A DNA stretch of 64,000 nt from Deltaproteobacteria bacterium (lineage in GTDB: Bacteria; Desulfobacterota; Deferrimicrobia; Deferrimicrobiales; Deferrimicrobiaceae). The stretch covers positions 682,001 through 746,000 of the forward strand of contig JAKAHC010000001.1 of NCBI GenBank assembly GCA_021815305.1, in the 5' to 3' direction. This document shows positions 1-64,000 of this stretch, piece after piece (positions within the stretch are counted from its first letter, which is position 1; the number at the start of each line of letters is the position of its first letter). The notes under the pieces were generated by a model. It saw only the letters and a program-made list of their open reading frames with translations, ran no database searches and was not told the origin of the DNA. The position numbers and the translations under genes are program-made.

Positions 1-74
1 TTGATCGCCCGGAAGGCGGGCGTCAGGAGCACCGTGTCTCCGATGTAGCGCAGCTTGATGACGAGGACCTTCAC
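1..74 (-). CDS. Glycosyltransferase family 9 protein, N-terminal fragment (runs off left edge)
   Basis: Only the first 24 codons are in the window. Reading the minus strand from a GTG at 74-72 gives MKVLVIKLRYIGDTVLLTPA and a few more residues. This is the N-terminal signature of ADP-heptose:LPS heptosyltransferase-like GT9 proteins (basic residue, then R-x-I/L-G-D, then a threonine-proline turn). It lies 21 bp downstream of a GT2 gene on the same strand and continues the LPS-core operon. Which sugar it transfers cannot be told from this piece. Confidence 0.75.
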   Translation of the reverse strand, partial: MKVLVIKLRYIGDTVLLTPAFRAI

Positions 75-95
75 GCCGTTCCCTGCCGGGCGCTC

Positions 96-926
96 CTACC
101 CTTTGTACCCGTGGCGCAGCAGATACGGGTAGAACGACGGCGTAAGCCACCGGCTCCGGTGCGGCGGAAGGGGGGACCGGTACTCCGCGACCCGCTTTTC
201 CATGACCTTGGGGTGGGTCCCCCGGAACGGGATCGTCATCCTCAGGTCGTACTCGAAGGTTTCCAGTTCCGGCGCCTTGTCCCCGTGGTAATGCTTCACC
301 ATCGTGTTGCGCTTGGCCCGGCACGTTTCGGGGGGCTTCACCCAGGAGTAGTGGGAGATGTAGATCCGGGTCTTCAGGAAATTCTCCGGGGGGCCGTCCT
401 GCACGTTGCGCCCCGTGGGATCGCCCTTGAGGGCGAACCCGCACGCGTCCGCCGTGGAGACCAGCAGGCCGTCGTTCCGGACGATCCGGATCGCCTTCCG
501 GTAGAAATACGGGTTCACCGTCCGGTAGTCTCCGTAGAAGTGGCGGTACCGGAGCTGAATCGCCAGGATCTCCGGCTTCCCAAGGTTCTCCCGCATCAGT
601 TGCACGAGCCCGGGAAGGTCCTCCTCGTGGATCACCTCGTCGGCCTGGAGGTAGAAGGCCCAGTCCCCCGCGCACTCCTTGAGCGCGAGGTTGGTCAGGT
701 CCCGGAAGAAGTGCCCGCTCTCCCGCACCGTGTCCTGCCACTCGTTCTCGAGGATCCGGATCTTCGGGCTGCCGATGGAGCGGACCAGGTCGAGGGTGCC
801 GTCCTCCGAACGGCCGACGAGCACGACGTACTCGTCGACGATGGGCAGGATCGAGGAGATGGACTCCACGAGGGGATAGTCGAGGGCGATCGCGTTCCGC
901 ACGATCGTGAAACCGGATACCTTCAT
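96..926 (-). CDS. Glycosyltransferase family 2-like protein
   Basis: A 276-residue cytoplasmic protein with a GT-A fold start. MKVSGFTIVRNA at the N terminus, an acidic VVLVGRSEDGT stretch near residues 40-50 and QADEVIHEED near 100 (a DxD-like metal/sugar-nucleotide site) are the recognisable parts. The C-terminal half (tyrosine- and arginine-rich) resembles family-2 proteins used in surface polysaccharide assembly but gives no substrate. I chose the ATG at 926 because AAAGG lies 6 bases before it; an upstream in-frame start at 947 lacks this. It lies 55 bp after the GT10 gene and 21 bp before the next GT9, so it belongs to the LPS operon. Confidence 0.7.
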   Translation of the reverse strand: MKVSGFTIVRNAIALDYPLVESISSILPIVDEYVVLVGRSEDGTLDLVRSIGSPKIRILENEWQDTVRESGHFFRDLTNLALKECAGDWAFYLQADEVIHEEDLPGLVQLMRENLGKPEILAIQLRYRHFYGDYRTVNPYFYRKAIRIVRNDGLLVSTADACGFALKGDPTGRNVQDGPPENFLKTRIYISHYSWVKPPETCRAKRNTMVKHYHGDKAPELETFEYDLRMTIPFRGTHPKVMEKRVAEYRSPLPPHRSRWLTPSFYPYLLRHGYKG

Positions 927-981
927 TCGGACCTTTCCCGGCGACACGGGGCTGCGTTTCGCATCAACATACCATGTTTCC

Positions 982-1902
982 TCACCGCATCGCCTTGGCG
1001 AGACGCCAGCGGAAAGGATGCAGGAACCGGCGCCTGCGGCTCACCGGCGGCGCGTTGTCGGACAGGATCCGGTCGAAGAACGCCAGGATCCGCTCTTCCC
1101 GGTAGAATTCGTTCCCCTCGCCGTCCGGGAAGTACGGCTCCGCCAGCATGGCGCGGTACTTCCCCTCGTCCCGGTCGATCTCGGCGATCTTTTCGATGAA
1201 CTCCTCGTCGCTGCCGTAATCGTTGCGGTGCAGGAAACTGCGCTTGTTGAACTCCCTGCCGACCAGCGGGTTCCCCCAGTAGATCGGGATGCACCGCGCC
1301 CACATGGCGTCCACCAGCTTCTCCGTCGTGTAGCCGTCCACCGACTTGTTCTCGTAGCACAGGTGGAACTTGTACCCCGCGTTGAAATCCCGCTTGATGC
1401 GCGTTCCGAGGGGGAGCGCCTCCCCCATGTTGTTCAGCGCCCGACCCGCGGAGTCCACATGCCTGAAGCGGCACAGCCTGCGGAAAAAATCGACCCGTGT
1501 TCCGGCCTTCCTGCGGTTGGCGTTCGTGATGATGAAGGAGCAGAACTTCCGCCCGGAACGCGCCACGGCGTCCACTTCCTCCGGCGTCTTCCGCAGGTCC
1601 GCCGGCGTGGCCCCGCTCCCCGGGACGTAGCAGGGCAGGCGCAGGTGCCGCGGATCGTCGATGTAGAAGCACGTCATGGCGTAATCGCAGACCCCGAAGT
1701 CCGGCCGGAGGGTCTCGCTGGTCCAGAACACCTTCTTGCATGTGTAGAGCCTGTGAAGGTGCCCCGTGTTGGAGTAGATGAGGATCTCCGGGCGGTCGTC
1801 GATCACGACGTCGTATCCCTTCGACAGGACGTGGGTGAAGAAGTTGTCCGTCTTGTCGAGCCCCCCGAAATCGCAGAAATCCAGGCGCAGAGTCGGCTTC
1901 AT
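982..1902 (-). CDS. Glycosyltransferase family 10 (alpha-1,3-fucosyltransferase-like)
   Basis: A 306-residue protein with the GT10 acceptor/donor signature in its C-terminal half: KFHLCYENKSVDGYTTEK at about residues 178-195, followed by an alanine-rich helix and IPIYWG at 205-210. In fucosyltransferases the matching block reads FxxxFENS-x4-YxTEK and binds GDP-fucose. The product is therefore expected to add fucose or a related deoxysugar to LPS or O-antigen; the donor is inferred. The start overlaps the stop of the upstream GT9 gene as ATGA, so it is probably translationally coupled. No signal peptide is seen, which fits a cytoplasmic peripheral enzyme. Confidence 0.8.
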   Translation of the reverse strand: MKPTLRLDFCDFGGLDKTDNFFTHVLSKGYDVVIDDRPEILIYSNTGHLHRLYTCKKVFWTSETLRPDFGVCDYAMTCFYIDDPRHLRLPCYVPGSGATPADLRKTPEEVDAVARSGRKFCSFIITNANRRKAGTRVDFFRRLCRFRHVDSAGRALNNMGEALPLGTRIKRDFNAGYKFHLCYENKSVDGYTTEKLVDAMWARCIPIYWGNPLVGREFNKRSFLHRNDYGSDEEFIEKIAEIDRDEGKYRAMLAEPYFPDGEGNEFYREERILAFFDRILSDNAPPVSRRRRFLHPFRWRLAKAMR

Positions 1903-2963
1903 GCCTTGCCCTCCGCCGCCGCGGCCGCGAGTCCCGCCGCCGCTTCGAACACCGCCGTCACCGGGATCGCCTCCATGCATTCCCTCGGCCTCTTCCCGTG
2001 GAGGTGGCAGGTCGATTCGTCTTGCGGGCACGGGCTGCACGGGAACCCGGAAGCCACGATGCGCACCCTCCTGCCCCGGGGGCCGTAGAGGACCGGGTCG
2101 GAGGGGCCGAAGATCCCGACCGTCGGGACCCCGAGCCCCGCGGCGATGTGCATGGGCCCCGTGTCGTTGGAGACGAACAGCCCCATCCGGTCGACCAGGG
2201 CGATCGTCTCCCGCAGCTTTCGGATCCCCGCCAACAACACCGGCCCGGACTTCATGCCTTCCGCGACCTCGCGGCACGCGCCCACGTCCCTCGGCCCGCC
2301 GAACACCACCACCCTCCACCCCGCTTCCGCGAGACGGTCCCCGAGAGATGCGAACCGGTCCGCCGGCCACCGCTTGTGCATCCACCCCGCCCCGGGGAAT
2401 AGCCCTGCGAAGGGTCCACCGGAATCCCCCGCGAGGTCCCGGAGCCGCCGGTCCGCCTCCGCCCTCTCCCCGGCCCGCAGGAAGATCTCCGGATCCGGGA
2501 CGGGCACCGGCCCCGTCACCGCTTCCACGATCCGCATCTTCTGCTCCGTCAGGTGCGTCCCCATGTGATCCACGTTCACCGCGTTCGTGTAATAGAAGCG
2601 CCGGCTGCGGATCGCTTCCGCCACCCGGACCGGGGCGCCGGACGCCATGGCCATCTGGCCGGAGCGCGGACCGCAGAACAGGTCGACGACGAGGTCGTAC
2701 CTCCCGGCGCGGACCATGCGCAGCCAGTCGAGGCTCATGCGGGCCCTCTTCCACCCGGGAAGCTTTCTCTGGGCCCACCGGTCGATGACCAGGACCTCGG
2801 CGATGCGCGGGTTCGACTCGAAGACGTCCGCGGAAAAGGCCTCCGTCACCACGGAGAGGGATGCGCCGGGAAACGCCTCGGACAACGCGCGGATCGCTGG
2901 CGTCACCAGCACCATGTCGCCGATCGCCCGGACGGCGAGGACGAGGATCCTGCGAGGCTTCAC
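1899..2963 (-). CDS. Glycosyltransferase family 9 (heptosyltransferase-like)
   Basis: A 354-residue GT9 protein. The N terminus (VKPRRILVLAVRAIGDMVLV) has the RxIGD turn of heptosyltransferases, and the C-terminal Rossmann domain has FVSNDTGPMHIAAGLGVP, the conserved ADP-sugar site, followed by a GIFGPSDP turn. It is a third or accessory heptosyltransferase beyond WaaC and WaaF, so the exact acceptor is unknown. The GTG at 2963 overlaps the upstream stop as GTGA; longer in-frame starts lie inside the upstream GT2 gene and were rejected. It ends with an ATGA overlap into the GT10 gene. Confidence 0.85.
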   Translation of the reverse strand: MKPRRILVLAVRAIGDMVLVTPAIRALSEAFPGASLSVVTEAFSADVFESNPRIAEVLVIDRWAQRKLPGWKRARMSLDWLRMVRAGRYDLVVDLFCGPRSGQMAMASGAPVRVAEAIRSRRFYYTNAVNVDHMGTHLTEQKMRIVEAVTGPVPVPDPEIFLRAGERAEADRRLRDLAGDSGGPFAGLFPGAGWMHKRWPADRFASLGDRLAEAGWRVVVFGGPRDVGACREVAEGMKSGPVLLAGIRKLRETIALVDRMGLFVSNDTGPMHIAAGLGVPTVGIFGPSDPVLYGPRGRRVRIVASGFPCSPCPQDESTCHLHGKRPRECMEAIPVTAVFEAAAGLAAAAAEGKA

Positions 2964-3733
2964 GGGCCCGGCACCTTCCACGGATCCGCGCGCTCCCGGT
3001 ACAGCACGAGGCGGCCCATCTTCGCGTACGCCCCTCCGATCGACGCGACGAACCCGGGCCAGCCGTCCAGCAGGCCGAGCTTCCAGACGTAGGTCTCGAG
3101 GAACTTGAAGAAGAAACCCGCGAGGAACCGGAAACCCCCGGGGATCCCCGGGGCATTGCGTTTCTTCGCGAGCTGCGCCGCCCCGATCTGCGAATAGGAA
3201 AGCTGTTTCATGACGTACTGGGAATAGGAGCGGTACGTGATGTGGAGGAGATCGATCGGCAGGATGCCCACGTTCCCGCCGCGGATCTCGACGTAATCGT
3301 GGGGGTTGATCCCCACGAACCGCCCCTTCTCCTTGAGGAAGAGGCGCAGCACGTGGTCGGGGTACCACCCCCCGTGCCGCATGCGGTGCCCGAGGAAGTA
3401 GTTCCGCCGGGGGAACCGGTATCCGTCGTGGCGGGGGGCGGCGACTTCCTCCCGGATGCGCGCCGCCAGATCGGCGGGAACCCGTTCGTCCGCATCCATC
3501 GAGAGGATCCAGGGCCCCCGCGCCATCTCCATCGCAAAATTCTTCTGTTCCTTGTGGCCGGGCCAGGGGTTGTGGAACACCTTGTCGGTGTACTCCTTCG
3601 CGATCGCCACCGTGCCGTCGGCGCTCCCCGCGTCCACGACGACGATCTCGTCGGCCCAGCGCACCGATTCGAGACAGGCGCGCAGGTTCCCCTCCTCGTT
3701 CAGGCAGACGACCGTAACGGATATCTTCGCCAT
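2960..3733 (-). CDS. GT2 family LPS core glycosyltransferase (WaaE/KdtX-like)
   Basis: A 257-residue inverting GT2 enzyme. It opens with SVTVVCLNEEGNLRACLESV, has VVDAGSADGT near residue 35 and the metal-binding MDADERVP near 80, and ends in a hydrophobic, aromatic C-terminal helix region. The pattern matches the LPS core beta-1,4-glucosyltransferase family (WaaE/KdtX) that modifies heptose I. The ATG at 3733 is preceded by GGGAGAGAGGG. It overlaps the following GT9 by GTGA and lies 68 bp after waaC, inside the heptosyltransferase operon. Substrate assignment is by family only. Confidence 0.75.
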   Translation of the reverse strand: MAKISVTVVCLNEEGNLRACLESVRWADEIVVVDAGSADGTVAIAKEYTDKVFHNPWPGHKEQKNFAMEMARGPWILSMDADERVPADLAARIREEVAAPRHDGYRFPRRNYFLGHRMRHGGWYPDHVLRLFLKEKGRFVGINPHDYVEIRGGNVGILPIDLLHITYRSYSQYVMKQLSYSQIGAAQLAKKRNAPGIPGGFRFLAGFFFKFLETYVWKLGLLDGWPGFVASIGGAYAKMGRLVLYRERADPWKVPGP

Positions 3734-3801
3734 GCGCCCTCTCTCCCGTTGGGTCCCTTCCCCCCCGCCGGCGGCGGGACGTCAGGCAGTGTAGCGCATT
3801 T

Positions 3802-4875
3802 TCATCCGCCGCCCACCAGCTCCGCCATCGCCTCCGCGACCCGCGCGGGGTCGATGCTTCTGCGGCACTCCGCGTCCCGCGGACAAACCTTTTCCCCCTT
3901 GATCTGGCACGCCGCGCACGGAAGCGGGGCCTGGAAGAACCGGTGTCCCGGTCCGACGGGCGCCGCGTACTCTCCCGAGCTCCCGCGGTATACGGAGACG
4001 GTCTTCGCGCCGGCGACCGCCGCCAGGTGAAGCGGCCCGGTGTCCGGGCCGATCATGTGGCCGCACGCGCGATAGACGGAAGCCAGCGCCTTGTACCCCA
4101 TCCTCGGCAGCAACGCATCCCCCCCGCCGGCAAGTTTCCGGATCGCCAGGCACTCCGAGCGCTCCATCTCCGTGCCCCAGGAGAGGAACACTCCCATCCC
4201 CGGAAACCGTTCCCGCAGGAGGAGCACGGTCTGCGCCCAGAATGCCGCGTCCATCCGCTTGGTGTTCCAGGTCGTGCCGGGGTGCAGGGCCAGGCGGGGG
4301 AAAGCCCCGGGGAGCGCCTCCTCGAGAAGGCGCGCGGCAGCGGACATCTCCTCCGGGGTGTTCACGACCTCTCCCCGGAACTCCTCCATGGAGAAAGGTG
4401 TGCCGAAAGGGGAGCTCACCACGCGGAGGATCTTCCGCGTCACGTGCCGGTCCGCCTCCGCCGCGGGCGGGCGGCGGTTGGTGAACCAGAGATTCTGGCG
4501 TTCCCGGACCGTCTCCCGGGGGAACCCGTACCGGAGCGGCGCGCCGGAGAGGTGCGCGACGACGCCGCTCTTGATGTTCCCCTGGACGTCGAAGGCGACG
4601 TCGTATCCCCCGCGGCGAAGCTCCCCCGCCGCCGCGAAGGCCTCCCTCCACGTGGAGGGGGATCCCGCCTTTCCCTTCCACTCCCGGATGGGAAGCGCGA
4701 TCACTCTCGCGATGCCGGGGTTCCCTTCGAGGAGCCCGGCGAACCGGGTGTCCACGACCCAGTGGATCTCCGCCGCCGGCGCGGCGCGGCGCAGGTACGG
4801 GACCGCCGGCAGCGCGTGGAGGATATCTCCGAGTGAGGAGAGTTTCACGATCAGGATCCGTCGCGCTTCAGTCAC
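3802..4875 (-). CDS. waaC: LPS heptosyltransferase I (WaaC-like)
   Basis: A 357-residue GT9 enzyme with the WaaC-specific N terminus ILIVKLSSLGDILHALPA (WaaC proteins read VKTSSLGDVIHTLPA) and IHWVVDTRFAGL near residue 40. The C-terminal domain has HMIGPDTGPLHLAAVAGA for ADP-heptose binding. WaaC adds the first L,D-heptose to Kdo of lipid A-Kdo2 in the cytoplasm. The ATG at 4875 overlaps the end of waaF by 8 bp. C-terminal Cys residues (CAACQIKGEKVC) are also seen in related bacterial heptosyltransferases. WaaC versus WaaF was decided on the N-terminal signature. Confidence 0.85.
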   Translation of the reverse strand: MTEARRILIVKLSSLGDILHALPAVPYLRRAAPAAEIHWVVDTRFAGLLEGNPGIARVIALPIREWKGKAGSPSTWREAFAAAGELRRGGYDVAFDVQGNIKSGVVAHLSGAPLRYGFPRETVRERQNLWFTNRRPPAAEADRHVTRKILRVVSSPFGTPFSMEEFRGEVVNTPEEMSAAARLLEEALPGAFPRLALHPGTTWNTKRMDAAFWAQTVLLLRERFPGMGVFLSWGTEMERSECLAIRKLAGGGDALLPRMGYKALASVYRACGHMIGPDTGPLHLAAVAGAKTVSVYRGSSGEYAAPVGPGHRFFQAPLPCAACQIKGEKVCPRDAECRRSIDPARVAEAMAELVGGG

Positions 4876-5926
4876 CGGCGGCGCACCCCCCGGGCGGCAA
4901 CTCCCGCGCCGCGTCGATCACCATCCCGGGCGTGATGCCGAGCATGCACTCGTGCCCCCGGTCGCAGATCCTTCGCCGGCACGGCGAGCAGTCCACGTCC
5001 ACCCGGACGATCCGGGCGCGCGGGGTCCAGGGCGAGGTCCGGCGCCAGTCCGTGGGACCGAAGACGGCGACAAGGGGGACGCCGAGCGCGGCGGCGATGT
5101 GCATGGGCCCGGAGTCGTTGGTCACCAGGAACGCGGAGAGGGACAGCAGCGCCATCAGTTCCCGGACCGTGGTCTTCCCCGCGAGGTTGACCGGCGCCTT
5201 CCGCATGGATGCCTCGATCTCCCCCGCCAGCGGAGCTTCCGCGGAGGACCCCACGATGACGACGGAGGTCCCCCACTCCTCGGAGAGCGCGTCCGCGACG
5301 GCGGCGAACCGGTCGGGGTACCAGCGCTTCGCCGAACCGTACGTGGCGCCCGGGTTGATCGCGACCATCCGGGATCCGCGTCCGATCCCCCGTTCCGCCA
5401 GGCGCCGGGCCATCGACGACCGCTCTTCCTCCGTAACGGCCAGCCGCAGTTCCGGGTCGGCAGGCCGCGGGATCCCCAGCCGGTCGAGCAGGCAGAGATA
5501 ATACTCCACCTCGTGGCGGGCGAGGATGTCTTCCGTAAGCGGCACGGGCCGGGTGAGCAGGAGGCGGCGTCCGTCGGTGGCGTAACCCGCCCTCTCCGGG
5601 ACCCCCGCGAGGAATGCAAGCAGCGCGGCGTCGAACGCGTTCTGGAAAAGCAGGGCGGCGTCGAACCGGCGGCGCCGGAGCTCCCATGCCATCCGCGCCT
5701 TCCCCGCGGCCCCCTCGTGGCGGCCGGGGCGCTCGTAGACGACCACCTCGTCCACGTCCGGGTGTTGCCGGAACAGCTCCGCGACGAGGGGTTTGGCGAG
5801 GAGGGCGATCCGTACCCCCGGGCACGCGGCGCGGACGGCCGCAAGCGCGGGGGTCGTCATCACCGCGTCGCCCAGCCAGTTCACCGCGCGGAGCAGCAAA
5901 GCTCCCCGCAGATCGGGGAAATCCAT
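4868..5926 (-). CDS. waaF: LPS heptosyltransferase II (WaaF-like)
   Basis: A GT9 enzyme of about 352 residues. The RAVNWLGDAVMTTPAL motif near residue 10 is characteristic of WaaF, and FLVTNDSGPMHIAAALGVP in the C-terminal half is the ADP-heptose site. It adds the second heptose of the LPS inner core. I used the ATG at 5926 (MDFPDLRG), preceded by AAAGGGCGG; an in-frame ATG at 5983 would add 19 residues unlike the family. As the first gene of the minus-strand LPS run it probably carries the operon promoter; the intergenic space up to the tRNA genes is about 140 bp and I saw no convincing minus-strand promoter in it. Confidence 0.87.
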   Translation of the reverse strand: MDFPDLRGALLLRAVNWLGDAVMTTPALAAVRAACPGVRIALLAKPLVAELFRQHPDVDEVVVYERPGRHEGAAGKARMAWELRRRRFDAALLFQNAFDAALLAFLAGVPERAGYATDGRRLLLTRPVPLTEDILARHEVEYYLCLLDRLGIPRPADPELRLAVTEEERSSMARRLAERGIGRGSRMVAINPGATYGSAKRWYPDRFAAVADALSEEWGTSVVIVGSSAEAPLAGEIEASMRKAPVNLAGKTTVRELMALLSLSAFLVTNDSGPMHIAAALGVPLVAVFGPTDWRRTSPWTPRARIVRVDVDCSPCRRRICDRGHECMLGITPGMVIDAARELPPGGCAAGD

Positions 5927-6042
5927 CAGGAATCCGCCCTTTCCCGGAATGCAAGCGGGCGGGAAGGCCCGCCCGGCCATCATATCATCCCCCGGCGCGG
6001 GAGTCGCATGGCGCCATTTTCCTCACCAGAGCATGCGGGATC

Positions 6043-6055
6043 TGGTATATATAAG
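6043..6055 (+). promoter_or_regulatory. Candidate extended -10 promoter for the tRNA-Ser genes
   Basis: TGGTATATATAAG about 10-20 bp before the first tRNA-Ser gives an extended -10 (TG-G-TATATA) in an otherwise GC-rich stretch. No good -35 is visible at 17 bp, which is acceptable for extended -10 promoters. It would transcribe tRNA-Ser(TGA) and perhaps the two following tRNA-Ser genes. Confidence 0.45.
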
Positions 6056-6063
6056 TGTTTCGT

Positions 6064-6151
6064 GGAGGGATGGCCGAGCGGCTGAAGGCGGCGGTCTTGA
6101 AAACCGCTGAGCGGAAACGCTCCGTAGGTTCGAATCCTACTCCCTCCGCCA
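6064..6151 (+). tRNA. tRNA-Ser (anticodon TGA)
   Basis: The acceptor 5' strand GGAGGGA pairs with TCCCTCC. The anticodon arm is GCGGT-CT-TGA-AA-ACCGC, there is a long class II variable arm, and the T-arm is GTAGG-TTCGAAT-CCTAC. The discriminator is G and CCA is encoded. It decodes UCA/UCG-type serine codons. The 3' end is not followed by the repeat found after the next two tRNA-Ser genes. Confidence 0.95.
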
Positions 6152-6180
6152 GGACGTATCCACGGGATGGCGGCAGAACC

Positions 6181-6274
<94 letters not shown>

Positions 6275-6298
6275 GATTCACGGCATCCGGAGGGCCGG

Positions 6299-6439
6299 GG
6301 ATTCGAACCCGAGCCCGCCGCCGACCGGACAGGGAGGAACAGGGCGACGTTCGGGAGCCCGGCAGGCGGGCAAGGCGCCGGGGAGGCGAAGGCCTGGATG
6401 GCCGGAGCCTCGGCGGGCGAATCCCTCCCTCTCCGCCAT
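6299..6439. repeat. 141-bp direct repeat, copy 1, ending in an orphan tRNA-Ser 3' end
   Basis: This block matches 6639-6779 base for base at a constant offset of 340 bp except for one G/A difference (6383 versus 6723). It begins GGATTCGAACCCGAG (an inverted T-arm-like sequence). It ends with CGAATCCCTCCCTCTCCGCC plus AT, identical to the 3' end of the preceding tRNA-Ser but without a T-stem partner or any other tRNA part upstream. It contains no convincing gene. Confidence 0.9.
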
Positions 6440-6490
6440 GATTCACGGCATCCGGAGGGCCGGGGATTCGAACCCGAGCCCGCCGCCGAC
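6418..6490. repeat. Partial tandem copy of the tRNA-3'-end repeat unit
   Basis: Positions 6418-6490 repeat 6253-6325 (offset 165 bp). The copy starts inside the 22-base tRNA-Ser 3' end, runs through CCATGATTCACGGCATCC and stops just before a new sequence that leads into tRNA-Ser(GGA). Together with 6253-6417 it makes an incomplete tandem array of a 165-bp unit. Confidence 0.85.
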
Positions 6491-6515
6491 GATGTTGCGC
6501 CAAAACCGTACGAAC

Positions 6516-6609
6516 GGAGAGGTGTCCGAGCTGGCCGAAGGAACGCGACTGGAAATCGCGTAGGTGGCTAATCCCCGCCTCGAGGGTTCGAATCCCTCCC
6601 TCTCCGCCA
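6516..6609 (+). tRNA. tRNA-Ser (anticodon GGA)
   Basis: Acceptor GGAGAGG/CCTCTCC, anticodon arm CGCGA-CT-GGA-AA-TCGCG, long variable arm (TAGGTGGCTAATCCCCGCCT), T-arm GAGGG-TTCGAAT-CCCTC, discriminator G, CCA encoded. It decodes UCC/UCU. Its final 22 bases are repeated 169 bp downstream at 6758-6779. Confidence 0.95.
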
Positions 6610-6638
6610 TGATTTTCGACTTGTGTTCGGCAGGGGAG

Positions 6639-6779
6639 GGATTCGAACCCGAGCCCGCCGCCGACCGGACAGGGAGGAACAGGGCGACGTTCGGGAGCCC
6701 GGCAGGCGGGCAAGGCGCCGGGAAGGCGAAGGCCTGGATGGCCGGAGCCTCGGCGGGCGAATCCCTCCCTCTCCGCCAT
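6639..6779. repeat. 141-bp direct repeat, copy 2, ending in an orphan tRNA-Ser 3' end
   Basis: This is the second copy of the block at 6299-6439, with one mismatch. The 29 bp between tRNA-Ser(GGA) and this block (6610-6638) differ from the corresponding spacer of copy 1, so only the 141-bp core is conserved. The copy again terminates in the 22-base tRNA-Ser 3' end. Confidence 0.9.
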
Positions 6780-6849
6780 CACCACGGAAAGAGTTCCCGC
6801 CTTGCGAAGGCAAGCCGGAACCACATCGCAGGAGGAACGAGGAGGAACG

Positions 6850-7362
6850 ATGAAAAAGTCCACGCTGTTGGTCGCCGCGTTCATGATGGTTGTCCTTGCC
6901 GGGGCGGGTTGCAAGAAGCAGCAGCCGCCTCCGCCGCCGATGCCCCCCCAGGGCGCGACCGGCATGCCCGGCGGTTCGCCGCACGGTGAGATGGCGCCCG
7001 CCGCGGAAAAAAAGGTCGTGGTCCCCGATTCGGTGAAGAACGCCTGGAAAGCGGTGAAGGTCGAGGTGGAATTCAAGGACAAGAAGACGAAAAAGGAGTT
7101 TTCCGTGCCCCTGAACTCCGAGTTCAAGGTGCCCGATTCCGACCTCGTGCTGAAGGTCGGGGATTTCCTCCCGAACTTCTCGATGTCGACCGACCAGATC
7201 ACCTCCGCCTCCGACAAGCCGGAGAACCCCGCCGTCCGCATGGAGGTGGACCAGGGAGGCAAGGAGATCTTCCACGGGTGGCTGTTCGCGAAGTTCCCGT
7301 CCGTGCATCCCTTCCAGCACGACAAATACGGCGTCGTGCTTCTGGAAGGGGTGAAGAAATAG
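6850..7362 (+). CDS. DUF2155-like lipoprotein
   Basis: A 170-residue predicted lipoprotein. A lysine-start signal peptide ends in the lipobox VLAGAGC at about residue 20, followed by a proline-rich linker (KKQQPPPPPMPP). The mature domain (about 60-170) ends with FHGWLFAKFPSVHPFQHDKY, which resembles the GW-F-x-P-x-F-x-H-x-Y pattern of DUF2155 proteins; their function is unknown. GGAGGAACG lies just before the ATG. The gene stands alone between the tRNA-Ser repeats and a strong terminator. Confidence 0.8.
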   Translation: MKKSTLLVAAFMMVVLAGAGCKKQQPPPPPMPPQGATGMPGGSPHGEMAPAAEKKVVVPDSVKNAWKAVKVEVEFKDKKTKKEFSVPLNSEFKVPDSDLVLKVGDFLPNFSMSTDQITSASDKPENPAVRMEVDQGGKEIFHGWLFAKFPSVHPFQHDKYGVVLLEGVKK

Positions 7363-7383
7363 CCCGCGGATCGCCCGGCGCGA

Positions 7384-7418
7384 GGGGGATGGCCGGGAGG
7401 GCCGTCCCCCTATTTTTT
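7384..7418 (+). terminator. Rho-independent terminator after the DUF2155-like gene
   Basis: GGGGGATGGCC (7384-7394), loop GGGAG, GGCCGTCCCCC (7100-7110 relative to the local block, i.e. ending 7410) form an 11-bp stem with one G-T pair, followed by TATTTTTT. The T tract overlaps the last codons of the convergent suhB gene. Confidence 0.8.
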
Positions 7419-8195
7419 CGCCTCCCGCAGCACCTCGATCATCCGCCCGTGGATCTGTCCGTTCGTGGCAAGAAGATCGGGCTGGTGGATGTCGTACGGC
7501 CCGCCGTCGAGCCTGGATGCGACGCCCCCCGCCTCCTTGAGGATCAGCAGGCCGGCCGCGGTGTCCCAGGGCCTCAGCTTCAGCTCCCAGAACCCGTCGA
7601 AGCGACCGCAGGCCAGGTAGCACAGGTCGAGCGCCGCGGAGCCGTCCCTGCGGATCGCCTGGCCGGTGAAAACGAACGCCCGGAAATAGTCGAAGTTGTT
7701 GTCCGAAGACGTCCTCACATCGTAGGCGAAGCCGGTGGCGAGCAGCGACTTCCGCAGTTCCCGGGTATTCGATACCCGGATGCGCTCCCCGTTCCGGTAC
7801 GCCCCTTCCCCCGGCGACGCGGTGAACGACTCCTCCAACAGGGGATCGAAGACGGCGCCCGCCACCACCTTCCCGTCCCGTTCCACCGCGACGGAGACGC
7901 AGAAGCAGGGGTAGCCGTGCGCGTAGTTCGTGGTGCCGTCCAGGGGATCGACGATCCACCGGTACGGCGAGGGGGAGGTGCGCTCCGGGCTCTCTTCCGA
8001 CAGGACTCCATGGTCCGGATACCGCCTGCGGATCCTTCCCAGGATGTACTCCTCGGACTCCCGGTCCACGTCCGTGACCAGGTTGATCTCCCCCTTGAAA
8101 CGGATTGTCTGCCGCCGGCCGTAGTTCCGCCGCAGGATCTCCCCGGCCCCGCGTGCCGTCTCCTCCGCGAACGCCAGCAGTTCCCGATGCTCCAT
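7410..8195 (-). CDS. suhB: Inositol monophosphatase family protein (SuhB-like)
   Basis: A 261-residue soluble phosphatase of the FIG superfamily. Metal site 1 is LSEESPE near residue 65, metal site 2 is WIVDPLDGTTNYAHG at about 78-92, and the C-terminal motif is LRPWDTAAGLLILKEAGG near 200. It should hydrolyse inositol-1-phosphate or a related sugar phosphate with Mg2+; in many bacteria SuhB also assists rRNA antitermination. The ATG at 8195 has AGGAGG 7 bases upstream, so longer in-frame starts were rejected. It is convergent with the lipoprotein gene and divergent from the transporter operon. Confidence 0.9.
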   Translation of the reverse strand: MEHRELLAFAEETARGAGEILRRNYGRRQTIRFKGEINLVTDVDRESEEYILGRIRRRYPDHGVLSEESPERTSPSPYRWIVDPLDGTTNYAHGYPCFCVSVAVERDGKVVAGAVFDPLLEESFTASPGEGAYRNGERIRVSNTRELRKSLLATGFAYDVRTSSDNNFDYFRAFVFTGQAIRRDGSAALDLCYLACGRFDGFWELKLRPWDTAAGLLILKEAGGVASRLDGGPYDIHQPDLLATNGQIHGRMIEVLREAKK

Positions 8196-8216
8196 CGCGC
8201 CCTCCTCTTTTCCCCG

Positions 8217-8246
8217 TCGCAAAGCCCGGGTACCGGCGATTATAAT
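8217..8246 (+). promoter_or_regulatory. Candidate promoter for the nickel/cobalt transport-larA operon
   Basis: A perfect -10 hexamer TATAAT lies at 8241-8246. A weak -35 (TCGCAA, 8217-8222) sits 18 bp upstream. It lies in the 120-bp space between divergent suhB and the small lipoprotein gene. I saw no clear NikR-type palindrome or known metal riboswitch between it and the first start codon. Confidence 0.45.
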
Positions 8247-8315
8247 ATGTGGGGTGCGCGGCCCCCCGAAAAGTTCCGCGGAAAACCCGGCGGCGCAAGG
8301 ACGGAGACCCGATCG

Positions 8316-8471
8316 ATGAAACCTCGCACTGCTCCGCTTCTCTTGTTGATCCTTCTGCTTCTGCCCGCCTGCGCCACGACGAAGGCCTCGAATCCGTGGA
8401 AACCGGGGGACACCGTGGTATGCCCTCACTGCGGCCGCGAGTTTCCCCTGCCGGAAAAGAAAGGGAATTGA
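8316..8471 (+). CDS. Small lipoprotein with a CPHC zinc-ribbon-like motif
   Basis: A 51-residue peptide. MKPRTAPLLLLILLLLPAC is a signal peptide with lipobox LPAC, so the mature protein is about 33 residues on the membrane surface. It contains DTVVCPHCGREFPLP, a CxxC knuckle that could bind metal. It is the first gene of the operon, 16 bp before cbiM, which suggests a link to nickel/cobalt handling, but that is context only. No family recognised. GGAG precedes the ATG by about 10 bases. Confidence 0.7.
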   Translation: MKPRTAPLLLLILLLLPACATTKASNPWKPGDTVVCPHCGREFPLPEKKGN

Positions 8472-8487
8472 CGGGAAGAGACCGGAA

Positions 8488-9180
8488 ATGCATATCCCGG
8501 ACGGGTACCTCGGTCCTCCCACCTACATCGCCGGGTACGCAGTGTGCGCCCCCCTCTGGGCCGTCGCCGCGCGAAAGGTCCGTCGCACCCTCGACGCCCG
8601 CCGCGTCCCGCTGCTGGCCATCTCCGCGGCGTTCTCGTTCCTGGTGATGATGTTCAACATCCCCGTTCCCGGGGGGACCACCGGGCACGCGGTGGGGGCC
8701 GTGCTCGTCGCCATCGCCGTGGGTCCGTGGGGGGCCATGCTTTCCCTAAGCATCGCGCTGGTCATCCAGGCGTTGCTCTTCGGGGACGGCGGGATCACCG
8801 CGATCGGCGTCAACTGCTTCAACATGGCGTTCCTGATGCCCTTCACGGGACACTACCTTTACCGCGCGCTGGTCCGATTCCTTCCCGCCCCGAGGGGGAT
8901 GGGGATCGCCGCCGGCATCGCCGGATACGTGGGGCTGAACCTCGCGGCGTTCTCGACGGCCGTCCTCCTGGGCATCCAGCCTCTCTTGCACACCGGGGCC
9001 GACGGGCGGGCGCTCTACGCTCCCTACCCGCTGTCCGTGACGATCCCCGCCCTGATGGTCGAACACCTCCTCCTGTTCGGCGTGGCGGAAGGGTTCATCA
9101 CCGGCCTTGCCGTATACTATCTGCAGAAGTCCCGGTCCGCCTGGATCCTCGTGCCCGCGGGAGAGAGGGATGCGAAATGA
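8488..9180 (+). CDS. cbiM: Nickel/cobalt ECF transporter substrate-binding component CbiM/NikM
   Basis: A 230-residue integral membrane protein beginning MHIPDGYLGPP. The N-terminal Met-His-Ile-Pro-Asp-Gly is the diagnostic metal-binding start of CbiM/NikM (His2 and the amino terminus ligate Ni2+ or Co2+). About six to seven hydrophobic segments follow, with conserved VPGGTTGHAVGA near residue 65 and FGDGGITAIGVNCFNMA near 95-110. It is the S component of an ECF ABC importer in the inner membrane. The stop overlaps the next gene as ATGA. Confidence 0.93.
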   Translation: MHIPDGYLGPPTYIAGYAVCAPLWAVAARKVRRTLDARRVPLLAISAAFSFLVMMFNIPVPGGTTGHAVGAVLVAIAVGPWGAMLSLSIALVIQALLFGDGGITAIGVNCFNMAFLMPFTGHYLYRALVRFLPAPRGMGIAAGIAGYVGLNLAAFSTAVLLGIQPLLHTGADGRALYAPYPLSVTIPALMVEHLLLFGVAEGFITGLAVYYLQKSRSAWILVPAGERDAK

Positions 9181-9530
9181 GCCCTCCCGGCAAAACGAAG
9201 GAGCTCCGGAAATTCTGGGCCGTCCTGCTGCTCCTGGCCGTCCTTACGCCCGCGGGCCTGTACCTCCCCGGGATCTTCAGGGCCGGCTCCGCCTGGGGGG
9301 AGTGGGGCGTGGAGGAAATCCGGAAAATGATCGGGTACGCCCCGGAGGGGATGGAGCGGAGTTCCGGGCTCTGGAAGGCGCCGTTGCCCGATTACGCCCT
9401 GCCGGGCCGGAAAGGAGGGCCGGTCTCCCGCCTGAGCCTCTCCTATGTCCTTTCGGCGCTCGTGGGGATCGCGGCGTGCGGCGGCGGCGCCTGGATCCTG
9501 GGCCGATGGCTGGCGGGAAAAAAGAAGTAG
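9177..9530 (+). CDS. CbiN/NikN-like small subunit (PDGLE-type)
   Basis: A 117-residue protein with two transmembrane segments (about 13-32 and 88-110). Between them is a periplasmic loop containing APEGMERSSGLWKAPLPDYA, which resembles the PDGLE...DY motif of the NikN/CbiN partner of CbiM. These subunits stimulate metal loading of CbiM. It starts by ATGA overlap with cbiM and ends 5 bp before the cbiQ start. N-type naming (CbiN versus NikN) cannot be settled. Confidence 0.8.
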   Translation: MSPPGKTKELRKFWAVLLLLAVLTPAGLYLPGIFRAGSAWGEWGVEEIRKMIGYAPEGMERSSGLWKAPLPDYALPGRKGGPVSRLSLSYVLSALVGIAACGGGAWILGRWLAGKKK

Positions 9531-9534
9531 GCCC

Positions 9535-10452
9535 TTGACGGAGTCCGGGGAGGAAAAGGGATTTCGGGAGCTCGCGGCCGCTCGGGGACTTCGTCCCCCC
9601 GCGGAAATACACGTCGCGAGAACCTTGCGGCAACTCTCCTCCTTCTTCTCCGATTCCTTCTTCCGGGAGGCAACTGCCCGCCGGAACGGCTTCGCCCAGC
9701 GGACCGATCCGCGGGCCCGGCTGCTCGCGGTCCTGGCTTTCCTCGTCAGCGTGAGCTTGGCGCACCGCCTTCCGGTCCTTTTGGCGCACGCGGCGCTCCC
9801 CTTCGCCGCGGTGGGGCTTTCGCGGATCCGGCCCAGGGAGTTTCTCGGAGCGGGTTTCCTCGCCGCCGTCGTCTTTTCCTCCCTGATGATCGCTCCCGCG
9901 ACCCTCAACCTGTTCCGGGAGGGGGAGATCGTATGGCCCCTCCTGCCCCTCTCCCGCGGCTTCCGGCTCGGCCCGTACGCGGCGCCCCCCGTCATCGGGG
10001 TGACCCGGGAGGGACTGTTCACGGCCGCGACGTTCCTCCTGCGGGTGCTCCCGTCGGTGGCGGCGGTCCTCTGGCTCACCCTCACCACCCGTTGGACCGA
10101 TCTCCTGCGCGCCCTGCGCTTCCTGGGCCTGCCGCCCCTCTTCGTGCAGGTGACGGGGATGACCGTGCGCTACACCCACGCACTGCTCCGGCAACTCGAA
10201 GAGATCCACCTCGGGAAGAAGAGCCGTACGATCTGCAGGACCGGGGCGTCCCGGGAGCGGAACTGGGCGGGGTCGCGGATCGCCGCCTCCTGGGAGCGAA
10301 GCCTCCACCTGATGGAGGAGGTGAGCGACGCGATGAAGGCCCGCGGCTTCACCGGGGAGTCGAAGTTCCGGAAAGAGGCGCGGTTCGGCCCGTCGGGGTG
10401 GGGGATCCTCGCGGCCGTCGTGGTATTCTGTGCCGGTGCCCACTTCCTCTGA
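9535..10452 (+). CDS. cbiQ: ECF transporter transmembrane component CbiQ
   Basis: About 305 residues. Hydrophobic helices start near residue 45 (RARLLAVLAFLVSVSLA), and the cytoplasmic coupling region contains EVSDAMKARGFTG near the C terminus, the conserved A-R-G motif by which T components contact the ATPases. The chosen TTG at 9535 starts 5 bp after the upstream stop; no strong ribosome site is visible, so the start is uncertain, and the first 40 residues are poorly conserved. It overlaps cbiO by 23 bp. Confidence 0.85.
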   Translation: MTESGEEKGFRELAAARGLRPPAEIHVARTLRQLSSFFSDSFFREATARRNGFAQRTDPRARLLAVLAFLVSVSLAHRLPVLLAHAALPFAAVGLSRIRPREFLGAGFLAAVVFSSLMIAPATLNLFREGEIVWPLLPLSRGFRLGPYAAPPVIGVTREGLFTAATFLLRVLPSVAAVLWLTLTTRWTDLLRALRFLGLPPLFVQVTGMTVRYTHALLRQLEEIHLGKKSRTICRTGASRERNWAGSRIAASWERSLHLMEEVSDAMKARGFTGESKFRKEARFGPSGWGILAAVVVFCAGAHFL

Positions 10453-11362
10453 ACGTCACGCGGACGAAGACCGGAACGGTTCCGGAGATCCCCTCCTGCG
10501 TCTCGCGGACGTCCACTTTTCCTACGAAGGGGGAATCCCCGCCCTCTCCGGCCTGACGATTTCCGTTTCCGCCGGAGAGCGGCTCGCCGTCCTCGGGGCC
10601 AACGGGTGCGGCAAATCCACGCTCCTGCGGCTTCTGGCGGGGCTGATCTTTCCGCACCGGGGAACCTACAACGCCTTCGGCAGGGAGATCACGGACACCC
10701 TCCTCGGCAGCTCCCCCTTCGGGATGTTCTTCCGGAAGGAAGTGGGAATCCTCTTCCAGAACGTGGACGCCCAGCTGTTCAACGCCACGGTGGAGGAGGA
10801 GATCGCCTTCGGCCCGTTGCAGATGGACGAGGCGAGGGACGAGGTCGCGCGGAAGGTGCGGGATGCGGCGGAGGCGTTCGGACTCGGCACGCTCCTCGGC
10901 AGGCCCCCTTTCGCCCTCTCCGGGGGAGAGAAAAGGAAGGTTGCCCTCGCGGCGGTGATGGCGACGGACCCTTCGGTGCTCCTCCTCGACGAGCCCACCG
11001 CCGGGCTGGACCCGCGCAGCAGCAGCTCTCTGGTCGACCTCATCCTCGCGGCGGGCGAGGGGGGAAAGACGGTGGTCACCGCCACCCACGACCTCCACAT
11101 CGTACAGGGGATCGCCACCCGGGTCCTCGTGATCGGGGAGGACCGGAAGGTTCTCGCCGCCGGCACGCCGGAGGAGATCCTTTCCGACCGGGAGCTTCTC
11201 CTCGCGGCGAACCTCGTCCACCGGCACCGCCACGCGCACGAGGATTACTGGCACGAGCACGAGCATGAGCATCCCGGGATTTTCCACGGCCACGAACACG
11301 ATCACGGACAGGAACCCGGCCGTCCCGGCGGCGGCCCGACCGACGAAGGGAGGAACCGGTGA
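10430..11362 (+). CDS. cbiO: Nickel/cobalt ECF transporter ATPase CbiO with histidine-rich tail
   Basis: A 310-residue ABC ATPase. Walker A is GANGCGKST (56-64), the Q-loop is ILFQNVDAQLF (about 107-117), the signature is LSGGEKRK (163-170), Walker B is VLLLDEPTAGLD (183-194) and the H-loop is TATHD. The last 50 residues are unusual: HRHRHAHEDYWHEHEHEH and a further HGHEHDHG. Such tails bind Ni2+ or Co2+ and suggest metal buffering or sensing at the cytoplasmic face. GTG start within cbiQ; the end overlaps larA as GTGA. Confidence 0.92.
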   Translation: MPVPTSSERHADEDRNGSGDPLLRLADVHFSYEGGIPALSGLTISVSAGERLAVLGANGCGKSTLLRLLAGLIFPHRGTYNAFGREITDTLLGSSPFGMFFRKEVGILFQNVDAQLFNATVEEEIAFGPLQMDEARDEVARKVRDAAEAFGLGTLLGRPPFALSGGEKRKVALAAVMATDPSVLLLDEPTAGLDPRSSSSLVDLILAAGEGGKTVVTATHDLHIVQGIATRVLVIGEDRKVLAAGTPEEILSDRELLLAANLVHRHRHAHEDYWHEHEHEHPGIFHGHEHDHGQEPGRPGGGPTDEGRNR

Positions 11363-12669
11363 AACAGCGCAAGGAGACGCCGACGGACCGCGGAAAGCGG
11401 CCCGTCGTTCTGCGGTACGGCAAGGGAGCGGTCCCGCTCCCGGAGGGGCTCTTTCCCCGCGTGGAGGTCCTCGCGGCGCATCCGCCGCAGGTCCCCCACT
11501 CCGGGGAGGAGCGCATCGCGCAGGTGCTGGCGAGACCGAGCGGGTCCCTGCCGCTGTCGCGCCTGGTCGCCCGCGGCGACCGCGTCGCCGTGGCCGTTTC
11601 GGACGTGACCCGGTACAGCGCAACGGAGAAGGTCCTCCCTCTCCTCCTGCGCGAGACCGACGCAGCCGGCGTCCCGCGGAACCGCGTGACCCTTTTCGTC
11701 GCGCGGGGGACTCACCGCGCGATGACGGAAAGCGAGCTTCGCGATGCGATCGGCCCGGAGATCGATTCGGGGGTCCGCGTGGAGCAGTCGGACCCGGAGG
11801 AGAACCTCGCCGAACTGGGGAAGACGACCCGGGGGACGCGGGTCCTGGTCCACCGTCCGGTGATGGAGCACGACCGGATCGTCCTCACGGGGACGATTTC
11901 GTTCCACTACTTCGCGGGGTTCGGCGGGGGACGGAAGGCGCTGGTCCCCGGCTGCGCCGGGAAGGCCACGGCGCACCAGACCCATTTCCGGATTTTCCGG
12001 ACCGACGGGCCGGGGAAGCATCCCCTCGCGCGGGCGGGCGTCCTGGCGGGGAACCCCGTCCACGAGGACATCGTCGATGCCGTGGCGATGGCATCCCCCG
12101 CCTTCCTGGTGAACACACTGCTCACGCCGGGGAAGGAGATCTTCGACGTGGTGGCCGGCCATTGGCAGAAGGCGCACGAGGAAGGGTGCGCCCGGTACGC
12201 GAACCATTTCCGGGTGGGGATCGCGAAGCGGTTTCCCCTGGTGATCGCTTCCGCCGGAGGGTTCCCCAAGGACATCAACATCATCCAGGCCCACAAGGCG
12301 CTGGACAACGCGTTCCAGGCGACGGAGCCGGGGGGCGTGCTGGTTCTGCTCGCGGAGTGCCCGGACGGATTCGGAAGCCCCAACTTCTTCCCGTGGTTCC
12401 GGTTCCAGGAGCCCGCGGATCTGGAAAGGGAGTTGCGGGAGAACTACCAGATCTACGGGCAGACCGCGCACGCGGTCCTTTCGAAGACCCGCGCCTGCAA
12501 GGTCGTCCTCGTCTCCACTCTCCCCCCGGAGGACGTGGAGGCGATGGGGATGATCCCCGCCGCGTCGTTCCCGGATGCGATCCGTGCGGCCAAGGGGGCG
12601 CTGGGCGAGCTGCCCGTACCGCTCGTCCTCCCCGATGCGGGGTACGTCCTGCCGCATCCCGCCGGGTGA
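11359..12669 (+). CDS. larA: LarA-family nickel-pincer racemase (lactate racemase-like)
   Basis: A 436-residue LarA/DUF2088 enzyme. Residues matching L. plantarum LarA are visible with conserved spacing: H119 in ARGTHRAMT (H108), H183 in SFHYFAGFGGGRK (H174), K193 in the same block (K184, pincer attachment) and H209 in AHQTHF (H200, Ni ligand). LarA enzymes use a nickel-pincer nucleotide cofactor to racemise or epimerise 2-hydroxyacids by hydride transfer. The substrate here is unproven, as the family has many specificities. Translational coupling (GTGA) to a nickel/cobalt importer supports nickel use; larB and larC lie at about 50 kb. Confidence 0.9.
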   Translation: MKQRKETPTDRGKRPVVLRYGKGAVPLPEGLFPRVEVLAAHPPQVPHSGEERIAQVLARPSGSLPLSRLVARGDRVAVAVSDVTRYSATEKVLPLLLRETDAAGVPRNRVTLFVARGTHRAMTESELRDAIGPEIDSGVRVEQSDPEENLAELGKTTRGTRVLVHRPVMEHDRIVLTGTISFHYFAGFGGGRKALVPGCAGKATAHQTHFRIFRTDGPGKHPLARAGVLAGNPVHEDIVDAVAMASPAFLVNTLLTPGKEIFDVVAGHWQKAHEEGCARYANHFRVGIAKRFPLVIASAGGFPKDINIIQAHKALDNAFQATEPGGVLVLLAECPDGFGSPNFFPWFRFQEPADLERELRENYQIYGQTAHAVLSKTRACKVVLVSTLPPEDVEAMGMIPAASFPDAIRAAKGALGELPVPLVLPDAGYVLPHPAG

Positions 12670-12699
12670 CGGGCGGGAGAACATCCGAAAGGAGATCCC

Positions 12700-13026
12700 A
12701 TGCACCGGTTCTGGAAACCCGCGGAGATGCCGCGGAAAACCCTTGCGCCGGAGGTGACCGCGAAGATCGCCTCCGGGGAGAAGCTGATGCTGTCCCTGGT
12801 CACCCTCGGACCGGACGCCGTGGTGCCGATGCACGCGCACCCGCACGAGCAGATGGGGCTGATGGTCTCGGGGACGATGGACCTGACGATCGCCGGCGAA
12901 ACGCGGCGCATGTCGGGGAGCGACATGTACCTGGTCCCCGGCGGCGTCCCGCACTCGGTGAAGGCGGGACCGGAGGGCGCGGTCGCCCTGGACGCGTTCT
13001 CGCCCCCGCGGGAAGAGTACCGGTGA
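12700..13026 (+). CDS. Cupin_2 domain protein
   Basis: A 108-residue single-domain beta-barrel protein. Cupin motif 1 is VPMHAHPHEQMGLMVSG (about residues 46-62, His-x-His...Glu metal ligands) and motif 2 is YLVPGGVPHSVKAG (about 77-90). It follows larA by 30 bp on the same strand. It may be a small isomerase, a dioxygenase-like enzyme or a binding protein acting on the same hydroxyacid, but nothing in the sequence fixes the reaction. AAAGGAG stands before the ATG. Confidence 0.85.
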   Translation: MHRFWKPAEMPRKTLAPEVTAKIASGEKLMLSLVTLGPDAVVPMHAHPHEQMGLMVSGTMDLTIAGETRRMSGSDMYLVPGGVPHSVKAGPEGAVALDAFSPPREEYR

Positions 13027-13089
13027 CGCAGGCGGAGGAGGGATGATGGCCGCGCCCCCCTCGAACGGGGTGACGCGGCCGGGGTATCC

Positions 13090-13128
13090 GCGGGGGCGCC
13101 CCCGGCAAGGGACGCCCCCGCCCCCTTT
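13090..13128 (+). terminator. Hairpin between cupin and leuA (convergent genes)
   Basis: GCGGGGGCG (13090-13098) and CGCCCCCGC (13113-13121) form a perfect 9-bp stem with a 14-base loop. Only a short TTT follows, so it is a weak intrinsic terminator at best, but its position between convergent genes suits that role. Confidence 0.45.
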
Positions 13129-14710
13129 ACGGCGATGCCATCGCCGAAACCACAGGTTTCTTCCCCTTCGACTTCCCCTTCCCCTTCTTCCCTTCGTTCG
13201 CCTCCGCGGCCACCCACCGGTTGATCGCCGCGAGATACGCCTTGATGGCCGCCTCGTTGATGTCGGTAGAGCTCGCCCCTCCGGAGAAGATCGTCCCGTT
13301 GGAGCGGATCCTCACCCGGGCCTCGCCGATGGCGTCCTTCCCCGACGTCACCGCGTTCAGGCCGAAATCGATCAGCGCGAAGCTCTTCCCCACGATCCGC
13401 TCGATGCACCGGTACGCCGCGTCGATCGGCCCGTTCCCCGTGGACGCCTCCTCGATCACCTCGTGGTTCCGCTGGACCTTGAGGGCCGCCATCGGCGTCG
13501 CCTGCGTCCCCGACAGGATCTGGAGGTGCACCAGCCGGTACGTCTCCGGCACCTTGAACATCACGTCCTGTACGAGGATCCCGAGGTCCTCGATCATGAC
13601 CTCCTTCTTCTTGTCCGCCAGGGCGAGGAACCGCTCGTAGATCTCGTCCAGCTGCGCGTCGGTGGGGTGATGCCCCATCCCGACGATGTGGTGCTTGAGG
13701 GCCGCCCGGCCCGACCGCGCGGTGAGAGCGAAGGTATGGGCGGTCACTCCCACGTCCTCCGGCCGGATGATCTCGTAGGTGGACCGGTCCTTGAGGATCC
13801 CGTCCTGGTGGATCCCCGAGGAGTGGGCGAAGGCGTTGGACCCCACGATCGCCTTGTTCCTCTGGATGGGGAGCCCCATCAGCCGGGACACCATCGCGCT
13901 CGTCTTGGAGATCTCCTTCGCGTTCACGCCGGTCTGCAGGCCGCCGAACACGTCCTTGCGGGTCCGCAGGGCCATCACCACCTCCTCGAGGGAAGCGTTT
14001 CCCGCCCTCTCGCCGATCCCGTTCACCGTCACCTCCGCCTGGCGCGCCCCGGCGAGGATGCCGGCCAGGGTGTTCGCCGTGGCGAGGCCGAGGTCGTCGT
14101 GGCAGTGCATCGAAAGGATGACGTTGTCCAGGGCGGGGACCTTCTCCTTGAGCCGCCGAACGCGGTCCGCCATCTCCTGCGGGGCGGCGTACCCGACGGT
14201 GTCGGGGATGTTGATCGTCGTGGCGCCCGCCTTCACCACCGCCTCGACGGTGCGGCAGAGATACTCGAAGTCGGTGCGGGAGGCGTCCTCCGTGGAGAAT
14301 TCCACGTCCCGGCAAAGCGACCTCGCGTATTTCACGGTGTCCACGCACCACCCGAGGATCTTCTCCCGGTCCGCGCGGAACTTTTTCTGGATGTGGATGT
14401 CCGAGGTGCCGAGGAACGTGTGGATCCGGGGCCGCCTGGCCACCTTCACCGCCTCCCACAGCGTGTCGATGTCCTTCTTGACCGCCCTCGCCAGCCCCGT
14501 GATGACGGGTCCCCTGACGGCCCTTGCGATCGCGTGGACCGACTCGAAATCCCCCGGGGAGGAAGCGGGGAACCCCGCCTCGATGATGTCCACGTTGAGC
14601 GCCGAAAGCTGCCGCGCGATCTCGACCTTCTGGTCCCTGGCGAGCTTCGCCCCGGGAACCTGCTCCCCGTCCCGCAACGTCGTGTCGAAGATGAATACCT
14701 TGTCGCCCAT
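13127..14710 (-). CDS. leuA: 2-isopropylmalate synthase
   Basis: A 527-residue enzyme that condenses acetyl-CoA with 2-oxoisovalerate, the first step of leucine synthesis. FIFDTTLRDGEQVPG at about 6-20 and the metal-binding MHCHDDLGLATANT near 205-218 mark the TIM-barrel. NGIGERAGNASLEEVV follows, and a C-terminal LeuA regulatory domain (about 390-510) ends with GGASSTDINEAAIKAY. A lysine/glycine-rich tail follows. Length matches LeuA (type 1) rather than citramalate synthase, although the families overlap. The ATG has AGGAGGGAAC before it. Expression is probably set by the leader described separately. Confidence 0.9.
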   Translation of the reverse strand: MGDKVFIFDTTLRDGEQVPGAKLARDQKVEIARQLSALNVDIIEAGFPASSPGDFESVHAIARAVRGPVITGLARAVKKDIDTLWEAVKVARRPRIHTFLGTSDIHIQKKFRADREKILGWCVDTVKYARSLCRDVEFSTEDASRTDFEYLCRTVEAVVKAGATTINIPDTVGYAAPQEMADRVRRLKEKVPALDNVILSMHCHDDLGLATANTLAGILAGARQAEVTVNGIGERAGNASLEEVVMALRTRKDVFGGLQTGVNAKEISKTSAMVSRLMGLPIQRNKAIVGSNAFAHSSGIHQDGILKDRSTYEIIRPEDVGVTAHTFALTARSGRAALKHHIVGMGHHPTDAQLDEIYERFLALADKKKEVMIEDLGILVQDVMFKVPETYRLVHLQILSGTQATPMAALKVQRNHEVIEEASTGNGPIDAAYRCIERIVGKSFALIDFGLNAVTSGKDAIGEARVRIRSNGTIFSGGASSTDINEAAIKAYLAAINRWVAAEANEGKKGKGKSKGKKPVVSAMASP

Positions 14711-14732
14711 GTTCCCTCCTTTTGTCCTGCGT

Positions 14733-14770
14733 TAAAAAAAACGGCCCCCGGGGATCGGCTCCCCGGGGGC
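14733..14770 (-). terminator. Terminator hairpin 2 in the leuA leader
   Basis: On the minus strand an 11-bp perfect stem (14770-14760 with 14754-14744; arms GCCCCCGGGGA and TCCCCGGGGGC) is followed by CCG and eight T residues (14741-14734). It ends only 23 bp before the leuA start codon, leaving no room for a promoter downstream, so it must act as an attenuator. Confidence 0.85.
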
Positions 14771-14775
14771 ATCGT

Positions 14776-14815
14776 GAAAAACAAAAAAACCGCGGGAACC
14801 TGCCGGTTCCCGCGG
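14776..14815 (-). terminator. Terminator hairpin 1 in the leuA leader
   Basis: On the minus strand CCGCGGGAACC and GGTTCCCGCGG (14815-14805 and 14800-14790) form an 11-bp perfect stem with a 4-base loop, followed by TTTTTTTGTTTTT. It lies immediately upstream of hairpin 2, so leuA transcripts must pass two intrinsic terminators. Confidence 0.85.
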
Positions 14816-14845
14816 CCCATGTCGGCGTGTATGCGTGCTACGCGC

Positions 14846-14932
14846 TCAGGCGGCGGTCCGGCTCCTTTGGGACCCGGGTAGAGCGAGCCCGAGCGAACCC
14901 GCGTTTTCGATGGCGACCCTTGCGCGCTTCAT
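14846..14932 (-). CDS. Possible 28-residue leader peptide upstream of leuA
   Basis: An ATG at 14932 opens a 28-codon frame (MKRARVAIENAGSLGLALPG then SQRSRTAA) ending 30 bp before hairpin 1. Three leucine codons (CTC, CTC, CTA) are spaced every second residue, which is less than the runs in classical leu leaders. The ATG lies only about 3-5 bases after the predicted transcription start, so translation would be nearly leaderless. Offered as a candidate only. Confidence 0.3.
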   Translation of the reverse strand: MKRARVAIENAGSLGLALPGSQRSRTAA

Positions 14933-14941
14933 GACCGGATC

Positions 14942-14971
14942 AGCATAAAAGAACCGGGAGTCCCGTGTCAA
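14942..14971 (-). promoter_or_regulatory. Sigma-70-type promoter for the leuA leader
   Basis: On the minus strand TTGACA (14971-14966) and TATGCT (14947-14942) are separated by 18 bp. This sits across the stop codon of the upstream DUF502 gene and would start RNA near 14935, about 225 nt before leuA. Confidence 0.65.
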
Positions 14972-15600
14972 CCCCTTGCGCCCCTTGCGCCGGGGAGAGG
15001 TCCTCCGCCCGACGAAACCCTTCGGATCTCCCGCGGCGACGCGGTTCCCCCCGACACGAGCAGGCGGACCGCCTGCTCGACGGTCATCTCCAGCCGGATC
15101 ACCTTCTCCATGGGGATGAAGAGGACTTCGCCGAGGTAGAGATTGTTTGTGGGGATGTACGCAACGACCAGGCGGCGCCCCCCCTCTTCCACCGTCATCG
15201 TGCGGAACCCCAGAGCGTAGGATCCTTCCTTCGGGTATTCGACCAGCAGCACCTCCTTGAACGACGCGGTGCTCTCCGGCGAGAACGCATTGGTCAGCTG
15301 CTTGATCGTGGAATAGACGGTCCGGACTCCGGGGATGCGGTGGATCAGCAGGTCGAACGTATCGATGAGGCGCTTCCCCACCACGTTCCGGGCCAGGAGT
15401 CCCACCAGCAGGATGATGACCAGGCCGGCGAGGAACCCGGTCCCCGGAATGTGCGCCGTCCCGGGAAGCGCCGCCCGGAAGATCCCGTCGATGACCGGGG
15501 AGAAGAGCCTGTCCACCTTGTCGAAGAACCACCAGAGGAGCGAAACCGACAACACGAGGGGGAGGATGACGAACACCCCCGTGAGGAAACTCTTTTTCAT
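14968..15600 (-). CDS. DUF502 family membrane protein
   Basis: About 210 residues. The N terminus MKKSFLTGVFVILPLVLSVS is a membrane helix, and a second segment (HIPGTGFLAGLVIILLVGLL) lies near residues 50-75. Between and after them are the DUF502 landmarks IPGVRTVYSTIKQLTNAFS and VEYPKEGSYALGFRT, then VAYIPTNNLYLGEVLFIP. The function of the family is unknown; it is an inner-membrane protein. I chose ATG 15600; a GTG at 15612 would add four residues and neither has a strong ribosome site. Divergent from manC. Confidence 0.85.
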   Translation of the reverse strand: MKKSFLTGVFVILPLVLSVSLLWWFFDKVDRLFSPVIDGIFRAALPGTAHIPGTGFLAGLVIILLVGLLARNVVGKRLIDTFDLLIHRIPGVRTVYSTIKQLTNAFSPESTASFKEVLLVEYPKEGSYALGFRTMTVEEGGRRLVVAYIPTNNLYLGEVLFIPMEKVIRLEMTVEQAVRLLVSGGTASPREIRRVSSGGGPLPGARGARG

Positions 15601-15654
15601 GTCGGTGCGCACCGGGGTATTCTATCGTAAATCTCTCCGCGGGGGTGCGCCGGG

Positions 15655-16716
15655 ATGGATCACGCGGTGGTGATGGCCGGGGGATCGGGTACGCGGTTCT
15701 GGCCGGAGAGCCGGGTTCGCCGTTCGAAGCAGTTCCTGAACCTGACCGGCAAAGGCCCGATGATCGGGGAGACCCTCGCCCGGATCTTTCCCGTCGTCCC
15801 TCCGGAACGCGTCTGGATCGTCGCGGGCAGAAAGGACGCGCCGCACCTTTCCCCGCGAGCGCTCGGCATCCCCCGGGGGAACATCCTCCTCGAACCCGAA
15901 GGGAGGAACACCGCCCCGGCGATCGCTTTCGCCGTCGCCGCCGTCGCGGGGAAAGACGCCGACGCGGTCATCCTCGCCACCCCGGCCGACCACGCCATCG
16001 CGGACGTCCCGGGGTTCCGCGCCGTGATCCGCAAAGGGTTCCGGCTGGCCCGGGAGACGGGAAGGTTCGTCACCCTCGGGGTGCCCCCCACCCATCCCGC
16101 GACGGGGTACGGGTACATCGAGCGGGGGAAACCGTTCCCCGGCAAGGTGAAAGGGGCGTTCCACGTCGCCCGGTTCGCCGAGAAACCCGACCTCGCGGCG
16201 GCGAAACGGTTTCTTCGCTCGGGCCGGTTCGACTGGAACAGCGGGCTGTTCCTCTTCCGGGCGGACACGTTCGCCGCCCGCCTCCAGGAATTCCTCCCGG
16301 AGGTGGGCCGGGAGATCCGGAAGGCGTTCGAGGGGGACCGCAGAGGGTTCCCGAAACGGCTGGCGAAGGCATACCGGCGGATGCCGTCGATCTCCATCGA
16401 CTACGGCATCCTCGAGAAGGAGCGGGGGATCCTGATGCTCCCCGCGGAAGTCGGGTGGAGCGACCTGGGCACGTGGCGATCCCTCCACGAATTCCTCGGC
16501 GGATCCGGGAAGAACATCACCTTCGGCGACGTCCTCCTTGCCGACTGCAGCAACGCGCTCGTGCGGACGGACGGCGGGGTGGTCGCGGTGCTGGGGATGG
16601 ACGACGTGGTCGTGGTCCGCCACGAGGACGCGGTGCTGGTCTGCCCGCGCTCACGGTCGGAGGAGGTGAAGGGGATGGCGGAGGAGATCCGCCGGCGCTA
16701 TCCCCTGCTCGCCTGA
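15655..16716 (+). CDS. manC: Mannose-1-phosphate guanylyltransferase
   Basis: A 353-residue nucleotidyltransferase. VVMAGGSGTRFWPESR (5-20) is the GTP-binding signature, LEPEGRNTAPAIAFA (about 78-92) and ATPADHAIAD (about 104-113) line the active site, RFAEKPD (about 172-178) carries the family's F-x-E-K-P motif and GWSDLGTWRSLHE (about 264-276) follows. It makes GDP-mannose from mannose-1-P and GTP, the precursor of GDP-fucose and other sugars that the GT10 gene at 1-1.9 kb could use. It lacks the phosphomannose isomerase domain of bifunctional enzymes. No clear ribosome site. Confidence 0.9.
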   Translation: MDHAVVMAGGSGTRFWPESRVRRSKQFLNLTGKGPMIGETLARIFPVVPPERVWIVAGRKDAPHLSPRALGIPRGNILLEPEGRNTAPAIAFAVAAVAGKDADAVILATPADHAIADVPGFRAVIRKGFRLARETGRFVTLGVPPTHPATGYGYIERGKPFPGKVKGAFHVARFAEKPDLAAAKRFLRSGRFDWNSGLFLFRADTFAARLQEFLPEVGREIRKAFEGDRRGFPKRLAKAYRRMPSISIDYGILEKERGILMLPAEVGWSDLGTWRSLHEFLGGSGKNITFGDVLLADCSNALVRTDGGVVAVLGMDDVVVVRHEDAVLVCPRSRSEEVKGMAEEIRRRYPLLA

Positions 16717-16723
16717 CCCTCCC

Positions 16724-17206
16724 CTATTCGAGAAAGTCGCCGAACATGGTGAGGATCCGCCGCACCTCGTATTCGAGGGTCCCGCGGGGGATCGTGATCG
16801 TCACGGCGTCCCCCACCTTCCGGTTCATCAACGCCTTGCCGACCGGCGCCGCCATGGAAACGTGTCCCTTGTGGCCGTCCGCCAGCTCGGGGATCACCAG
16901 GGTGTAGGTCACCTCCTCGCCGGTTTCCATGTTCTCTACGGTGATCTCGCTCCCCAGCCCCGCCCGGTCCTTCGGGACGGCCGCGACGTCGATCCGGGAG
17001 AGATCGGCAAGGCGCTTCCGGATCTGCCCCAGGCGCGCGTGGAGCGTCGACTGCCGGTCCTTGGCGGCCTCGTACTCCGCGTTCTCGGAGAGGTCGCCCT
17101 GCCCCAGGGCGGCCTGGATCTCCTTCGGGAGGACGACGCGCAGTTCGTGATCGATCCTGCGCGCCTCGTCCTCGAGCTTCTGTTTCGCCTCGCGGAGCAA
17201 GTCCAT
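16724..17206 (-). CDS. greA: Transcription elongation factor GreA
   Basis: A 160-residue protein with the GreA layout. An N-terminal coiled coil (about 1-75) carries the acidic tip GDLSENAEYEAAKD (about 37-50; the Asp and Glu needed for transcript cleavage in backtracked RNA polymerase). The C-terminal globular domain ends VGKALMNRKVGDAVTITIPRG. Convergent with manC, 7 bp apart. Nine bp separate it from the rubrerythrin gene upstream, so it may share that transcript. Confidence 0.92.
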   Translation of the reverse strand: MDLLREAKQKLEDEARRIDHELRVVLPKEIQAALGQGDLSENAEYEAAKDRQSTLHARLGQIRKRLADLSRIDVAAVPKDRAGLGSEITVENMETGEEVTYTLVIPELADGHKGHVSMAAPVGKALMNRKVGDAVTITIPRGTLEYEVRRILTMFGDFLE

Positions 17207-17215
17207 CCGTACCCC

Positions 17216-17734
17216 CTACTTCTCCATCGTGAATTCCTGCATGTCGAACCAGAACCCGTTCTGCCCGATCGAGTCCACCTCGGCCCGCAGGATCCTTGCG
17301 TGCAGCTCCTCCTCCTTGGCCAGCCCGGCGAACATCTCCCGGGCGGCGTCGTCGGATGCGCCGTTCGCCATGTCGAGGTAGAACCGGTTCGCAGCGATCT
17401 CCCGTTCGATCGCGATCTCGAGGATCCGCAACGTGTCGGCGACGGCGAGGTCCCTCGGGTCGGCCTGCTCCAGGAGCGAGCTCTCGGTCATCCGGGCCGC
17501 CATCGCGTCCACCACCTCGGCGCGCTGGAGGACCCAGTCCTTGCCCCGCAGGACGCTCACGAGGTGCCGCTCGAGCTTGGCCAGGTGGCCGACTTCGTCC
17601 GATGCCAGGTGGATGAGGACGTTCTTGGCGTTTACGTCCTTCACGATCTTGGCCAGATCAAGGTAGGACTTGACGGCGTCCCTTTCTCGGTCCATGGCCC
17701 GGTGCACGATGGATACGATCGCCGGCGATCCCAT
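17216..17734 (-). CDS. Rubrerythrin/ferritin-like diiron protein
   Basis: A 172-residue four-helix protein with two repeats of the ferritin-like E...ExxH pattern: RERDAVKSYLDLA then LASDEVGHLAKLERH, and IEREIAANRFYLDMA then LAKEEELHARILRAEV. It has no C-terminal rubredoxin domain of its own; a separate rubredoxin-like gene is 480 bp upstream in the same run. Members usually detoxify peroxide or store iron in anaerobes. Ferritin-like identity is firm; peroxidase activity is inferred. Confidence 0.85.
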   Translation of the reverse strand: MGSPAIVSIVHRAMDRERDAVKSYLDLAKIVKDVNAKNVLIHLASDEVGHLAKLERHLVSVLRGKDWVLQRAEVVDAMAARMTESSLLEQADPRDLAVADTLRILEIAIEREIAANRFYLDMANGASDDAAREMFAGLAKEEELHARILRAEVDSIGQNGFWFDMQEFTMEK

Positions 17735-17774
17735 GTCGGTTCCCCCCTGTCAGGTATTCGGGCTTTCCTGCCGA

Positions 17775-18197
17775 TCAGTGGAAAACGAGCTTTCCTCCAT
17801 AGTAGCCCAACACGACGCACGCGGCGGGGCAGGCGGCCAACAGGCCGAAATACAGCCACCCGAGACCTTCCAGCGGAAGAGCGACGGCCTCCGGATGGAA
17901 CGCCCGGAGCAGCACGGCCGGAGCCGCAAGGGCCAACAGGACGAACGACCCTGCGATCTTGATCCGGAACACGCGGGTCAGGTAGGCCCTGTAATGCGTC
18001 CACCAGTCGAAAAAACCGGTCGCCATCGTGAAGGGAGCGGCGAGGAGCCCGAACAGCGCCGCGACGAACGCCCCCTCCTCGAATTCCTTCGACCCCGTAC
18101 CCAGGTAGACGCAGAAGGATGCGAAGGCCACGGGGAACAGGGCCAGTGGAAATTGCACGAACATCGGGTGAATCTGTCGCATCTTCGGCGGTTCCAC
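17775..18197 (-). CDS. DUF2231 family membrane protein
   Basis: A 140-residue protein with four predicted membrane segments. MRQIHPMFVQFPLALFPVAF near the N terminus carries the DUF2231 His-Pro...FP-A-L motif, and a histidine sits in DWWTHYRAYL near residue 68. These proteins resemble small heme- or quinone-associated membrane subunits but have no proven role. Placed between rubredoxin (19 bp upstream) and rubrerythrin (40 bp downstream) on the same strand, it may belong to a redox-stress group. Confidence 0.8.
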   Translation of the reverse strand: MEPPKMRQIHPMFVQFPLALFPVAFASFCVYLGTGSKEFEEGAFVAALFGLLAAPFTMATGFFDWWTHYRAYLTRVFRIKIAGSFVLLALAAPAVLLRAFHPEAVALPLEGLGWLYFGLLAACPAACVVLGYYGGKLVFH

Positions 18198-18216
18198 GGG
18201 GGTTACCTCGAGTCCT

Positions 18217-18327
18217 TCAGTCCAGGGGGCGGAAAAACTCCTTCGGCGCGCCGCAAACGGGGCAGATCTCCGGGGGCTCGCCGCCCTCGTGGATGTACCC
18301 GCAGATGACGCACTCCCACCGCTTCAT
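18217..18327 (-). CDS. Short rubredoxin-like protein
   Basis: A 36-residue protein, MKRWECVICGYIHEGGEPPE then ICPVCGAPKEFFRPLD. Cys6-x2-Cys9 and Cys22-x2-Cys25 give the four ligands of a rubredoxin iron site. It is shorter than a normal rubredoxin (about 52) because the central loop between the two knuckles is only 12 residues, as in the rubredoxin domain of rubrerythrins and related short electron carriers. With rubrerythrin and DUF2231 on the same strand, it is likely the electron donor. Confidence 0.85.
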   Translation of the reverse strand: MKRWECVICGYIHEGGEPPEICPVCGAPKEFFRPLD

Positions 18328-18374
18328 GGCCAAGGGAAAATTTTAGCAGACCGGGGGCCGGTTGGGCAAAAAGT

Positions 18375-18668
18375 TCAGGGGAAAAATGGGGGTTCCTCCC
18401 GAACGGATCGCCGGATAAGGGGAAACACCCGGTTCCTCTCCGCGATCGCGGGGAACACGACATGGCAAGCGACACCGATGAGGACCCGGCTACGCGCCTC
18501 GTCCCAGTCCATCCCCAAGATTTGGCCAAATCTCTCCCGAGTCGATTCGGGCTCGCGGGCCAATACGGCGTCCGCACAGGCAGCAACATCCAACATGTGC
18601 AATAAAAGGGGGTGTCATCGACCCCTCTCTTCCGGAGAGGTTTTGGCCCAGAGAACACTTGTCGCCAT
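18375..18668 (-). pseudogene. cas3: Decayed cas3 remnant (HD nuclease domain N terminus)
   Basis: From an ATG at 18668 the minus strand reads MATSVLWAKTSPEERGR, then TGA (18617-18615), then in the same frame HPLLLHMLDVAACADAVLAR and on through an Arg/Trp-rich helix to LIGVACH. LWAKTSP-x-HPLLxHMLDVAA is the N-terminal start of type I Cas3 HD domains, where a tryptophan normally precedes HP; TGG to TGA explains the stop. After ACH the expected D-x-GK catalytic continuation is replaced by unrelated sequence and the frame ends at 18375. About 95 codons of a protein usually over 700 remain. No other cas gene or repeat array was seen nearby. No ribosome site. Confidence 0.65.
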
Positions 18669-18777
18669 GCCAATCACGGCATTCACCAACCCGCCCTGGA
18701 ATGTCGAACGGTATGGTAACGCATCCCCGCGACAATCCCTGTCGCCTCGGCGGACGACGCTCCGAAAGGAACGACGG

Positions 18778-20055
18778 CTATCTTTTCACGATCCGCGGCA
18801 TCCCGCCCATGTAGGGGCGGAGCGCCTCGGGAACGTCGACCGTGCCGTCCTCCCGCTGGAAATTCTCGAGAATCGCCACGACCGTCCGTCCGACCGCCAG
18901 TCCCGATCCGTTCAGCGTGTGCGCCAGGCGCGTCTTCCCCGTCGCGCCGTCCCGGAAACGGATCTTCGCGCGGCGCGCCTGGAAGTCGGTGAAGCTGCTG
19001 CAGGAGGAGATCTCCCGGTACCGGCCCTGTGAGGGGATCCACACCTCGATGTCGTACGTCTTGGCGGAGGAGAAGCCCAGGTCGCCCGTGCAGAGCGTCA
19101 CCACGCGGTACGGCAGGCCGAGGCGCCGCAGGATCTCCTCGGCGTCGGCGGTGAGCTTCTCCAGTTCCTCCGCGGACTGCTCGGGCCGGCAGATCTTGAC
19201 CATCTCCACCTTGTTGAACTGGTGCTGCCGGATCATCCCCCGGGTGTCCTTCCCGTAGGAGCCCGCCTCCGCGCGGAAGCAGGGCGTGTACGCCGTCATT
19301 TTCAGCGGAAGGACCGAAGCCGGCAGGATCTCGTCCCGCACGATGTTCGTCACCGGCACTTCCGCCGTGGGAACGAGGAAGTAGTCGGTGCCGGCGACGC
19401 GGAACAGGTCCTCCTCGAACTTCGGAAGCTGCCCGGTGCCGAGGAACGACGCGCTGTTCGCCATGAACGGGGGTAGCACTTCGAGATACCCGTGCTCCCG
19501 CGTGTGGACGTCGAGCATGAAGTTGATGAGCGCCCGCTCGAGCAGCGCCCCCGCCCCCTTCGACAGGCAGAACCGGCCCCCGGCGATCTTGGCGGCCCGG
19601 TCGAAGTCGAGGATATCCAGCGCCGCGCCGAGGTCCACGTGGTCCTTGACCGGGAAAGAGAAGGTCCGCGGAGTCCCCCATGTCCGCACGACGGCATTGT
19701 CCTCTTCTCCGGCGCCGTCGGGGACCGCGGGGTCCGGCACGTTCGGCACCGAGAGGAGGAACTCCTCCATCCGCCGCTCGATCTCCGGGAGCTCCCCTTC
19801 GGCCTCCTTGAGCCGAACCGAGAACGTCTTCATCCGCTCCATGAGCTCCGTCGCGTCCTTCTTCTCCCTCCGGAGCCGGCCGATCTCCTCCGAAGCGGCG
19901 TTGCGCTCCGCCCGCATCCCCTCCACCTCGACGAGCAGAGAACGGCGGGCCTTGTCCAGCGCCACGAATCCTTCCAGGGAGAGCGGCGAACGGCGCTTCC
20001 GCAGCGCCTCCTCCACGACCGCGATGTTCTCCCGCACGAACTTCAGGTCCAGCAT
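18778..20055 (-). CDS. serS: Seryl-tRNA synthetase
   Basis: A 425-residue class II aminoacyl-tRNA synthetase. The N-terminal coiled-coil arm (about 30-105) binds the long variable arm of tRNA-Ser. Motif 2 is [20 protein letters not shown] near residues 270-290, and motif 3, [17 protein letters not shown], is near 380-395. Full length for bacterial SerS. It is the last gene of the long minus-strand run, 39 bp after mqnC. Three tRNA-Ser genes also lie in this window. Confidence 0.96.
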
Positions 20056-20094
20056 CCGTGGTTTCCTTTCAGGGTTTAGGGGGACATTCCTTGT

Positions 20095-21234
20095 TTACCC
20101 CCGGGCGGAGGGAGGAGTGTTCCCCGCCAGAGCGTCCCCCGATAGAGTGTCCCCCGCCGGCCGCAGCGCGGCGATGAATCCTGCGTCCCGGATCGTGGCG
20201 ACGATCTCCGTCTCCGACATGCGGAAGGAGACGCCCGCGGAGGCCACCACGTTCTCCTCCATCATCGTGCTGCCGAAGTCGTCCGCGCCGAAGAAGAGCC
20301 CCACCTGCGCCACCTTCGCCCCCATCGTCACCCAGGATACCTGGACGGTCGGGACGTTGGGCAGCAGGATCCGCGACAAGGCCAGCACCCGCAGATATCC
20401 CAGGGCATGCCCGAACCCCGAGGCCAGCGCCTCCCCGAAGCGCGGGTCGCGGGAGAGCGCGGAGTTCCCCGGCTGGAACACCCAGGGGATGAACGCCGTG
20501 AACCCCCCCGTCTCCTCCTGGAGCGCCCGGACGCGCAGCAGGTGGGCCACGATCGCCCCGGGGGTCTCCACGCTGCCGAACATCATCGTCGCGGAGGTGC
20601 GAAGCCCCTGTCGGTGCGCCTCGCGCATCACCGCCGCCCACTGCTCCCACCCGATCTTCTTCGGGCTGATCCGGCGCCGTACCTCGTCGTCGAGGATCTC
20701 GGCGCCGCCGCCGGGGATCGAGTCGAGCCCCGCGTCCTTCAGGCGCGCGATCACCTCTCCGATCGTCATCCCCGACTGGTGGGCGAAATGCCAGATCTCC
20801 GGCGGGGAGAACCCGTGCAGCAGGATCGCGTGGTGTTTGACCGCACGCACCAGCCGGACCGCCTCATCGATCCCCCAGTCGGGGTGCAGGCCCCCCTGCA
20901 GCAGCACGCGGACCCCGCCCGCGGCGATCGTGTCCACGATCTTCGCGGAAAGCTCCCCTTCCGACAGGACGTATGCGTCGGGCGCATCCTTCTCCCGGTA
21001 GAAAGCGCAGAACGAACAACCGCAGGAGCAGACGTTCGTGTAGTTGATGTTCCGGTCGACGATGTAGGTGACGACGCCCTCGGGGTGCAGGCGCCTGCGG
21101 ACCGCGTCGGCCGCCCGCCCGAGCTCGAACAGCGGCGCCTCCCGCAGCAGCCTGACCCCCTCCGCGAACGTAAGCTTGCCGGCATCCCCCTTGTGGAAAA
21201 GTTCTCCCCAGTCCATCAGAATCCCAGAAACCAT
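20095..21234 (-). CDS. mqnC: Cyclic dehypoxanthinyl futalosine synthase (MqnC-like)
   Basis: About 379 residues, radical SAM. The cluster motif is CSCGCSFCAF (C-x3-C-x2-C) after VDRNINYTNV near residues 55-70, with the family's IPGGGAEILDDEVR and FTAFIPWVFQPGNS further on. MqnC cyclises dehypoxanthine futalosine in the menaquinone pathway. ATG 21234 starts 7 bp after the stop of the methyltransferase gene; ATG 21216 is also possible. MqnE, its pathway partner, lies on the other side of the methyltransferase, so the two were probably adjacent once. Confidence 0.88.
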   Translation of the reverse strand: MVSGILMDWGELFHKGDAGKLTFAEGVRLLREAPLFELGRAADAVRRRLHPEGVVTYIVDRNINYTNVCSCGCSFCAFYREKDAPDAYVLSEGELSAKIVDTIAAGGVRVLLQGGLHPDWGIDEAVRLVRAVKHHAILLHGFSPPEIWHFAHQSGMTIGEVIARLKDAGLDSIPGGGAEILDDEVRRRISPKKIGWEQWAAVMREAHRQGLRTSATMMFGSVETPGAIVAHLLRVRALQEETGGFTAFIPWVFQPGNSALSRDPRFGEALASGFGHALGYLRVLALSRILLPNVPTVQVSWVTMGAKVAQVGLFFGADDFGSTMMEENVVASAGVSFRMSETEIVATIRDAGFIAALRPAGDTLSGDALAGNTPPSARG

Positions 21235-21241
21235 CCCGGCA

Positions 21242-22279
21242 TTAACTTCCCAGCCTTGCGATTTCCCGCCGGATCTCTTCAATTACATCTTTGTTGCGGA
21301 TGACTTTCCGTTTCTCCCCTGCACCGGTTTCCGATCCGTCGATCTTCGATCCGAACCGGATTTTTCTCGGATCGACTTTTTTGTCGAAGCAAACCGGATC
21401 CGTAAATATATAGGGCAGCGCTTTAACCCGTTCCACGTAGTCCGGTTCCCTGCGGTCGGCGCTTACCACCTCGATCCGACAATCGCGGAAAAGGTCCCTT
21501 TGATCGCCCCCAACCTTCGAGATGATCGTGGAAACATAATCCTTGTTGATTTCGTATCCGACCGAGTTTCGGTTCAGTTTTTTCGCCACAAGTGAGGTCG
21601 TGCCGCTCCCCAAAAACGGATCGAGCACCGTGTCCCCGACGAAACTGAACATCCGGATGAGGCGCCGCGGAAGTTCCTCGGGGAACATCGCCAGATGCCG
21701 GTCCTGCTTCTCGCCCGGGAAATTCCAATGCCCGGCGAAATACTGGTTCCACTCCTCCGTCGACATCTTCGATTGTTCCTTGGCATCTTCCGTCGCCTTC
21801 GGGGAAACACCATATTTCCTGAAAATCAGGATGAACTCGTAATCCAGCTTGAGGATCCCGTTTCTCGGGTAGGGGAAAGATCCCATGATCGTCGCGCCGC
21901 CGGTGGTGTTGCAGGTCGTCACTTTCTGCCAGATGACGGCGCCCATGTAATCGAATCCGGCGGTTTCGCAGAACTTGATGATCTCCGTCCGGATCGGGAT
22001 GATCTTGTATCTGCCGTAGTAAACCGATCTCGCGAACTGGTCGCCGATATTGACGCACAAGCGGCATCCGTCATGCAAAACCCGGTGGCATTCGCTCCAC
22101 ACCAGGTTCAGGTTGTTGATGTATTCCTCGTAACTGTCGTTGAACCCGATCTGCCCCTCGTTCCCGTAATCCTTCAGCTGCCAGTATGGGGGCGAAGTCA
22201 CCACAAGATGGACAGAGCGGTCCTGTAGTTCTTTCATCCACAGCGAATCGCCGATGATGATCTTGTGAGAAGTCGTCAT
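21242..22279 (-). CDS. Site-specific DNA methyltransferase (beta-class, N4-cytosine or N6-adenine)
   Basis: A 345-residue amino-methyltransferase in the beta-class order. Catalytic motif IV TSPPYWQLKDYG (28-39) comes first and the AdoMet motif I DPFLGSGTTSLVAKKLNRNS (220-239) late. SPPY rather than DPPY favours N4-cytosine, though N6-adenine enzymes with SPPY exist. No endonuclease gene is adjacent, so it looks like an orphan. Its coding sequence is visibly richer in A and T than its neighbours. It starts as ATGA overlapping the mqnE stop and ends 7 bp before mqnC, which places it exactly inside a menaquinone gene pair. Confidence 0.88.
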   Translation of the reverse strand: MTTSHKIIIGDSLWMKELQDRSVHLVVTSPPYWQLKDYGNEGQIGFNDSYEEYINNLNLVWSECHRVLHDGCRLCVNIGDQFARSVYYGRYKIIPIRTEIIKFCETAGFDYMGAVIWQKVTTCNTTGGATIMGSFPYPRNGILKLDYEFILIFRKYGVSPKATEDAKEQSKMSTEEWNQYFAGHWNFPGEKQDRHLAMFPEELPRRLIRMFSFVGDTVLDPFLGSGTTSLVAKKLNRNSVGYEINKDYVSTIISKVGGDQRDLFRDCRIEVVSADRREPDYVERVKALPYIFTDPVCFDKKVDPRKIRFGSKIDGSETGAGEKRKVIRNKDVIEEIRREIARLGS

Positions 22280-23373
22280 GCCGGGGTGTCCCCCGCGGAC
22301 CACTCGCGCACGACGTTGTAGAGGGTGTCCCGCTCGACGGGGATCTTCCCCGCCTGCCGGATCATCGTCACCAGCTCGGCGACGGACATCTCCTGCCCCG
22401 CCTGCGCCCCGGCGGCGTGGGTGATCTTCTCCTCCACCACCGTGCCGTCGATGTCGTCCACGCCGAAGTGGAGGGAGATCTGGGCGAGCTTCGGGCCCAC
22501 CATGATCCAGAACGACTTGATGTGCCGGAAATTGTCGAGGTAGAGCCGCCCCACGGCGAGGGCGAGCAGGTCCTCGAGCCCCGTGGTGTATCCCTTGGCG
22601 ATCTCCGTGTTCTTCGGATGGAAGGCCAGGGGGATGAACGACTGGAACCCGCCGGTGCGGTCCTGCAGTTCCCGCAGGCGCCGCAGGTGGTCCACCCGCG
22701 ACTCCGGGGTCTCCACGTGGCCGTACAGCATCGTGGCGTTGCTGCGAAGCCCCGCCGCATGGACCGCCTCCATCACCTCGAGCCACCGGTCCCCGGAAAT
22801 CTTCTCGGGACAGATTTCGTTGCGGATCTCCGGGGCGAAGATCTCCGCTCCGCCGCCCGGAAGGGATCCCAGCCCCGCCGCCTTGAGCTGCGCGATCACC
22901 GCGGGCAGCGGAAGGCCCGTGATCTTCGCGAAATAATCGATCTCCACGGCGGTGAACGCCTGGACGTGCAGGGAGGGAAACCGCTCCCGGAGCGAGCGAA
23001 GCATGAGGAGGTAGAAGTCGAAGGGGAGGTCCGGGTGCAGCCCCCCGACGATGTGAAGTTCCGTGGCCCGCTGCGCCTGCGCCTCCTCCGCCCGGCGAAG
23101 GATCTCCTCCATCGTCATCGTGTAGGCGAGCGGCTCGCCCTTCCCCTTGCTGAACGCGCAGAACTTGCACCGGTTCACGCAGAGGTTCGTCGGGTTGATG
23201 TGGCGGTTGACGATGAAGAAAACCCGGTCCCCGTTCACGCGGCGGTTCGCCTCCGCCGCCAGTTCCCCCACGGTGAGGATGTCCCGGGTCCCGTAGAGGG
23301 CCAGCGCGTCGTCCTCCGACAGGCGCTCCCCCGCCTCGACCTTATCCCGGATGGGTTTTAAGTCCGCTCTCAT
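22276..23373 (-). CDS. mqnE: Aminofutalosine synthase (MqnE-like)
   Basis: A 365-residue radical SAM enzyme. Its cluster motif LCVNRCKFCAF (C-x3-C-x2-C) follows VNRHINPTN at about residues 53-62; HIVGGLHPDLPFDFY and LPGGGAEIFAPEIR are typical of MqnE. It adds SAM-derived adenosine to 3-(1-carboxyvinyloxy)benzoate, giving aminofutalosine, an early step of the futalosine route. The start lies within the last 32 bp of the histidine kinase gene, so it is probably coupled. Confidence 0.88.
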   Translation of the reverse strand: MRADLKPIRDKVEAGERLSEDDALALYGTRDILTVGELAAEANRRVNGDRVFFIVNRHINPTNLCVNRCKFCAFSKGKGEPLAYTMTMEEILRRAEEAQAQRATELHIVGGLHPDLPFDFYLLMLRSLRERFPSLHVQAFTAVEIDYFAKITGLPLPAVIAQLKAAGLGSLPGGGAEIFAPEIRNEICPEKISGDRWLEVMEAVHAAGLRSNATMLYGHVETPESRVDHLRRLRELQDRTGGFQSFIPLAFHPKNTEIAKGYTTGLEDLLALAVGRLYLDNFRHIKSFWIMVGPKLAQISLHFGVDDIDGTVVEEKITHAAGAQAGQEMSVAELVTMIRQAGKIPVERDTLYNVVREWSAGDTPA

Positions 23374-25807
23374 TGGCCCCGCCCTTGCGCATCTGCTCCA
23401 GGATCCGTTCCCCCGCCCCCGCCTCCCTGGGGAAGAGGGGGAGGAAGACGGAAAACGCCACGCCTTTCCCCTCCTGGTTGTCCAGGTGGATCGTTCCGCC
23501 GTGCTTCTCGACGATGGTGTGGACGATGGGCAGCCCCAGCCCCGTCCCCTTCGGTTTCGTGGTGAAGAACGGGTTGAAGATGTTGTGCACCACGTCGTGC
23601 GGGATCCCGCCCCCCGTGTCGCTCACCCGCAGCACCACGCCGACCCCCTCTTCGGGATCCGCCGCGCGCGTGGAGACCGTGAGGATGCCGCTGCGCTCCA
23701 TCGCCTGGATGGCGTTGGAGATGAGGTTCCATAATACCTGCCGGAGCTGGTCCGGGTCCACGGAGATGACGGGGATCTCGGGGGAGAGGTCCAGAACCGA
23801 CGTGATGCGCGCGTCCTCGAGATCCTCCCGGAACATCGCCAGCATGTCGTGGATCTCGCTGTTCAGGTCCACGCTGCTGAACTCCGGGGCCACCTCCCTT
23901 GAGAAGTAGAGCGTCTCGCGGATGATCCGTTCGAGGCGCTGGACCTCCTTCAGGATGATCTGCGCGTAACGCTCGATGGCGTGCCGGTCCGCCGGCTTTC
24001 CCACGGGTTTCGCTATCCTGCGGGCGAACCCCCCGATCACCGTGAGGGGATTCTTGATCTCGTGGGCGATCTTGGCCGCCATCTCGCCCAGGGCCATGAG
24101 CTTCTCGCTCTGCAGGAGGCGGTCCTGCGCGGAGCGAACGGCGTGAAGGGCGCTCTCCAGCGACTCGTAGAGGGAGGCGTTCTCCATCGCCAGGCACGCC
24201 TTGGAGGCGAACATGGTGAGCACCTGGATGTCCTCTTCCGAGATCGGGCGGGCGTGGAACAGGTTGTCCACGTAGATGACCCCGCGCGGCTCCCCCTTGA
24301 TCACCAGGGGAACGGCGGCGAAGCAGGACGGGTGGCTCCTGCAGAAACCGCCGTCGCGGGCCGCCGCATGCTCTCCGGAAGGAGGCCCACACCCGGTTTC
24401 CGTGCGGACCGGACGCTTCTCTTGCACCGCCCGCGCCACGAGGCACGACGGGTCGGAAAGGGGGATCCGCAGCTCCTCGATCTCGGGCCAGAGGAGCTTC
24501 GGGATCTCCTCGACCGGCGCCTCGTCCCCGAGAAGCTCCCTGGGAAGCCGTTCGATCCGGCGCGCTTCCTTGCGGTCCCTCGGCCCCATCGCCATGCGGG
24601 CGACAAGGGATTTCCCGTCCTGGGAAAGGAGGAAAAGGATCGCTCGGCTGAAGTTGAGCCCCCCCGGGGAGATGAGGGCGTAGAGCATGGTCTGCAGGAG
24701 CCGCTCCGTCTTGACGGTCGACATCAGGGCGCGGGCGACGTCGTAGAGCGTCGAGATCCTCTGCACCTTGACCTGGTTCTCCTGCGCGAGCCGCTGCGCC
24801 TTCCGGAACATCGTCGCGTTCTCGATCATGTGCGCCAGCTGGGAACACACCGTCTGCATCAGGTGCACCACTTCCATGTCGAAGTGGAGATCCGGAGTGG
24901 CGGAGTAGCAGCTGATCACCCCCAGGGAACGGCCCATGGAGACGATGGGCAGACCCAGGAAGGAGACGACCCCGTGCCGGACGAGCTGCTCGTGAAAAGG
25001 GGAGTCCTCGGGGCCGTTGACGAGGACCGGGCGCCTCTCCATGTGGATCTGGAGGGCCAGCCGCTTCCCCAGGGCCCGGAACTCCCGACGGAACCCCGGA
25101 CGGCCGTACCCCTCGTCGACCACCACCTCGGGCGTCCTGCGCCCCTCCTCCGACAACCGCACGGTGCACCCGTCGGCGCCGAGGAGCCGGGCCGTGGTCT
25201 TGGCGACGTACCCGAGGATGTCCTTCACCTCGAACGTCGAGGTGATCGCGCGGCCGATCTCGTTCAGCGTGATGAGCTCCGAAACGCGCTTGCGGGCGTC
25301 GAGGTACAGCCGGCTGTTCCGGATGGTGCCCGCAACCTCCGTGGCCACCGCCCGCAGGAGGGCCATGTCCTCCCCGGAGTAGCTCGTCTTCCGCAGCGCA
25401 CCGAAGTTGATCACGCCGTAGAGGTAGATATCGTCCATCACGGGCACGGCGAGGATGGAGGTGAAATCTCGCAGCTCCTGAGGGACCGCCGGCGAAGGGG
25501 GGTCCGCCTTCACGTCGGGGAAGAAGACCGGGGCGCGCTTGTGGGCGGCCTTCCCCGCGATCCCCTCCCCCGAGCGGACGACGAAGTCCAGCTTCGAGCA
25601 CTCCTCGATCCCGAGGCAGGAGGACACCCACGGAGTGAGGTCCTCGCCCCTCGGCTCCCGGCGATAGATGCAGACGCAGTCCGCCCCGCTCTCCCTTGAG
25701 AGGAAGTCGCAGATGTGTTTGAGCCGGTTCTCCACCTGGATGTTCGAGTTGGAGAGCTCGACGACCCTCGAGAGGAGCGAAAACCTTCTGTCCGTGCCCT
25801 CCTCCAT
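23342..25807 (-). CDS. Sensor histidine kinase with three GAF domains
   Basis: An 821-residue soluble kinase with no membrane segment. Three GAF-like domains are visible (about 20-165, 180-345 and 360-560; the third has a long insertion with Cys residues, ETGCGPPSGEHAAARDGGFC). Then come the H-box MAAKIAHEIKNPLTVIGG (phospho-His near 600), the N-box RQVLWNLISNAIQAM and the G-boxes SDTGGGIPHDVVHNIF and TGLGLPIVHTIVEKHGG. The architecture resembles NtrB-type cytoplasmic sensors. No response regulator lies next to it. ATG 25807 has GGAGG upstream and starts 8 bp after glgA ends. Ligands of the GAF domains are unknown. Confidence 0.9.
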   Translation of the reverse strand: MEEGTDRRFSLLSRVVELSNSNIQVENRLKHICDFLSRESGADCVCIYRREPRGEDLTPWVSSCLGIEECSKLDFVVRSGEGIAGKAAHKRAPVFFPDVKADPPSPAVPQELRDFTSILAVPVMDDIYLYGVINFGALRKTSYSGEDMALLRAVATEVAGTIRNSRLYLDARKRVSELITLNEIGRAITSTFEVKDILGYVAKTTARLLGADGCTVRLSEEGRRTPEVVVDEGYGRPGFRREFRALGKRLALQIHMERRPVLVNGPEDSPFHEQLVRHGVVSFLGLPIVSMGRSLGVISCYSATPDLHFDMEVVHLMQTVCSQLAHMIENATMFRKAQRLAQENQVKVQRISTLYDVARALMSTVKTERLLQTMLYALISPGGLNFSRAILFLLSQDGKSLVARMAMGPRDRKEARRIERLPRELLGDEAPVEEIPKLLWPEIEELRIPLSDPSCLVARAVQEKRPVRTETGCGPPSGEHAAARDGGFCRSHPSCFAAVPLVIKGEPRGVIYVDNLFHARPISEEDIQVLTMFASKACLAMENASLYESLESALHAVRSAQDRLLQSEKLMALGEMAAKIAHEIKNPLTVIGGFARRIAKPVGKPADRHAIERYAQIILKEVQRLERIIRETLYFSREVAPEFSSVDLNSEIHDMLAMFREDLEDARITSVLDLSPEIPVISVDPDQLRQVLWNLISNAIQAMERSGILTVSTRAADPEEGVGVVLRVSDTGGGIPHDVVHNIFNPFFTTKPKGTGLGLPIVHTIVEKHGGTIHLDNQEGKGVAFSVFLPLFPREAGAGERILEQMRKGGANESGLKTHPG

Positions 25808-25815
25808 GGGCGGAG

Positions 25816-27276
25816 CTATCCCTTCCGGCCCCGCTTCCGCAGCGCCCTCTCGTAGAGGCGCAGGTACTCCCGGGCGGAAGCTTCCCATGAGAAGTCCAGC
25901 GCCATCCCCCTCCGGACGATGGCCTCCCAGCGTGGCCGGTCCGGGAACGCCGCGAGGGCTCGCGAGACGGCATCCTTCAGATCCTCGGCGTCGTACCGCC
26001 GGAAGATGAAGCCGGTCCCCCCCTCCGGGTCGGCGTCCGCGTCCACCACCGTGTCCGCGAGACCCCCCGTCGCGCGCACCACCGGCACCGTCCCGTACTT
26101 CATGCTGTAGATCTGGTTCAGCCCGCACGGCTCGTACAGGGACGGCATCAGGTACATGTCCACGCCCGCCTCGATCTTGTGCGCCAGGGCATCGTCGTAC
26201 GCGATGCGGATGGCGATCCGGTCGGGATAGCGCGTCCCCAGCTCCTCCATGGCCTCCTCGTATTTGCGCTCCCCGGCGCCGAGGATGATCACCCGCACCC
26301 GCTGTCCGGCGAGCCATTCCCCGATCTGCTCCACGAGATCGAAACCTTTCTGGGCGGTCAGGCGACCGATGAGCCCGAGGATCGGCACGTCGTCGGCGGG
26401 GAAACCGAACTCCGCGAGGAGGTCCCGCCGGCAGTCCGCCTTCCCCGAGAGGTCTTCGGCCGAGTAACGCGCCGCGATGCGCCGGTCGGTCGCGGGGTGC
26501 CACTCCTTGTCGTCGATGCCGTTGACGATGCCGTAGAGGTCGTCCCTGCGTTCGTAGAGCACTCCCTCCAGGCCGTAGCCGTACTCCGGCGTCTGGATCT
26601 CCCGGCTGTAGGTGGCGGACACGGTGGAGAGGACGTCCGCGAACACCAGCCCCCCCTTCATCAGGTTGAGCTTCCCGTAGAACTCGAGCCCCCTGGGGGT
26701 GAACAGGTCCCAGCCCAGCCCCGTCAACGGCAGGTCGTGGTTCCAGAACAGCCCCTGGTATCCCAGGTTGTGGACCGTGAACACCGTCCCGGTCTCCCGG
26801 AACGGCTCATGGCCGGCATAGAGGGTCTTCATGTAGACGGGGATGAGGGCGGTCTGCCAGTCGTTGCAGTGGAGGATGTCGTACCGGAAGCCGGAGCGCA
26901 GGATCCATTCCATGACGCCGCGGCAGAAGAACGTGAACCGCTCGCAGTTGTCGATGTAGTCGCCGTCCTTGGTCCCGTAGAGGAACTCCCTGCCGAAATA
27001 CCGGTCGTTCCTGACGAGGAAGGCGCGCACGCCGTCCCCCGCGTCGGTCTCCTCGACGCTCCCCGCCTCGTCCCGGTGCCCCAGGGGGACACGGATCGCC
27101 CGTCCCGGCCCCTTCAGCGGGAACCGGTCCCGGTCCACGCACCGGTAGAACGGAAGGATGCAGTCGGCCTCGACGCCGATGCGCCGGAGCGCCTTCGGCA
27201 GCGCCCCCGTGACATCCGCCAGCCCCCCCGTCTTCGCGAAGGGGACGATCTCGGAGGACGCGACGAGTACCCTCAT
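25816..27276 (-). CDS. glgA: Glycogen (starch) synthase, ADP-glucose type
   Basis: A 486-residue GT5 enzyme. ASSEIVPFAKTGGLADV (about 6-22) holds the K-x-G-G ADP-glucose site. FTVHNLGYQG near 165, ILGLIGRLTAQKGFDLV near 300 and MPSLYEPCGLNQIYSMKYG with VRATGGLADTV near 380-400 carry the retaining GT-B active site. It elongates alpha-1,4-glucan from ADP-glucose. It follows galT by 7 bp and precedes the kinase by 8 bp, in the dksA-to-serS run. Confidence 0.95.
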   Translation of the reverse strand: MRVLVASSEIVPFAKTGGLADVTGALPKALRRIGVEADCILPFYRCVDRDRFPLKGPGRAIRVPLGHRDEAGSVEETDAGDGVRAFLVRNDRYFGREFLYGTKDGDYIDNCERFTFFCRGVMEWILRSGFRYDILHCNDWQTALIPVYMKTLYAGHEPFRETGTVFTVHNLGYQGLFWNHDLPLTGLGWDLFTPRGLEFYGKLNLMKGGLVFADVLSTVSATYSREIQTPEYGYGLEGVLYERRDDLYGIVNGIDDKEWHPATDRRIAARYSAEDLSGKADCRRDLLAEFGFPADDVPILGLIGRLTAQKGFDLVEQIGEWLAGQRVRVIILGAGERKYEEAMEELGTRYPDRIAIRIAYDDALAHKIEAGVDMYLMPSLYEPCGLNQIYSMKYGTVPVVRATGGLADTVVDADADPEGGTGFIFRRYDAEDLKDAVSRALAAFPDRPRWEAIVRRGMALDFSWEASAREYLRLYERALRKRGRKG

Positions 27277-27283
27277 CGCCGCC

Positions 27284-28282
27284 TCACTCCGGAAGCTCGC
27301 GCATGTACTTGGCCGACTCCTCGGGAGGGGTCGGGTTGATGTAGAAGCCGGAGCCCCACTCGAACCCCGCCACCTTGGTCAGCTTCGGCATGATCTCCAC
27401 GTGCCAGTGGAAAAAATCCACCGCCCCCTCCTGGAAGGGTGCGCTGTGGATGATGTAATTGAAAGGGGGATTCTCCAGCGCCAGGTTCAGGCGGCGCAGT
27501 GTCCGGCGGAAGACGGCGGCAAGCGCCCGCGCCTGGTCCGCCTCGATCATCTCGTAGGCGCACTGGTGGCGCTTGGGGACGATCCAGGTTTCGAAGGGAA
27601 AGCGCGGGGCGTAGGGCGCGAAGGCCAGGAACTCCCCGGTCTCCTCGACGATGCGCGATTTCTGCTCCATCTCCTGGACGACGATGTCGCAGAACACGCA
27701 GCGGTCCCGGAACCGGTAATACTCCCTGCATCCGTTCATCTCCTCCATCACGCGCTTGGGGACGACGGGAAGGGCGATGAGCTGGGAGTGGCTGTGGCTC
27801 AAGGACGCACCCGCCGCCGCCCCGTGGTTCTTGAAGATGATGACGGACTTGAACCGCCGGTCCCTCTTCAGGTCGAGGAGCCGGTCCCGATACGCCCAGA
27901 GGACGTCCTCGAAACGCTTTTCGGGCAGATCGAACAGGTCGACATCGTGGCGCTCCGTCTCGATGACGATCTCGTGCGCCCCGATGCCGTTCATCCGGTC
28001 GTAGATGCCGTCGGCGGCCTTTCCCAGCTCCCCCTCGATTCGCAGCGCGGGGAACTTGTTGGAGACCACCCGCAGCGTCCAGTTCGGGTCGTTTTGCTGC
28101 CCCCCCTGGCGGTAGGCGAGGATCTCGGGGGGGGTCATCCGCTCGCTGCCGGGGCAGAGGGGGCACACCCCCTCCCGCCGCCGCAGCTGCGGCTCCTGGG
28201 GAAACTCCTGGGGCCGCTTCGCCCGCTCCGTGGAGATGATGACCCATCGCCCCACGATCGGGTCTTTCCGCAATTCCGTCAT
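27284..28282 (-). CDS. galT: Galactose-1-phosphate uridylyltransferase family protein
   Basis: A 332-residue HIT-superfamily enzyme. It opens with LRKDPIVGRWVIIS, has zinc-knuckle cysteines CPLCPG (about 41-46) and CVFCDI (about 200), and the nucleotide-binding GASLSHSHSQLIALP (about 167-181). The second half carries the active HWHVEIMPKLT (about 295). Close relatives include ADP-glucose/UDP-sugar phosphorylase-like members, and its place beside glycogen synthase would fit an ADP-sugar role. Assigned as GalT by family; exact nucleotide sugar unproven. Confidence 0.82.
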   Translation of the reverse strand: MTELRKDPIVGRWVIISTERAKRPQEFPQEPQLRRREGVCPLCPGSERMTPPEILAYRQGGQQNDPNWTLRVVSNKFPALRIEGELGKAADGIYDRMNGIGAHEIVIETERHDVDLFDLPEKRFEDVLWAYRDRLLDLKRDRRFKSVIIFKNHGAAAGASLSHSHSQLIALPVVPKRVMEEMNGCREYYRFRDRCVFCDIVVQEMEQKSRIVEETGEFLAFAPYAPRFPFETWIVPKRHQCAYEMIEADQARALAAVFRRTLRRLNLALENPPFNYIIHSAPFQEGAVDFFHWHVEIMPKLTKVAGFEWGSGFYINPTPPEESAKYMRELPE

Positions 28283-28337
28283 TTGGCCTCCGATGGCAGG
28301 GGAGCGGGCAGGGAGGTACGGGTCCCGGGCAGGACGC

Positions 28338-28694
28338 CTACTTGACCTCTTCCTCCTCGGCGACGGTCTTGCAGTCGATGCACAGCGAGGTCACCGGACG
28401 GGCGATCAGCCGCTTCTCCTCGATCTCCCCGCCGCACCCCTCGCAGACCCCGAACGTGCCGTTGTCGATCCGCTTCATGGCCTCCTTGATCTTGGCCACG
28501 AGTTTGCGGTCGCGGTCCCGAAGGCGAAGCGTGAAATTGCGGTTCGACTCCAGAAGCGCCCGGTCGGTGGGGTCCGGGAAATTCTCCTCTCCGACGGTCG
28601 TCATGTCCACGACCGTGCGTTCCGCCCCCGCCATCAGTTCGTCCAGTTGCCGCTGCAGCTTTTCGCGGCATGTCTCGAGGACGCCGTTGTCCAT
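28338..28694 (-). CDS. DksA/TraR-type zinc-finger protein
   Basis: A 118-residue protein with an N-terminal helical hairpin (about 5-75) containing DPTDRALLESNRNFTLRLRD, and a C-terminal zinc finger with Cys84-x2-Cys87 and Cys105-x2-Cys108 (GVCEGCGGEI and SLCIDCK). The coiled-coil tip has the paired acidic residues (D41, D44) expected of DksA proteins, which enter the secondary channel of RNA polymerase and act with ppGpp. It is shorter than E. coli DksA but typical of this lineage. It is likely first in the run to serS, 55 bp before galT. Confidence 0.87.
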   Translation of the reverse strand: MDNGVLETCREKLQRQLDELMAGAERTVVDMTTVGEENFPDPTDRALLESNRNFTLRLRDRDRKLVAKIKEAMKRIDNGTFGVCEGCGGEIEEKRLIARPVTSLCIDCKTVAEEEEVK

Positions 28695-28808
28695 CGCGTC
28701 AAGCCCCCAGGGAACATCCCTTCAGGAAAATACGTTATCCCTTTTCCCCTGGGGTGTAAAGGCGGCGGGCGGGCTTCGGACGCCCGTCCGGGAACCTTCC
28801 GCCCCGTC

Positions 28809-30713
28809 TCAGATGCTCATTTCCGCCCCCAGGAGGAAGTTGAACCCGGGAGAGGGATATCCCTTTCGCTCCTCGTACTTCCGGTCCAGGAGGTTTTGAA
28901 CTTTCCCGGTCAAGGCGATCCCCCGGCCCCCTTCCTTGCCTCCCGGCAGAAGGTATCTCGCGAAGACATCCACGCAGCCGAACCCGGGGCGACGGATGCC
29001 GCCCCCGTTCGGGGGGGCGTCCAGCATGTCGCCTTCGGCGCGCCAGTCCACCCTCGCCGTGAAGCGTTTGTCCGGGGAGAGCAGGAGCGAGACGACGCCG
29101 CGCTGGGTCGGCACGCCGAGGACCCGCCGCTGGTTCGTCGCGTCCCAGGTATCCGAGTACGTGTAGCCGGCCTCCAGGGAGGCCAGTCCTCCGATGTCCC
29201 AGGAAACCGTGGCTTCCGCCCCGCGGGAGAAAGCCCGGCCGATGTTGCGCAGTTGGCCGAACCCGCCCGGCGCTCCCGCACCCGCGTCGTACTGGATCAG
29301 GTTCCGGAAGGACTGGAAGAACCATGTCCCCGTCACGGTGGCCGCGCCCCCCGCCAGGACCAGGTCGGCCCCTGCTTCGTAGGAGAACGCCGTCTCCGGA
29401 GAGAGGGACGGATTTCCTATGAACGGGTCGGTCTTCTCCGAGATCGTCGGCACCCGGAAGCCCCGCCCCGCCGACGCGCGCACCCGGACCCCGATGCGCT
29501 CGAAGTCGTGGTAGGCGGCCAGCCGGGGGCTGGTCTGCGTTCCCGCCTCGGGGTTCCGGTCGACGCGGATGCCCGCGCTGACTCCCGTCCCCTTTCGGGG
29601 GCGCCACTCCTCCTGCAGGTACGCGGACCGGTTGATCGAGGTGCCCGAAACATGCGTGTCCCCGAAGTTGGAGAGGAGATCGTCTGTCGCCCGGTCCCTG
29701 GTGAACTCCACCCCCGCGAAGGTGGCGGATCGCTCCCCGTTTCCCGCACGGGCCAGGAGCCCCAGCACCGTTTTGCGCGTGCGGGTCTCGTCGTCGAAAA
29801 CGTAAGGGAACGCCTCGCCGGGATCGGCGGGATCCTTCTCGTGGGAGAACTCGTCGTACTCGCTCGCCGAGGCGGTTACGGAGAAGCCGGGAGAGAACCG
29901 CGTCTCCCATCGCCCGCCGGCAAGGAATCCCCGCCGGTTGAGCCGGTGGTTGATGTCCCGCGGGGTGCCGAAATCGATGGGAACCCCCTTGTCGGCGTCC
30001 GTGGAGAGCACCAGGCCGTGGAACCGATTCCTCTCCCCGACGCGGACATCCCCCTGCCCCAGGAACGAGGCGATGGCGGTGTCGTCGTTGCGGAGAATCC
30101 CCTCGCTCCGGAGCCCCGCCCCCCCGAGGTGGAACGAGCCCGGGTCGCCCGCCCCCTCCGCGTACCCCCCCCATTGGAGCGTGGAGAAACTCCCCCCGGA
30201 CGCCCCGATGCCGTACCGGCTTCCTTTCGCCGGACGCCCCGGCAGGAAGTTCACCACGCCCGTCATGGCGTTGGAGCCGTAGAGGGCGCTCTGCCCTCCC
30301 CGGACGACCTCCATCCGGCCGAAGAGGGACGCCGGGAGCGAGCTGATGTCGAACAGCCCGAGCGTCGGGCTGTTCACGGGGAACCCGTCGATCATGACGA
30401 GGGTCTGCGCCGCCTTCCCGCCCCGGATCTTGATGTTCTCCAGGTTCCCCGGGCTGCCGCTGCGCTGGACATCCACGCCGGGAATCCCCTGCAGGGCATC
30501 CCCGGCCAGGCCTGCGCTTTCCAGGTCGATCCGGTCCCGCGTCACCACGCTGACCGACGAGGCCTGCTCGGAGACCTTCTCCTCGAGCCGTGTCGCCGTG
30601 ACGACCACGGGCTCGGTTTGCAGCGGCTCCTGCGCAAACGCGCCCCAAGGGAACCCTGCGGCCAACAAAAACCCGAGAACCGCCCGATACGCCGTTCTTT
30701 TCCCCGTCCTCAT
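28809..30713 (-). CDS. btuB: TonB-dependent cobalamin receptor (BtuB-like)
   Basis: A 634-residue outer-membrane protein. A signal peptide (about 1-28, ending GAFAQ) precedes a TonB box/plug start EPVVVTATRLEEKVSEQASS. The plug domain holds IPGVDVQRSGSPGNLENIKI and GGQSALYGSNAMTGVVNF (about 130-150). The rest alternates as beta strands and closes LGAEMSI with the aromatic-poor C terminus. The cobalamin riboswitch directly upstream and the btuFCD genes beyond it identify the substrate as a corrinoid. Length matches BtuB (about 600). Confidence 0.9.
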   Translation of the reverse strand: MRTGKRTAYRAVLGFLLAAGFPWGAFAQEPLQTEPVVVTATRLEEKVSEQASSVSVVTRDRIDLESAGLAGDALQGIPGVDVQRSGSPGNLENIKIRGGKAAQTLVMIDGFPVNSPTLGLFDISSLPASLFGRMEVVRGGQSALYGSNAMTGVVNFLPGRPAKGSRYGIGASGGSFSTLQWGGYAEGAGDPGSFHLGGAGLRSEGILRNDDTAIASFLGQGDVRVGERNRFHGLVLSTDADKGVPIDFGTPRDINHRLNRRGFLAGGRWETRFSPGFSVTASASEYDEFSHEKDPADPGEAFPYVFDDETRTRKTVLGLLARAGNGERSATFAGVEFTRDRATDDLLSNFGDTHVSGTSINRSAYLQEEWRPRKGTGVSAGIRVDRNPEAGTQTSPRLAAYHDFERIGVRVRASAGRGFRVPTISEKTDPFIGNPSLSPETAFSYEAGADLVLAGGAATVTGTWFFQSFRNLIQYDAGAGAPGGFGQLRNIGRAFSRGAEATVSWDIGGLASLEAGYTYSDTWDATNQRRVLGVPTQRGVVSLLLSPDKRFTARVDWRAEGDMLDAPPNGGGIRRPGFGCVDVFARYLLPGGKEGGRGIALTGKVQNLLDRKYEERKGYPSPGFNFLLGAEMSI

Positions 30714-30756
30714 CGCCCCTCCTCGCCCTCGAAAGGGAGTCTGATATATCGGGGCG

Positions 30757-30915
30757 GCCCGGGTCTTCTGGCTTCCGGCGGCCTACTTCCCGCGCCTTCC
30801 CGCCCCGGGACCGGGACAGTGGCATCCTTGCGGGTTTCGTTCCGGTGACAGATGCGGGGCAGCGACGGACTCTCACCGTCTTCCCCGGTTTCCGCCCTGG
30901 GTAGAACCTTCGTAT
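30757..30915 (-). ncRNA. Cobalamin riboswitch upstream of btuB
   Basis: On the minus strand the RNA holds the B12-box GCCGGAAGCCAGAAGACC (30780-30763), GGGAAGGCGCGGG before it, CACTGTCCC, and the junction CGCTGCCCCGCATCTGT (about 30866-30850). These are the conserved elements of the class I AdoCbl riboswitch in the right order. It lies between btuD (stop 56 bp upstream) and btuB (start about 44 bp downstream). I saw no good promoter in the 56 bp, so it may act within the btuFCD-btuB transcript. Confidence 0.92.
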
Positions 30916-30970
30916 CCCGTCCCGGCATCGTGCCTTCGGCTCGCGCTTCCGGCATTCCCTGCCGTTCCTC

Positions 30971-31771
30971 CTACCGGTTCTTCGCCGGCATCCCCCGCAG
31001 CGGGGTGACGCGGATCGCGCCGGTGGCGGGGTTCCGGTCGCAGGAGACCGCCAGGCCGTACGCCGCCTGCACGTTTCCCGGCGTGAGCACCTCCACGGGG
31101 GTCCCTTGCGACGCGACCGTTCCCTCCGCAAGGAGGATGATCCGCTCTCCGTACTCCGCGCAAAGAGAGAGATCGTGGGAGGCGACCAGCGCCGCGATCC
31201 CGCAAGCCTCCTTCATGCGCGTGACGATCTCGTAGAACGCGACGCGGTGGCGGATGTCGAGGAACGCCGTCGGCTCGTCCAGCAGCATGACCCGTGCCCC
31301 CTGGGCGATCGCCCGCGCCACGGTGGCCCGCTGGCGCTCCCCCGCCGAGATCGTCGACAGCGTCCGGTCCCTGAGGCCGTACAGGTCCGTCTCCGCCAGG
31401 GCCTGCCGCACGCGCTCCCGATCCTCGGGCGTCGTCTCTCCGAAGAACCCCTGGTGGGGGAACCGTCCCAGCGCGACGAACGACTCCACCGTCATCGGAA
31501 AATCGACCGGCGGGTCCTGGCCCACCACCGAGAGCAGCCTCGCCATTTCGCGGCGCGGGTACCCCCTCGGCGGGCGGCCGCAAAGGAGCACTTCCCCCGC
31601 GCGCGACGGCAGGACTCCCGACAGGATCCGGATCAGCGTGCTCTTCCCGGAGCCGTTCGGTCCCAGGAGGATCGTCACCTCGCCGGGGTGGAGGTCGATG
31701 CTCACGTCGCGCAGGACGTCGCCGGCCCCGTAGCCGAAAGAGACCTTCCTCGCCGACAGGAGCGGATTCAC
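30971..31771 (-). CDS. btuD: Vitamin B12 ABC transporter ATP-binding protein
   Basis: A 266-residue ATPase of the FecCD/BtuCD type. Walker A is LLGPNGSGKSTLIRIL (about 32-47), the signature is LSTISAGERQRATVARA (about 135-150; SAGE variant), Walker B is VMLLDEPTAFLDIRHR (about 160-175) and the H-loop is VASHDLSLC. The GTG start overlaps btuC as GTGA. It drives import through BtuC. The B12 specificity comes from the riboswitch context. Confidence 0.9.
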   Translation of the reverse strand: MNPLLSARKVSFGYGAGDVLRDVSIDLHPGEVTILLGPNGSGKSTLIRILSGVLPSRAGEVLLCGRPPRGYPRREMARLLSVVGQDPPVDFPMTVESFVALGRFPHQGFFGETTPEDRERVRQALAETDLYGLRDRTLSTISAGERQRATVARAIAQGARVMLLDEPTAFLDIRHRVAFYEIVTRMKEACGIAALVASHDLSLCAEYGERIILLAEGTVASQGTPVEVLTPGNVQAAYGLAVSCDRNPATGAIRVTPLRGMPAKNR

Positions 31772-32787
31772 GATTTCCCCCCGTTGCGCCTGAGGAGGTA
31801 GAGGAAGAACGGCGCGCCCGCGAGCGCGGTCACCGCACCCACGGGAAGCTCTCCGGAGGGGGAAGCGGTCCGGGCGATCACGTCGGAGAGCACGAGAAAG
31901 GCCCCCCCGAGCAGAAACGCCGCCGGAAGAAGCCGCCGATGGCCCGATCCCACCAGCGCCCTGGCCCCGTGCGGGACGATGAGCCCGACAAAGCCGATGA
32001 GCCCGGAGACCGCGACGACCGAACCGGCCAGCAGCGAGGCGGTGAGATAGGTCGCCGTCTTCACCCGCTCCACGGAGAGTCCCGTCTGGAACGCGGCCTG
32101 TTCGCCCAGGAGGAGCAGGTCGAGCCCCCTCGAAAGCAGGAACAGGAGAACGACCCCCGCCGCAACGTACGGGAGGAGGACCGCGACCCTTCGGGGCGTC
32201 CCGAGCCCCAGGTCTCCCATCAACCAGTAGAGGGCTCCGGGAATCCGTCCCGGCGGCGAAAGGGTCACCATCAGCATGATGACGGCGTTCAGGAAGGCGC
32301 CGACGACCACGCCCATGAGGATCAGGCGCTCCGGGGAGACGCCGGACTTCCGGCGGGCGAGGAGAAACACCGCGAGGGCCGAAAGGGCGGCGCCGAAAAA
32401 GGCGCACAGAGGGAGGAGCGGGGAAGCGCCCGCCGAAAGGAAAAGGGCCACCGTGAGCGCTCCCACCGCGGCCCCCCCGGAGACGCCGAGGATGTACGGG
32501 TCGGCGAGGGGATTCCGCAGAAGCGCCTGGAACGCGACGCCGGAGGTCGCCAGCGCCCCTCCCACGAGCAGCCCGAGAAAGGCCCTCGGCAAACGGAGGG
32601 ACAGCAGGACCCGGGCGGGCGTGCCGGCGCCCCCGTGGAGGAGCGCATCCAGGAACTCGCGGGGAGGAATCGCGACCGGCCCGGTGGATGCGGACAACGC
32701 CATCGACGCCGCCAGCGCGAAACCAAGGAGCACGAAGACCGGCCCCGGCCGCAACCGTCCGTCTTCGGAGCGTGCGCGGGGGGTCAT
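31768..32787 (-). CDS. btuC: Vitamin B12 ABC transporter permease
   Basis: A 339-residue FecCD-family permease with about ten membrane helices. RLPRAFLGLLVGGALATSGV near residue 68, LADPYILGVSGGAAVGAL near 97, LSVERVKTATYLTAS and SGLIGFVGLIVPHGARALVG near 250-270 are the family hallmarks. An earlier start would run through btuF, so ATG 32787, overlapping the btuF stop as ATGA, was chosen. Confidence 0.92.
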   Translation of the reverse strand: MTPRARSEDGRLRPGPVFVLLGFALAASMALSASTGPVAIPPREFLDALLHGGAGTPARVLLSLRLPRAFLGLLVGGALATSGVAFQALLRNPLADPYILGVSGGAAVGALTVALFLSAGASPLLPLCAFFGAALSALAVFLLARRKSGVSPERLILMGVVVGAFLNAVIMLMVTLSPPGRIPGALYWLMGDLGLGTPRRVAVLLPYVAAGVVLLFLLSRGLDLLLLGEQAAFQTGLSVERVKTATYLTASLLAGSVVAVSGLIGFVGLIVPHGARALVGSGHRRLLPAAFLLGGAFLVLSDVIARTASPSGELPVGAVTALAGAPFFLYLLRRNGGKS

Positions 32788-33794
32788 CGTTTTCCGCCGG
32801 CGCCGGCCGGTTCCGGCCGGACGCGACGCGCCCGCCAGTCGGCCAGGAAGGACGCGATTTCCTCGAGCGCCGTCACCAGCCGGGGCCCGGGGCGCGTCAC
32901 GATATCCCCGTCGAGCGTGTGCACGGCGCCGTCCCGGAACGCCGGGATCTCCCTCCAGCGGGTCACTTCCGGCCCGAACCGCTCGACGCCCGTCATCCCC
33001 GCGATGAAGATCACGTCCGGCCGCAGGGAAACCAGGTCTTCCACGGACAGCCGCGGATAGCGGCCCGCGAATCCGGCGGCCGCGTTCCTCCCCCCGGCGA
33101 GCCGGACCAGTTCGTCCATGAAGGTGCCCCTCCCCGCCGCGATGACCGGGGACGTGGAGACGACGAACAGGACGCCTGGGGTTTCCTTTCCGCCGCTCGC
33201 CGTCCGGGCGCGAACGCGCTGCGCCCTCCGGCGCAGCCCGGCCGCTTCCTCCCTGCCGCGCCCCGCCGCCCCCAGCAGCACGCCAAGACGCTCGATCGTG
33301 GCGAAAACAGACCGGAGATCCTGCGGATCGACGGCGAAGCAGGGGATCCCCATCTCCTCCAGCGCCAGCACCTTCTCCCTGGGATTGCCGTCCGTGGTGC
33401 ACAGCACGACGTCCGGGGCCAGGGATACCACCCGTTCCACGTCGGGGTCCGTCACGCCGCCGATCTTCGGGAGGGCCTTGGCAGCCGGAGGGAAATTGCA
33501 GTACCTCGTCACGCCCACGAGGGAGGTTCCCCGCCCGAGGAGGTAGACGATCTCGGTGAGACTCGGCGCAAGGCTTATGATGCGGCGCGGAGGGGCGGCA
33601 AGGCGCACCGTCACTCCCCGGTCGTCCTTCATCGCCAGCGGAAACCGGTCGCCGGGGGATGCGGGGAGGAGCGCAGGGAAGACGCAGAGGAGGAGCGCGC
33701 CGGGAAGGACCGCCTTTGCAAGCCGACGCAAGGTGACGTTCGCGATGTGGAGCAAACAGTATCCCCCGGCTTTGGACGCCCCTCGGGGGACCAT
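32784..33794 (-). CDS. btuF: Vitamin B12 ABC transporter substrate-binding protein
   Basis: About 336 residues. The hydrophobic stretch AVLPGALLLCVFPALLPAS near 28-46 is the signal peptide, preceded by a longer than usual leader, so the true start could be downstream of ATG 33794. RRIISLAPSLTEIVYLLGRG (about 68-87), VVSLAPDVVLCTTDGN and ISLRPDVIFIAG-like repeats are the two lobes of class III binding proteins. It should deliver cobalamin to BtuCD in the periplasm. First gene after riboswitch 2. Confidence 0.87.
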   Translation of the reverse strand: MVPRGASKAGGYCLLHIANVTLRRLAKAVLPGALLLCVFPALLPASPGDRFPLAMKDDRGVTVRLAAPPRRIISLAPSLTEIVYLLGRGTSLVGVTRYCNFPPAAKALPKIGGVTDPDVERVVSLAPDVVLCTTDGNPREKVLALEEMGIPCFAVDPQDLRSVFATIERLGVLLGAAGRGREEAAGLRRRAQRVRARTASGGKETPGVLFVVSTSPVIAAGRGTFMDELVRLAGGRNAAAGFAGRYPRLSVEDLVSLRPDVIFIAGMTGVERFGPEVTRWREIPAFRDGAVHTLDGDIVTRPGPRLVTALEEIASFLADWRARRVRPEPAGAGGKR

Positions 33795-33875
33795 CGGGGG
33801 ATGGAACGCGCGCCGATCCGCAAAACCGCCCCGGCCCTTCTCCCGCGAAAGGCGACTCGGGTTCTTCCCCGCCGG

Positions 33876-34062
33876 GAAGGTCTCCTGGCTTCCGGTTACC
33901 GGCGGCCCGCCCGGGCCGCCCGCCTACTCTCCGCGCCTTCCCGCCCGGCTGCTTCCCGCACGGGCAGTGGCTTCGTTGCGGATTTCGTCGCCGGTTACAG
34001 TTGCGGGGCAGCGATGGCTTCGTACCATCTTCCCTTGCCCCGGCGAGGATTTCCGATCCTTA
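33876..34062 (-). ncRNA. Cobalamin riboswitch upstream of btuFCD
   Basis: On the minus strand, CTGCCCCGCAACTGTAACC (34011-33993) and the B12-box AACCGGAAGCCAGGAGACC (33897-33879) with GGGAAGGCGCGGAGAG between them make a complete AdoCbl riboswitch. A GC-rich optional arm (GGGCGGCCCGGGCGGGCCGCC) is present. It starts close to the predicted transcription start and ends about 80 bp before btuF. Confidence 0.95.
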
Positions 34063-34069
34063 TGGGATC

Positions 34070-34098
34070 ATTCTGAAGGCGCGGAGGAACGGCGTCAA
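34070..34098 (-). promoter_or_regulatory. Sigma-70-type promoter for the btuF riboswitch transcript
   Basis: On the minus strand TTGACG (34098-34093) and CAGAAT (34075-34070) are 17 bp apart. Transcription would start near 34063, exactly at the 5' edge of the riboswitch. Confidence 0.6.
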
Positions 34099-34133
34099 GC
34101 GGCTTGAGAGCTTAAAAAAAAATAACGGCGGCG

Positions 34134-35195
34134 TCAACGCGGCGGCAAGGCCCCCCACGCACCCAGCCGCTCCCGGACCCGTTCCTCCAGGGCCGGGCGC
34201 GACCCCGCGGAGGCGGCGAGGAAGGACCGGTATGCTTCCGCCCCCTCTTCCCTCCTCCCCATCCGGTCGTATGCCGTCCCGAGGTGGTACAACACGTCGG
34301 GCTGTTTCGGAAACCGGCGCCCTGCAGCGCGCAGCGTTTCCACGGCGTCGTCGAATCTTCCCAGGCGGACCTGCGCCACGGCGAGATCCACCCGGGGAGC
34401 GAGCATATCCGGCGCGCTTTCCTCCGCGCGGGCGAACAGCGCCGCGCCCTCCTCGATGCGACCCTCCGCCAGCCGGAGCAGCCCCGCGTTGATCAGCCCC
34501 GGGGCGTACCGTGGGGACAGGGAGAGGACGCGGGCATACGCCGCGTCCGCCTCCTCGAACCGGTTCCGCCGGAGCAGGGCCAGGCCGAGGGCGTTCCACG
34601 CCTCCACGAGGTCGGGGGACGAAGCGGTGACCTCCCGGAGGAGGCGGATCGCCTCTTCCGCGTCCCCGCGGGAAAGCGCGGTCACGCCTTCGTTGAACTT
34701 CGCAAGCGACGGATCGTTCCCCTCCGGGCCGTTTCCCGCCCGCTTCCCGTCCGCGCCGGCCCGCGACGGGGGAACCGTCACCGCGGGTGCGACGGGCACC
34801 GCCGCCGGGGCATCGGCCGTTTCGAGGGCCTTCGCCGGGAGCGGTTTCCGCGCGCGGGGCGCCTCGTTTTTTTTCGCCGGCATGCGGGCAACCGGCGGCC
34901 CCGCGGCGGAAGCCGCGGGCGAAGACGTTTCCACGGCGGCCCCCCGTGCCGGCGCCGGCGCGGGGGCAGGTCCCTGCGCAACCGGCGCCGCGGGAACGGC
35001 GGGTTTTCGGGGGAGAAGAAGAATGCCGCCCGCCCCTGCGGCAAACGCGGCGACCAGGACGACGAGGAGCGGCTTCCAGCGTATTTTCGGACGCTCCGCA
35101 GGTCTCCCGGGGAGCAGGGACGGGAGGGGCTGCGGAGCGCTCCCGCCGGTCTTCTGCGCCCGCCGGAGGGCGTCCTGCAGGAGGCTCACGCCCAT
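34134..35195 (-). CDS. mshN: TPR pilus-assembly protein (MshN-like)
   Basis: A 353-residue protein. It has a short cytoplasmic start (MGVSLLQDALRRAQKTGG), one membrane helix (about 43-64, PLLVVLVAAFAAGAGGILLL), and a long Pro/Ala-rich periplasmic linker (about 65-185). Four to five tetratricopeptide repeats follow (about 190-340; for example PDLVEAWNALGLALLRRNRF). The topology and position after an MshM-like ATPase match MshN of MSHA pilus loci, which is thought to bridge to the secretin. ATG 35195 has GGAGAGGAGG before it and overlaps mshM by 10 bp. Confidence 0.75.
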   Translation of the reverse strand: MGVSLLQDALRRAQKTGGSAPQPLPSLLPGRPAERPKIRWKPLLVVLVAAFAAGAGGILLLPRKPAVPAAPVAQGPAPAPAPARGAAVETSSPAASAAGPPVARMPAKKNEAPRARKPLPAKALETADAPAAVPVAPAVTVPPSRAGADGKRAGNGPEGNDPSLAKFNEGVTALSRGDAEEAIRLLREVTASSPDLVEAWNALGLALLRRNRFEEADAAYARVLSLSPRYAPGLINAGLLRLAEGRIEEGAALFARAEESAPDMLAPRVDLAVAQVRLGRFDDAVETLRAAGRRFPKQPDVLYHLGTAYDRMGRREEGAEAYRSFLAASAGSRPALEERVRERLGAWGALPPR

Positions 35196-36052
35196 CCTCC
35201 TCTCCACCGGAACCATCGCCACGGCCACCCCGGCGCTCCCCCCTCCGGGCCGTCGCCGAGGGAGCATTCCGCCCGGACCACGTCCTCGCGCTCCACGCGG
35301 GCGGCGTTGCGGAGGCACACCGAGAGCAGGGCCCGGTCGCAAAGCTGGTTGATGCGGCGGGGGACGCCGCGCGAGCGACGGAAGAGCATCCTCTCCGCGA
35401 CAGGGGAGAGGAACGGCCCCCCGGGTGCCCCGGCGACGCTCAGGCGGTGCTGGATGTACCGGGCCGTCTCCCGCAGGTTCAGCGGCCGGATCCTGGCGCG
35501 GACGGTGATCCTCTGGTTGAACTGGCGAAGTTCGGGGAGGCGCAGCTTCTCCTTAAGCTCCTTCTGGCCGAACAGCACGATCTGCAGGAGCTTCCGCTTT
35601 TCCGTCTCGAGGTTCGACAGCAGGCGCACCTGCTCCAGCAACGGGGGGGCGAGGTTCTGCGCCTCGTCGACGATCAGCACCGGCCGGCGCTCCCGCTCCG
35701 CCGCGTCGAGGAGGAACCGGTTCAGCGCGTCCAACAGGTCCTTGCGGGTCCCGCCGGGCACGTCCACGCCGAAGTCTCCGAGGATGGTGCGCAGCAACTC
35801 CTTCTCCGTCAGGAGGGTGTTGACGACGAGGGCCGTGTCGAAACGGTCCGGGAGCTTCCGCAGCAGCGCCCGGCAGACCGTGGTCTTGCCGACGCCGATG
35901 TCCCCCGTGACGACGATGAATCCTTCGCCCGATTCCAGTCCGAAGAGCAGGTGGTCGAGCGCCTGCTGGTGGCTCTCGGAAAGGTAGAGAAACCCGGGGT
36001 CCGGCGTTAGCGAGAAGGGCTTCTCCCTCAGCCGGAAATATTCTTCGTACAT
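35186..36052 (-). CDS. mshM: ExeA/MshM-type AAA ATPase
   Basis: A 288-residue ATPase. MYEEYFRLREKPFSLTPDP is the family start, Walker A is VTGDIGVGKTTVCR (about 48-61), Walker B is VLIVDEAQNL (about 120-129), and LPELRQFNQRITVRARIRPL follows. Such proteins (GspA/ExeA, MshM) help insert or open the secretin through peptidoglycan. It lacks the C-terminal peptidoglycan-binding domain of ExeA, so it resembles MshM. The start is 2 bp after the mshL stop. Confidence 0.85.
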   Translation of the reverse strand: MYEEYFRLREKPFSLTPDPGFLYLSESHQQALDHLLFGLESGEGFIVVTGDIGVGKTTVCRALLRKLPDRFDTALVVNTLLTEKELLRTILGDFGVDVPGGTRKDLLDALNRFLLDAAERERRPVLIVDEAQNLAPPLLEQVRLLSNLETEKRKLLQIVLFGQKELKEKLRLPELRQFNQRITVRARIRPLNLRETARYIQHRLSVAGAPGGPFLSPVAERMLFRRSRGVPRRINQLCDRALLSVCLRNAARVEREDVVRAECSLGDGPEGGAPGWPWRWFRWRGGWA

Positions 36053-36054
36053 GG

Positions 36055-37686
36055 TCAGTTCCAGGGGCGGAGGGATCCCCGCTCCCCCCCCGTCCCGTAG
36101 AGCCAGGGACGTCCGCCGAGATGATACCCGCGCCGGGTGTCGCGGAGACGTTCCTGTTCTTCGGCGGCCGCCTCCGCGCCTTCGCCCGTCCCGACGACCC
36201 GCGGGGTGATGAGGATCACCAGCTCGGTCTTCTTCTTCTCCTGCAGGTTGTTGCGGAAAAGCGCCCCCAGGTACGGGATGTCCCCCAGCAGCGGCACCGA
36301 GTTCACGGTTTCCTGGGTCCGCTCCTGCATCAAACCCCCGATGAACACCGTCTGGCCGTCGGCGACGGACACCACCGTGCTGGTTTCCCGCACGTCGAGG
36401 ATCGGCGCGGTGTTCCCATCGGGTGCTTTGGCCTCCCCCACCTTCTCGGTGATCGAGGGGTGGATGGCGAGCATGACGCGCCCGTCCCGCCCCACCTGCG
36501 GAGTCACGCTCAGGATGATCCCCTCCGTGACGCTGTCCGGAGTGAACGTGGTGAACGCGGCGGAGTTCGTGCTTGCGGGGGTGACCACCGCACGGAAAAA
36601 GACGTCCTGCCGGCCGATGCGGATGATCGCCTTCTGGTTGTTCAGGGTGGACACCTTGGGCGCCGAGAGGACGTTCAGGTTTCCCGACTGGGCGAGAGCG
36701 TCCAGGAAAGCGTTGAATTTCGTCCCGGCGACGCCCACCTGGAACGCCGTCGTACCGCTGGCCAGGCTCTGCGCCGCCGTCGCCCCGCCGGGAAGAGACC
36801 CGGACAGGGAGATGGAGGAGAGGTCGGGGAGGGCCGACCAGTTTATGCCGTACTGCGTGCTGTCGTCGAGGGTCACCTCGAAGATGCGCGTCTCGATGAT
36901 CACACCCGCCCGGACGCGCGCCTCGAGCATTCGCAGGTAGCGCTCCACCCGCGCGATGTTCTCCGGGTAGTCGGTCACGGTGAGGGTCCCCGCGGTCCGG
37001 TTCACCACCACCTTCGCGCTGCCCGGAGACAGGAGCGCGCCGACCTCCTCGGAGAGGCCCGCCCAGAAATCCCCCTTCTCCTCGGTGACGATGCTGTTGG
37101 TGCTCTGGCTCTCGCTGGTGGTGGTCGAAACTCCGGATCCTCCGCCGGATGCGGAGGTGGACGCCATGAGGGACCCCTGGCCCGTCCGGGTGGTGATGAG
37201 GTAGTCCACCGGGAAGACCCGCGTCACGCGCATCGCCGGGGTGATGCGGATCGTGTCCCCGGTGTACGCCACCCGGCATGCGAGCATCCCGCAGACCTCG
37301 TCCATCAGCTCCTCGGCCGTCGCCTCCTTGATGTCCATGGTCACCGTCCCGCTCACCTCGGGGGAGAGGACGAGGTTGAAGTCGTTTTCCCTCGCCAGCG
37401 ACAGGAACAGCTCCCTTGCATCCGCCCCCGCCATCACGAGGGTGTACCTCCTCGCGGGCCCGCGGAATTCCCTCTTGGAGCGCCGGGGCTTCTCCACCCC
37501 CTCCAGGAGGGCGTCGGGAAGCGTGGCGGCGACCGGCCCCACGGCGGGCGGGGAAGGAACGGCGGGCGAGGCGGCATCCCGCGTCACCGTCACCGGCGGC
37601 GCCGGCGAGCTTCGGACCACCTGGGCCTTGGCGCACCCCCATCCCAGCACTGCCCATCCGATCGCAAGAACCGCCAGGGTCTTCAA
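36055..37686 (-). CDS. mshL: Secretin, MshL/PilQ family, lipoprotein
   Basis: A 543-residue outer-membrane secretin. The start is a TTG with AAGGAGG 7 bases upstream. The signal peptide ends in a lipobox-like LGWGC near residue 18. An STN/N0-like domain (YTLVMAGADARELFLSLARE, about 78-97) is followed by N-domains, then the secretin core with GTLTVTDYPENIARVERYL, VPLLGDIPYLGALFRN and KKKTELVILITPRVV near the end. It forms the channel through which the pilus or secreted protein exits. The Gly/Ser loop (ASGGGSGVSTTTSES) is typical. Confidence 0.9.
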   Translation of the reverse strand: MKTLAVLAIGWAVLGWGCAKAQVVRSSPAPPVTVTRDAASPAVPSPPAVGPVAATLPDALLEGVEKPRRSKREFRGPARRYTLVMAGADARELFLSLARENDFNLVLSPEVSGTVTMDIKEATAEELMDEVCGMLACRVAYTGDTIRITPAMRVTRVFPVDYLITTRTGQGSLMASTSASGGGSGVSTTTSESQSTNSIVTEEKGDFWAGLSEEVGALLSPGSAKVVVNRTAGTLTVTDYPENIARVERYLRMLEARVRAGVIIETRIFEVTLDDSTQYGINWSALPDLSSISLSGSLPGGATAAQSLASGTTAFQVGVAGTKFNAFLDALAQSGNLNVLSAPKVSTLNNQKAIIRIGRQDVFFRAVVTPASTNSAAFTTFTPDSVTEGIILSVTPQVGRDGRVMLAIHPSITEKVGEAKAPDGNTAPILDVRETSTVVSVADGQTVFIGGLMQERTQETVNSVPLLGDIPYLGALFRNNLQEKKKTELVILITPRVVGTGEGAEAAAEEQERLRDTRRGYHLGGRPWLYGTGGERGSLRPWN

Positions 37687-37730
37687 CGGCCGCCCTCCTT
37701 TTTCGCGAACGCCGCGCTTTGCGGCGCCTT

Positions 37731-38255
37731 CTACTGTTTGTACAATTCCAGGACCCGGGTTTCCTTCCCTCTCCGGAGAGACACGCGGTATGGTTCCACG
37801 CCCGACAGCGTCCAATCCCCCACCGCGCCTCCCACGGGGACGAGACGCTTCCCGAAAATCGCCAGGCCTTCGTTCCCGCTCACGACGGTGCCCCGGAGCT
37901 CCGGAAGCGACCCTTCCTCGCGCGCGGCGGAAGGGAGCGCCCCGCCGTGGCGCAGCTTCGCCCCCAAGGGTTCCGGGGAAGGCCCAAGGAACGGGTTCCG
38001 GCCCCAATTCCAGGAAGGGCCCGACCACCCCGGAGGAAAAGGCGCGGGGGAGGCCTGTACGGGCAGGGGGGAAACCGACGGGGAAAGGGTCGACTCCGTC
38101 GGACCCGGCGCGGGGGACGAGAGGGCCCCGGGGGCCGGGGGCGGAGGGGGCGGAACCCCGACGGATTTCACCAGACGGTATCCGACGACGACCACCGCGA
38201 CCGCCGCCAGGGCGCCGGCGACCCGCCTGTCCCGCATCCACTCCCGGACCGGCAT
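37731..38255 (-). CDS. PilP/MshK-like periplasmic assembly protein
   Basis: A 174-residue protein. One N-terminal membrane helix (RVAGALAAVAVVVVGYRLV, about 10-29) is followed by a proline-rich linker (about 33-75) and a small beta domain. That domain begins NPFLGPSPEPLG and contains LRGTVVSGNEGLAIFGKRL and VSLRRGKETRVLEL. The order (after PilO, before the secretin) and layout match PilP or MshK, which tie the inner-membrane complex to the secretin. It overlaps the PilO-like gene by one base (TGATG). Confidence 0.75.
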   Translation of the reverse strand: MPVREWMRDRRVAGALAAVAVVVVGYRLVKSVGVPPPPPPAPGALSSPAPGPTESTLSPSVSPLPVQASPAPFPPGWSGPSWNWGRNPFLGPSPEPLGAKLRHGGALPSAAREEGSLPELRGTVVSGNEGLAIFGKRLVPVGGAVGDWTLSGVEPYRVSLRRGKETRVLELYKQ

Positions 38256-38863
38256 CAACGGCCCCTCCGGTGCCAGGCGGAAAGCTCCACCACCGTCACC
38301 ATGGCGTCCGCTTTCTCCTTGATCGCCACCGACCGGATCGTCAGCAGACGGCGCACCCTCGGAAGATCGTCGAGAAAATTCGCGAGGTCGAGGAAGGAGG
38401 ACCGGAACGTGAGCCGTAAGCGGGTTTCCACCAGCCCTTTCTCCCTCTCCGCGGGCGCACACCCCGGCGCCGCCCCCGCCGCCGCATCCGGGGGAACGCT
38501 CCCCTGCGGGGCGGGCGCCTCCGCCGACATCGTCAGGCCGAACTCCTTCAGGTTGCGGCGCACCGCAAGCTCCCCGATCCCCGTCATCAGCCGTTCGGTG
38601 TCCGGAGAAGACGGGACGTGCTCCTCCCAGGTGCGGAGGCGCTCCGTCCAGCGGGCTCCCTCCCCCCTGCGGGACTCCGCCGCGGCCGCTCCCATCCGCA
38701 CCGACTCCGCCACCTCGGCTTCCCTGGCGTTCGCCTCCGCCTTGAGGGACCGGATCGTCCGCAGCTCGGGTGCGAACACGAGCAGATACGACGCCGCACC
38801 CAGCACCAGGAGCCCCAGCACCAGGGGGAGGATCCCCTCCTTCTTCCACAGGTGGAACCGCAT
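38255..38863 (-). CDS. PilO/MshJ-like inner-membrane protein
   Basis: A 202-residue protein. A basic cytoplasmic start (MRFHLWKKEG), one membrane helix (ILPLVLGLLVLGAASYLLVF, 11-30), a coiled coil (about 33-75) and a C-terminal ferredoxin-like fold (LRLTFRSSFLDLANFLDDLP, about 150-170) give the PilO layout. It should pair with the PilN part of the gene upstream. The CDS starts 5 bp after the PilM-PilN gene. Confidence 0.8.
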   Translation of the reverse strand: MRFHLWKKEGILPLVLGLLVLGAASYLLVFAPELRTIRSLKAEANAREAEVAESVRMGAAAAESRRGEGARWTERLRTWEEHVPSSPDTERLMTGIGELAVRRNLKEFGLTMSAEAPAPQGSVPPDAAAGAAPGCAPAEREKGLVETRLRLTFRSSFLDLANFLDDLPRVRRLLTIRSVAIKEKADAMVTVVELSAWHRRGR

Positions 38864-38868
38864 ATCCC

Positions 38869-40425
38869 CTACCTCTCCCGCATCGCGAAGGTCAGGAGGA
38901 ATTCCTGTTCGTACCCGGCACTGCCTCCCTCGCCGAGGGGGCGGACCTCGATCACGGAGTATGACGGCTCCGACACGACGGGCTGCGCGAAGACGGAGGT
39001 AAGGAACGCGTTGACCCGCTGTTGCGCCTTCGCGGGGGTGCTCCCCCGCACCGTGGCCCGGAGCTCGGCGCGGCCGCCCGCCGAACCGCCATCCCCCGTC
39101 GCGGAGGGCGTGAAGGTGGCGGAGAGGAACCGCATCTTCGGCGGAACGGGCGCCCCCAGCACCGCGAAGAGCGCCTTCCATCTCGTGAAGGGGTTGGCGA
39201 GCGTCTTCTCCACCCGGGCGGCTTCCTCCATCGCGGTTTTCATCCCGATCCAGCGGGAAACCTCCTGCGACGACGCGGTCTGCGTGGCCGCGGCCGCCCC
39301 GCTCAGAACGTCGCGGTACCGGATCTCCGCGTTGCGCAACCCCAGGTACAGCCCCGCGTTCGCCAGGAGAAACACGAAGAGGACGACCGTGACCGCGATG
39401 TAGCTTCCCCTCCGCTCTTTCCGCTGAAGGTATTCCGCGGGAAGAAGATTCACGCGGTCGTCCCCCCACGTTGAGGCGGCCAACCCGATGGGGACTCCGA
39501 AGACGGCCGGATCGACTTCCACCCCTTCCCCGAAGACCGCCGCCGTCGCCGCAGGGTGCGCGGCGATGTCGAGCTTGAGCCGCTCGCCGACGAGGCGTCT
39601 CGCCTCCGCGGTCGGCGGGTCCCCGCTCCAGAAGAGGCGGGTGACATGCCCCCCACGGGAAATCTGGCGGAAGTAGAGAAGCGACCGGGTGACTTCGGTG
39701 ACCAACCGCTCGGCGTGGACCTCCTCTTCGGTGGGGGGCGCCTGCGCCGTCCCGCCTCCTCCGCCCAGGTCGATGGTCTTGTAGTCCATCACATCCGGGG
39801 TGAGGCCCGTGCGGGCTGGCGACTCCAGCGGGAACTCCCGGGCGAAACGGAGCAGCCCCGCGCTGGATACGGAGATCACGCAACGGGACGGCTCCACGTG
39901 GAGGAAACCGCAGAGCTCGTCCGCCTGCTCCGACGGGTGCAGCCCCGCGAGGGCCAGCGGGACGGAAACCACCCGGACCGGCGTCAACCCGGCCTCGACG
40001 AGGAGAAAGATGAGGCGGCGGATCTCGAACTCCGGTGTGTAGAGCGTCATCACCTCCTGGCGCTCGTACCCCTGCTCCGTCACCTTCCCGACCGGTTCCC
40101 CCGTCACCCTCAGTTCGGCCACGGAGGTCGCCGTCTCCTGGGCGATCTTCCCCCGCAGAAGTTCGTCGCGCGTGGCCCCCGTGACGGGCGGTATGTTGAA
40201 GATCCGGTGCTCGATCACGGGCCCCAGGTAGCTCACCACCGCGGTCCGGGCCGTGAAACCGTTGGTCGCAAGGAAACCCAGGAGGAACTGCCCCACCGCA
40301 GCGGGTTCGCCCCCGGGGCGTTCCGTCACCGCGGCGCGGAAGATCCGCACCGGCCGGTCTCCGGGCGTGTACTCCACCACCCGGATCACCCGGGGCGAGA
40401 TCTCGATCGCCAGCATCCTTGACAT
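38869..40425 (-). CDS. PilM-PilN fusion protein (MshI-like)
   Basis: A 518-residue protein joining two normally separate subunits. Residues 1-320 are an actin-like PilM domain (MLAIEISPRVIRVVEYT start, phosphate-loop-like SVSSAGLLRF, and a C-terminal LFWSGDPPTAEAR). Then DRVNLLPAEYLQRKERRGSY (about 328-347) is the start motif of PilN, followed by its membrane helix (about 348-370), a coiled coil and the periplasmic ferredoxin-like domain (ATVRGSTPAKAQQRVNAFL). In type IV pili PilM binds the PilN tail; here they are covalently linked, as in GspL. Confidence 0.85.
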   Translation of the reverse strand: MSRMLAIEISPRVIRVVEYTPGDRPVRIFRAAVTERPGGEPAAVGQFLLGFLATNGFTARTAVVSYLGPVIEHRIFNIPPVTGATRDELLRGKIAQETATSVAELRVTGEPVGKVTEQGYERQEVMTLYTPEFEIRRLIFLLVEAGLTPVRVVSVPLALAGLHPSEQADELCGFLHVEPSRCVISVSSAGLLRFAREFPLESPARTGLTPDVMDYKTIDLGGGGGTAQAPPTEEEVHAERLVTEVTRSLLYFRQISRGGHVTRLFWSGDPPTAEARRLVGERLKLDIAAHPAATAAVFGEGVEVDPAVFGVPIGLAASTWGDDRVNLLPAEYLQRKERRGSYIAVTVVLFVFLLANAGLYLGLRNAEIRYRDVLSGAAAATQTASSQEVSRWIGMKTAMEEAARVEKTLANPFTRWKALFAVLGAPVPPKMRFLSATFTPSATGDGGSAGGRAELRATVRGSTPAKAQQRVNAFLTSVFAQPVVSEPSYSVIEVRPLGEGGSAGYEQEFLLTFAMRER

Positions 40426-40452
40426 CCGCCCGACGCTCTCCTTTCTATCCGC

Positions 40453-41262
40453 TCAACGAAGATAGAGGTTCATCTGCGTCTGCTGGTTGTTCTCCGGGAC
40501 GTACACCACCGCCTGCCCGCTGGTCTGGGGGTTCGGCGGAAGGGTGCATGTCGCGAGCACCTCGTGGAACCCCGCATGGGTGGGTCCCAGGGTGTACGGA
40601 GGTCCCGCGGGGCCGGGAGGAATCCCGGCGGTGAGGGGCGACGGCGACCGCGCCCCGTTCAGGGAGTAGTACATCCGCACGTTCACCTGCATCCCCGGAA
40701 ACGCCCCGGGCTGCGGATTCAGGACATACTGGCTCGCCGTGTTGTCCGTCCGCCAAACGTACAGGTTGACCAGCAGCCGCCCCGTGGGGACGACGGCGGA
40801 AGACGGGTAGACGATGTCGTCGGCCGTGTTCGGAGTCCGGTCCGGGCCCGCGCTGCGGATCTGGCCCGTCCCGGGACTGTTGTAAGCCAGATTCGTCCCC
40901 CATCCGTCGACGAGATACGCCCCCGGGGAGAAGCCCACCTTCACGTAGGGACCGTCCCATCCGTACTTGACCCCCAGTGCGCCGAAGGTCCGGGCCGGCT
41001 GCGTTCCCCGGGTGTTGAGCCGGTCGAGCGCGGCCGGCAGGGCGCCCATGTCTCCCACATACCCCGCTGTGGGCGCATTCGGATCGCCGAGGACGGCGCG
41101 GTGGATCTCCTCCATCTGCTTCCGGGTGCTCTCCTCCCGCGTCTGGTCCAGGATCTTCACCACGTAGGGCACCGCCATCGACGCCAGGATCGAGACGACC
41201 GCGATGACCACGATCACCTCGATCAGGGTGAAGCCCCCCGCGTCGGCCGCCCGGCGCCTCAA
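40453..41262 (-). CDS. Prepilin-like protein (GspG/pseudopilin family)
   Basis: About 269 residues, large for a pseudopilin. LRRRAADAGGFTLIEVIVVI contains the prepilin peptidase site (G-FTLIE) after a 15-residue leader, then the hydrophobic helix VIVVIAVVSILASMAVPYVV. The globular part is rich in Gly, Pro, Asn and Thr. GWDGPYVKVGFSPGAYLVDGWGT resembles the GspG calcium-loop region (W-G-PY...DPWG). The TTG start overlaps the MshG stop as TTGA. A minor pilin role is likely. Confidence 0.8.
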   Translation of the reverse strand: MRRRAADAGGFTLIEVIVVIAVVSILASMAVPYVVKILDQTREESTRKQMEEIHRAVLGDPNAPTAGYVGDMGALPAALDRLNTRGTQPARTFGALGVKYGWDGPYVKVGFSPGAYLVDGWGTNLAYNSPGTGQIRSAGPDRTPNTADDIVYPSSAVVPTGRLLVNLYVWRTDNTASQYVLNPQPGAFPGMQVNVRMYYSLNGARSPSPLTAGIPPGPAGPPYTLGPTHAGFHEVLATCTLPPNPQTSGQAVVYVPENNQQTQMNLYLR

Positions 41263-42470
41263 CGCTGCGCCCCCAACGACCCCACCATCTTGTAGAGGGC
41301 CAAGAAGAACGAAAGCGCCGCCCCGAGGACGATGACCGCCAGCAGGATCGTCATCGCGGGTTCGAGCACGGCGAAGGTCTTCCTGACGATGGCCGGGACC
41401 TCCCGGTCGTAATAGGCGGAGACGTTCTCGAGGGTGGCGTCGAGGTTCCCCGACGATTCCCCGGCCGAAACCATCCGGATGACCATCGGGGGAAACTCCC
41501 CCGACTTGCGCAGCGCCACCGACAGCCCGCCTCCCGCGATCATCTCCTCCCGCGCCTGGCGGATGACGGCGGCGATGACGCGGTTCCCGATCACCTTTTC
41601 CACCACCGCGAGGGACTGCGTCATCTCGACGCCCGCCCGGAACAGCGAGGCCGAAAAGTGGGCGAACTGGCTCATCTCGATCGACCGGATCAGCTCGCCG
41701 GCCAGGGGAACCCTGAGCTTCCACCCGTCCACCCGCAGCCTCCCCGCCTCCGTGCGCCGGTACAGCTTCAGCGCGACGATCCCGAGAACGAGGGCCGCGA
41801 GCAGGTACAATCCGTAGTCCCGGAAGAATTCGCTGATCCAGATCACGATGCGCGTCGGGAGAGGCAGTTCGACGGCGGCTCCCTTGAAGATGGAAAGGAA
41901 GCGGGGAAAGACGAAGGTGAAGAGCAGGACGATCAGCCCCCCGACCATGGAGACGACCGTCACGGGGTAGTACGTCGCCTGGCGGATGGTCTTGCCGAGC
42001 TCCTCCTGCCACGTCAGGAACCGGTTCAGGTCTTCGAGGACGCCGTCGATGTTTCCCGTCACCTCGCCCGACCGGACGATGGAAACGAAGATCTCCGGAA
42101 AGACGTCCGGGTGCAGCGCGAAGCCTCCCGAGAGGGTCGCCCCGGACTGAACGTTGCGGCGCACGTCCCGCAGCACGTCGCGGAAATCCGGGTTGGTGGC
42201 CTGCTCCGCCACGTCCGAGAGAGCGCTCACCAGGGGGACTCCCGCTCCGATGAGCGTTTTCATGTGGTAGGTGAACTCGATGAGGTCGGCCCTCTTCACC
42301 CTTCTGTGGAGGAGGGCGAAGCCGCTGCTCTCCGAAACCTGCCGGGCGGAAACCATGTGCAGGCCCATCGCGGCGAGGGCGTCCCGCAACGCGTTCTGGT
42401 CGGCGGAAGACATCGTCCCCCGCACCTTTTTGCCGTAGTCGTCCACGGCGTTGTAGTCGTACCGCGCCAC
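41259..42470 (-). CDS. mshG: Type II secretion/type IV pilus platform protein (GspF/PilC/MshG)
   Basis: A 403-residue inner-membrane protein with two GspF repeats. MKTLIGAGVPLVSALSDVAE at about 67-86 and SASLFRAGVEMTQSLAVVE at about 268-286 are the repeat starts, each followed by GE-T/S-G motifs (RSGEVTGNIDGVLEDL; SAGESSGNLDATLENV). Three membrane segments lie near 165, 218 and 372. It couples the ATPase to pilin assembly. It follows mshE by 9 bp. Confidence 0.92.
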   Translation of the reverse strand: MARYDYNAVDDYGKKVRGTMSSADQNALRDALAAMGLHMVSARQVSESSGFALLHRRVKRADLIEFTYHMKTLIGAGVPLVSALSDVAEQATNPDFRDVLRDVRRNVQSGATLSGGFALHPDVFPEIFVSIVRSGEVTGNIDGVLEDLNRFLTWQEELGKTIRQATYYPVTVVSMVGGLIVLLFTFVFPRFLSIFKGAAVELPLPTRIVIWISEFFRDYGLYLLAALVLGIVALKLYRRTEAGRLRVDGWKLRVPLAGELIRSIEMSQFAHFSASLFRAGVEMTQSLAVVEKVIGNRVIAAVIRQAREEMIAGGGLSVALRKSGEFPPMVIRMVSAGESSGNLDATLENVSAYYDREVPAIVRKTFAVLEPAMTILLAVIVLGAALSFFLALYKMVGSLGAQR

Positions 42471-42479
42471 GCCCCCCCC

Positions 42480-44183
42480 TTACGTCAGTTGCACCACTTC
42501 TTCCAGCGTGGTCAGCCCCCGCATCGCCTTGGCCACGCCGTCCTGCCGCATCGTGGTCATCCCCTCGGCCATGGCGGTCTCCAGCAGTTCCCGGCTGTTG
42601 GCCCGTCGCATCACGTGGCGGGAGATCTCCGGGGTCACCTCGAGCAGTTCGTACACGCCGACGCGGCCCCGGAACCCCGTCTGGCCGCACTGGTCGCACC
42701 CCTTTCCCCGAAGGAAGGTTCCGTGGATCGACTCGGGCGGCAACCCCGCCCGCGCGATGATCTCCGCCGATGGTTTGTATTCCACGCGGCATGCGGGGCA
42801 GTTGATGCGTATCAGCGCCTGCCCCACGACGGCCCGGAGCGCGGATGCCACGAGGAACGGCTCCTGCCCCATGTTGATCAGCCGGGGGATCGCTCCCGCG
42901 GCGTCGTTGGTATGCAGCGTGGAGAAGACGAGGTGGCCCGTGAGGGCGGCCCGCACGGCGAGCTCCACCGTCTCCGCGTCCCGCATCTCCCCGACGAGAA
43001 TGACGTCCGGATCGTGCCGGAGGATCGAACGCAGCCCGGTCGCGAAGGTGAGCCCCGCCTTCACGTTGATCTGGCACTGGCGGATGACCGGCAGCTCGTA
43101 CTCCACCGGGTCCTCCAGCGTGATGATGCTGCGGTCCAGGCTGTTGATGTAGGAAAGGGCGGAATACAGCGTCGTGGTCTTCCCGGAACCCGTCGGGCCG
43201 CAGACGGTGACGATGCCGTTGCGGCTTTCGATGGCTTTCCGCAGCCGCGCAAGCGTGGCCTCGTCGAAACCGAGGGACTCCATGCCGATGACCAGCCTGG
43301 ACTTGTCCAGCACCCGCAGGACGAGGTTCTCTCCATGCACTGTGGGGAGCGTGGAGACGCGCAGATCGATCTTGCGCTTCCCCACGTAGAAGTTGATCTT
43401 GCCGTCCTGGGGCTGCCGCGTCTCGGCGATGTTCATGGAGGAGAGGATCTTCACGCGCGCGGTGACCGCCGGCTGGAGCGTCTTCGGCAGGGAAGGTCCC
43501 ATCCTCAGTTTCCCGTCGACCCGGAAGCGGATCCGGAAGACCCGCTCCTCGGGCTCCATGTGGATGTCCGTGGCGGCCTCCTGGACCGCGGAGAGGAAGA
43601 TCTGGTCGACGAGCCGGATGATGGGGGCGCCGGCGGCCAGGTCCGCCTCGGAGAGACGTCCCGCCTCCACCTGTCGGATCGACTTCTGGACGACCTCCTC
43701 GATCGAGATCCCGCCGGAATAGTACTGGTCGATCGCGGCGAGGATGCCGCTCTCCGTGGAGGAGACCGCGTCCACCACGTATCCCGTGACGCGCTGGACC
43801 TCGTCGATCGCCAGGACGTCGAAGACGTTGGCGAGGGCGACCGTGAGCCTGGGCGGCTCGAGGAGGATCGGGATCATTTTGTGGCGCCGCGCCATCGCCT
43901 CCGGGATCGTCTGGAGCGCGGCGGGTTCGATGAGGTAATTGTCGAGCGGGACGAAGGCAACCCCGGCCTGCGAGGCCAGGACCGCGGAGATCTGCTCCTG
44001 GGCGACAAACCCAAGGTTGACGAGGATCTCGCCGATCCTCTCCCCGGTGCGCTTCTGCTCGCGCAGGCCCAGGTCCAGCTGGTCGGCGCTGATGAGGCCC
44101 GCTTCGATCAGCCGCTCCCCGAGCATCTTGCGCCGGGGCGCGACCCGTTCCCTCCGGCTCGACCCGGCGGCCGTCGGCATCAC
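42480..44183 (-). CDS. mshE: GspE/PilB/MshE-type assembly ATPase
   Basis: A 567-residue secretion ATPase. An N-terminal MshEN-like domain (about 20-160; LGERLIEAGLISADQLDLGL and LGFVAQEQI) may bind cyclic-di-GMP. Walker A is VCGPTGSGKTTTLYSAL (about 320-336), the Asp box is ITLEDPVEY, Walker B is PDVILVGEMRDAETVELA and the His box is VFSTLHTNDA. A tetracysteine zinc site lies at CPACRVEY...GCDQCGQTGFRGR. It powers pilus extension or secretion. The gene starts 25 bp after a terminator that follows the major pilin gene. Confidence 0.92.
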   Translation of the reverse strand: MMPTAAGSSRRERVAPRRKMLGERLIEAGLISADQLDLGLREQKRTGERIGEILVNLGFVAQEQISAVLASQAGVAFVPLDNYLIEPAALQTIPEAMARRHKMIPILLEPPRLTVALANVFDVLAIDEVQRVTGYVVDAVSSTESGILAAIDQYYSGGISIEEVVQKSIRQVEAGRLSEADLAAGAPIIRLVDQIFLSAVQEAATDIHMEPEERVFRIRFRVDGKLRMGPSLPKTLQPAVTARVKILSSMNIAETRQPQDGKINFYVGKRKIDLRVSTLPTVHGENLVLRVLDKSRLVIGMESLGFDEATLARLRKAIESRNGIVTVCGPTGSGKTTTLYSALSYINSLDRSIITLEDPVEYELPVIRQCQINVKAGLTFATGLRSILRHDPDVILVGEMRDAETVELAVRAALTGHLVFSTLHTNDAAGAIPRLINMGQEPFLVASALRAVVGQALIRINCPACRVEYKPSAEIIARAGLPPESIHGTFLRGKGCDQCGQTGFRGRVGVYELLEVTPEISRHVMRRANSRELLETAMAEGMTTMRQDGVAKAMRGLTTLEEVVQLT

Positions 44184-44207
44184 CGGCTATACTTTCCGGG
44201 GCGGATC

Positions 44208-44238
44208 AAAAAAAAGCCGAAGTCGGAGGCTTCGGCTT
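44208..44238 (-). terminator. Terminator between the major pilin and mshE
   Basis: On the minus strand a 7-bp stem GCCGAAG/CTTCGGC (44236-44230 with 44222-44216) is followed by TTTTTTTT (44215-44208). This partial terminator would reduce readthrough and raise the pilin-to-machinery ratio. Confidence 0.8.
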
Positions 44239-44261
44239 TGCGCTTGCGCCACGTTCCGTCC

Positions 44262-44834
44262 CTAACGTACACGGAACCCGATGTCGTCGCCTTTGACCAC
44301 GTTGTCGGTCATTGCCGTCTGCACCTTCCCGTTGGGACCGGAGGACAGCACCCAGACCGGTCCGGAGGCGGCTACGTTGACCACGTACGGCTTGCCCCAG
44401 GGGTCGGTGGGCAGGGCGCTTCCGGCGTACGGTCCCTTCCACTGCAGGTCGCCGTTCGCGGGGTAGGCGTTCCCCGTGCCGTTCGTGAGAAGGCTGTTGT
44501 CGAGAGGGGCGACCACGCCCGCCCAGTTGACGGCCGGGGGGACGACCGGCGGCACGGCGGTGAAGATGGCCGCCGCCGCAGGTGTCGTGGTCCCCGTGTA
44601 GAGAACCACCGCCGCCGCACCGGTGGCGGTCTTGCTGGGCCACACCCCCGTGTCCTTGTAGAAGTTGGTCATGGCGCCGCCGACGACCTGGACCTCGTTG
44701 CGGGCCTTGGCGATCTTGGAATCGTCGATGTATTTCGTGATGTACGGCGTGAGGACCGCCGCCAGGATCGCGATGACCGCCACGACGACGACCACCTCGA
44801 TCAGTGTGAAACCCGCTTCGTTCCGCCTTTTCAT
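44262..44834 (-). CDS. Major pseudopilin/pilin (GspG-like)
   Basis: A 190-residue prepilin. The short leader MKRRNEAG precedes the processing site G-FTLIEVVVVVAVIAILAAV. The mature globular domain contains NEVQVVGGAMTNFYKDTGVW (the GspG-type second half of helix 1), NGDLQWKGPYAGSALPTDPW and GKPYVVNVA, a GspG calcium-binding pattern. It stands first in the locus with its own AT-rich promoter region and a terminator after it, as expected for the most abundant subunit. AGGAGGGGGTGGG precedes the ATG. Confidence 0.87.
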   Translation of the reverse strand: MKRRNEAGFTLIEVVVVVAVIAILAAVLTPYITKYIDDSKIAKARNEVQVVGGAMTNFYKDTGVWPSKTATGAAAVVLYTGTTTPAAAAIFTAVPPVVPPAVNWAGVVAPLDNSLLTNGTGNAYPANGDLQWKGPYAGSALPTDPWGKPYVVNVAASGPVWVLSSGPNGKVQTAMTDNVVKGDDIGFRVR

Positions 44835-44899
44835 CCCACCCCCTCCTTCCCGGAATCCCGTTAAGAATGCGCAAAAATAAGAACCTACGGAACAATGTC

Positions 44900-44945
44900 A
44901 TACAAATTATACATAAAGATAGTTAAATTATAAGTCAAGAAAAAA
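44900..44945 (-). promoter_or_regulatory. AT-rich promoter region of the pilin gene
   Basis: A strikingly AT-rich stretch in a GC-rich genome. On the minus strand it holds TTGACT (44938-44933) and TATAAT (44911-44906), 21 bp apart, with overlapping weaker -10 matches such as TATGTA nearer 17 bp. Exact hexamers are uncertain, but a strong promoter for the pilin gene is likely. No -24/-12 (sigma-54) element was seen. Confidence 0.55.
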
Positions 44946-44990
44946 TCGCCGAATAACCGTTTGCAAACCGGGGAAAAAACCGTGAACGGA

Positions 44991-45965
44991 TCAGGCGGTC
45001 CGGAAAAGGATGTAGTCGGAGAGCGTCAGGAGGGCGGAGCGGGCCGGAGAATCCGGAAGGCGCAGGAGAAAACGCTTCCCGCGCAGGAGGTGTTTCTTCG
45101 CCTGGGCCGTCGCGTAACCTATCCCGCCGTACCGGGCGACCAGCCCGGCGAGGTACGCGACTTCCCGGTTCCCCCGCTCTTTCGTCGCGAGGAGGCGGCG
45201 GGCCCGCTGCCGCTCCGCCGCCTTCGCCATCCGCAACGCGTAGAGGAGCGGCAGGGTGATCTTTCCCTCCCGGAGGTCCTGGAGCGGGCGCTTCCCCAGC
45301 GCGTTCTCCGTCCCGGCGAAGTCGAGGATGTCGTCCACCAGCTGGAAGGCGATCCCGATCGACCTTCCGAACTCGAACATCGCCTTTCGCGTGTCGATGT
45401 CGGCCTCCGCGAGCACCGCTCCCGTTTCGCAGGCGGCGGCGATGAGGGAAGCGGTCTTGCAGAAGACCACTGCGAGGTACTCCTTCTCGGAGATCCCGGG
45501 GTCGCGCGTCTTCATCAGCTGCATCACCTCGCCCTCCGACAGGAAAACGAGGGTGCGGGCGTAGATCCGCAGGACTTCGATGTCTCCGTCCTCCGTCATC
45601 AACTGGGAGGCGCGGGCGAAAAGGAAATCGCCCACGAGAACGCTCACGGAGTTTCCGAATACGATGTTGGCGGACGGACGTCCGCGGCGCACCGTCCCCT
45701 GGTCCACGACGTCGTCGTGCAGCAGCGTCGCGGTGTGCATGTATTCGGTCACGACTGCCATCGTCGTGCGGCGGGCGCCCCGGTATCCGCAGGCGTCCGC
45801 GCACAGGAGCAGCAGCGCCGGGCGGATCCTCTTCCCCCCGGACAGCGTGATGTGCTTCCCGACGACCGGGATGAGGGGAATGGGTGACGAAAGGTGGGCT
45901 GCGAGCGCCCGTTCCACCATGCGAAGGTCGCGGTTCAGATAGCGGAAGACACCGTCGATGTCGAT
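44991..45965 (-). CDS. Polyprenyl diphosphate synthase (IspB/HepT-like)
   Basis: About 324 residues of a trans-prenyltransferase. The first Asp-rich motif is TATLLHDDVVDQGTVRRGRP (DDxxD, about 81-100), the second is FQLVDDILDFAGTENALGKR (about 205-224). It makes the long isoprenoid tail for menaquinone, complementing mqnC and mqnE. The start is unusual. AGGAGG (45977-45972) and a promoter lie just upstream, but there is no ATG, GTG or TTG between them and the conserved N terminus. An ATC at 45965 has ideal spacing; a GTG at 46028 lies upstream of the promoter -35. Confidence 0.85.
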   Translation of the reverse strand: MDIDGVFRYLNRDLRMVERALAAHLSSPIPLIPVVGKHITLSGGKRIRPALLLLCADACGYRGARRTTMAVVTEYMHTATLLHDDVVDQGTVRRGRPSANIVFGNSVSVLVGDFLFARASQLMTEDGDIEVLRIYARTLVFLSEGEVMQLMKTRDPGISEKEYLAVVFCKTASLIAAACETGAVLAEADIDTRKAMFEFGRSIGIAFQLVDDILDFAGTENALGKRPLQDLREGKITLPLLYALRMAKAAERQRARRLLATKERGNREVAYLAGLVARYGGIGYATAQAKKHLLRGKRFLLRLPDSPARSALLTLSDYILFRTA

Positions 45966-45991
45966 TGCGGTTCCCTCCTGGGCACGTTGAC

Positions 45992-46019
45992 TGTACCGTA
46001 CCGGATTTCGGGCTGTCAA
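45992..46019 (-). promoter_or_regulatory. Candidate promoter of the polyprenyl synthase gene
   Basis: On the minus strand TTGACA followed after 18 bp by TACAGT lies about 15 bp before the AGGAGG ribosome site. It lies between divergent genes, and RNA would start near 45986. Confidence 0.5.
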
Positions 46020-46048
46020 CCGACGCACGTTCCGGTAGCATGGTGCCC

Positions 46049-46642
46049 ATGTACGAGCGGAAAGACACCTGGTACCGGCAGGCGAAAAAGGAAGGGTACC
46101 GTTCGCGGGCGGCGTACAAGCTCGAGCAGATCGCCGGGCGGGAAAAGGCGATCCGCCCGGGGGACCGGGTGATCGACGCGGGCGCCGCGCCGGGCGGCTG
46201 GAGCCAGGTTCTTCTCGACATCGTCGGGAAACGGGGGAAGGTCGCCGCCGTCGACCTTCTCCCGATGGGACCCCTCCCGGGAGAAAACTTCCGCGTCTGG
46301 CAAAGGGACCTTGCCGACCCCGCCCTTCCCCCCGAGTTGCTCGCTTTCCTGGGCGGGAAGGCCGACGCCGTGGTTTCCGACGCCGCCCCGAACACCACCG
46401 GGAGCTCCTTCACCGACCAGGCCCGCTCCGCCGACCTGGTCCGCACGGTCTTCTCCCTTGCGCAGGACACGCTGCGCCCGGGCGGGACGTTTCTCGCCAA
46501 GATCTTCGGTGGCCCGGAAGCCGACGCGGTCTTCCGGGAACTGAGGCCGTTCTTCGCCGAGCTTCGCCGCGTCCGGCCCGAGGCGACCCGGAAGGAGTCG
46601 TTCGAGCTCTACTTCCTCGGCAAAGGATACCGCGCACGGTAA
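46049..46642 (+). CDS. rlmE: 23S rRNA 2'-O-methyltransferase RlmE (FtsJ)-like
   Basis: About 197 residues, Rossmann-fold SAM enzyme. KKEGYRSRAAYKLEQI (about 11-26) is the RNA-binding start, VIDAGAAPGGWSQVLLD (about 40-56) the SAM site, and VSDAAPNTTGS (about 110) contributes to the K-D-K-E catalytic tetrad, completed by FLAKIFGG (about 150) and ESFELYFLGKGYR at the end. It methylates U2552-type positions in 23S rRNA. Start could also be the ATG at 46040. No ribosome site seen. The 130 bp that follow, to 46773, hold nothing I recognise. Confidence 0.87.
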   Translation: MYERKDTWYRQAKKEGYRSRAAYKLEQIAGREKAIRPGDRVIDAGAAPGGWSQVLLDIVGKRGKVAAVDLLPMGPLPGENFRVWQRDLADPALPPELLAFLGGKADAVVSDAAPNTTGSSFTDQARSADLVRTVFSLAQDTLRPGGTFLAKIFGGPEADAVFRELRPFFAELRRVRPEATRKESFELYFLGKGYRAR

Positions 46643-46773
46643 CAGAACTCTTCGGATTCCTCGCGGGCCGCTTCCACTCCGCTACGTTCGCGACCTCCGG
46701 CCGCTCACTGCGATTCCGCTCGACGCAATTCCTGCCTCGCTCCATACGCCGCTGCGTGGAAGCCCCCGCTGCG

Positions 46774-47223
46774 TCATCCTTCGGGTCTACACGCAACGAG
46801 GTACCGGTACCCGTACTCCATCACGGTCTCCCCGCGCTGGTTCACGACCCGGCACCGGACTCCCGCGATCCCCCGGTCGGGGCTGCTGCGCGACCTGCGC
46901 AGGTCCGTCCAGCGCGCCTCGACCGTCAGGACGTCCCCCGGCCGGACCGGCCTGGGCGTGCGCACTTCGTCGATGCCAAGGCCCGAGAGGAGCGCGACGT
47001 CCCGGTTGGCCTCGACCACGACCCTCGTGCAGCACGACAGGGTCTGCAAGGCCGACGCGATGATGCCCCCGAAGATCGAACGGGGCGCCGCGGCCTCGTC
47101 GGCGTGGAACGGCCACGGGTCGTACTCCTTCCCGAACGCGACGATGCCTTCCCGGTCGAAGGCGACCGGGCGGCACGTGAACCGCTCCCCTTCCGTCAGA
47201 TCCTCCCAATACCTCTTGCCCAT
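46774..47223 (-). CDS. MaoC-like hotdog dehydratase/thioesterase-fold protein
   Basis: A 149-residue protein of the MaoC/hotdog fold. RYWEDLTEGERFTCRPVAFD starts it, FGKEYDPWPFHADEAAAPRS (about 31-50) is the MaoC catalytic D-x4-H region, and the second half has RPVRPGDVLTVEARW. Family members hydrate enoyl-CoAs. No fatty acid genes are adjacent. It appears monocistronic. Confidence 0.82.
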   Translation of the reverse strand: MGKRYWEDLTEGERFTCRPVAFDREGIVAFGKEYDPWPFHADEAAAPRSIFGGIIASALQTLSCCTRVVVEANRDVALLSGLGIDEVRTPRPVRPGDVLTVEARWTDLRRSRSSPDRGIAGVRCRVVNQRGETVMEYGYRYLVACRPEG

Positions 47224-47256
47224 GACATCGACTCCCGGTATGAGCGCGGTGAAGGA

Positions 47257-47593
47257 TTACAATTTGTTGACTCGCGCCGCGTAGTGAAAAGCCGCAAAAT
47301 ATTTTCTCCACTGACGATCCGTTGAATGGCAGGAATTCCCACCGGCGATGTCATCCGAAAAAAACCTCCCTGCGCCGTAGAATTCCGAACAACCTTCCCT
47401 TGTTTTTTCCGTCCTTCACGGTCAGATCAAACAGCTCCAGCGCGCGCTCGAACGCATTGTTCGCATATCGCTCGTTTCCCCTGTTTTTCCATTTGATGGT
47501 GCGCTCCACCTCGCCGCCGATATTCGCCATCTGCTCGAAAAAGGACAACTCGCTCCAGCGTCCGGCGGCAAGCTGTTCGTGCCGGATGGTCAT
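47257..47593 (-). pseudogene. Frameshifted small conserved gene (about 112 codons)
   Basis: From ATG 47593 the frame reads MTIRHEQLAAGRWSELSFFE then QMANIGGEVERTIKWKNRGN, YANNAFERALELFDLTVKD and RREVFFG, stopping at 47351 after 80 codons. A run of seven T (47364-47358) sits at the end. If one T is removed the frame continues REVFSDDIAGGNSCHSTDRQ WRKYFAAFHYAARVNKL to a TAA at 47259-47257. This restored tail looks like the conserved C terminus of the same small helical family (S/T-D-x-W-x-KYF-x-AF-x-YAAR), as I remember it. The gene is thus probably disrupted or slips at T7. Function unknown. Confidence 0.55.
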
Positions 47594-47600
47594 CGGACGA

Positions 47601-47699
47601 TCATCCGTTGAATGATCTCCAGAATCCTTTCCCGTGTTTCCGGATGATCCACCCCCCGGCTTCGATCGCCTTGCGACCGGCCATTTCGATCAGTTTCAT
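47601..47699 (-). CDS. Possible 32-residue small open frame
   Basis: ATG 47699, after GGAAGAGGGAGATACGGGAAG, opens MKLIEMAGRKAIEAGGWIIR then KHGKGFWRSFNG and stops at 47601. Another frame over the same DNA reads VDHPETRERILEIIQRMIVR and ends as an ATGA overlap with the next gene, so a frameshift near the run of six G is possible. No family recognised; coding status unsure. Confidence 0.25.
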   Translation of the reverse strand: MKLIEMAGRKAIEAGGWIIRKHGKGFWRSFNG

Positions 47700-47763
47700 C
47701 TTCCCGTATCTCCCTCTTCCGGCTTCCAGGGGTCGGTTCGAAGACCATGGGGAACGGAATGCT

Positions 47764-48375
47764 TCACTTCCCGGGCAAATCGCGCGGCACGTAGCCGAAG
47801 GCCGCCAGCCGCTCCCCGGAGGCGGCGTAGGCGTCGGCGGCCATGTCGGCCACTCCCGTGGCGTCGATCCATTTGTTGTAGAAGTTGAAGAGCGCGCACA
47901 CCGTGATGGCGTCGTACAGCGCCTCCTCGGTCCAGCCGGAGGCCTTCGCCTCCTCGACGTCCTCCTTCCGAAGCCGGCTGGACTCCCCGTTCACCTTCTC
48001 GATGAACGCGAACAGCGCCTTCTCCCGATCTCCGATCGGAGCGGTCCGGTAATCCCGCAGCACCGCGTCGACCAGCGGGCGGTCTCCCAAAAGGGCCGCC
48101 GCGACCGCGGCGTGGGAGCCGATTCAGAACAGGCAGTCGTTGCGCCGCGAGGTGAAGGCGGCGATCAACTCGCGGAAACCCGCCGGCAACGGAGAGGGCC
48201 CGCGCATCACTCCCTGGGTGAACCGCGAAAGGAAATCGGTCCGGTCCGGTTTGTAGGCGAACAGGTGCATGATCTGCGGGACCGGACGGCCCGCGGCGCG
48301 CAGCACGCCGATCAGGCGCGCATACGCGCCGCCGCCGTCGGCTTGCTCGACTTCGGACAGAAACATCGGACGCAT
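47764..48375 (-). CDS. AhpD-like (carboxymuconolactone decarboxylase family) selenoprotein
   Basis: One 203-residue protein if TGA at codon 84 (48126-48124) is read as selenocysteine. The frame is MRPMFLSEVEQADGGG... to AAFTSRRNDCLF, then U, then IGSHAAVAAALLGDRPLVDAV and so on to the natural end after LFNFYNKWIDATGV and VPRDLPGK. This gives C81-x2-U84-x3-H88, the CxxC-x3-H redox centre of AhpD-type peroxidases with Sec in place of the second Cys. Sequence similarity to the family continues on both sides of the TGA with no frame change. AAAGGAG precedes ATG 48375 by 7 bases. A SECIS-like hairpin follows the TGA. Confidence 0.85.
48084..48118 (-). promoter_or_regulatory. Bacterial SECIS-like hairpin after the in-frame TGA
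   Basis: On the minus strand CTCCCA (48118-48113) pairs with TGGGAG (48089-48084), and CGCCGC (48112-48107) pairs with GCGGCG (48102-48097) around the loop GGTC (48106-48103). The GGUC loop begins 17 nt after the TGA, close to E. coli fdhF, whose SelB-binding loop is also GGUC. A 7-nt bulge lies on the 3' side. Confidence 0.75.
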
Positions 48376-48420
48376 GAAGAGCTCCTTTCGGGGGGATCCG
48401 CTCGGCGCCGGAACCGCCGG

Positions 48421-49794
48421 CTACTTTCCTCCGCCGACCCGCGAAAGCGCCTCTTTCACGTGCCGCACGGGGAGCAGTTCGAGGGGGAACTTCGCGCCGA
48501 GGCGCTCGGCGTTGGAGGCGGGCAGGACGACCCGGGAAAACCCCATCTTGGCGGCCTCGTTCAGGCGCATCTCGGCCATCGGCACCGCGCGCACCTCGCC
48601 TCCCAGGCCCACCTCGCCGAAGACCGCCGTCCCCGGCGGGACCATCCGGTCCTTGAAGGATCCGGCCACGGCGCAGCACAGGGCGAGGTCGGCGGCGGGT
48701 TCGTCGACCCGGATCCCGCCCGCCACGTTGACGAAGACGTCCTGGTTGTAGAGGGAGACGCCCGCCTTCTTCTCGAGGATGGCGCACATCAGGATCACAC
48801 GGTTGTAGTCGACCCCAAGCGTCGTGCGGCGCGGCATCGCGAGGAACGACTGCGAAACGAGCGCCTGCACTTCCACCAGCAGCGGCCGGGTCCCCTCGAT
48901 CGCGGGGAACACGAGCGTTCCCGACGTCTCGTCCGACCGTTCGGAGAGGAACATCCCCGACGGATCGGCGACTTCGGTCAGCCCCTCGGCGCGCATCTCG
49001 AAGACGCCGATCTCGTTCGTCGATCCGAACCGGTTTTTTACCGCCTTCAAAATCCGGTACGGGTGCCCCTTCTCCCCCTCGAAGTAGAGGACCGTGTCCA
49101 CGATGTGCTCCAGCACCCGCGGCCCCGCGATCGCTCCCTCCTTCGTCACGTGCCCGACGAGGAAGACCGACACCCCCGCCTTCTTCCCGAAGAAGGTGAG
49201 CCGCGCGGCGCACTCCCGCACCTGGCCGACGGAACCCGGCGCGCCGGGAAGATCGGAGGAAAAGACGGTCTGGATCGAGTCGACGATCAGCGTCCCGGGG
49301 GAAAGGTCCCCGGCGGCGGCGAGGATCCGATCGAGTGACGTTTCCGACATCAGGTAGATGCCCGCGTCGGTCACGCCCAGCCGCGAGGCGCGCAATTTCA
49401 CCTGCGCTTCCGACTCTTCGCCCGAGACATAGAGGACCGGCTTCCCGCGACGGGCGAGGCCCCGCGCCGCCTGGAGGAGGATGGTGGACTTCCCGATCCC
49501 GGGGTCGCCGCCCAGGAGCGTCGCCGAGGCGGGTACGACGCCGCCGCCCATCACCCGGTCGAACTCGGCGATCCCGCACGACGCCCGTGACGAGGCGGTC
49601 TCCGCGACCTCGGTGAGGCGCACCGGATGCGAGGAGGGGAAATCGGGCATGCCGGCGCGCTGCCGCGGCGAGGAGGAGGCGACGGCCTCCTCGACCAGCG
49701 TGTTCCACTCCCCGCACCCCGGGCATTTCCCCACCCACTTGGGGGAGGACGTCCCGCACGCCGTGCAGGCGAACTCGACTTTTACCTTCGCCAC
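48421..49794 (-). CDS. radA: DNA repair protein RadA
   Basis: A 457-residue protein. The N-terminal zinc finger is CTACGTSSPKWVGKCPGCG (about 10-30), the RecA-like ATPase has Walker A LGGDPGIGKST (about 95) and Walker B TLIVDSIQTV, the RadA-specific KNRFGSTNEIGVF lies near 250, and a Lon-like C-terminal domain ends in FGEVGLGGEVR and RLNEAAKMGF. RadA promotes branch migration in recombination. The GTG at 49794 overlaps larC by 13 bp, tying it to the larBC operon. Confidence 0.94.
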   Translation of the reverse strand: MAKVKVEFACTACGTSSPKWVGKCPGCGEWNTLVEEAVASSSPRQRAGMPDFPSSHPVRLTEVAETASSRASCGIAEFDRVMGGGVVPASATLLGGDPGIGKSTILLQAARGLARRGKPVLYVSGEESEAQVKLRASRLGVTDAGIYLMSETSLDRILAAAGDLSPGTLIVDSIQTVFSSDLPGAPGSVGQVRECAARLTFFGKKAGVSVFLVGHVTKEGAIAGPRVLEHIVDTVLYFEGEKGHPYRILKAVKNRFGSTNEIGVFEMRAEGLTEVADPSGMFLSERSDETSGTLVFPAIEGTRPLLVEVQALVSQSFLAMPRRTTLGVDYNRVILMCAILEKKAGVSLYNQDVFVNVAGGIRVDEPAADLALCCAVAGSFKDRMVPPGTAVFGEVGLGGEVRAVPMAEMRLNEAAKMGFSRVVLPASNAERLGAKFPLELLPVRHVKEALSRVGGGK

Positions 49795-50954
49795 GTCTTC
49801 GCCACCTCGAACGCCACCTCGTCGAACGTGGCCGCCCCCGACCGCACGATCCGCTTCACGTCGTCGTACTCCGGCACCGGCCGGACCGACCCGTCCGGCA
49901 GCGTCGCTTCCTTCACCCGGACGCTCCCGTACCGTGTTTCGATCGTGCGCACTGCGCGGTCGAGCTTCAAGCGGTCGCACGCGTGGAATCGCAGGCCGAT
50001 CGCGGTGGAAACGGAAAAGACCGCCGAGGAGACGATCTCGAGCCGCTCCTCCGGGCAGAGGAGGCGCAGCACCCATCCCGGCCGGTTCTTCTTCATCGTC
50101 GCCGGGAGGATCGCCACGTCGAGGGCGCCGGCGGCCAGCGCCCGCTCGATCAGGAGCTCGAACCGCTGCGGGCTCATGTCGTCGATGTTCGCCTCGACCT
50201 CGATGACGCGGTCCCGCCCGAGGGCTCCCGGCAGCGGGTTCCCGCCGACGACGCGCAGCAGGTTCGGCCGGCCCGGGGTCTCCCGGCGCCCCAGCCCGAT
50301 CCCGACCCCGCGCACCGTCATCTCCGGGGGCGGTTCGAAAACCGCGTCGAAGGCGCGCAGCAGCGCCGCCCCCGTGGGGGTCACCAGCTCCCCTTCCCCT
50401 TCCCCGAACCGCCACGGCGCGCCGGTCAGCAGCGCAAGGGTCGCCGGCGCGGGAACCGGGATCTTCCCGTGCGCGGACCGCGCCTCGCCCGATCCGCCCG
50501 GCAGCGTCGAGCAGTGGGCCTTCGGCGCCCCGGCGAGCTCGAACAGGAAGCAGCCGGATACGATGTCCACGATCGCGTCCACGGCGCCGACTTCGTGGAA
50601 GTGCACCTTGTCGGCCGTGGTGCCGTGCACCCCCGCTTCCGCCTCGCCGAGCGCCTCGAAACAGCGGATCGCCCGCGCGAGGGTCCCTTCCGGGAGGGAG
50701 GAGGCCCGCAGCAGGGCGAGGATGTCCGGCAGGTGCCGCGCGCGCGCCTTTTTCCCGGACACGTTCACGTGAACCCGCACACCCGCCATGCCGGCGGAGG
50801 TCCCCCGCTCCACCGAGAGACGGTACCCGGAAAGCGGCACCCCCTTGAGGGCCTTCCGCAGCTCCTTCTCCGCGCCGGTCAGCGAAAGCAGCGCCGCCGT
50901 CGCCATGTCCCCGGCGATCCCGGAGAAACAGTCGAAGTACAGGATGCCGCTCAC
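49782..50954 (-). CDS. larC: LarC, nickel insertion protein for the pincer cofactor
   Basis: A 390-residue protein. ILYFDCFSGIAGDMATAALL (about 4-23), KVHFHEVGAVDAIVDIVSGC (about 115-135), LVTPTGAALL (about 193) and VEANIDDMSPQRFELLIERA (about 251-270) are the LarC/DUF111 landmarks. LarC installs nickel into the pyridinium bis-thiocarboxylate to complete the LarA cofactor. The GTG start overlaps the larB stop as GTGA. LarC is often split by a programmed frameshift in lactobacilli; here it is a single frame. Confidence 0.92.
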   Translation of the reverse strand: MSGILYFDCFSGIAGDMATAALLSLTGAEKELRKALKGVPLSGYRLSVERGTSAGMAGVRVHVNVSGKKARARHLPDILALLRASSLPEGTLARAIRCFEALGEAEAGVHGTTADKVHFHEVGAVDAIVDIVSGCFLFELAGAPKAHCSTLPGGSGEARSAHGKIPVPAPATLALLTGAPWRFGEGEGELVTPTGAALLRAFDAVFEPPPEMTVRGVGIGLGRRETPGRPNLLRVVGGNPLPGALGRDRVIEVEANIDDMSPQRFELLIERALAAGALDVAILPATMKKNRPGWVLRLLCPEERLEIVSSAVFSVSTAIGLRFHACDRLKLDRAVRTIETRYGSVRVKEATLPDGSVRPVPEYDDVKRIVRSGAATFDEVAFEVAKTWRR

Positions 50955-51685
50955 AGCCGGTTGATCACCGAGGCGAGCACCCCGGCGCCGAATCCGTTGT
51001 CGATGTTGACCACCGCCACCGTGGGAGCGCAGGAGTTGAGCATCCCGAGGAGCGCCGCCACCCCGCCGAAGCTGGCGCCGTAGCCGACGCTGGTGGGGAC
51101 GGCGATGACGGGCTTGTCCGTCAACCCTCCCACCACGGAGGCCAGCGCCCCTTCCATCCCCGCCGCGACGACGATGACGCGCGCCCCGCGCAGCCGTTCC
51201 TCCTGCAGGAGCAGCCGGTGGATCCCCGCAACCCCGACGTCGAAGAGCCGCTCCACCGGGCTGCCCAGGAACTCGGCCGTCACGGCCGCCTCTTCCGCCA
51301 CCGGGATGTCGGAGGTCCCCGCGGTCACGACGAGAACGGTCCCCTTGCCGGCCGCTTTCCGCTTCCCCCCCGGAAGGATCACGCACCGCGCCTTCGCGTG
51401 GACCACGGCTCTCCGGAACACCCGGCGGATCCCGCGGATCTTCTCCGCGGACAGGCGCGTGACCAGGACGGCGGCGCCGGCGCGCCGCATCGAGCGCGCG
51501 ATCGCCACGATCTGCGCCGTCGTCTTTCCCTCGCCGAAGATCACTTCGGGAACACCCTGGCGGATCTCCCGATGGTGGTCGACGTGCGCATCCCCAACGT
51601 TCTCGTAGGGCAGCGACCGGAGGCGCTCGAACGCCTCCGCCGCCGTGACCCCGCCGGAGGCCACGTCCGCGAGCAGCTTCTTCAA
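50951..51685 (-). CDS. larB: LarB, nicotinic acid adenine dinucleotide carboxylase/hydrolase
   Basis: A 244-residue protein. GVPEVIFGEGKTTAQIVAIA (about 44-63) and the PurE-like part VLVVTAGTSDIPVAEEAA (about 118-135), FDVGVAGIHRLL, VVAAGMEGALASVVGGL and VPTSVGYGASFGGVAALLGM mark LarB. It carboxylates and cleaves NaAD at the first step of nickel-pincer cofactor synthesis. The start is a TTG. LarE, the sulphur donor enzyme, was not found in this window. Confidence 0.92.
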   Translation of the reverse strand: MKKLLADVASGGVTAAEAFERLRSLPYENVGDAHVDHHREIRQGVPEVIFGEGKTTAQIVAIARSMRRAGAAVLVTRLSAEKIRGIRRVFRRAVVHAKARCVILPGGKRKAAGKGTVLVVTAGTSDIPVAEEAAVTAEFLGSPVERLFDVGVAGIHRLLLQEERLRGARVIVVAAGMEGALASVVGGLTDKPVIAVPTSVGYGASFGGVAALLGMLNSCAPTVAVVNIDNGFGAGVLASVINRL

Positions 51686-51730
51686 CCGGTTCCCCGTCAG
51701 AGCCCGATCCTCCCGTCCGCAGATTCCCCG

Positions 51731-52981
51731 CTACGCGCCGTCCACACCCTTCCCGTTCGCCGGGACACGCTCGACCCTCACCTGGAGGACGGCCCGGTCC
51801 GAAGCCTCCGTCACCGTCAGGCGCGCCCCCGGTACCGGGAACGACTCCCCGCAGGCGGGGATCCGCTCCGCGACGGAGGTGAGGAATCCTCCCACGGTCG
51901 TGTACTCCCCCTCGGGCAGGCGGATCCCGAACTCTTCCCGGAACCGCCCCATCTCCATCCTTCCGGGAACGAGGAACTCTCCCTCCGAGACCTTCGTATA
52001 GTATTCCATGCGGCGGTCGTATTCATCCTCGATCTCTCCGACCACCTCTTCCACCACGTCTTCCGCCGTGACGATCCCGGTGACTCCGCCGTACTCGTCC
52101 ACCACCACCGCGAACGAGGTGCGCGCCTTGCCGAAACTGCACAACAGTTCGTCCAGGGTCATCAACTCGGGAACGTAGAGCGCCTTCCGCAACAGGGGGA
52201 GCACCGGCGCGTCGGGGGGGCTGCCCACGATGTCCAGGACGTGGAGATACCCCGCGACGTGATCGATCCGGTCCCGGAAGACGGGGTAGCGCGAATATCC
52301 GCTCTGCGAGGCAAGCAGCGCGGCCTCCCCGCACGTCGCACCTTCCGGCAGCGCCATGACCTGGGGAAGGGGCCGGAAAACGTCCGCAACGCGGGTCTCC
52401 CCGAAGTGGAACACCCGGCGGACCATGACCCGTTCGTGCGCCTCCACGTCCGAGCCTCCCCGGCTCGCCTGGAGCAGAAGCGCGAGCTCTTCCCGCGTCA
52501 CAACGGCCCGCAAAGGCACGACGCCGCCGAAGGGGGCGGAGAGGGCCCGCGCAACGAAGGAAACGGCGGCCACCAGCGGGAACAGGACGATCTGGGCGGA
52601 CCGGACGACGCGGGCCGCCGCGCCGACGAGGCGGTCCGCGCGGGGCCGGGCGAAGCTCTTCGGCACGACCTCTCCCAGCACGATGACCAGCGGCGTCACC
52701 ACCAGGACGGCGACCCACTCGGCGTGCGCACCGAACCGGGGGAGCATCCTCGATGTGACGATCACGCTCGAGAGGACCACGAAGACGTTCGTTGCGGTGA
52801 GCGTCACCGACAGCAGCAGATCGGGTTTCGCGAGGAGGGATACGGCAAGCTTCGCCCCCCGCTCGCCCCTCCGCGCGCGCTCGTTCAGCCGGTGCCGGTC
52901 CGCGGAGACGAGAATCATCTCCGATCCGGTGAAGATCCCCTCCAGCAGGAGGCAGAGGGCGACGAGGAGAAGGATTCCCAC
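51731..52981 (-). CDS. CorC/HlyC family transporter-like protein (DUF21-CBS-CorC)
   Basis: A 416-residue membrane protein. A DUF21 domain with three to four helices (1-165; GIFTGSEMILVSADRHRL and VVTPLVIVLGEVVPKSFAR), two CBS domains (about 185-310; VADVFRPLPQVMALPEG, FAVVVDEYGGVTGIVTAEDV) and a C-terminal CorC/HlyC domain (EYTTVGGFLTSVAERIPA) are visible. Such proteins are linked to magnesium export or sensing. It is paired with a second, similar gene 3 bp upstream. Confidence 0.85.
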   Translation of the reverse strand: MGILLLVALCLLLEGIFTGSEMILVSADRHRLNERARRGERGAKLAVSLLAKPDLLLSVTLTATNVFVVLSSVIVTSRMLPRFGAHAEWVAVLVVTPLVIVLGEVVPKSFARPRADRLVGAAARVVRSAQIVLFPLVAAVSFVARALSAPFGGVVPLRAVVTREELALLLQASRGGSDVEAHERVMVRRVFHFGETRVADVFRPLPQVMALPEGATCGEAALLASQSGYSRYPVFRDRIDHVAGYLHVLDIVGSPPDAPVLPLLRKALYVPELMTLDELLCSFGKARTSFAVVVDEYGGVTGIVTAEDVVEEVVGEIEDEYDRRMEYYTKVSEGEFLVPGRMEMGRFREEFGIRLPEGEYTTVGGFLTSVAERIPACGESFPVPGARLTVTEASDRAVLQVRVERVPANGKGVDGA

Positions 52982-52984
52982 CGC

Positions 52985-54280
52985 CTACCCGCCTCCCGGC
53001 GGAACGGCCCGCACGCGCACATCGATGATCCGGATCCCCTTCAGCCGCCGCACCGTGAAGGACAGCCCCGACAGCGCGACCGTGTCCCCCGCGCCGGGCA
53101 ACCGCCCGAACGCGTGGAGGATCAGCCCCGCCACGGTGTCCCACTCCTCGTCCGGGAACGCCGTTCCGAACGCCTCGTTGAAATGCCGGACCGGCGTCTT
53201 CCCGAGGACACGGGCGGTGCCGTCCGCGAGACGCACGATCTCCTGCTCCTCCCTGTCGTGCTCCTCGCGGATGTCGCCGAACAGTTCCTCGAGCACATCC
53301 TCGAGCGTCACGATGCCGACCTGCTCCCCGAACTCGTCCACCACGAGGGCGATGTGGACCTTCCTGCGCTGGAATTCGCGCAGCAGAAGCGGAAGCTTTT
53401 TCGAGGTGGGGATCCGGTAGGGGTCCCGCACGAGGGACTCCCAGTCGGGCGCATCGACGCCCTCCGCCATCGAGCGAAGCAGTTCCTTGAAGTGGAGGAT
53501 GCCGACGACGTTGCGGCGCTCCCCCTCGTACACGGGGATCCGGGATCGCCGGAACCGGCGATACCGGGAGACCAGCTCCGGGTACGGAAGACCGCGCGGG
53601 ACCATGAACACGTCGGGCAGGGGAGTCATGATCTCCCCTGCGCGCTGGTCGGTCATCTCGAAGATGTTGTGGATGAGATCCTTCTCCCCGGGATCGAGCG
53701 TGCCGGTCTCCTCTCCCGCGTCCACCAGCGCCCGGAACTCCGCTTCGGTGATCATTCCGCGGGTTTCCGGCAGTCCCCGCTCGCCCAGGAGGAAGAGGAT
53801 CCCCTCCGCGATTTTCTCGAGCACGAACCGCACGGGCGCCACCAGCCTGGAGAAGGCGGAGAGCGGCGCCGCGGCGAGGAGGGAGAAACGGCGGGCGTGA
53901 GGCCAGGCGACGCACTTGGGCCCCACGTCCCCCAGGAGGAGGATTCCCAGCGTGCCGGCGAGCAGCGCGACCGCCTCTCCGAGCCCGCCGGGCAGCCGGG
54001 GGAGGAGGAGAGCGGCCAGGACCGACGAGATCGCCACGTTGGCGAATTCGTTCCCGAGAAAGATCGTGGCGATGAGCCTGCCGGGGCGGGAGAGCATCCG
54101 CTCGATCAGGGCGGCTCGGCGGTTCCCCTCCTCCTTCCAGCGGAGAAGGTCCACGGTGCGCAGGGCGAACAGGGCCGTCTCCGTCGCGGAGAAGAAGGCC
54201 GACGCGAGGAACAGGAGGGGAAGAAGGAGCGCTTTCAAGGGAGTGCCAGGGAACCGCGGCCCGGCGGGATCGAATGCCAC
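52985..54280 (-). CDS. CorC/HlyC family transporter-like protein (DUF21-CBS-CorC), paralogue
   Basis: A 431-residue relative of the next gene, with the same order: DUF21 helices (LASAFFSATETALFALRTVD, IFLGNEFANVAISSVLAA), CBS pair (MTPLPDVFMVPRGLPYPE, IALVVDEFGEQVGIVTLEDV) and a CorC domain ending EEWDTVAGLILHAFGRLPG. In place of the usual GEIxPK membrane motif it has LLGDVGPKCVAW. Tandem, probably heteromeric pairs of this family are common. ATG 54280 lies 70 bp after lon; a TTG at 54238 is an alternative. Confidence 0.85.
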   Translation of the reverse strand: MAFDPAGPRFPGTPLKALLLPLLFLASAFFSATETALFALRTVDLLRWKEEGNRRAALIERMLSRPGRLIATIFLGNEFANVAISSVLAALLLPRLPGGLGEAVALLAGTLGILLLGDVGPKCVAWPHARRFSLLAAAPLSAFSRLVAPVRFVLEKIAEGILFLLGERGLPETRGMITEAEFRALVDAGEETGTLDPGEKDLIHNIFEMTDQRAGEIMTPLPDVFMVPRGLPYPELVSRYRRFRRSRIPVYEGERRNVVGILHFKELLRSMAEGVDAPDWESLVRDPYRIPTSKKLPLLLREFQRRKVHIALVVDEFGEQVGIVTLEDVLEELFGDIREEHDREEQEIVRLADGTARVLGKTPVRHFNEAFGTAFPDEEWDTVAGLILHAFGRLPGAGDTVALSGLSFTVRRLKGIRIIDVRVRAVPPGGG

Positions 54281-54350
54281 GGTGGCCCGCAGCCGCAGGC
54301 CCCGGTAAAGAACGCGCCTCCGGGGTCGGGGTCGTCCGGATCGTCCCTCT

Positions 54351-56972
54351 TCATGCTTTCCGCTTCCTTTTCGGGGCCGGGGAGGAGGTCCTCTTCGCCG
54401 GGGCCTTCCCGCGCGACGGGCCGCTCTTCCCGCTCCCGGCTTTCCCTTTCCGGAACGGGTTCCTCGTGAGGGCGGCGGTGAGCACGTCGTCCATGTTGCC
54501 GGCCAGCGTGAAGCGGACCTGCCGCGCCTCGTGCCGCGGAATCTCCTCGAGGTCCTTCCGGTTCTGTTCCGGGGCGATGACGTTGTTGATCCCCGCCCGC
54601 AGGGCGGCCAGCGCCTTTTCCTTCAATCCCCCGATCGGAAGTACGCGCCCCCGGAGGGTGATCTCCCCGGTCATCGCGATGTCGCGCCGGACGGGGATGC
54701 CCGTGAGGGAGGACACGAGAGCGGTGGCGATCGTGACCCCGGCGGACGGCCCGTCCTTGGGGATCCCCCCCGCCGGCACGTGGATGTGGATGTCTTGGCC
54801 GGAGTGGAAATTCCGGGGCAATCCGAGCTGGTCGGCCCGCGAACGGACATAGGTGATCGCCGCCTGCGCGCTCTCCTTCATGACGTCGCCCAGAGACCCG
54901 GTGATCATCACGGACCCCTTCCCGCGGACCAGCGAAACCTCCACGAAGAGGATGTCGCCCCCCGTGGGGGTCCAGGCGAGGCCCGTGGCCACGCCGACCT
55001 CGTCGGCCTCCCCTTCCGTCTCCGGGATGTGCCTGGGGGTCCCCAGGTATTTCCCGAGGTTCCTGGGGGTGACGACGAACGGCCCCTTCTCTCCCTCGGC
55101 GATCTTCCGGGCCACCTTCCGGCACACCTGCCCGATCTCGCGCTCGAGGTTGCGCAGCCCCGCTTCCCGGGTGTACTGGTGGATGATCGCCAGGATCGCC
55201 TTGTCCCCCATTTCGACCTGGCCCTTCCGGATGCCGTTTTCCTCCTGTTGCCGCGGGAGAAGGTACTTCTTCGCGATGGCAAGCTTGTCGACGTCGGTGT
55301 ACCCCGAGATCGGGATGATCTCCATCCGGTCCTTGAGCGCCGGGGGAATCGGATCCATGACGTTCGCCGTCGCGATGAACAGAACCTTCGACAGGTCGAA
55401 GGGGACGTTCAGGTAGTTGTCGCTGAAGGCGAAGTTCTGCTCCGGATCGAGCACCTCCAGCAGCGCGGCGGAGGGGTCCCCGCGGAAGTCGGCGCCGACC
55501 TTGTCGATCTCGTCCAGCATGAAGACCGGGTTGCGCGTTCCCGCCTGCTTCATCCCCTGGATGATCCGGCCCGGCAGCGCACCCACGTAGGTCCGCCGGT
55601 GCCCCCGGATCTCCGCCTCGTCGCGGATACCGCCAAGGGACATCCGGAGGAATTTCCGCCCCATGGCGCGCGCGATGGATTTGCCAAGCGACGTCTTCCC
55701 CACCCCGGGCGGCCCGATGAAGCAGAGGATCGGTCCTTTCATCTTGTCCTTCAGCTTGCGGACGGACAGGTATTCGAGGATCCGTTCCTTCACCTTTTCC
55801 AGGTCGTGGTGGTCCTCGTCGAGGATGGCCTTGGCCTTCGCGATCTGGATGTTGTCCCGGGTCTCCTTCTTCCAGGGGAGCTCCACCATCCAGTCGAGGT
55901 AGGTGCGCACCACGGACGACTCGGCGGCGTCGGGGTGCATCCCCTCGAGGCGTCGCAGCTGCTTCTCCGCCTCCTTCTCCACCTCCGGGGGCATGCCCGC
56001 CGTCTTGATCTTCGCGCGCAGGTCGTCGACCTCTTCCGTCTTCCCGTCGATGTCCCCCAGCTCCTGCTTGATCGCCTTCATCTGCTCGCGGAGGAAATAC
56101 TCCCGTTGGCTCTTGGTCATCTCCTCCTTGGCCTGGTTCTGGATCTTGGCCTGCATCTCCGCCAGCTGCAGCTCGCGGGAGAGCAGGTTGTTCACCAGGG
56201 TAAGCCGCGCGACCGCGTCCTCTTCCTCCAGCACCGCCTGCGCCTCCTCGATCTTCAGCCGCAGGTTCGACGCGACGAGGTCGGCGAGCACGCCCGGGTT
56301 GTTGATGTTCTCCGTGACCATGAGGATCTCGACCGGCATGTTCTTCAGGGAGAGGATCTTCTCGATCTTTTCCCTGGAGGCGCGCATCAGCGCTTCCACC
56401 TCGAGAGACCCCTCCGCCATCGGAGGTTCGACGATCCGGTCGATCCGGACGCGGACCCCGGGGCGGGACTCGATGAACTCGACGATCTTCCCCTTGCTCA
56501 CCCCCTGGATGAGGATCTTCAGGCGCCCGTCGGGGAGCTTGAGCATCCGCATGATCATGGCGACGGTTCCGGTCCGGTAGAGATCCTCCTCTTTCGGATC
56601 CTCCACGGACGGGTCCTTCTGCGTGGCGAGAAAGATGTACCGGTCCCGCGCCAGCGCCTCGTCCACCGCGGCGACGGACCCCTCCCTCCCCACGAAGAGC
56701 GGCAGGGTCATGTAGGGGAAGATGACGATGTCCCGCACCGGCAGCAGGGGCAGGACGACGGGAATTTCCGGCCCGCCCTCCTTCTCCTCTCCGACGGGGG
56801 CTCCTATCCCGGGAGCATCCGGGCCCGGGCCGACCTTCCCTTCATCGGGGGGGACGTCGCCGCCCCGCTTCGGTTTCGGCTCCTCCCCTCCGGGGGATTC
56901 TCCCTTGGGAGGGGGATCCACGGAGGGCTTTTCCCCTCCTGCCCCGTGTTTCCCGTTCGCTTCGTCGGTCAT
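54351..56972 (-). CDS. lon: ATP-dependent protease Lon
   Basis: An 873-residue LonA protease. A long Pro/Gly/Glu-rich N-terminal extension (about 1-65) precedes the LAN domain (LPLLPVRDIVIFPYMTLPLF, about 73-92), the coiled-coil region, the AAA domain with Walker A CFIGPPGVGKTSLGKSIA (about 415) and Walker B VFMLDEIDKVG, and the peptidase domain with the catalytic Ser in PKDGPSAGVTIATALVS and Lys in GLKEKALAALRAG. The C-terminal tail is Lys/Arg-rich. It degrades misfolded proteins, as expected beside hsp20, dnaJ and grpE. Confidence 0.96.
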   Translation of the reverse strand: MTDEANGKHGAGGEKPSVDPPPKGESPGGEEPKPKRGGDVPPDEGKVGPGPDAPGIGAPVGEEKEGGPEIPVVLPLLPVRDIVIFPYMTLPLFVGREGSVAAVDEALARDRYIFLATQKDPSVEDPKEEDLYRTGTVAMIMRMLKLPDGRLKILIQGVSKGKIVEFIESRPGVRVRIDRIVEPPMAEGSLEVEALMRASREKIEKILSLKNMPVEILMVTENINNPGVLADLVASNLRLKIEEAQAVLEEEDAVARLTLVNNLLSRELQLAEMQAKIQNQAKEEMTKSQREYFLREQMKAIKQELGDIDGKTEEVDDLRAKIKTAGMPPEVEKEAEKQLRRLEGMHPDAAESSVVRTYLDWMVELPWKKETRDNIQIAKAKAILDEDHHDLEKVKERILEYLSVRKLKDKMKGPILCFIGPPGVGKTSLGKSIARAMGRKFLRMSLGGIRDEAEIRGHRRTYVGALPGRIIQGMKQAGTRNPVFMLDEIDKVGADFRGDPSAALLEVLDPEQNFAFSDNYLNVPFDLSKVLFIATANVMDPIPPALKDRMEIIPISGYTDVDKLAIAKKYLLPRQQEENGIRKGQVEMGDKAILAIIHQYTREAGLRNLEREIGQVCRKVARKIAEGEKGPFVVTPRNLGKYLGTPRHIPETEGEADEVGVATGLAWTPTGGDILFVEVSLVRGKGSVMITGSLGDVMKESAQAAITYVRSRADQLGLPRNFHSGQDIHIHVPAGGIPKDGPSAGVTIATALVSSLTGIPVRRDIAMTGEITLRGRVLPIGGLKEKALAALRAGINNVIAPEQNRKDLEEIPRHEARQVRFTLAGNMDDVLTAALTRNPFRKGKAGSGKSGPSRGKAPAKRTSSPAPKRKRKA

Positions 56973-57006
56973 ATCGTCGTTTCCCCCTCTGGAGCCGAAA
57001 TCCTTC

Positions 57007-57462
57007 TCATCCCGTCGTCACCGGTATCCGCCGTTCCCTCCCGCGGCGCTCCACGATCTTCGGGATCGTGATCACCAGGAGCCCTTCCGACAACCGGGCC
57101 GATACCTCCCCGAGGTTCAGACAGCCCACGACCTCGAAGACGCGGCGGAACCTCCCGAAGATCCTTTCGAGACACAGGAAGGAGGTCTCCCCGGAAGGGA
57201 ATTCGGGCGGCTTCTCCCCCGTGACTTCGATGCAGTCCCCCCGCACCCAGACCTGCAGGGCATCCGGCGGCACGCCCGGAACTTCCAGCAGGATCTTCAC
57301 GGCGTCGTCCACCTCGGTCACGTCCGATGGAGGGCGGTACGCTCCCGCCTCCGAAAGGTCGAGCAGCGCGATGCGCCCCGTCATCCCGCGCACCTTCCCT
57401 CCCGCCTGCGCGGCGTCCGGGGGGGCGCTCCCGGTCCGGGAAACTCCGGTCTTGCGGCTCAC
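57007..57462 (-). CDS. Hsp20/alpha-crystallin family small heat-shock protein
   Basis: A 151-residue protein. The alpha-crystallin domain starts YRPPSDVTEVDDAVKILLEV (about 47-66) and contains VPGVPPDALQVWVRGDCIEV and an F/R-rich segment LERIFGRFRRVFEVVGCLNL; GLLVITIPKIVERR ends it with the I-x-I-like motif for oligomer contacts. The first 40 residues are low complexity. GTG start overlapping galU as GTGA. Lon lies 34 bp downstream. Confidence 0.85.
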   Translation of the reverse strand: MSRKTGVSRTGSAPPDAAQAGGKVRGMTGRIALLDLSEAGAYRPPSDVTEVDDAVKILLEVPGVPPDALQVWVRGDCIEVTGEKPPEFPSGETSFLCLERIFGRFRRVFEVVGCLNLGEVSARLSEGLLVITIPKIVERRGRERRIPVTTG

Positions 57463-58325
57463 GTCAGTTTCTCCTTTTTGAGGAACGCGCGCAGTCCCTG
57501 GCCGATTTCGGGGTCCTTCAGGCTGAAGGCGATGTTCGCCATCTGAAACCCGAGTTTCGTCCCCGCGTCGTACCGTTTCCCGTCGAACACTAGCCCGATC
57601 ACCCTCTCCCTTCCGATGAGGGAGCGGATTGCGTCGGTGAGCTGGATCTCGCCCCCCGCCCCGGGTTTCGTCGCCTGCAACGTGCGGAAGATCGACGGGG
57701 GGAGAATGTACCTGCCGATGATCGCAAGGTCCGACGGCGCCTTCCCGGGCGCCGGCTTCTCCACCATGTCCGTCACTTCGTACACGCCGCGGGCGACCCT
57801 CCTCCCTTGGATGATCCCGTACCGGGATACCGCTTCGCGCGGAACCCTCTGAATCGCGAGGACCGCTCCCGCGCCGTGCTTCCCGTAGGCGTCGATCATC
57901 TGCCGCAGCACGGGGACCGGCGCATCGATGACGTCGTCGGAGAGGATGACGGCGAACGGCTCCCGCCCGACCAAATCCATCGCGCGCAACACCGCGTGGC
58001 CGAGCCCCAGGGGAAGGTTCTGCCGCACATAGAAGAAATCCGCGTCGTCGGTGACCTCGCGGACCACGGAGAGGAGGGCGTCGTTTCCCTTCTTCCTCAG
58101 CGTGGCCTCCAGCTCGAAGGAAACGTCGAAATGATCCTCGATGGCGTTCTTGCCGCGGCCCGTCACGATGATCATGTCCTTGATGCCCGAGGCCTTGGCC
58201 TCGTCGACGCCGTGCTGGATGAGAGGCTTGTCCACCAGGGGAAGCATCTCCTTCGGAGAGGCCTTGGTGGCCGGGAGAAACCGCGTCCCGAAACCCGCTG
58301 CGGGGAACACCGCCTTCCGTATCAT
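57459..58325 (-). CDS. galU: UTP-glucose-1-phosphate uridylyltransferase
   Basis: A 288-residue enzyme. RKAVFPAAGFGTRFLPATKA (3-22) binds UTP, EMLPLVDKPLIQHGVDEA (about 26-43) and FAVILSDDVIDAP (about 125) follow, and VEKPAPGKAPSDLAIIGRYI is the GalU E-K-P site. It makes UDP-glucose for LPS and glycan synthesis and works with galT. ATG 58325 follows GGAGGGCGAGGG; longer in-frame starts lie inside dinG. The dinG stop overlaps as ATGA. Confidence 0.94.
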   Translation of the reverse strand: MIRKAVFPAAGFGTRFLPATKASPKEMLPLVDKPLIQHGVDEAKASGIKDMIIVTGRGKNAIEDHFDVSFELEATLRKKGNDALLSVVREVTDDADFFYVRQNLPLGLGHAVLRAMDLVGREPFAVILSDDVIDAPVPVLRQMIDAYGKHGAGAVLAIQRVPREAVSRYGIIQGRRVARGVYEVTDMVEKPAPGKAPSDLAIIGRYILPPSIFRTLQATKPGAGGEIQLTDAIRSLIGRERVIGLVFDGKRYDAGTKLGFQMANIAFSLKDPEIGQGLRAFLKKEKLT

Positions 58326-60364
58326 CCCTCGCCCTCCTTCCCTGCGGCTCCGGCGCCTCCGCGGAAGCGCCGGTAGAAGGCCGCCACGTCGGACCGGTCC
58401 CTCGTCCATCGCATGGGGGGGAGGTTCGAACGGAAGACGTCCCCGTACCCCCGCGTCGCCACCCGGCCGTCGAGCAGCGCCACCACCCCGTAGTCATCTC
58501 CCCGGCGCAGGAGCCTTCCCACGCCCTGCCGAAGCGCCAGGACCGCCTCCGGCAGCTGGTAGGTACGGAACGGGTCTTCCCCCCGCTCGCGCAGCGCGCG
58601 GATGCGCGCGGCCGTCACGGGATCGGATGGAGAGGCGAAGGGGAGCTTGTCGATGACGACGCACCGCAGCGACTCGCCCGGAACGTCCACCCCTTCCCAG
58701 AACGTCCCCGTCCCGATCAGGACCGTGTCCTCGTCCTCGCGGAAGGCCCGCAGGAGCTGTGCCCGGGGGGCGTCCCCCTGGACGTACAGGGGGAACGGCA
58801 GTCCCCCTTCCCGCAACCCCTCCGTCAGCGCCGCGAGCGTCCTGTAGCTCGTGCACAGGACCAGCGCACCGCCCCCGGAGCACGACAGGATCTCCCGCGT
58901 CTCGGCGGCGGCGGAAGCGGGAAAGGCCGCGTCCGGCGGTTCCGGGAGCCCGCGGGGCACGTAAAACAGCGCCCGTTCCTCGAAGTCGAATTCATTATCC
59001 ACGATGAGTTCTTCCGCATCAACCCGCGCGAGCCCCACCCGTTCGCGGAAATACCGGAGATCCCCCGAGACGGAGAGCGTCGCGGACGTGAGCAGGAAAG
59101 GAACGGGTTCCCTCCACAGGGCCCCCGAAAGGATGGGCGAAATCTCGATCGGAGTCCGGTGGAGGGCTATGCCGCCTCCGCGCTTTTCCGCCCACGTCAC
59201 GGCGGACGTCGCATCGGCCGTCAGGATCGACGAGAGGTCTTCCTGGAAGGAGCGCACTCTTCGGAGCAGGGCGTCCCCCGAAAGTTCCGAGGCGGAAGTA
59301 CCGGCCTCGGACCTCGCGGCGCCGTCCGACAGCGAAAGGGAGAGTTCCTCCCCCGCCCGCAGGAGGGCGCCGGCCTTCTCCCCGAAGCCCGTGCCCGCGG
59401 CGACGCTCGGCATGGGGAACCGGCTGTCCCCGTCCCCCACGGCGTCGAAAGCGGATTCCGCGAGGACGCGGAACCGCTCCACCAGCGGCAGGAGGCCGTC
59501 CCAGGCCCCGCCGGCCCTCCCTGCGGCCCGTTTCAGGTCCCTGGCCAGTTCCCGGCCGCGCCCGAGGGAGACGGTCACCCCGAAAAACACGGAGGCGGTC
59601 TCCTCGACGCCGTGCGCCTCGTCGAACACGATGGCGTCGGCCCGCGGGAGCACCTCGCCGAACTTTCCCTTCCCGCCATCGCCGGGATCGGCGGTCCTGC
59701 CGAAGCCGGGCCGTTCCCGCAGGGCGAGGTCCGCGAAGAAGAGGTGGTGGTTGACCACGACCAGGTCCGCCGTCGAGGCGCGCCTTCGCGCCTCGACGAG
59801 GAAGCAGCGTTCGGTATCCCCGCACGTTGAGAGGTCGCACATTTCGCTCCGGCAGTTGACCTCCCCCCATACGCGGGCATCCTCCGGCACGCCGCGCGCT
59901 TCCGAGATGTCCCCCGTCCGGGTCGTTTCGGCGAAAGCCCGCATCGCATCGAAGTAGGAGGCTTCCCGCGCGAATTCGAACATCGGCTCGGCGCGGAACC
60001 GCCGCCACCGCCGAAGGCAGAGGTAGTTCCAGCGTCCTTTCAGGAGGGCGCAGGAGAAGGGATACCGGATGGCGTCGCGCACGAGCGGAATGTCGTTTTC
60101 CAGGAGCTGCTGCTGAAGCGTCCGGGTGCCGGTGGAAACGACCGTCTTTCGGCAGGAAAGGATCGCGGGGACGAGGTAGGCGAGCGTCTTCCCGATGCCC
60201 GTGGCCGCCTCGGCGACCAGCACGCGGGGCGTCTCCAGCGCCTTCGCCCACGCCAACGCCATGCGCAGCTGTCCCGGCCGCGGCTCGAACCCCCTCATCG
60301 CCTGCGAAAGAGGGCCTCCGGGGGAAAGCGCCACCCCCACCTTTCGGACAAGGTCGCCGGGCAT
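58322..60364 (-). CDS. dinG: DinG-family ATP-dependent DNA helicase
   Basis: A 680-residue XPD-like helicase. Motif I is EAATGIGKTLAYLVPAIL (about 51-68), motif II is VFDEAHGVEE (about 232), and motif VI is RQGVGRLLRRGDDYG. Four cysteines (YLCLRR, then NCRSEMCDLSTCGDTERC) match the 4Fe-4S cluster of DinG/XPD proteins. It unwinds 5'-to-3' at R-loops and repair forks. ATG 60364 (MPGDLVRKVG) was chosen; a longer frame runs into the upstream gene. Confidence 0.9.
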   Translation of the reverse strand: MPGDLVRKVGVALSPGGPLSQAMRGFEPRPGQLRMALAWAKALETPRVLVAEAATGIGKTLAYLVPAILSCRKTVVSTGTRTLQQQLLENDIPLVRDAIRYPFSCALLKGRWNYLCLRRWRRFRAEPMFEFAREASYFDAMRAFAETTRTGDISEARGVPEDARVWGEVNCRSEMCDLSTCGDTERCFLVEARRRASTADLVVVNHHLFFADLALRERPGFGRTADPGDGGKGKFGEVLPRADAIVFDEAHGVEETASVFFGVTVSLGRGRELARDLKRAAGRAGGAWDGLLPLVERFRVLAESAFDAVGDGDSRFPMPSVAAGTGFGEKAGALLRAGEELSLSLSDGAARSEAGTSASELSGDALLRRVRSFQEDLSSILTADATSAVTWAEKRGGGIALHRTPIEISPILSGALWREPVPFLLTSATLSVSGDLRYFRERVGLARVDAEELIVDNEFDFEERALFYVPRGLPEPPDAAFPASAAAETREILSCSGGGALVLCTSYRTLAALTEGLREGGLPFPLYVQGDAPRAQLLRAFREDEDTVLIGTGTFWEGVDVPGESLRCVVIDKLPFASPSDPVTAARIRALRERGEDPFRTYQLPEAVLALRQGVGRLLRRGDDYGVVALLDGRVATRGYGDVFRSNLPPMRWTRDRSDVAAFYRRFRGGAGAAGKEGEG

Positions 60365-60378
60365 CCGCGCCGCCCTAC

Positions 60379-62337
60379 CTACGAGCCGGGAACCGGGACG
60401 AAGTTCCCCAGTTCGACCCGGAGGAGGGAGACTTTCCGCCGCAGGTCGCCGGAAGGGAGGAACAGGAACGTCCCGGTCACGCCGGTGAAGTTCCTGAGGC
60501 GCGGAATCCGCTCCCGCATCAGCGCCGCCGGGGACCGTCCCCCGCCTTCCCCCTGTGAGAAAGCGGTGGCGAACAGCAGGGCGCCGTCGTACCCCATCGC
60601 CTCGAAACGAGTGGGGGAAACCCGCATCGCCTCCTGGTACTCCATCCGGAACCGGTCCCCTTGCGATCCGGGGATGGCGTCGGAGTAATCCACCGAAAAG
60701 AGCGCGCCGGATACCGCGCTTCCCCCCTTCCGGAGGAGTTCCTCGTCGTACCACCCGGAGAACCCCGCCAGGGGAAGATAGACGTTGTAGTACCGCAGCT
60801 GGGAAGCCAGGAGGAACACGCGCTCCCACCGATCGGCGATGACGATCCCTCCCCGCGGGAGCTTTATCCCCTTCCCTCTCTCCTTCGAACGCGCCTGCCG
60901 CTGGAACACGGCGTTACCCACCGCCCTCCGGATCACGTCGGTGAAGTCCCGGGTCTCGGGGGGGTACGACACGGTCCGGGCAAGGCGCACACCGGCATCC
61001 TTCGCGGAGGAGGTGACCGCGTCCGCAAACCCCCGCCCGTAGCCGTTCTCCGGGAAGAGAAGAAGGAGGTCGGTGACACCGTCCCTGGACAGCCGGGAAA
61101 GGACCGCGCGCGCCTCCTGCAGGGGGGAAAGCCCGAAACTGTAAAGAAACGGCTTCGAAAGGATCGTCTTCTGCCCAAGATACAGGGTCGGGGGGGAGTT
61201 CGCCGTGAACGCGGTGCCGACGGAGCGCCCCTCTTCCCCGGTGACGGGCCCCAGGACCCCGATCACGGTCCTGTCGGCCGCGGCCGCAAGGAACTCCTTC
61301 CGGGCCATCGGAGGCTGCGCCGCGGTGTCGACCCACCGCAGGATCGGCGCGCCGGCGTTCGGTTCGTTCCGCCGGTCGGGGCTTAAGGCCACCTCCGCCC
61401 CGGAAAGGACGGAGAAGCCCACGTCGGCGAATTTTCCCGAAAGGGGGACCAGCCCGACGATCTTCGGACGCGTGGCGGTGATCTTCTCGAGGCGGTACAG
61501 GTACTCCGCCGCCTCCGGGGAGCGTTTCCCTACCGTGCGCGCCGACCGCTCGAAGGCGTACGATGCCATTCCGAGGAAACCTTTCCGCAAGGCGGCCTTC
61601 CCCATGGCGAGGAAGAGGTCGGCCCGGACCTCGGGGTCCTCCTCCGCCTCGCCGGCCGACCGCAGCGCGGAGAGGTCGTCCGTGCCATCAATGAGGGACT
61701 CCCGCTCCCCGGACAACCGCCGGGCCGCCTGCGGGTCGGGCGTGGCCGCAATGGCACGGCGGTACAGGGAGAGGGCGCTCGCGATCTTCCCCGCCTCGGC
61801 GTCGGCTCGCGCCATCAGTGAGAGGAGCGCGGGGACGTCCGCATCCGCGAACTTCCGGTCGAGGAGGTACGAAGCCATCTGCCGCGCCTCCTTGTTCCAC
61901 TTCATCTTCCGGTAGATCCTCAGCTTGAGGTCCACCGCGGAGAGGACGAGGTACCGGGCCCGCGAGAGCTGCACCGCCTTGTCCGCCGCTTCCAGCGCCT
62001 TGTCGTACTCGCCGCGGGCCAGCAGGATCTCGCCGATCCTCATCCAGACGAAACCTTTCCTCTCCCCATCCGGAGAGGAGTAGGCGAGATCCAGAAAGCG
62101 GGAGAGCGCCTCGTCCCGTTTCCCGGCGGCGTATTCGCTCTCCGCCAGGAGGAAAGGGCCTATCGGCACGGTGCGGGTCGCCTCCCGCGTCCCAGGGCGG
62201 GGGACCGGGACGGCGTCCGCCCCCATGATCAGCGGCAACGGGGGCTCCCCGGCCGCCCCGATCCCGGGAAAGGAAGGGGCGAGGAGGACCGGGAGCGCGA
62301 GGAGGACCAGGAGGCGAACCACCCGGAAAGACGTCAA
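60379..62337 (-). CDS. Periplasmic TPR protein fused to a type 1 periplasmic-binding domain
   Basis: A 652-residue exported protein. A signal peptide lies at about 1-29. TPR-like helices cover about 65-270 ([20 protein letters not shown]). A LivK/LpoA-like binding domain from about 300 opens with [20 protein letters not shown], then [17 protein letters not shown] and [18 protein letters not shown], and ends [15 protein letters not shown] plus LivK-like order resembles LpoA, activator of penicillin-binding protein 1A, though here it has no lipobox. Either a cell-wall activator or a ligand sensor is possible. ATGA overlap with dnaJ. Confidence 0.75.
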
Positions 62338-63437
62338 CCGAAGATCTCCTTGACCTTCTCGAAAAAACTGTGGGAGATCGGCCCGGGAGACTCCTCGGAC
62401 AGTTGCTGGAACTCCGTGAGAAGCTCCTTCTGACGCCTGGTGAGTTTCTTCGGCACCTCGATCAGCACGCGAATGACGAGGTTCCCGCGCCTTCCGGAGG
62501 AAAGCGAAGCGACCCCTTCTCCCCGCATGACGAACTCATGTCCCGAGGGGGTGCCCGCCGGCACGGTGAGGGTCTTCTTTCCGGCGAGCGTCGGGACCTC
62601 GAGCGTCGCGCCGAGCGCCGCCTGCGAAAAGGTGAGCGGCACCTCGCAGAAGATGTCCGATCCGTTCCGCACGAAGAACGGGTGGTCCTGGACGGTCAGG
62701 GCCACGTAGAGATCCCCCATGGGGCTCCCCGCCGGCCCGGCCTCTCCCTCCCCGCGAAGCTTCAGGCGCGTGCCGGTTTCCACGCCGGGAGGGATCTTCA
62801 CCTTGAGCGTGCGTTTTTCCCGGGCCTGTCCCGTGCCGGAACAGGATCCGCACGGGTCCTTGACGACCTGCCCCGTGCCGCCGCACCGGCCGCACGTGCG
62901 GCTGATCGAGAAGAATCCCTGTTGCAGGTTGACCTGCCCCCGGCCGTGGCACGCGCCGCACCGTTCCGGGCGGGACCCTTTTCTCGCGCCCGTCCCGCCG
63001 CAATCCTTGCACGCGCCGGTCCGCGGCACGACGATCTCCTTCTCGCCTCCGAACACCGCCTCCTCGAAGCTGACCGTCAGGTTGTACCGGAGGTCGTTTC
63101 CCCGGCGTGGGCGCGAGGCGCCTCCCCCGAAGATCCCGCCGAAGAAGTCGTTGATGATGTCCTCGACGCCGAAACCCGGGAAATCCCCGAAACCGCCCAT
63201 CCCCTGCCCCGCCGGGCCCGCGTGGCCGAATCGATCGTATTGCGCCCGCTTGTCGGGATCGGAGAGGACCGAATACGCCTCGTTGATCTCCTTGAAACGT
63301 TCTTCCGCGCCCGTATCGCCCGAGTTGCGGTCCGGGTGGAATTCGAGGGCGAGCCGACGGAAAGCCTTCTTCACATCCTCCGGGGAAGCGTCCCGGGAGA
63401 CACCGAGGACCTCGTAATAGTCGCGCTTGGCCGTCAC
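62334..63437 (-). CDS. dnaJ: Chaperone DnaJ
   Basis: A 367-residue type I J-protein. The J domain (5-68) contains [11 protein letters not shown] with the HPD motif. A Gly/Phe linker ([20 protein letters not shown]) follows, then the zinc domain with four CxxCxGxG repeats ([32 protein letters not shown]), then two client-binding beta domains. It stimulates DnaK ATPase. It starts 3 bp after grpE; dnaK itself is not between them. Confidence 0.96.
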
Positions 63438-63440
63438 GCG

Positions 63441-64000
63441 TCAGTTCCCGGAACCCGCGGGTTCGTCCCCGGGCCCGTCCCCGCCGGAAGGTGCGACCAC
63501 CGTCACCTGGGCGGGCCGCAGCAGTCTTCCGTGAAGGAGGTACCCCCTGCGCGCCTCGGAAACCACCGTGCCCTCGGGCTTCCCTTCCCACCGGACGCTG
63601 GCGATCGCCTCGTGACGCGCGGGGTCGAACACCTTCCCGGCGGCGGAGATCGGTTCGAGTCCGAACTTGCGCAGTTCGGCGAGGAACTGGTCGCGCGTCA
63701 TCCGTACGCCCGAAAGCAGCGCCTCCGCGGAAGCTCCCTCCTGGTTCATTGCCCGCTCCAGGTTGTCGATGAAGGGCAGGACGGCGCGCAGCAGCTGCTC
63801 GTTGCCGAACGCCGCCTGAGCCTCGCGCTCCCGTGCAGCCCGTTTCCTGAAATTGTCGAACTCGGCCGCGAGGTACGCCAGGCGGTTCTTCAGTTGTTCC
63901 GTCTCGTCCGGCGCGGCCGACCCTCCTGCGGCCTCCGCAGACTGCTCCCCGAGGTCCTCCACCGGGGCAACGTCCTCGGACGGCGCTTCCTTGTCCCTGT
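63441..64000 (-). CDS. grpE: Nucleotide exchange factor GrpE (5' end beyond window)
   Basis: At least 185 codons. The frame stays open from a possible GTG at 63962 to the right edge (reading RDKEAPSEDVAPVEDLGEQS), so the true start is probably outside. The coiled coil (QLKNRLAYLAAEFDNFRKRA) leads to the beta-wing domain with ISAAGKVFDPARHEAIASV and RGYLLHGRLLRPAQVTVV, the GrpE C-terminal signature. It releases ADP from DnaK. Confidence 0.93.
   Translation of the reverse strand, partial: RDKEAPSEDVAPVEDLGEQSAEAAGGSAAPDETEQLKNRLAYLAAEFDNFRKRAAREREAQAAFGNEQLLRAVLPFIDNLERAMNQEGASAEALLSGVRMTRDQFLAELRKFGLEPISAAGKVFDPARHEAIASVRWEGKPEGTVVSEARRGYLLHGRLLRPAQVTVVAPSGGDGPGDEPAGSGN

Follow-up and report, generated by a model that had tools for sequence, protein, structure and literature searches.

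A gene on the minus strand of the window, the 64,000 nt stretch of DNA that was analyzed as a whole, almost certainly encodes an AhpD-like oxidoreductase of the TIGR01926 family (47764..48375), in which UGA at codon 84 would be read as selenocysteine (Sec) by means of a GGUC hairpin. The gene fits the definition of the catalogued TIGR01926 AhpD-like CxxU selenoproteins, and the kind of enzyme has been known since 2005. In that year, 27 AhpD-like CxxU selenoprotein sequences belonging to COG2128 were found in the Sargasso Sea (Zhang et al., 2005, PMC1088965). Such proteins were found again in 2008 (PMC2398784), and a 2026 review lists the AhpD-like selenoprotein under TIGR01926 (PMC13188914). 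The statement in the earlier note on this DNA that AhpD-like proteins have been reported among bacterial selenoproteins is thus correct (PMC1088965, PMC13188914). With the gene described here and its relatives, this family of selenoproteins, listed in catalogues though still uncharacterised, now reaches into bacteria of soil and the subsurface.

Reading frame, family and active site

Under translation table 11 the gene is split into an 83-residue ORF (48375..48124) and a 108-residue ORF (48090..47764), both on the minus strand, which are the two fragments that the earlier note expected from automated annotation. The two pieces share their frame, with one TGA (48124..48126) between them, also as described in that note. 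Its interval, 48084-48375, took in the N-terminal half and the hairpin, but the gene continues to 47764. Apart from the TGA at codon 84, codons 1-203 contain no stop or frameshift, and reading through this codon gives a product of 203 residues, ...SRRNDCLF-U-IGSHAAV..., which is followed by a terminal TGA. A Shine-Dalgarno-like AAAGGAG, read in the sequence, is located six bases upstream of the ATG at 48375 (48382..48388, minus strand).

The read-through protein scored 93.8 bits against TIGR01926 (peroxidase-related enzyme), above the curated cut-off of 81.8, and 39.2 bits against the Pfam CMD model, whose cut-off is 23. When the halves were searched separately, the C-terminal one fell below the TIGR01926 cut-off, and for the N-terminal one no model in NCBIfam reached E ≤ 0.001. 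The protein also resembles NF041238 (AhpD_rel_CFYUT) in combining an AhpD domain with CxxU, but that model is 357 residues long and the score against it, 40.9 bits, is below its cut-off of 175. AlphaFold predicted the read-through protein to form one all-helical AhpD-like domain (mean pLDDT 95.5) in which Sec starts helix 82-96. The closest structures to the predicted fold are the AhpD-core peroxidase-related proteins 2prr, 6k40, 3c1l and 2pfx, which have the same fold (TM-score to 2pfx 0.79, query-normalised) and the same C..C...H arrangement, but carry Cys where Sec is placed here and are only about 22-27% identical in sequence. The two profile scores and the match to AhpD-core structures agree with the original description of the protein as AhpD-like.

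The active-site stretch (48112..48171, minus strand) contains E69 (48171..48169), C81 (48135..48133), U84 and H88 (48114..48112) in the motif E69...C81-L-F-U84-I-G-S-H88, and the clade as a whole follows the pattern C-x-F-U-[IT]-x-[SA]-H. In 68 aligned rows, C and the Sec or Cys were found in every row, and E and H in 67 rows each. The spacing of E69, C81, U84 and H88 equals that of Glu118, Cys130, Cys133 and His137, which constitute the proton relay of Mycobacterium tuberculosis AhpD (PMC3141380). The E-(11)-C-x-x-C/U-x-x-x-H relay and the all-helical AhpD core place the protein in the AhpD-like family, and the TGA does stand, as was proposed, where the CxxCxxxH of AhpD-like enzymes has Cys, the residue found there in distant homologues.

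The product would be a thiol/selenol oxidoreductase of 203 residues, AhpD-like and belonging to TIGR01926, the peroxidase-related subfamily. On the basis of family knowledge, SelB with Sec-tRNA(Sec) would bind the GGUC hairpin and deliver the tRNA to the UGA of codon 84. Sec84 would substitute for the second active-site cysteine, Cys133 in M. tuberculosis AhpD, as the attacking residue; it would be activated by the Glu69-His88 proton relay and resolved by Cys81 as a selenenylsulfide, via which peroxides or disulfides would most likely be reduced. For SelB binding and Sec insertion, as for the peroxidase-type chemistry and the substrate, we infer from what is known of these families.

Conservation of codon 84 and the downstream hairpin

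One scan of genome_contigs returned 17 homologous loci with 58-85% identity, labelled Deltaproteobacteria, Gemmatimonadota, Acidobacteriota, Planctomycetota and Bacteroidetes, and codon 84 was TGA in all 17. Many homologues come from metagenome bins and their organism labels may be wrong; two of them, L039 and L040, nest inside the source organism's own family in the tree, which suggests either mis-binning or transfer. In 298 genomes from the phylum of G070 we obtained 54 matches, 50 of which have an in-frame TGA and four no stop. The four stop-free matches carry TGC at the position of codon 84, which fits the expectation for Cys counterparts. An alignment of homologues for Cys at this codon had been proposed as a check, and it gave a graded picture: above 38% identity every homologue has TGA, and distant homologues have TGC or TGT. 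Comparison with ten homologues gave dN of 0.12-0.37 and dS of 0.54-1.10 downstream of the TGA, and dN of 0.08-0.32 and dS of 0.63-1.97 upstream. Purifying selection persists downstream of the codon 84 TGA. Separately, a distant AhpD-like match with 27% identity (L036, genome G043) has TGA at the Cys position in the motif NQCVY-TGA-EDGH, and two further loci, L104 and L105, represent a separate AhpD-like Sec clade (CFYU) with another hairpin past the TGA (ACGGAGCGGGTCTCCGT in L104).

The apical stem-loop CGCCGC-GGTC-GCGGCG (48097..48112, minus strand) starts 11 nt past the TGA, and its GGUC loop lies 17 nt past the TGA. The earlier note likened this loop and its distance to those of the E. coli fdhF SECIS, and rightly so, as the same loop follows the UGA after 18 nt in fdhF. 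In contrast, the stem sequence differs, the gene families are unrelated and the element here has no conserved lower stem. The criteria for bacterial SECIS (bSECIS) elements specify a loop of 3-9 nt with G in the first two loop positions, an upper stem of 4-16 bp, a distance of 16-37 nt from the UGA and an energy of at most -7.5 kcal/mol (PMC13188914). Here the loop GGUC is 4 nt, the stem 6 bp and the spacing 17 nt, and the energy of the 45-nt stretch is -24.7.

In a single sequence the inner hairpin is unremarkable, because His-Ala-Ala-Val-Ala-Ala in a GC-rich gene yields it in 5.7% of synonymous re-drawings of this gene (0.25% for the two stems combined). In 6.6% of the re-drawn sequences the folding energy was as low or lower, and single-sequence folding was therefore rejected as proof of a SECIS. 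The hairpin is accepted as the SECIS element because of the comparative data, in which the family retains the inner stem and Cys genes have lost it. A comparison of 59 distinct Sec genes showed the GGTC loop and the five inner pairs in every one and the full six pairs in 57, the outermost pair being the only one ever broken (two genes). Compensatory changes of pair type occur at two hairpin pairs, from G-C to U-A in 8 genes and from C-G to G-U in 11, counts that the tree suggests go back to few independent changes. For 25 chosen sequences the covariation score was 0.204 versus 0.031 when shuffled, and slid structures scored at most 0.058. Of the six pairs, the seven Cys homologues can form between one and three each. 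In an alignment of 19 sequences, the synonymous site is invariant in all four of codons 89-92 (GCC GCG GTC GCG), and in none of the 46 other conserved columns of fourfold or higher degeneracy outside the hairpin codons, whose mean codon diversity is 0.53.

The outer stem, CUCCCA/UGGGAG (48084..48118, minus strand), was rejected as part of the SECIS: its six pairs are complete in only 8 of the 59 genes, and it is probably accidental. Of the two 6-bp stems originally described, the inner one is therefore kept in the family and the outer one is not. A covariance model of the TGA and hairpin scored the codon 84 site at 51.6 bits and the next match in the source genome at 21.1 bits. The model found no other user of the hairpin in this genome; the remaining matches were weak and partial, and none had a correctly spaced TGA.

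The compensatory changes in the hairpin are visible in the protein. Around the loop, the family has the variants H-A-A-V-A-A, H-G-A-V-A-S and H-S-A-V-A-E, that is, residues 89 and 93 flank the loop-encoded A-V-A and change jointly (A/A, G/S, S/E). They co-vary because their codons (48109..48111 and 48097..48099, minus strand) are paired in the SECIS hairpin, as GCC/GCG, GGC/TCG and TCC/GAG. The Cys relatives, with HAAAAR and HVIAAE, break this pairing rule, which supports the view that RNA rather than protein would drive the coupling. Dozens of Sec genes sharing one hairpin with compensatory variants, together with Cys relatives having lost it, make up an unusually clean natural data set in which the constraint that a SECIS places on its host protein can be tested directly.

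Selenocysteine machinery and alternative readings of the TGA

The source genome (97% complete) encodes SelA (538.7 bits), SelB (301.9 bits) and SelD, and has a tRNA-Sec (74.1 bits) whose anticodon was identified as TCA by ARAGORN. The presence of selAB, selC and selD elsewhere in the genome, which had been supposed beforehand, is hence confirmed, with the genes scattered over contigs C1, C2, C5 and C6. The SelD match (locus L018, C5:107630-108406) itself carries one in-frame TGA, and SelD of this genome is probably a selenoprotein too. Among the genomes tested in the phylum of G070, SelB was found in 31 of 34 with a Sec-AhpD gene, in none of the three with only a Cys form and in 26 of 40 without a homologue. 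Of the 17 genomes that supplied the first homologues, three lack a full SelB match: G074 has tRNA-Sec, G072 has a C-terminal piece of SelB and G060 has neither. In the case of G060, the homologue's contig may be mis-binned.

Such machinery bears on whether a suppressor or an altered code could place a residue other than Sec (Trp or Cys) at the TGA. The inserted residue is deduced here from sequence, which gives this reading some room; nevertheless it is very improbable, given the tRNA-Sec with TCA anticodon and SelA, SelB and SelD in the genome. In addition, TGA also ends this same gene as its terminal stop, and distant relatives align Cys at codon 84. Cys is the usual counterpart of Sec. The fit of the hairpin to the bacterial SECIS model also speaks against a Trp or Cys reading (PMC13188914).

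The probability is smaller still that the gene is a pseudogene with decaying halves, or that a sequencing error turned a Cys codon into TGA. Automatic annotation would indeed give two fragments, and the inner hairpin can arise by synonymous re-coding at the frequency given above. However, the recurrence of the identical TGA across dozens of genera and independently assembled genomes already refutes this explanation, and the 203 codons without further stop or frameshift, the low dN relative to dS downstream and the conserved RNA hairpin all stand against it. An equally slight chance attaches to a true stop separating two functional polypeptides, whether as a split protein or as a truncation under regulation. 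A TTG at 48090 could serve as start codon of the downstream ORF, but the TGA falls within the active-site motif, where helix 82-96 begins, a stop there would sever the catalytic C..U...H, the N-terminal half has no family match at E ≤ 0.001 and the Cys homologues are continuous.

Relatives and selenocysteine cassettes

Read as a Sec gene, the locus shares with the catalogued TIGR01926 CxxU selenoproteins the subfamily model, the position of Sec and the type of SECIS directly downstream (PMC1088965, PMC13188914). The clade to which it belongs comes from relatives of Deltaproteobacteria bacterium CSP1-8 and from genomes of Gemmatimonadota and Acidobacteriota, and was set beside the catalogued examples by description. 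No conserved gene neighborhood that could serve as a clue to function was found; of the tested neighbors in the window, only MaoC recurs, at one locus.

Experiments are made possible by Gemmatirosa kalamazoonensis, a relative that has a name and a completely sequenced genome. On its megaplasmid (L118, genome G155), a relative (ahpD, 7135-7722) is followed by selA (7782-9149), selB (to 11017), selD (11059-12105) and tRNA-Sec (12128-12224) within about 5 kb, where the assignment of selA comes from its position and its similarity to the SelA of L119 rather than from a separate profile search. The contig in question, C4, agrees with plasmid NZ_CP007130.1 in length and match position. Another locus (L119:4381-10150, genome G319) contains a set of tRNA-Sec, selD, selB and selA with a Sec-AhpD gene on each side. 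We tentatively propose, while leaning towards doubt, that the AhpD Sec clade may be a main client of a compact, portable Sec cassette of ~5-6 kb and that its SECIS may dictate how the protein evolves, with residues 89 and 93 able to change only in concert. Homologues on Streptomyces plasmids were considered as CxxC controls and rejected, as the one that was read has T-x-x-C.

Two other features were noted in the window. Two cobalamin riboswitches lie ~3 kb apart on the minus strand (30761-30886 and 33858-34058; Rfam RF00174, 82.6 and 74.2 bits), and three tRNA-Ser genes with the anticodons tga, gct and gga stand in a row at 6064-6609.
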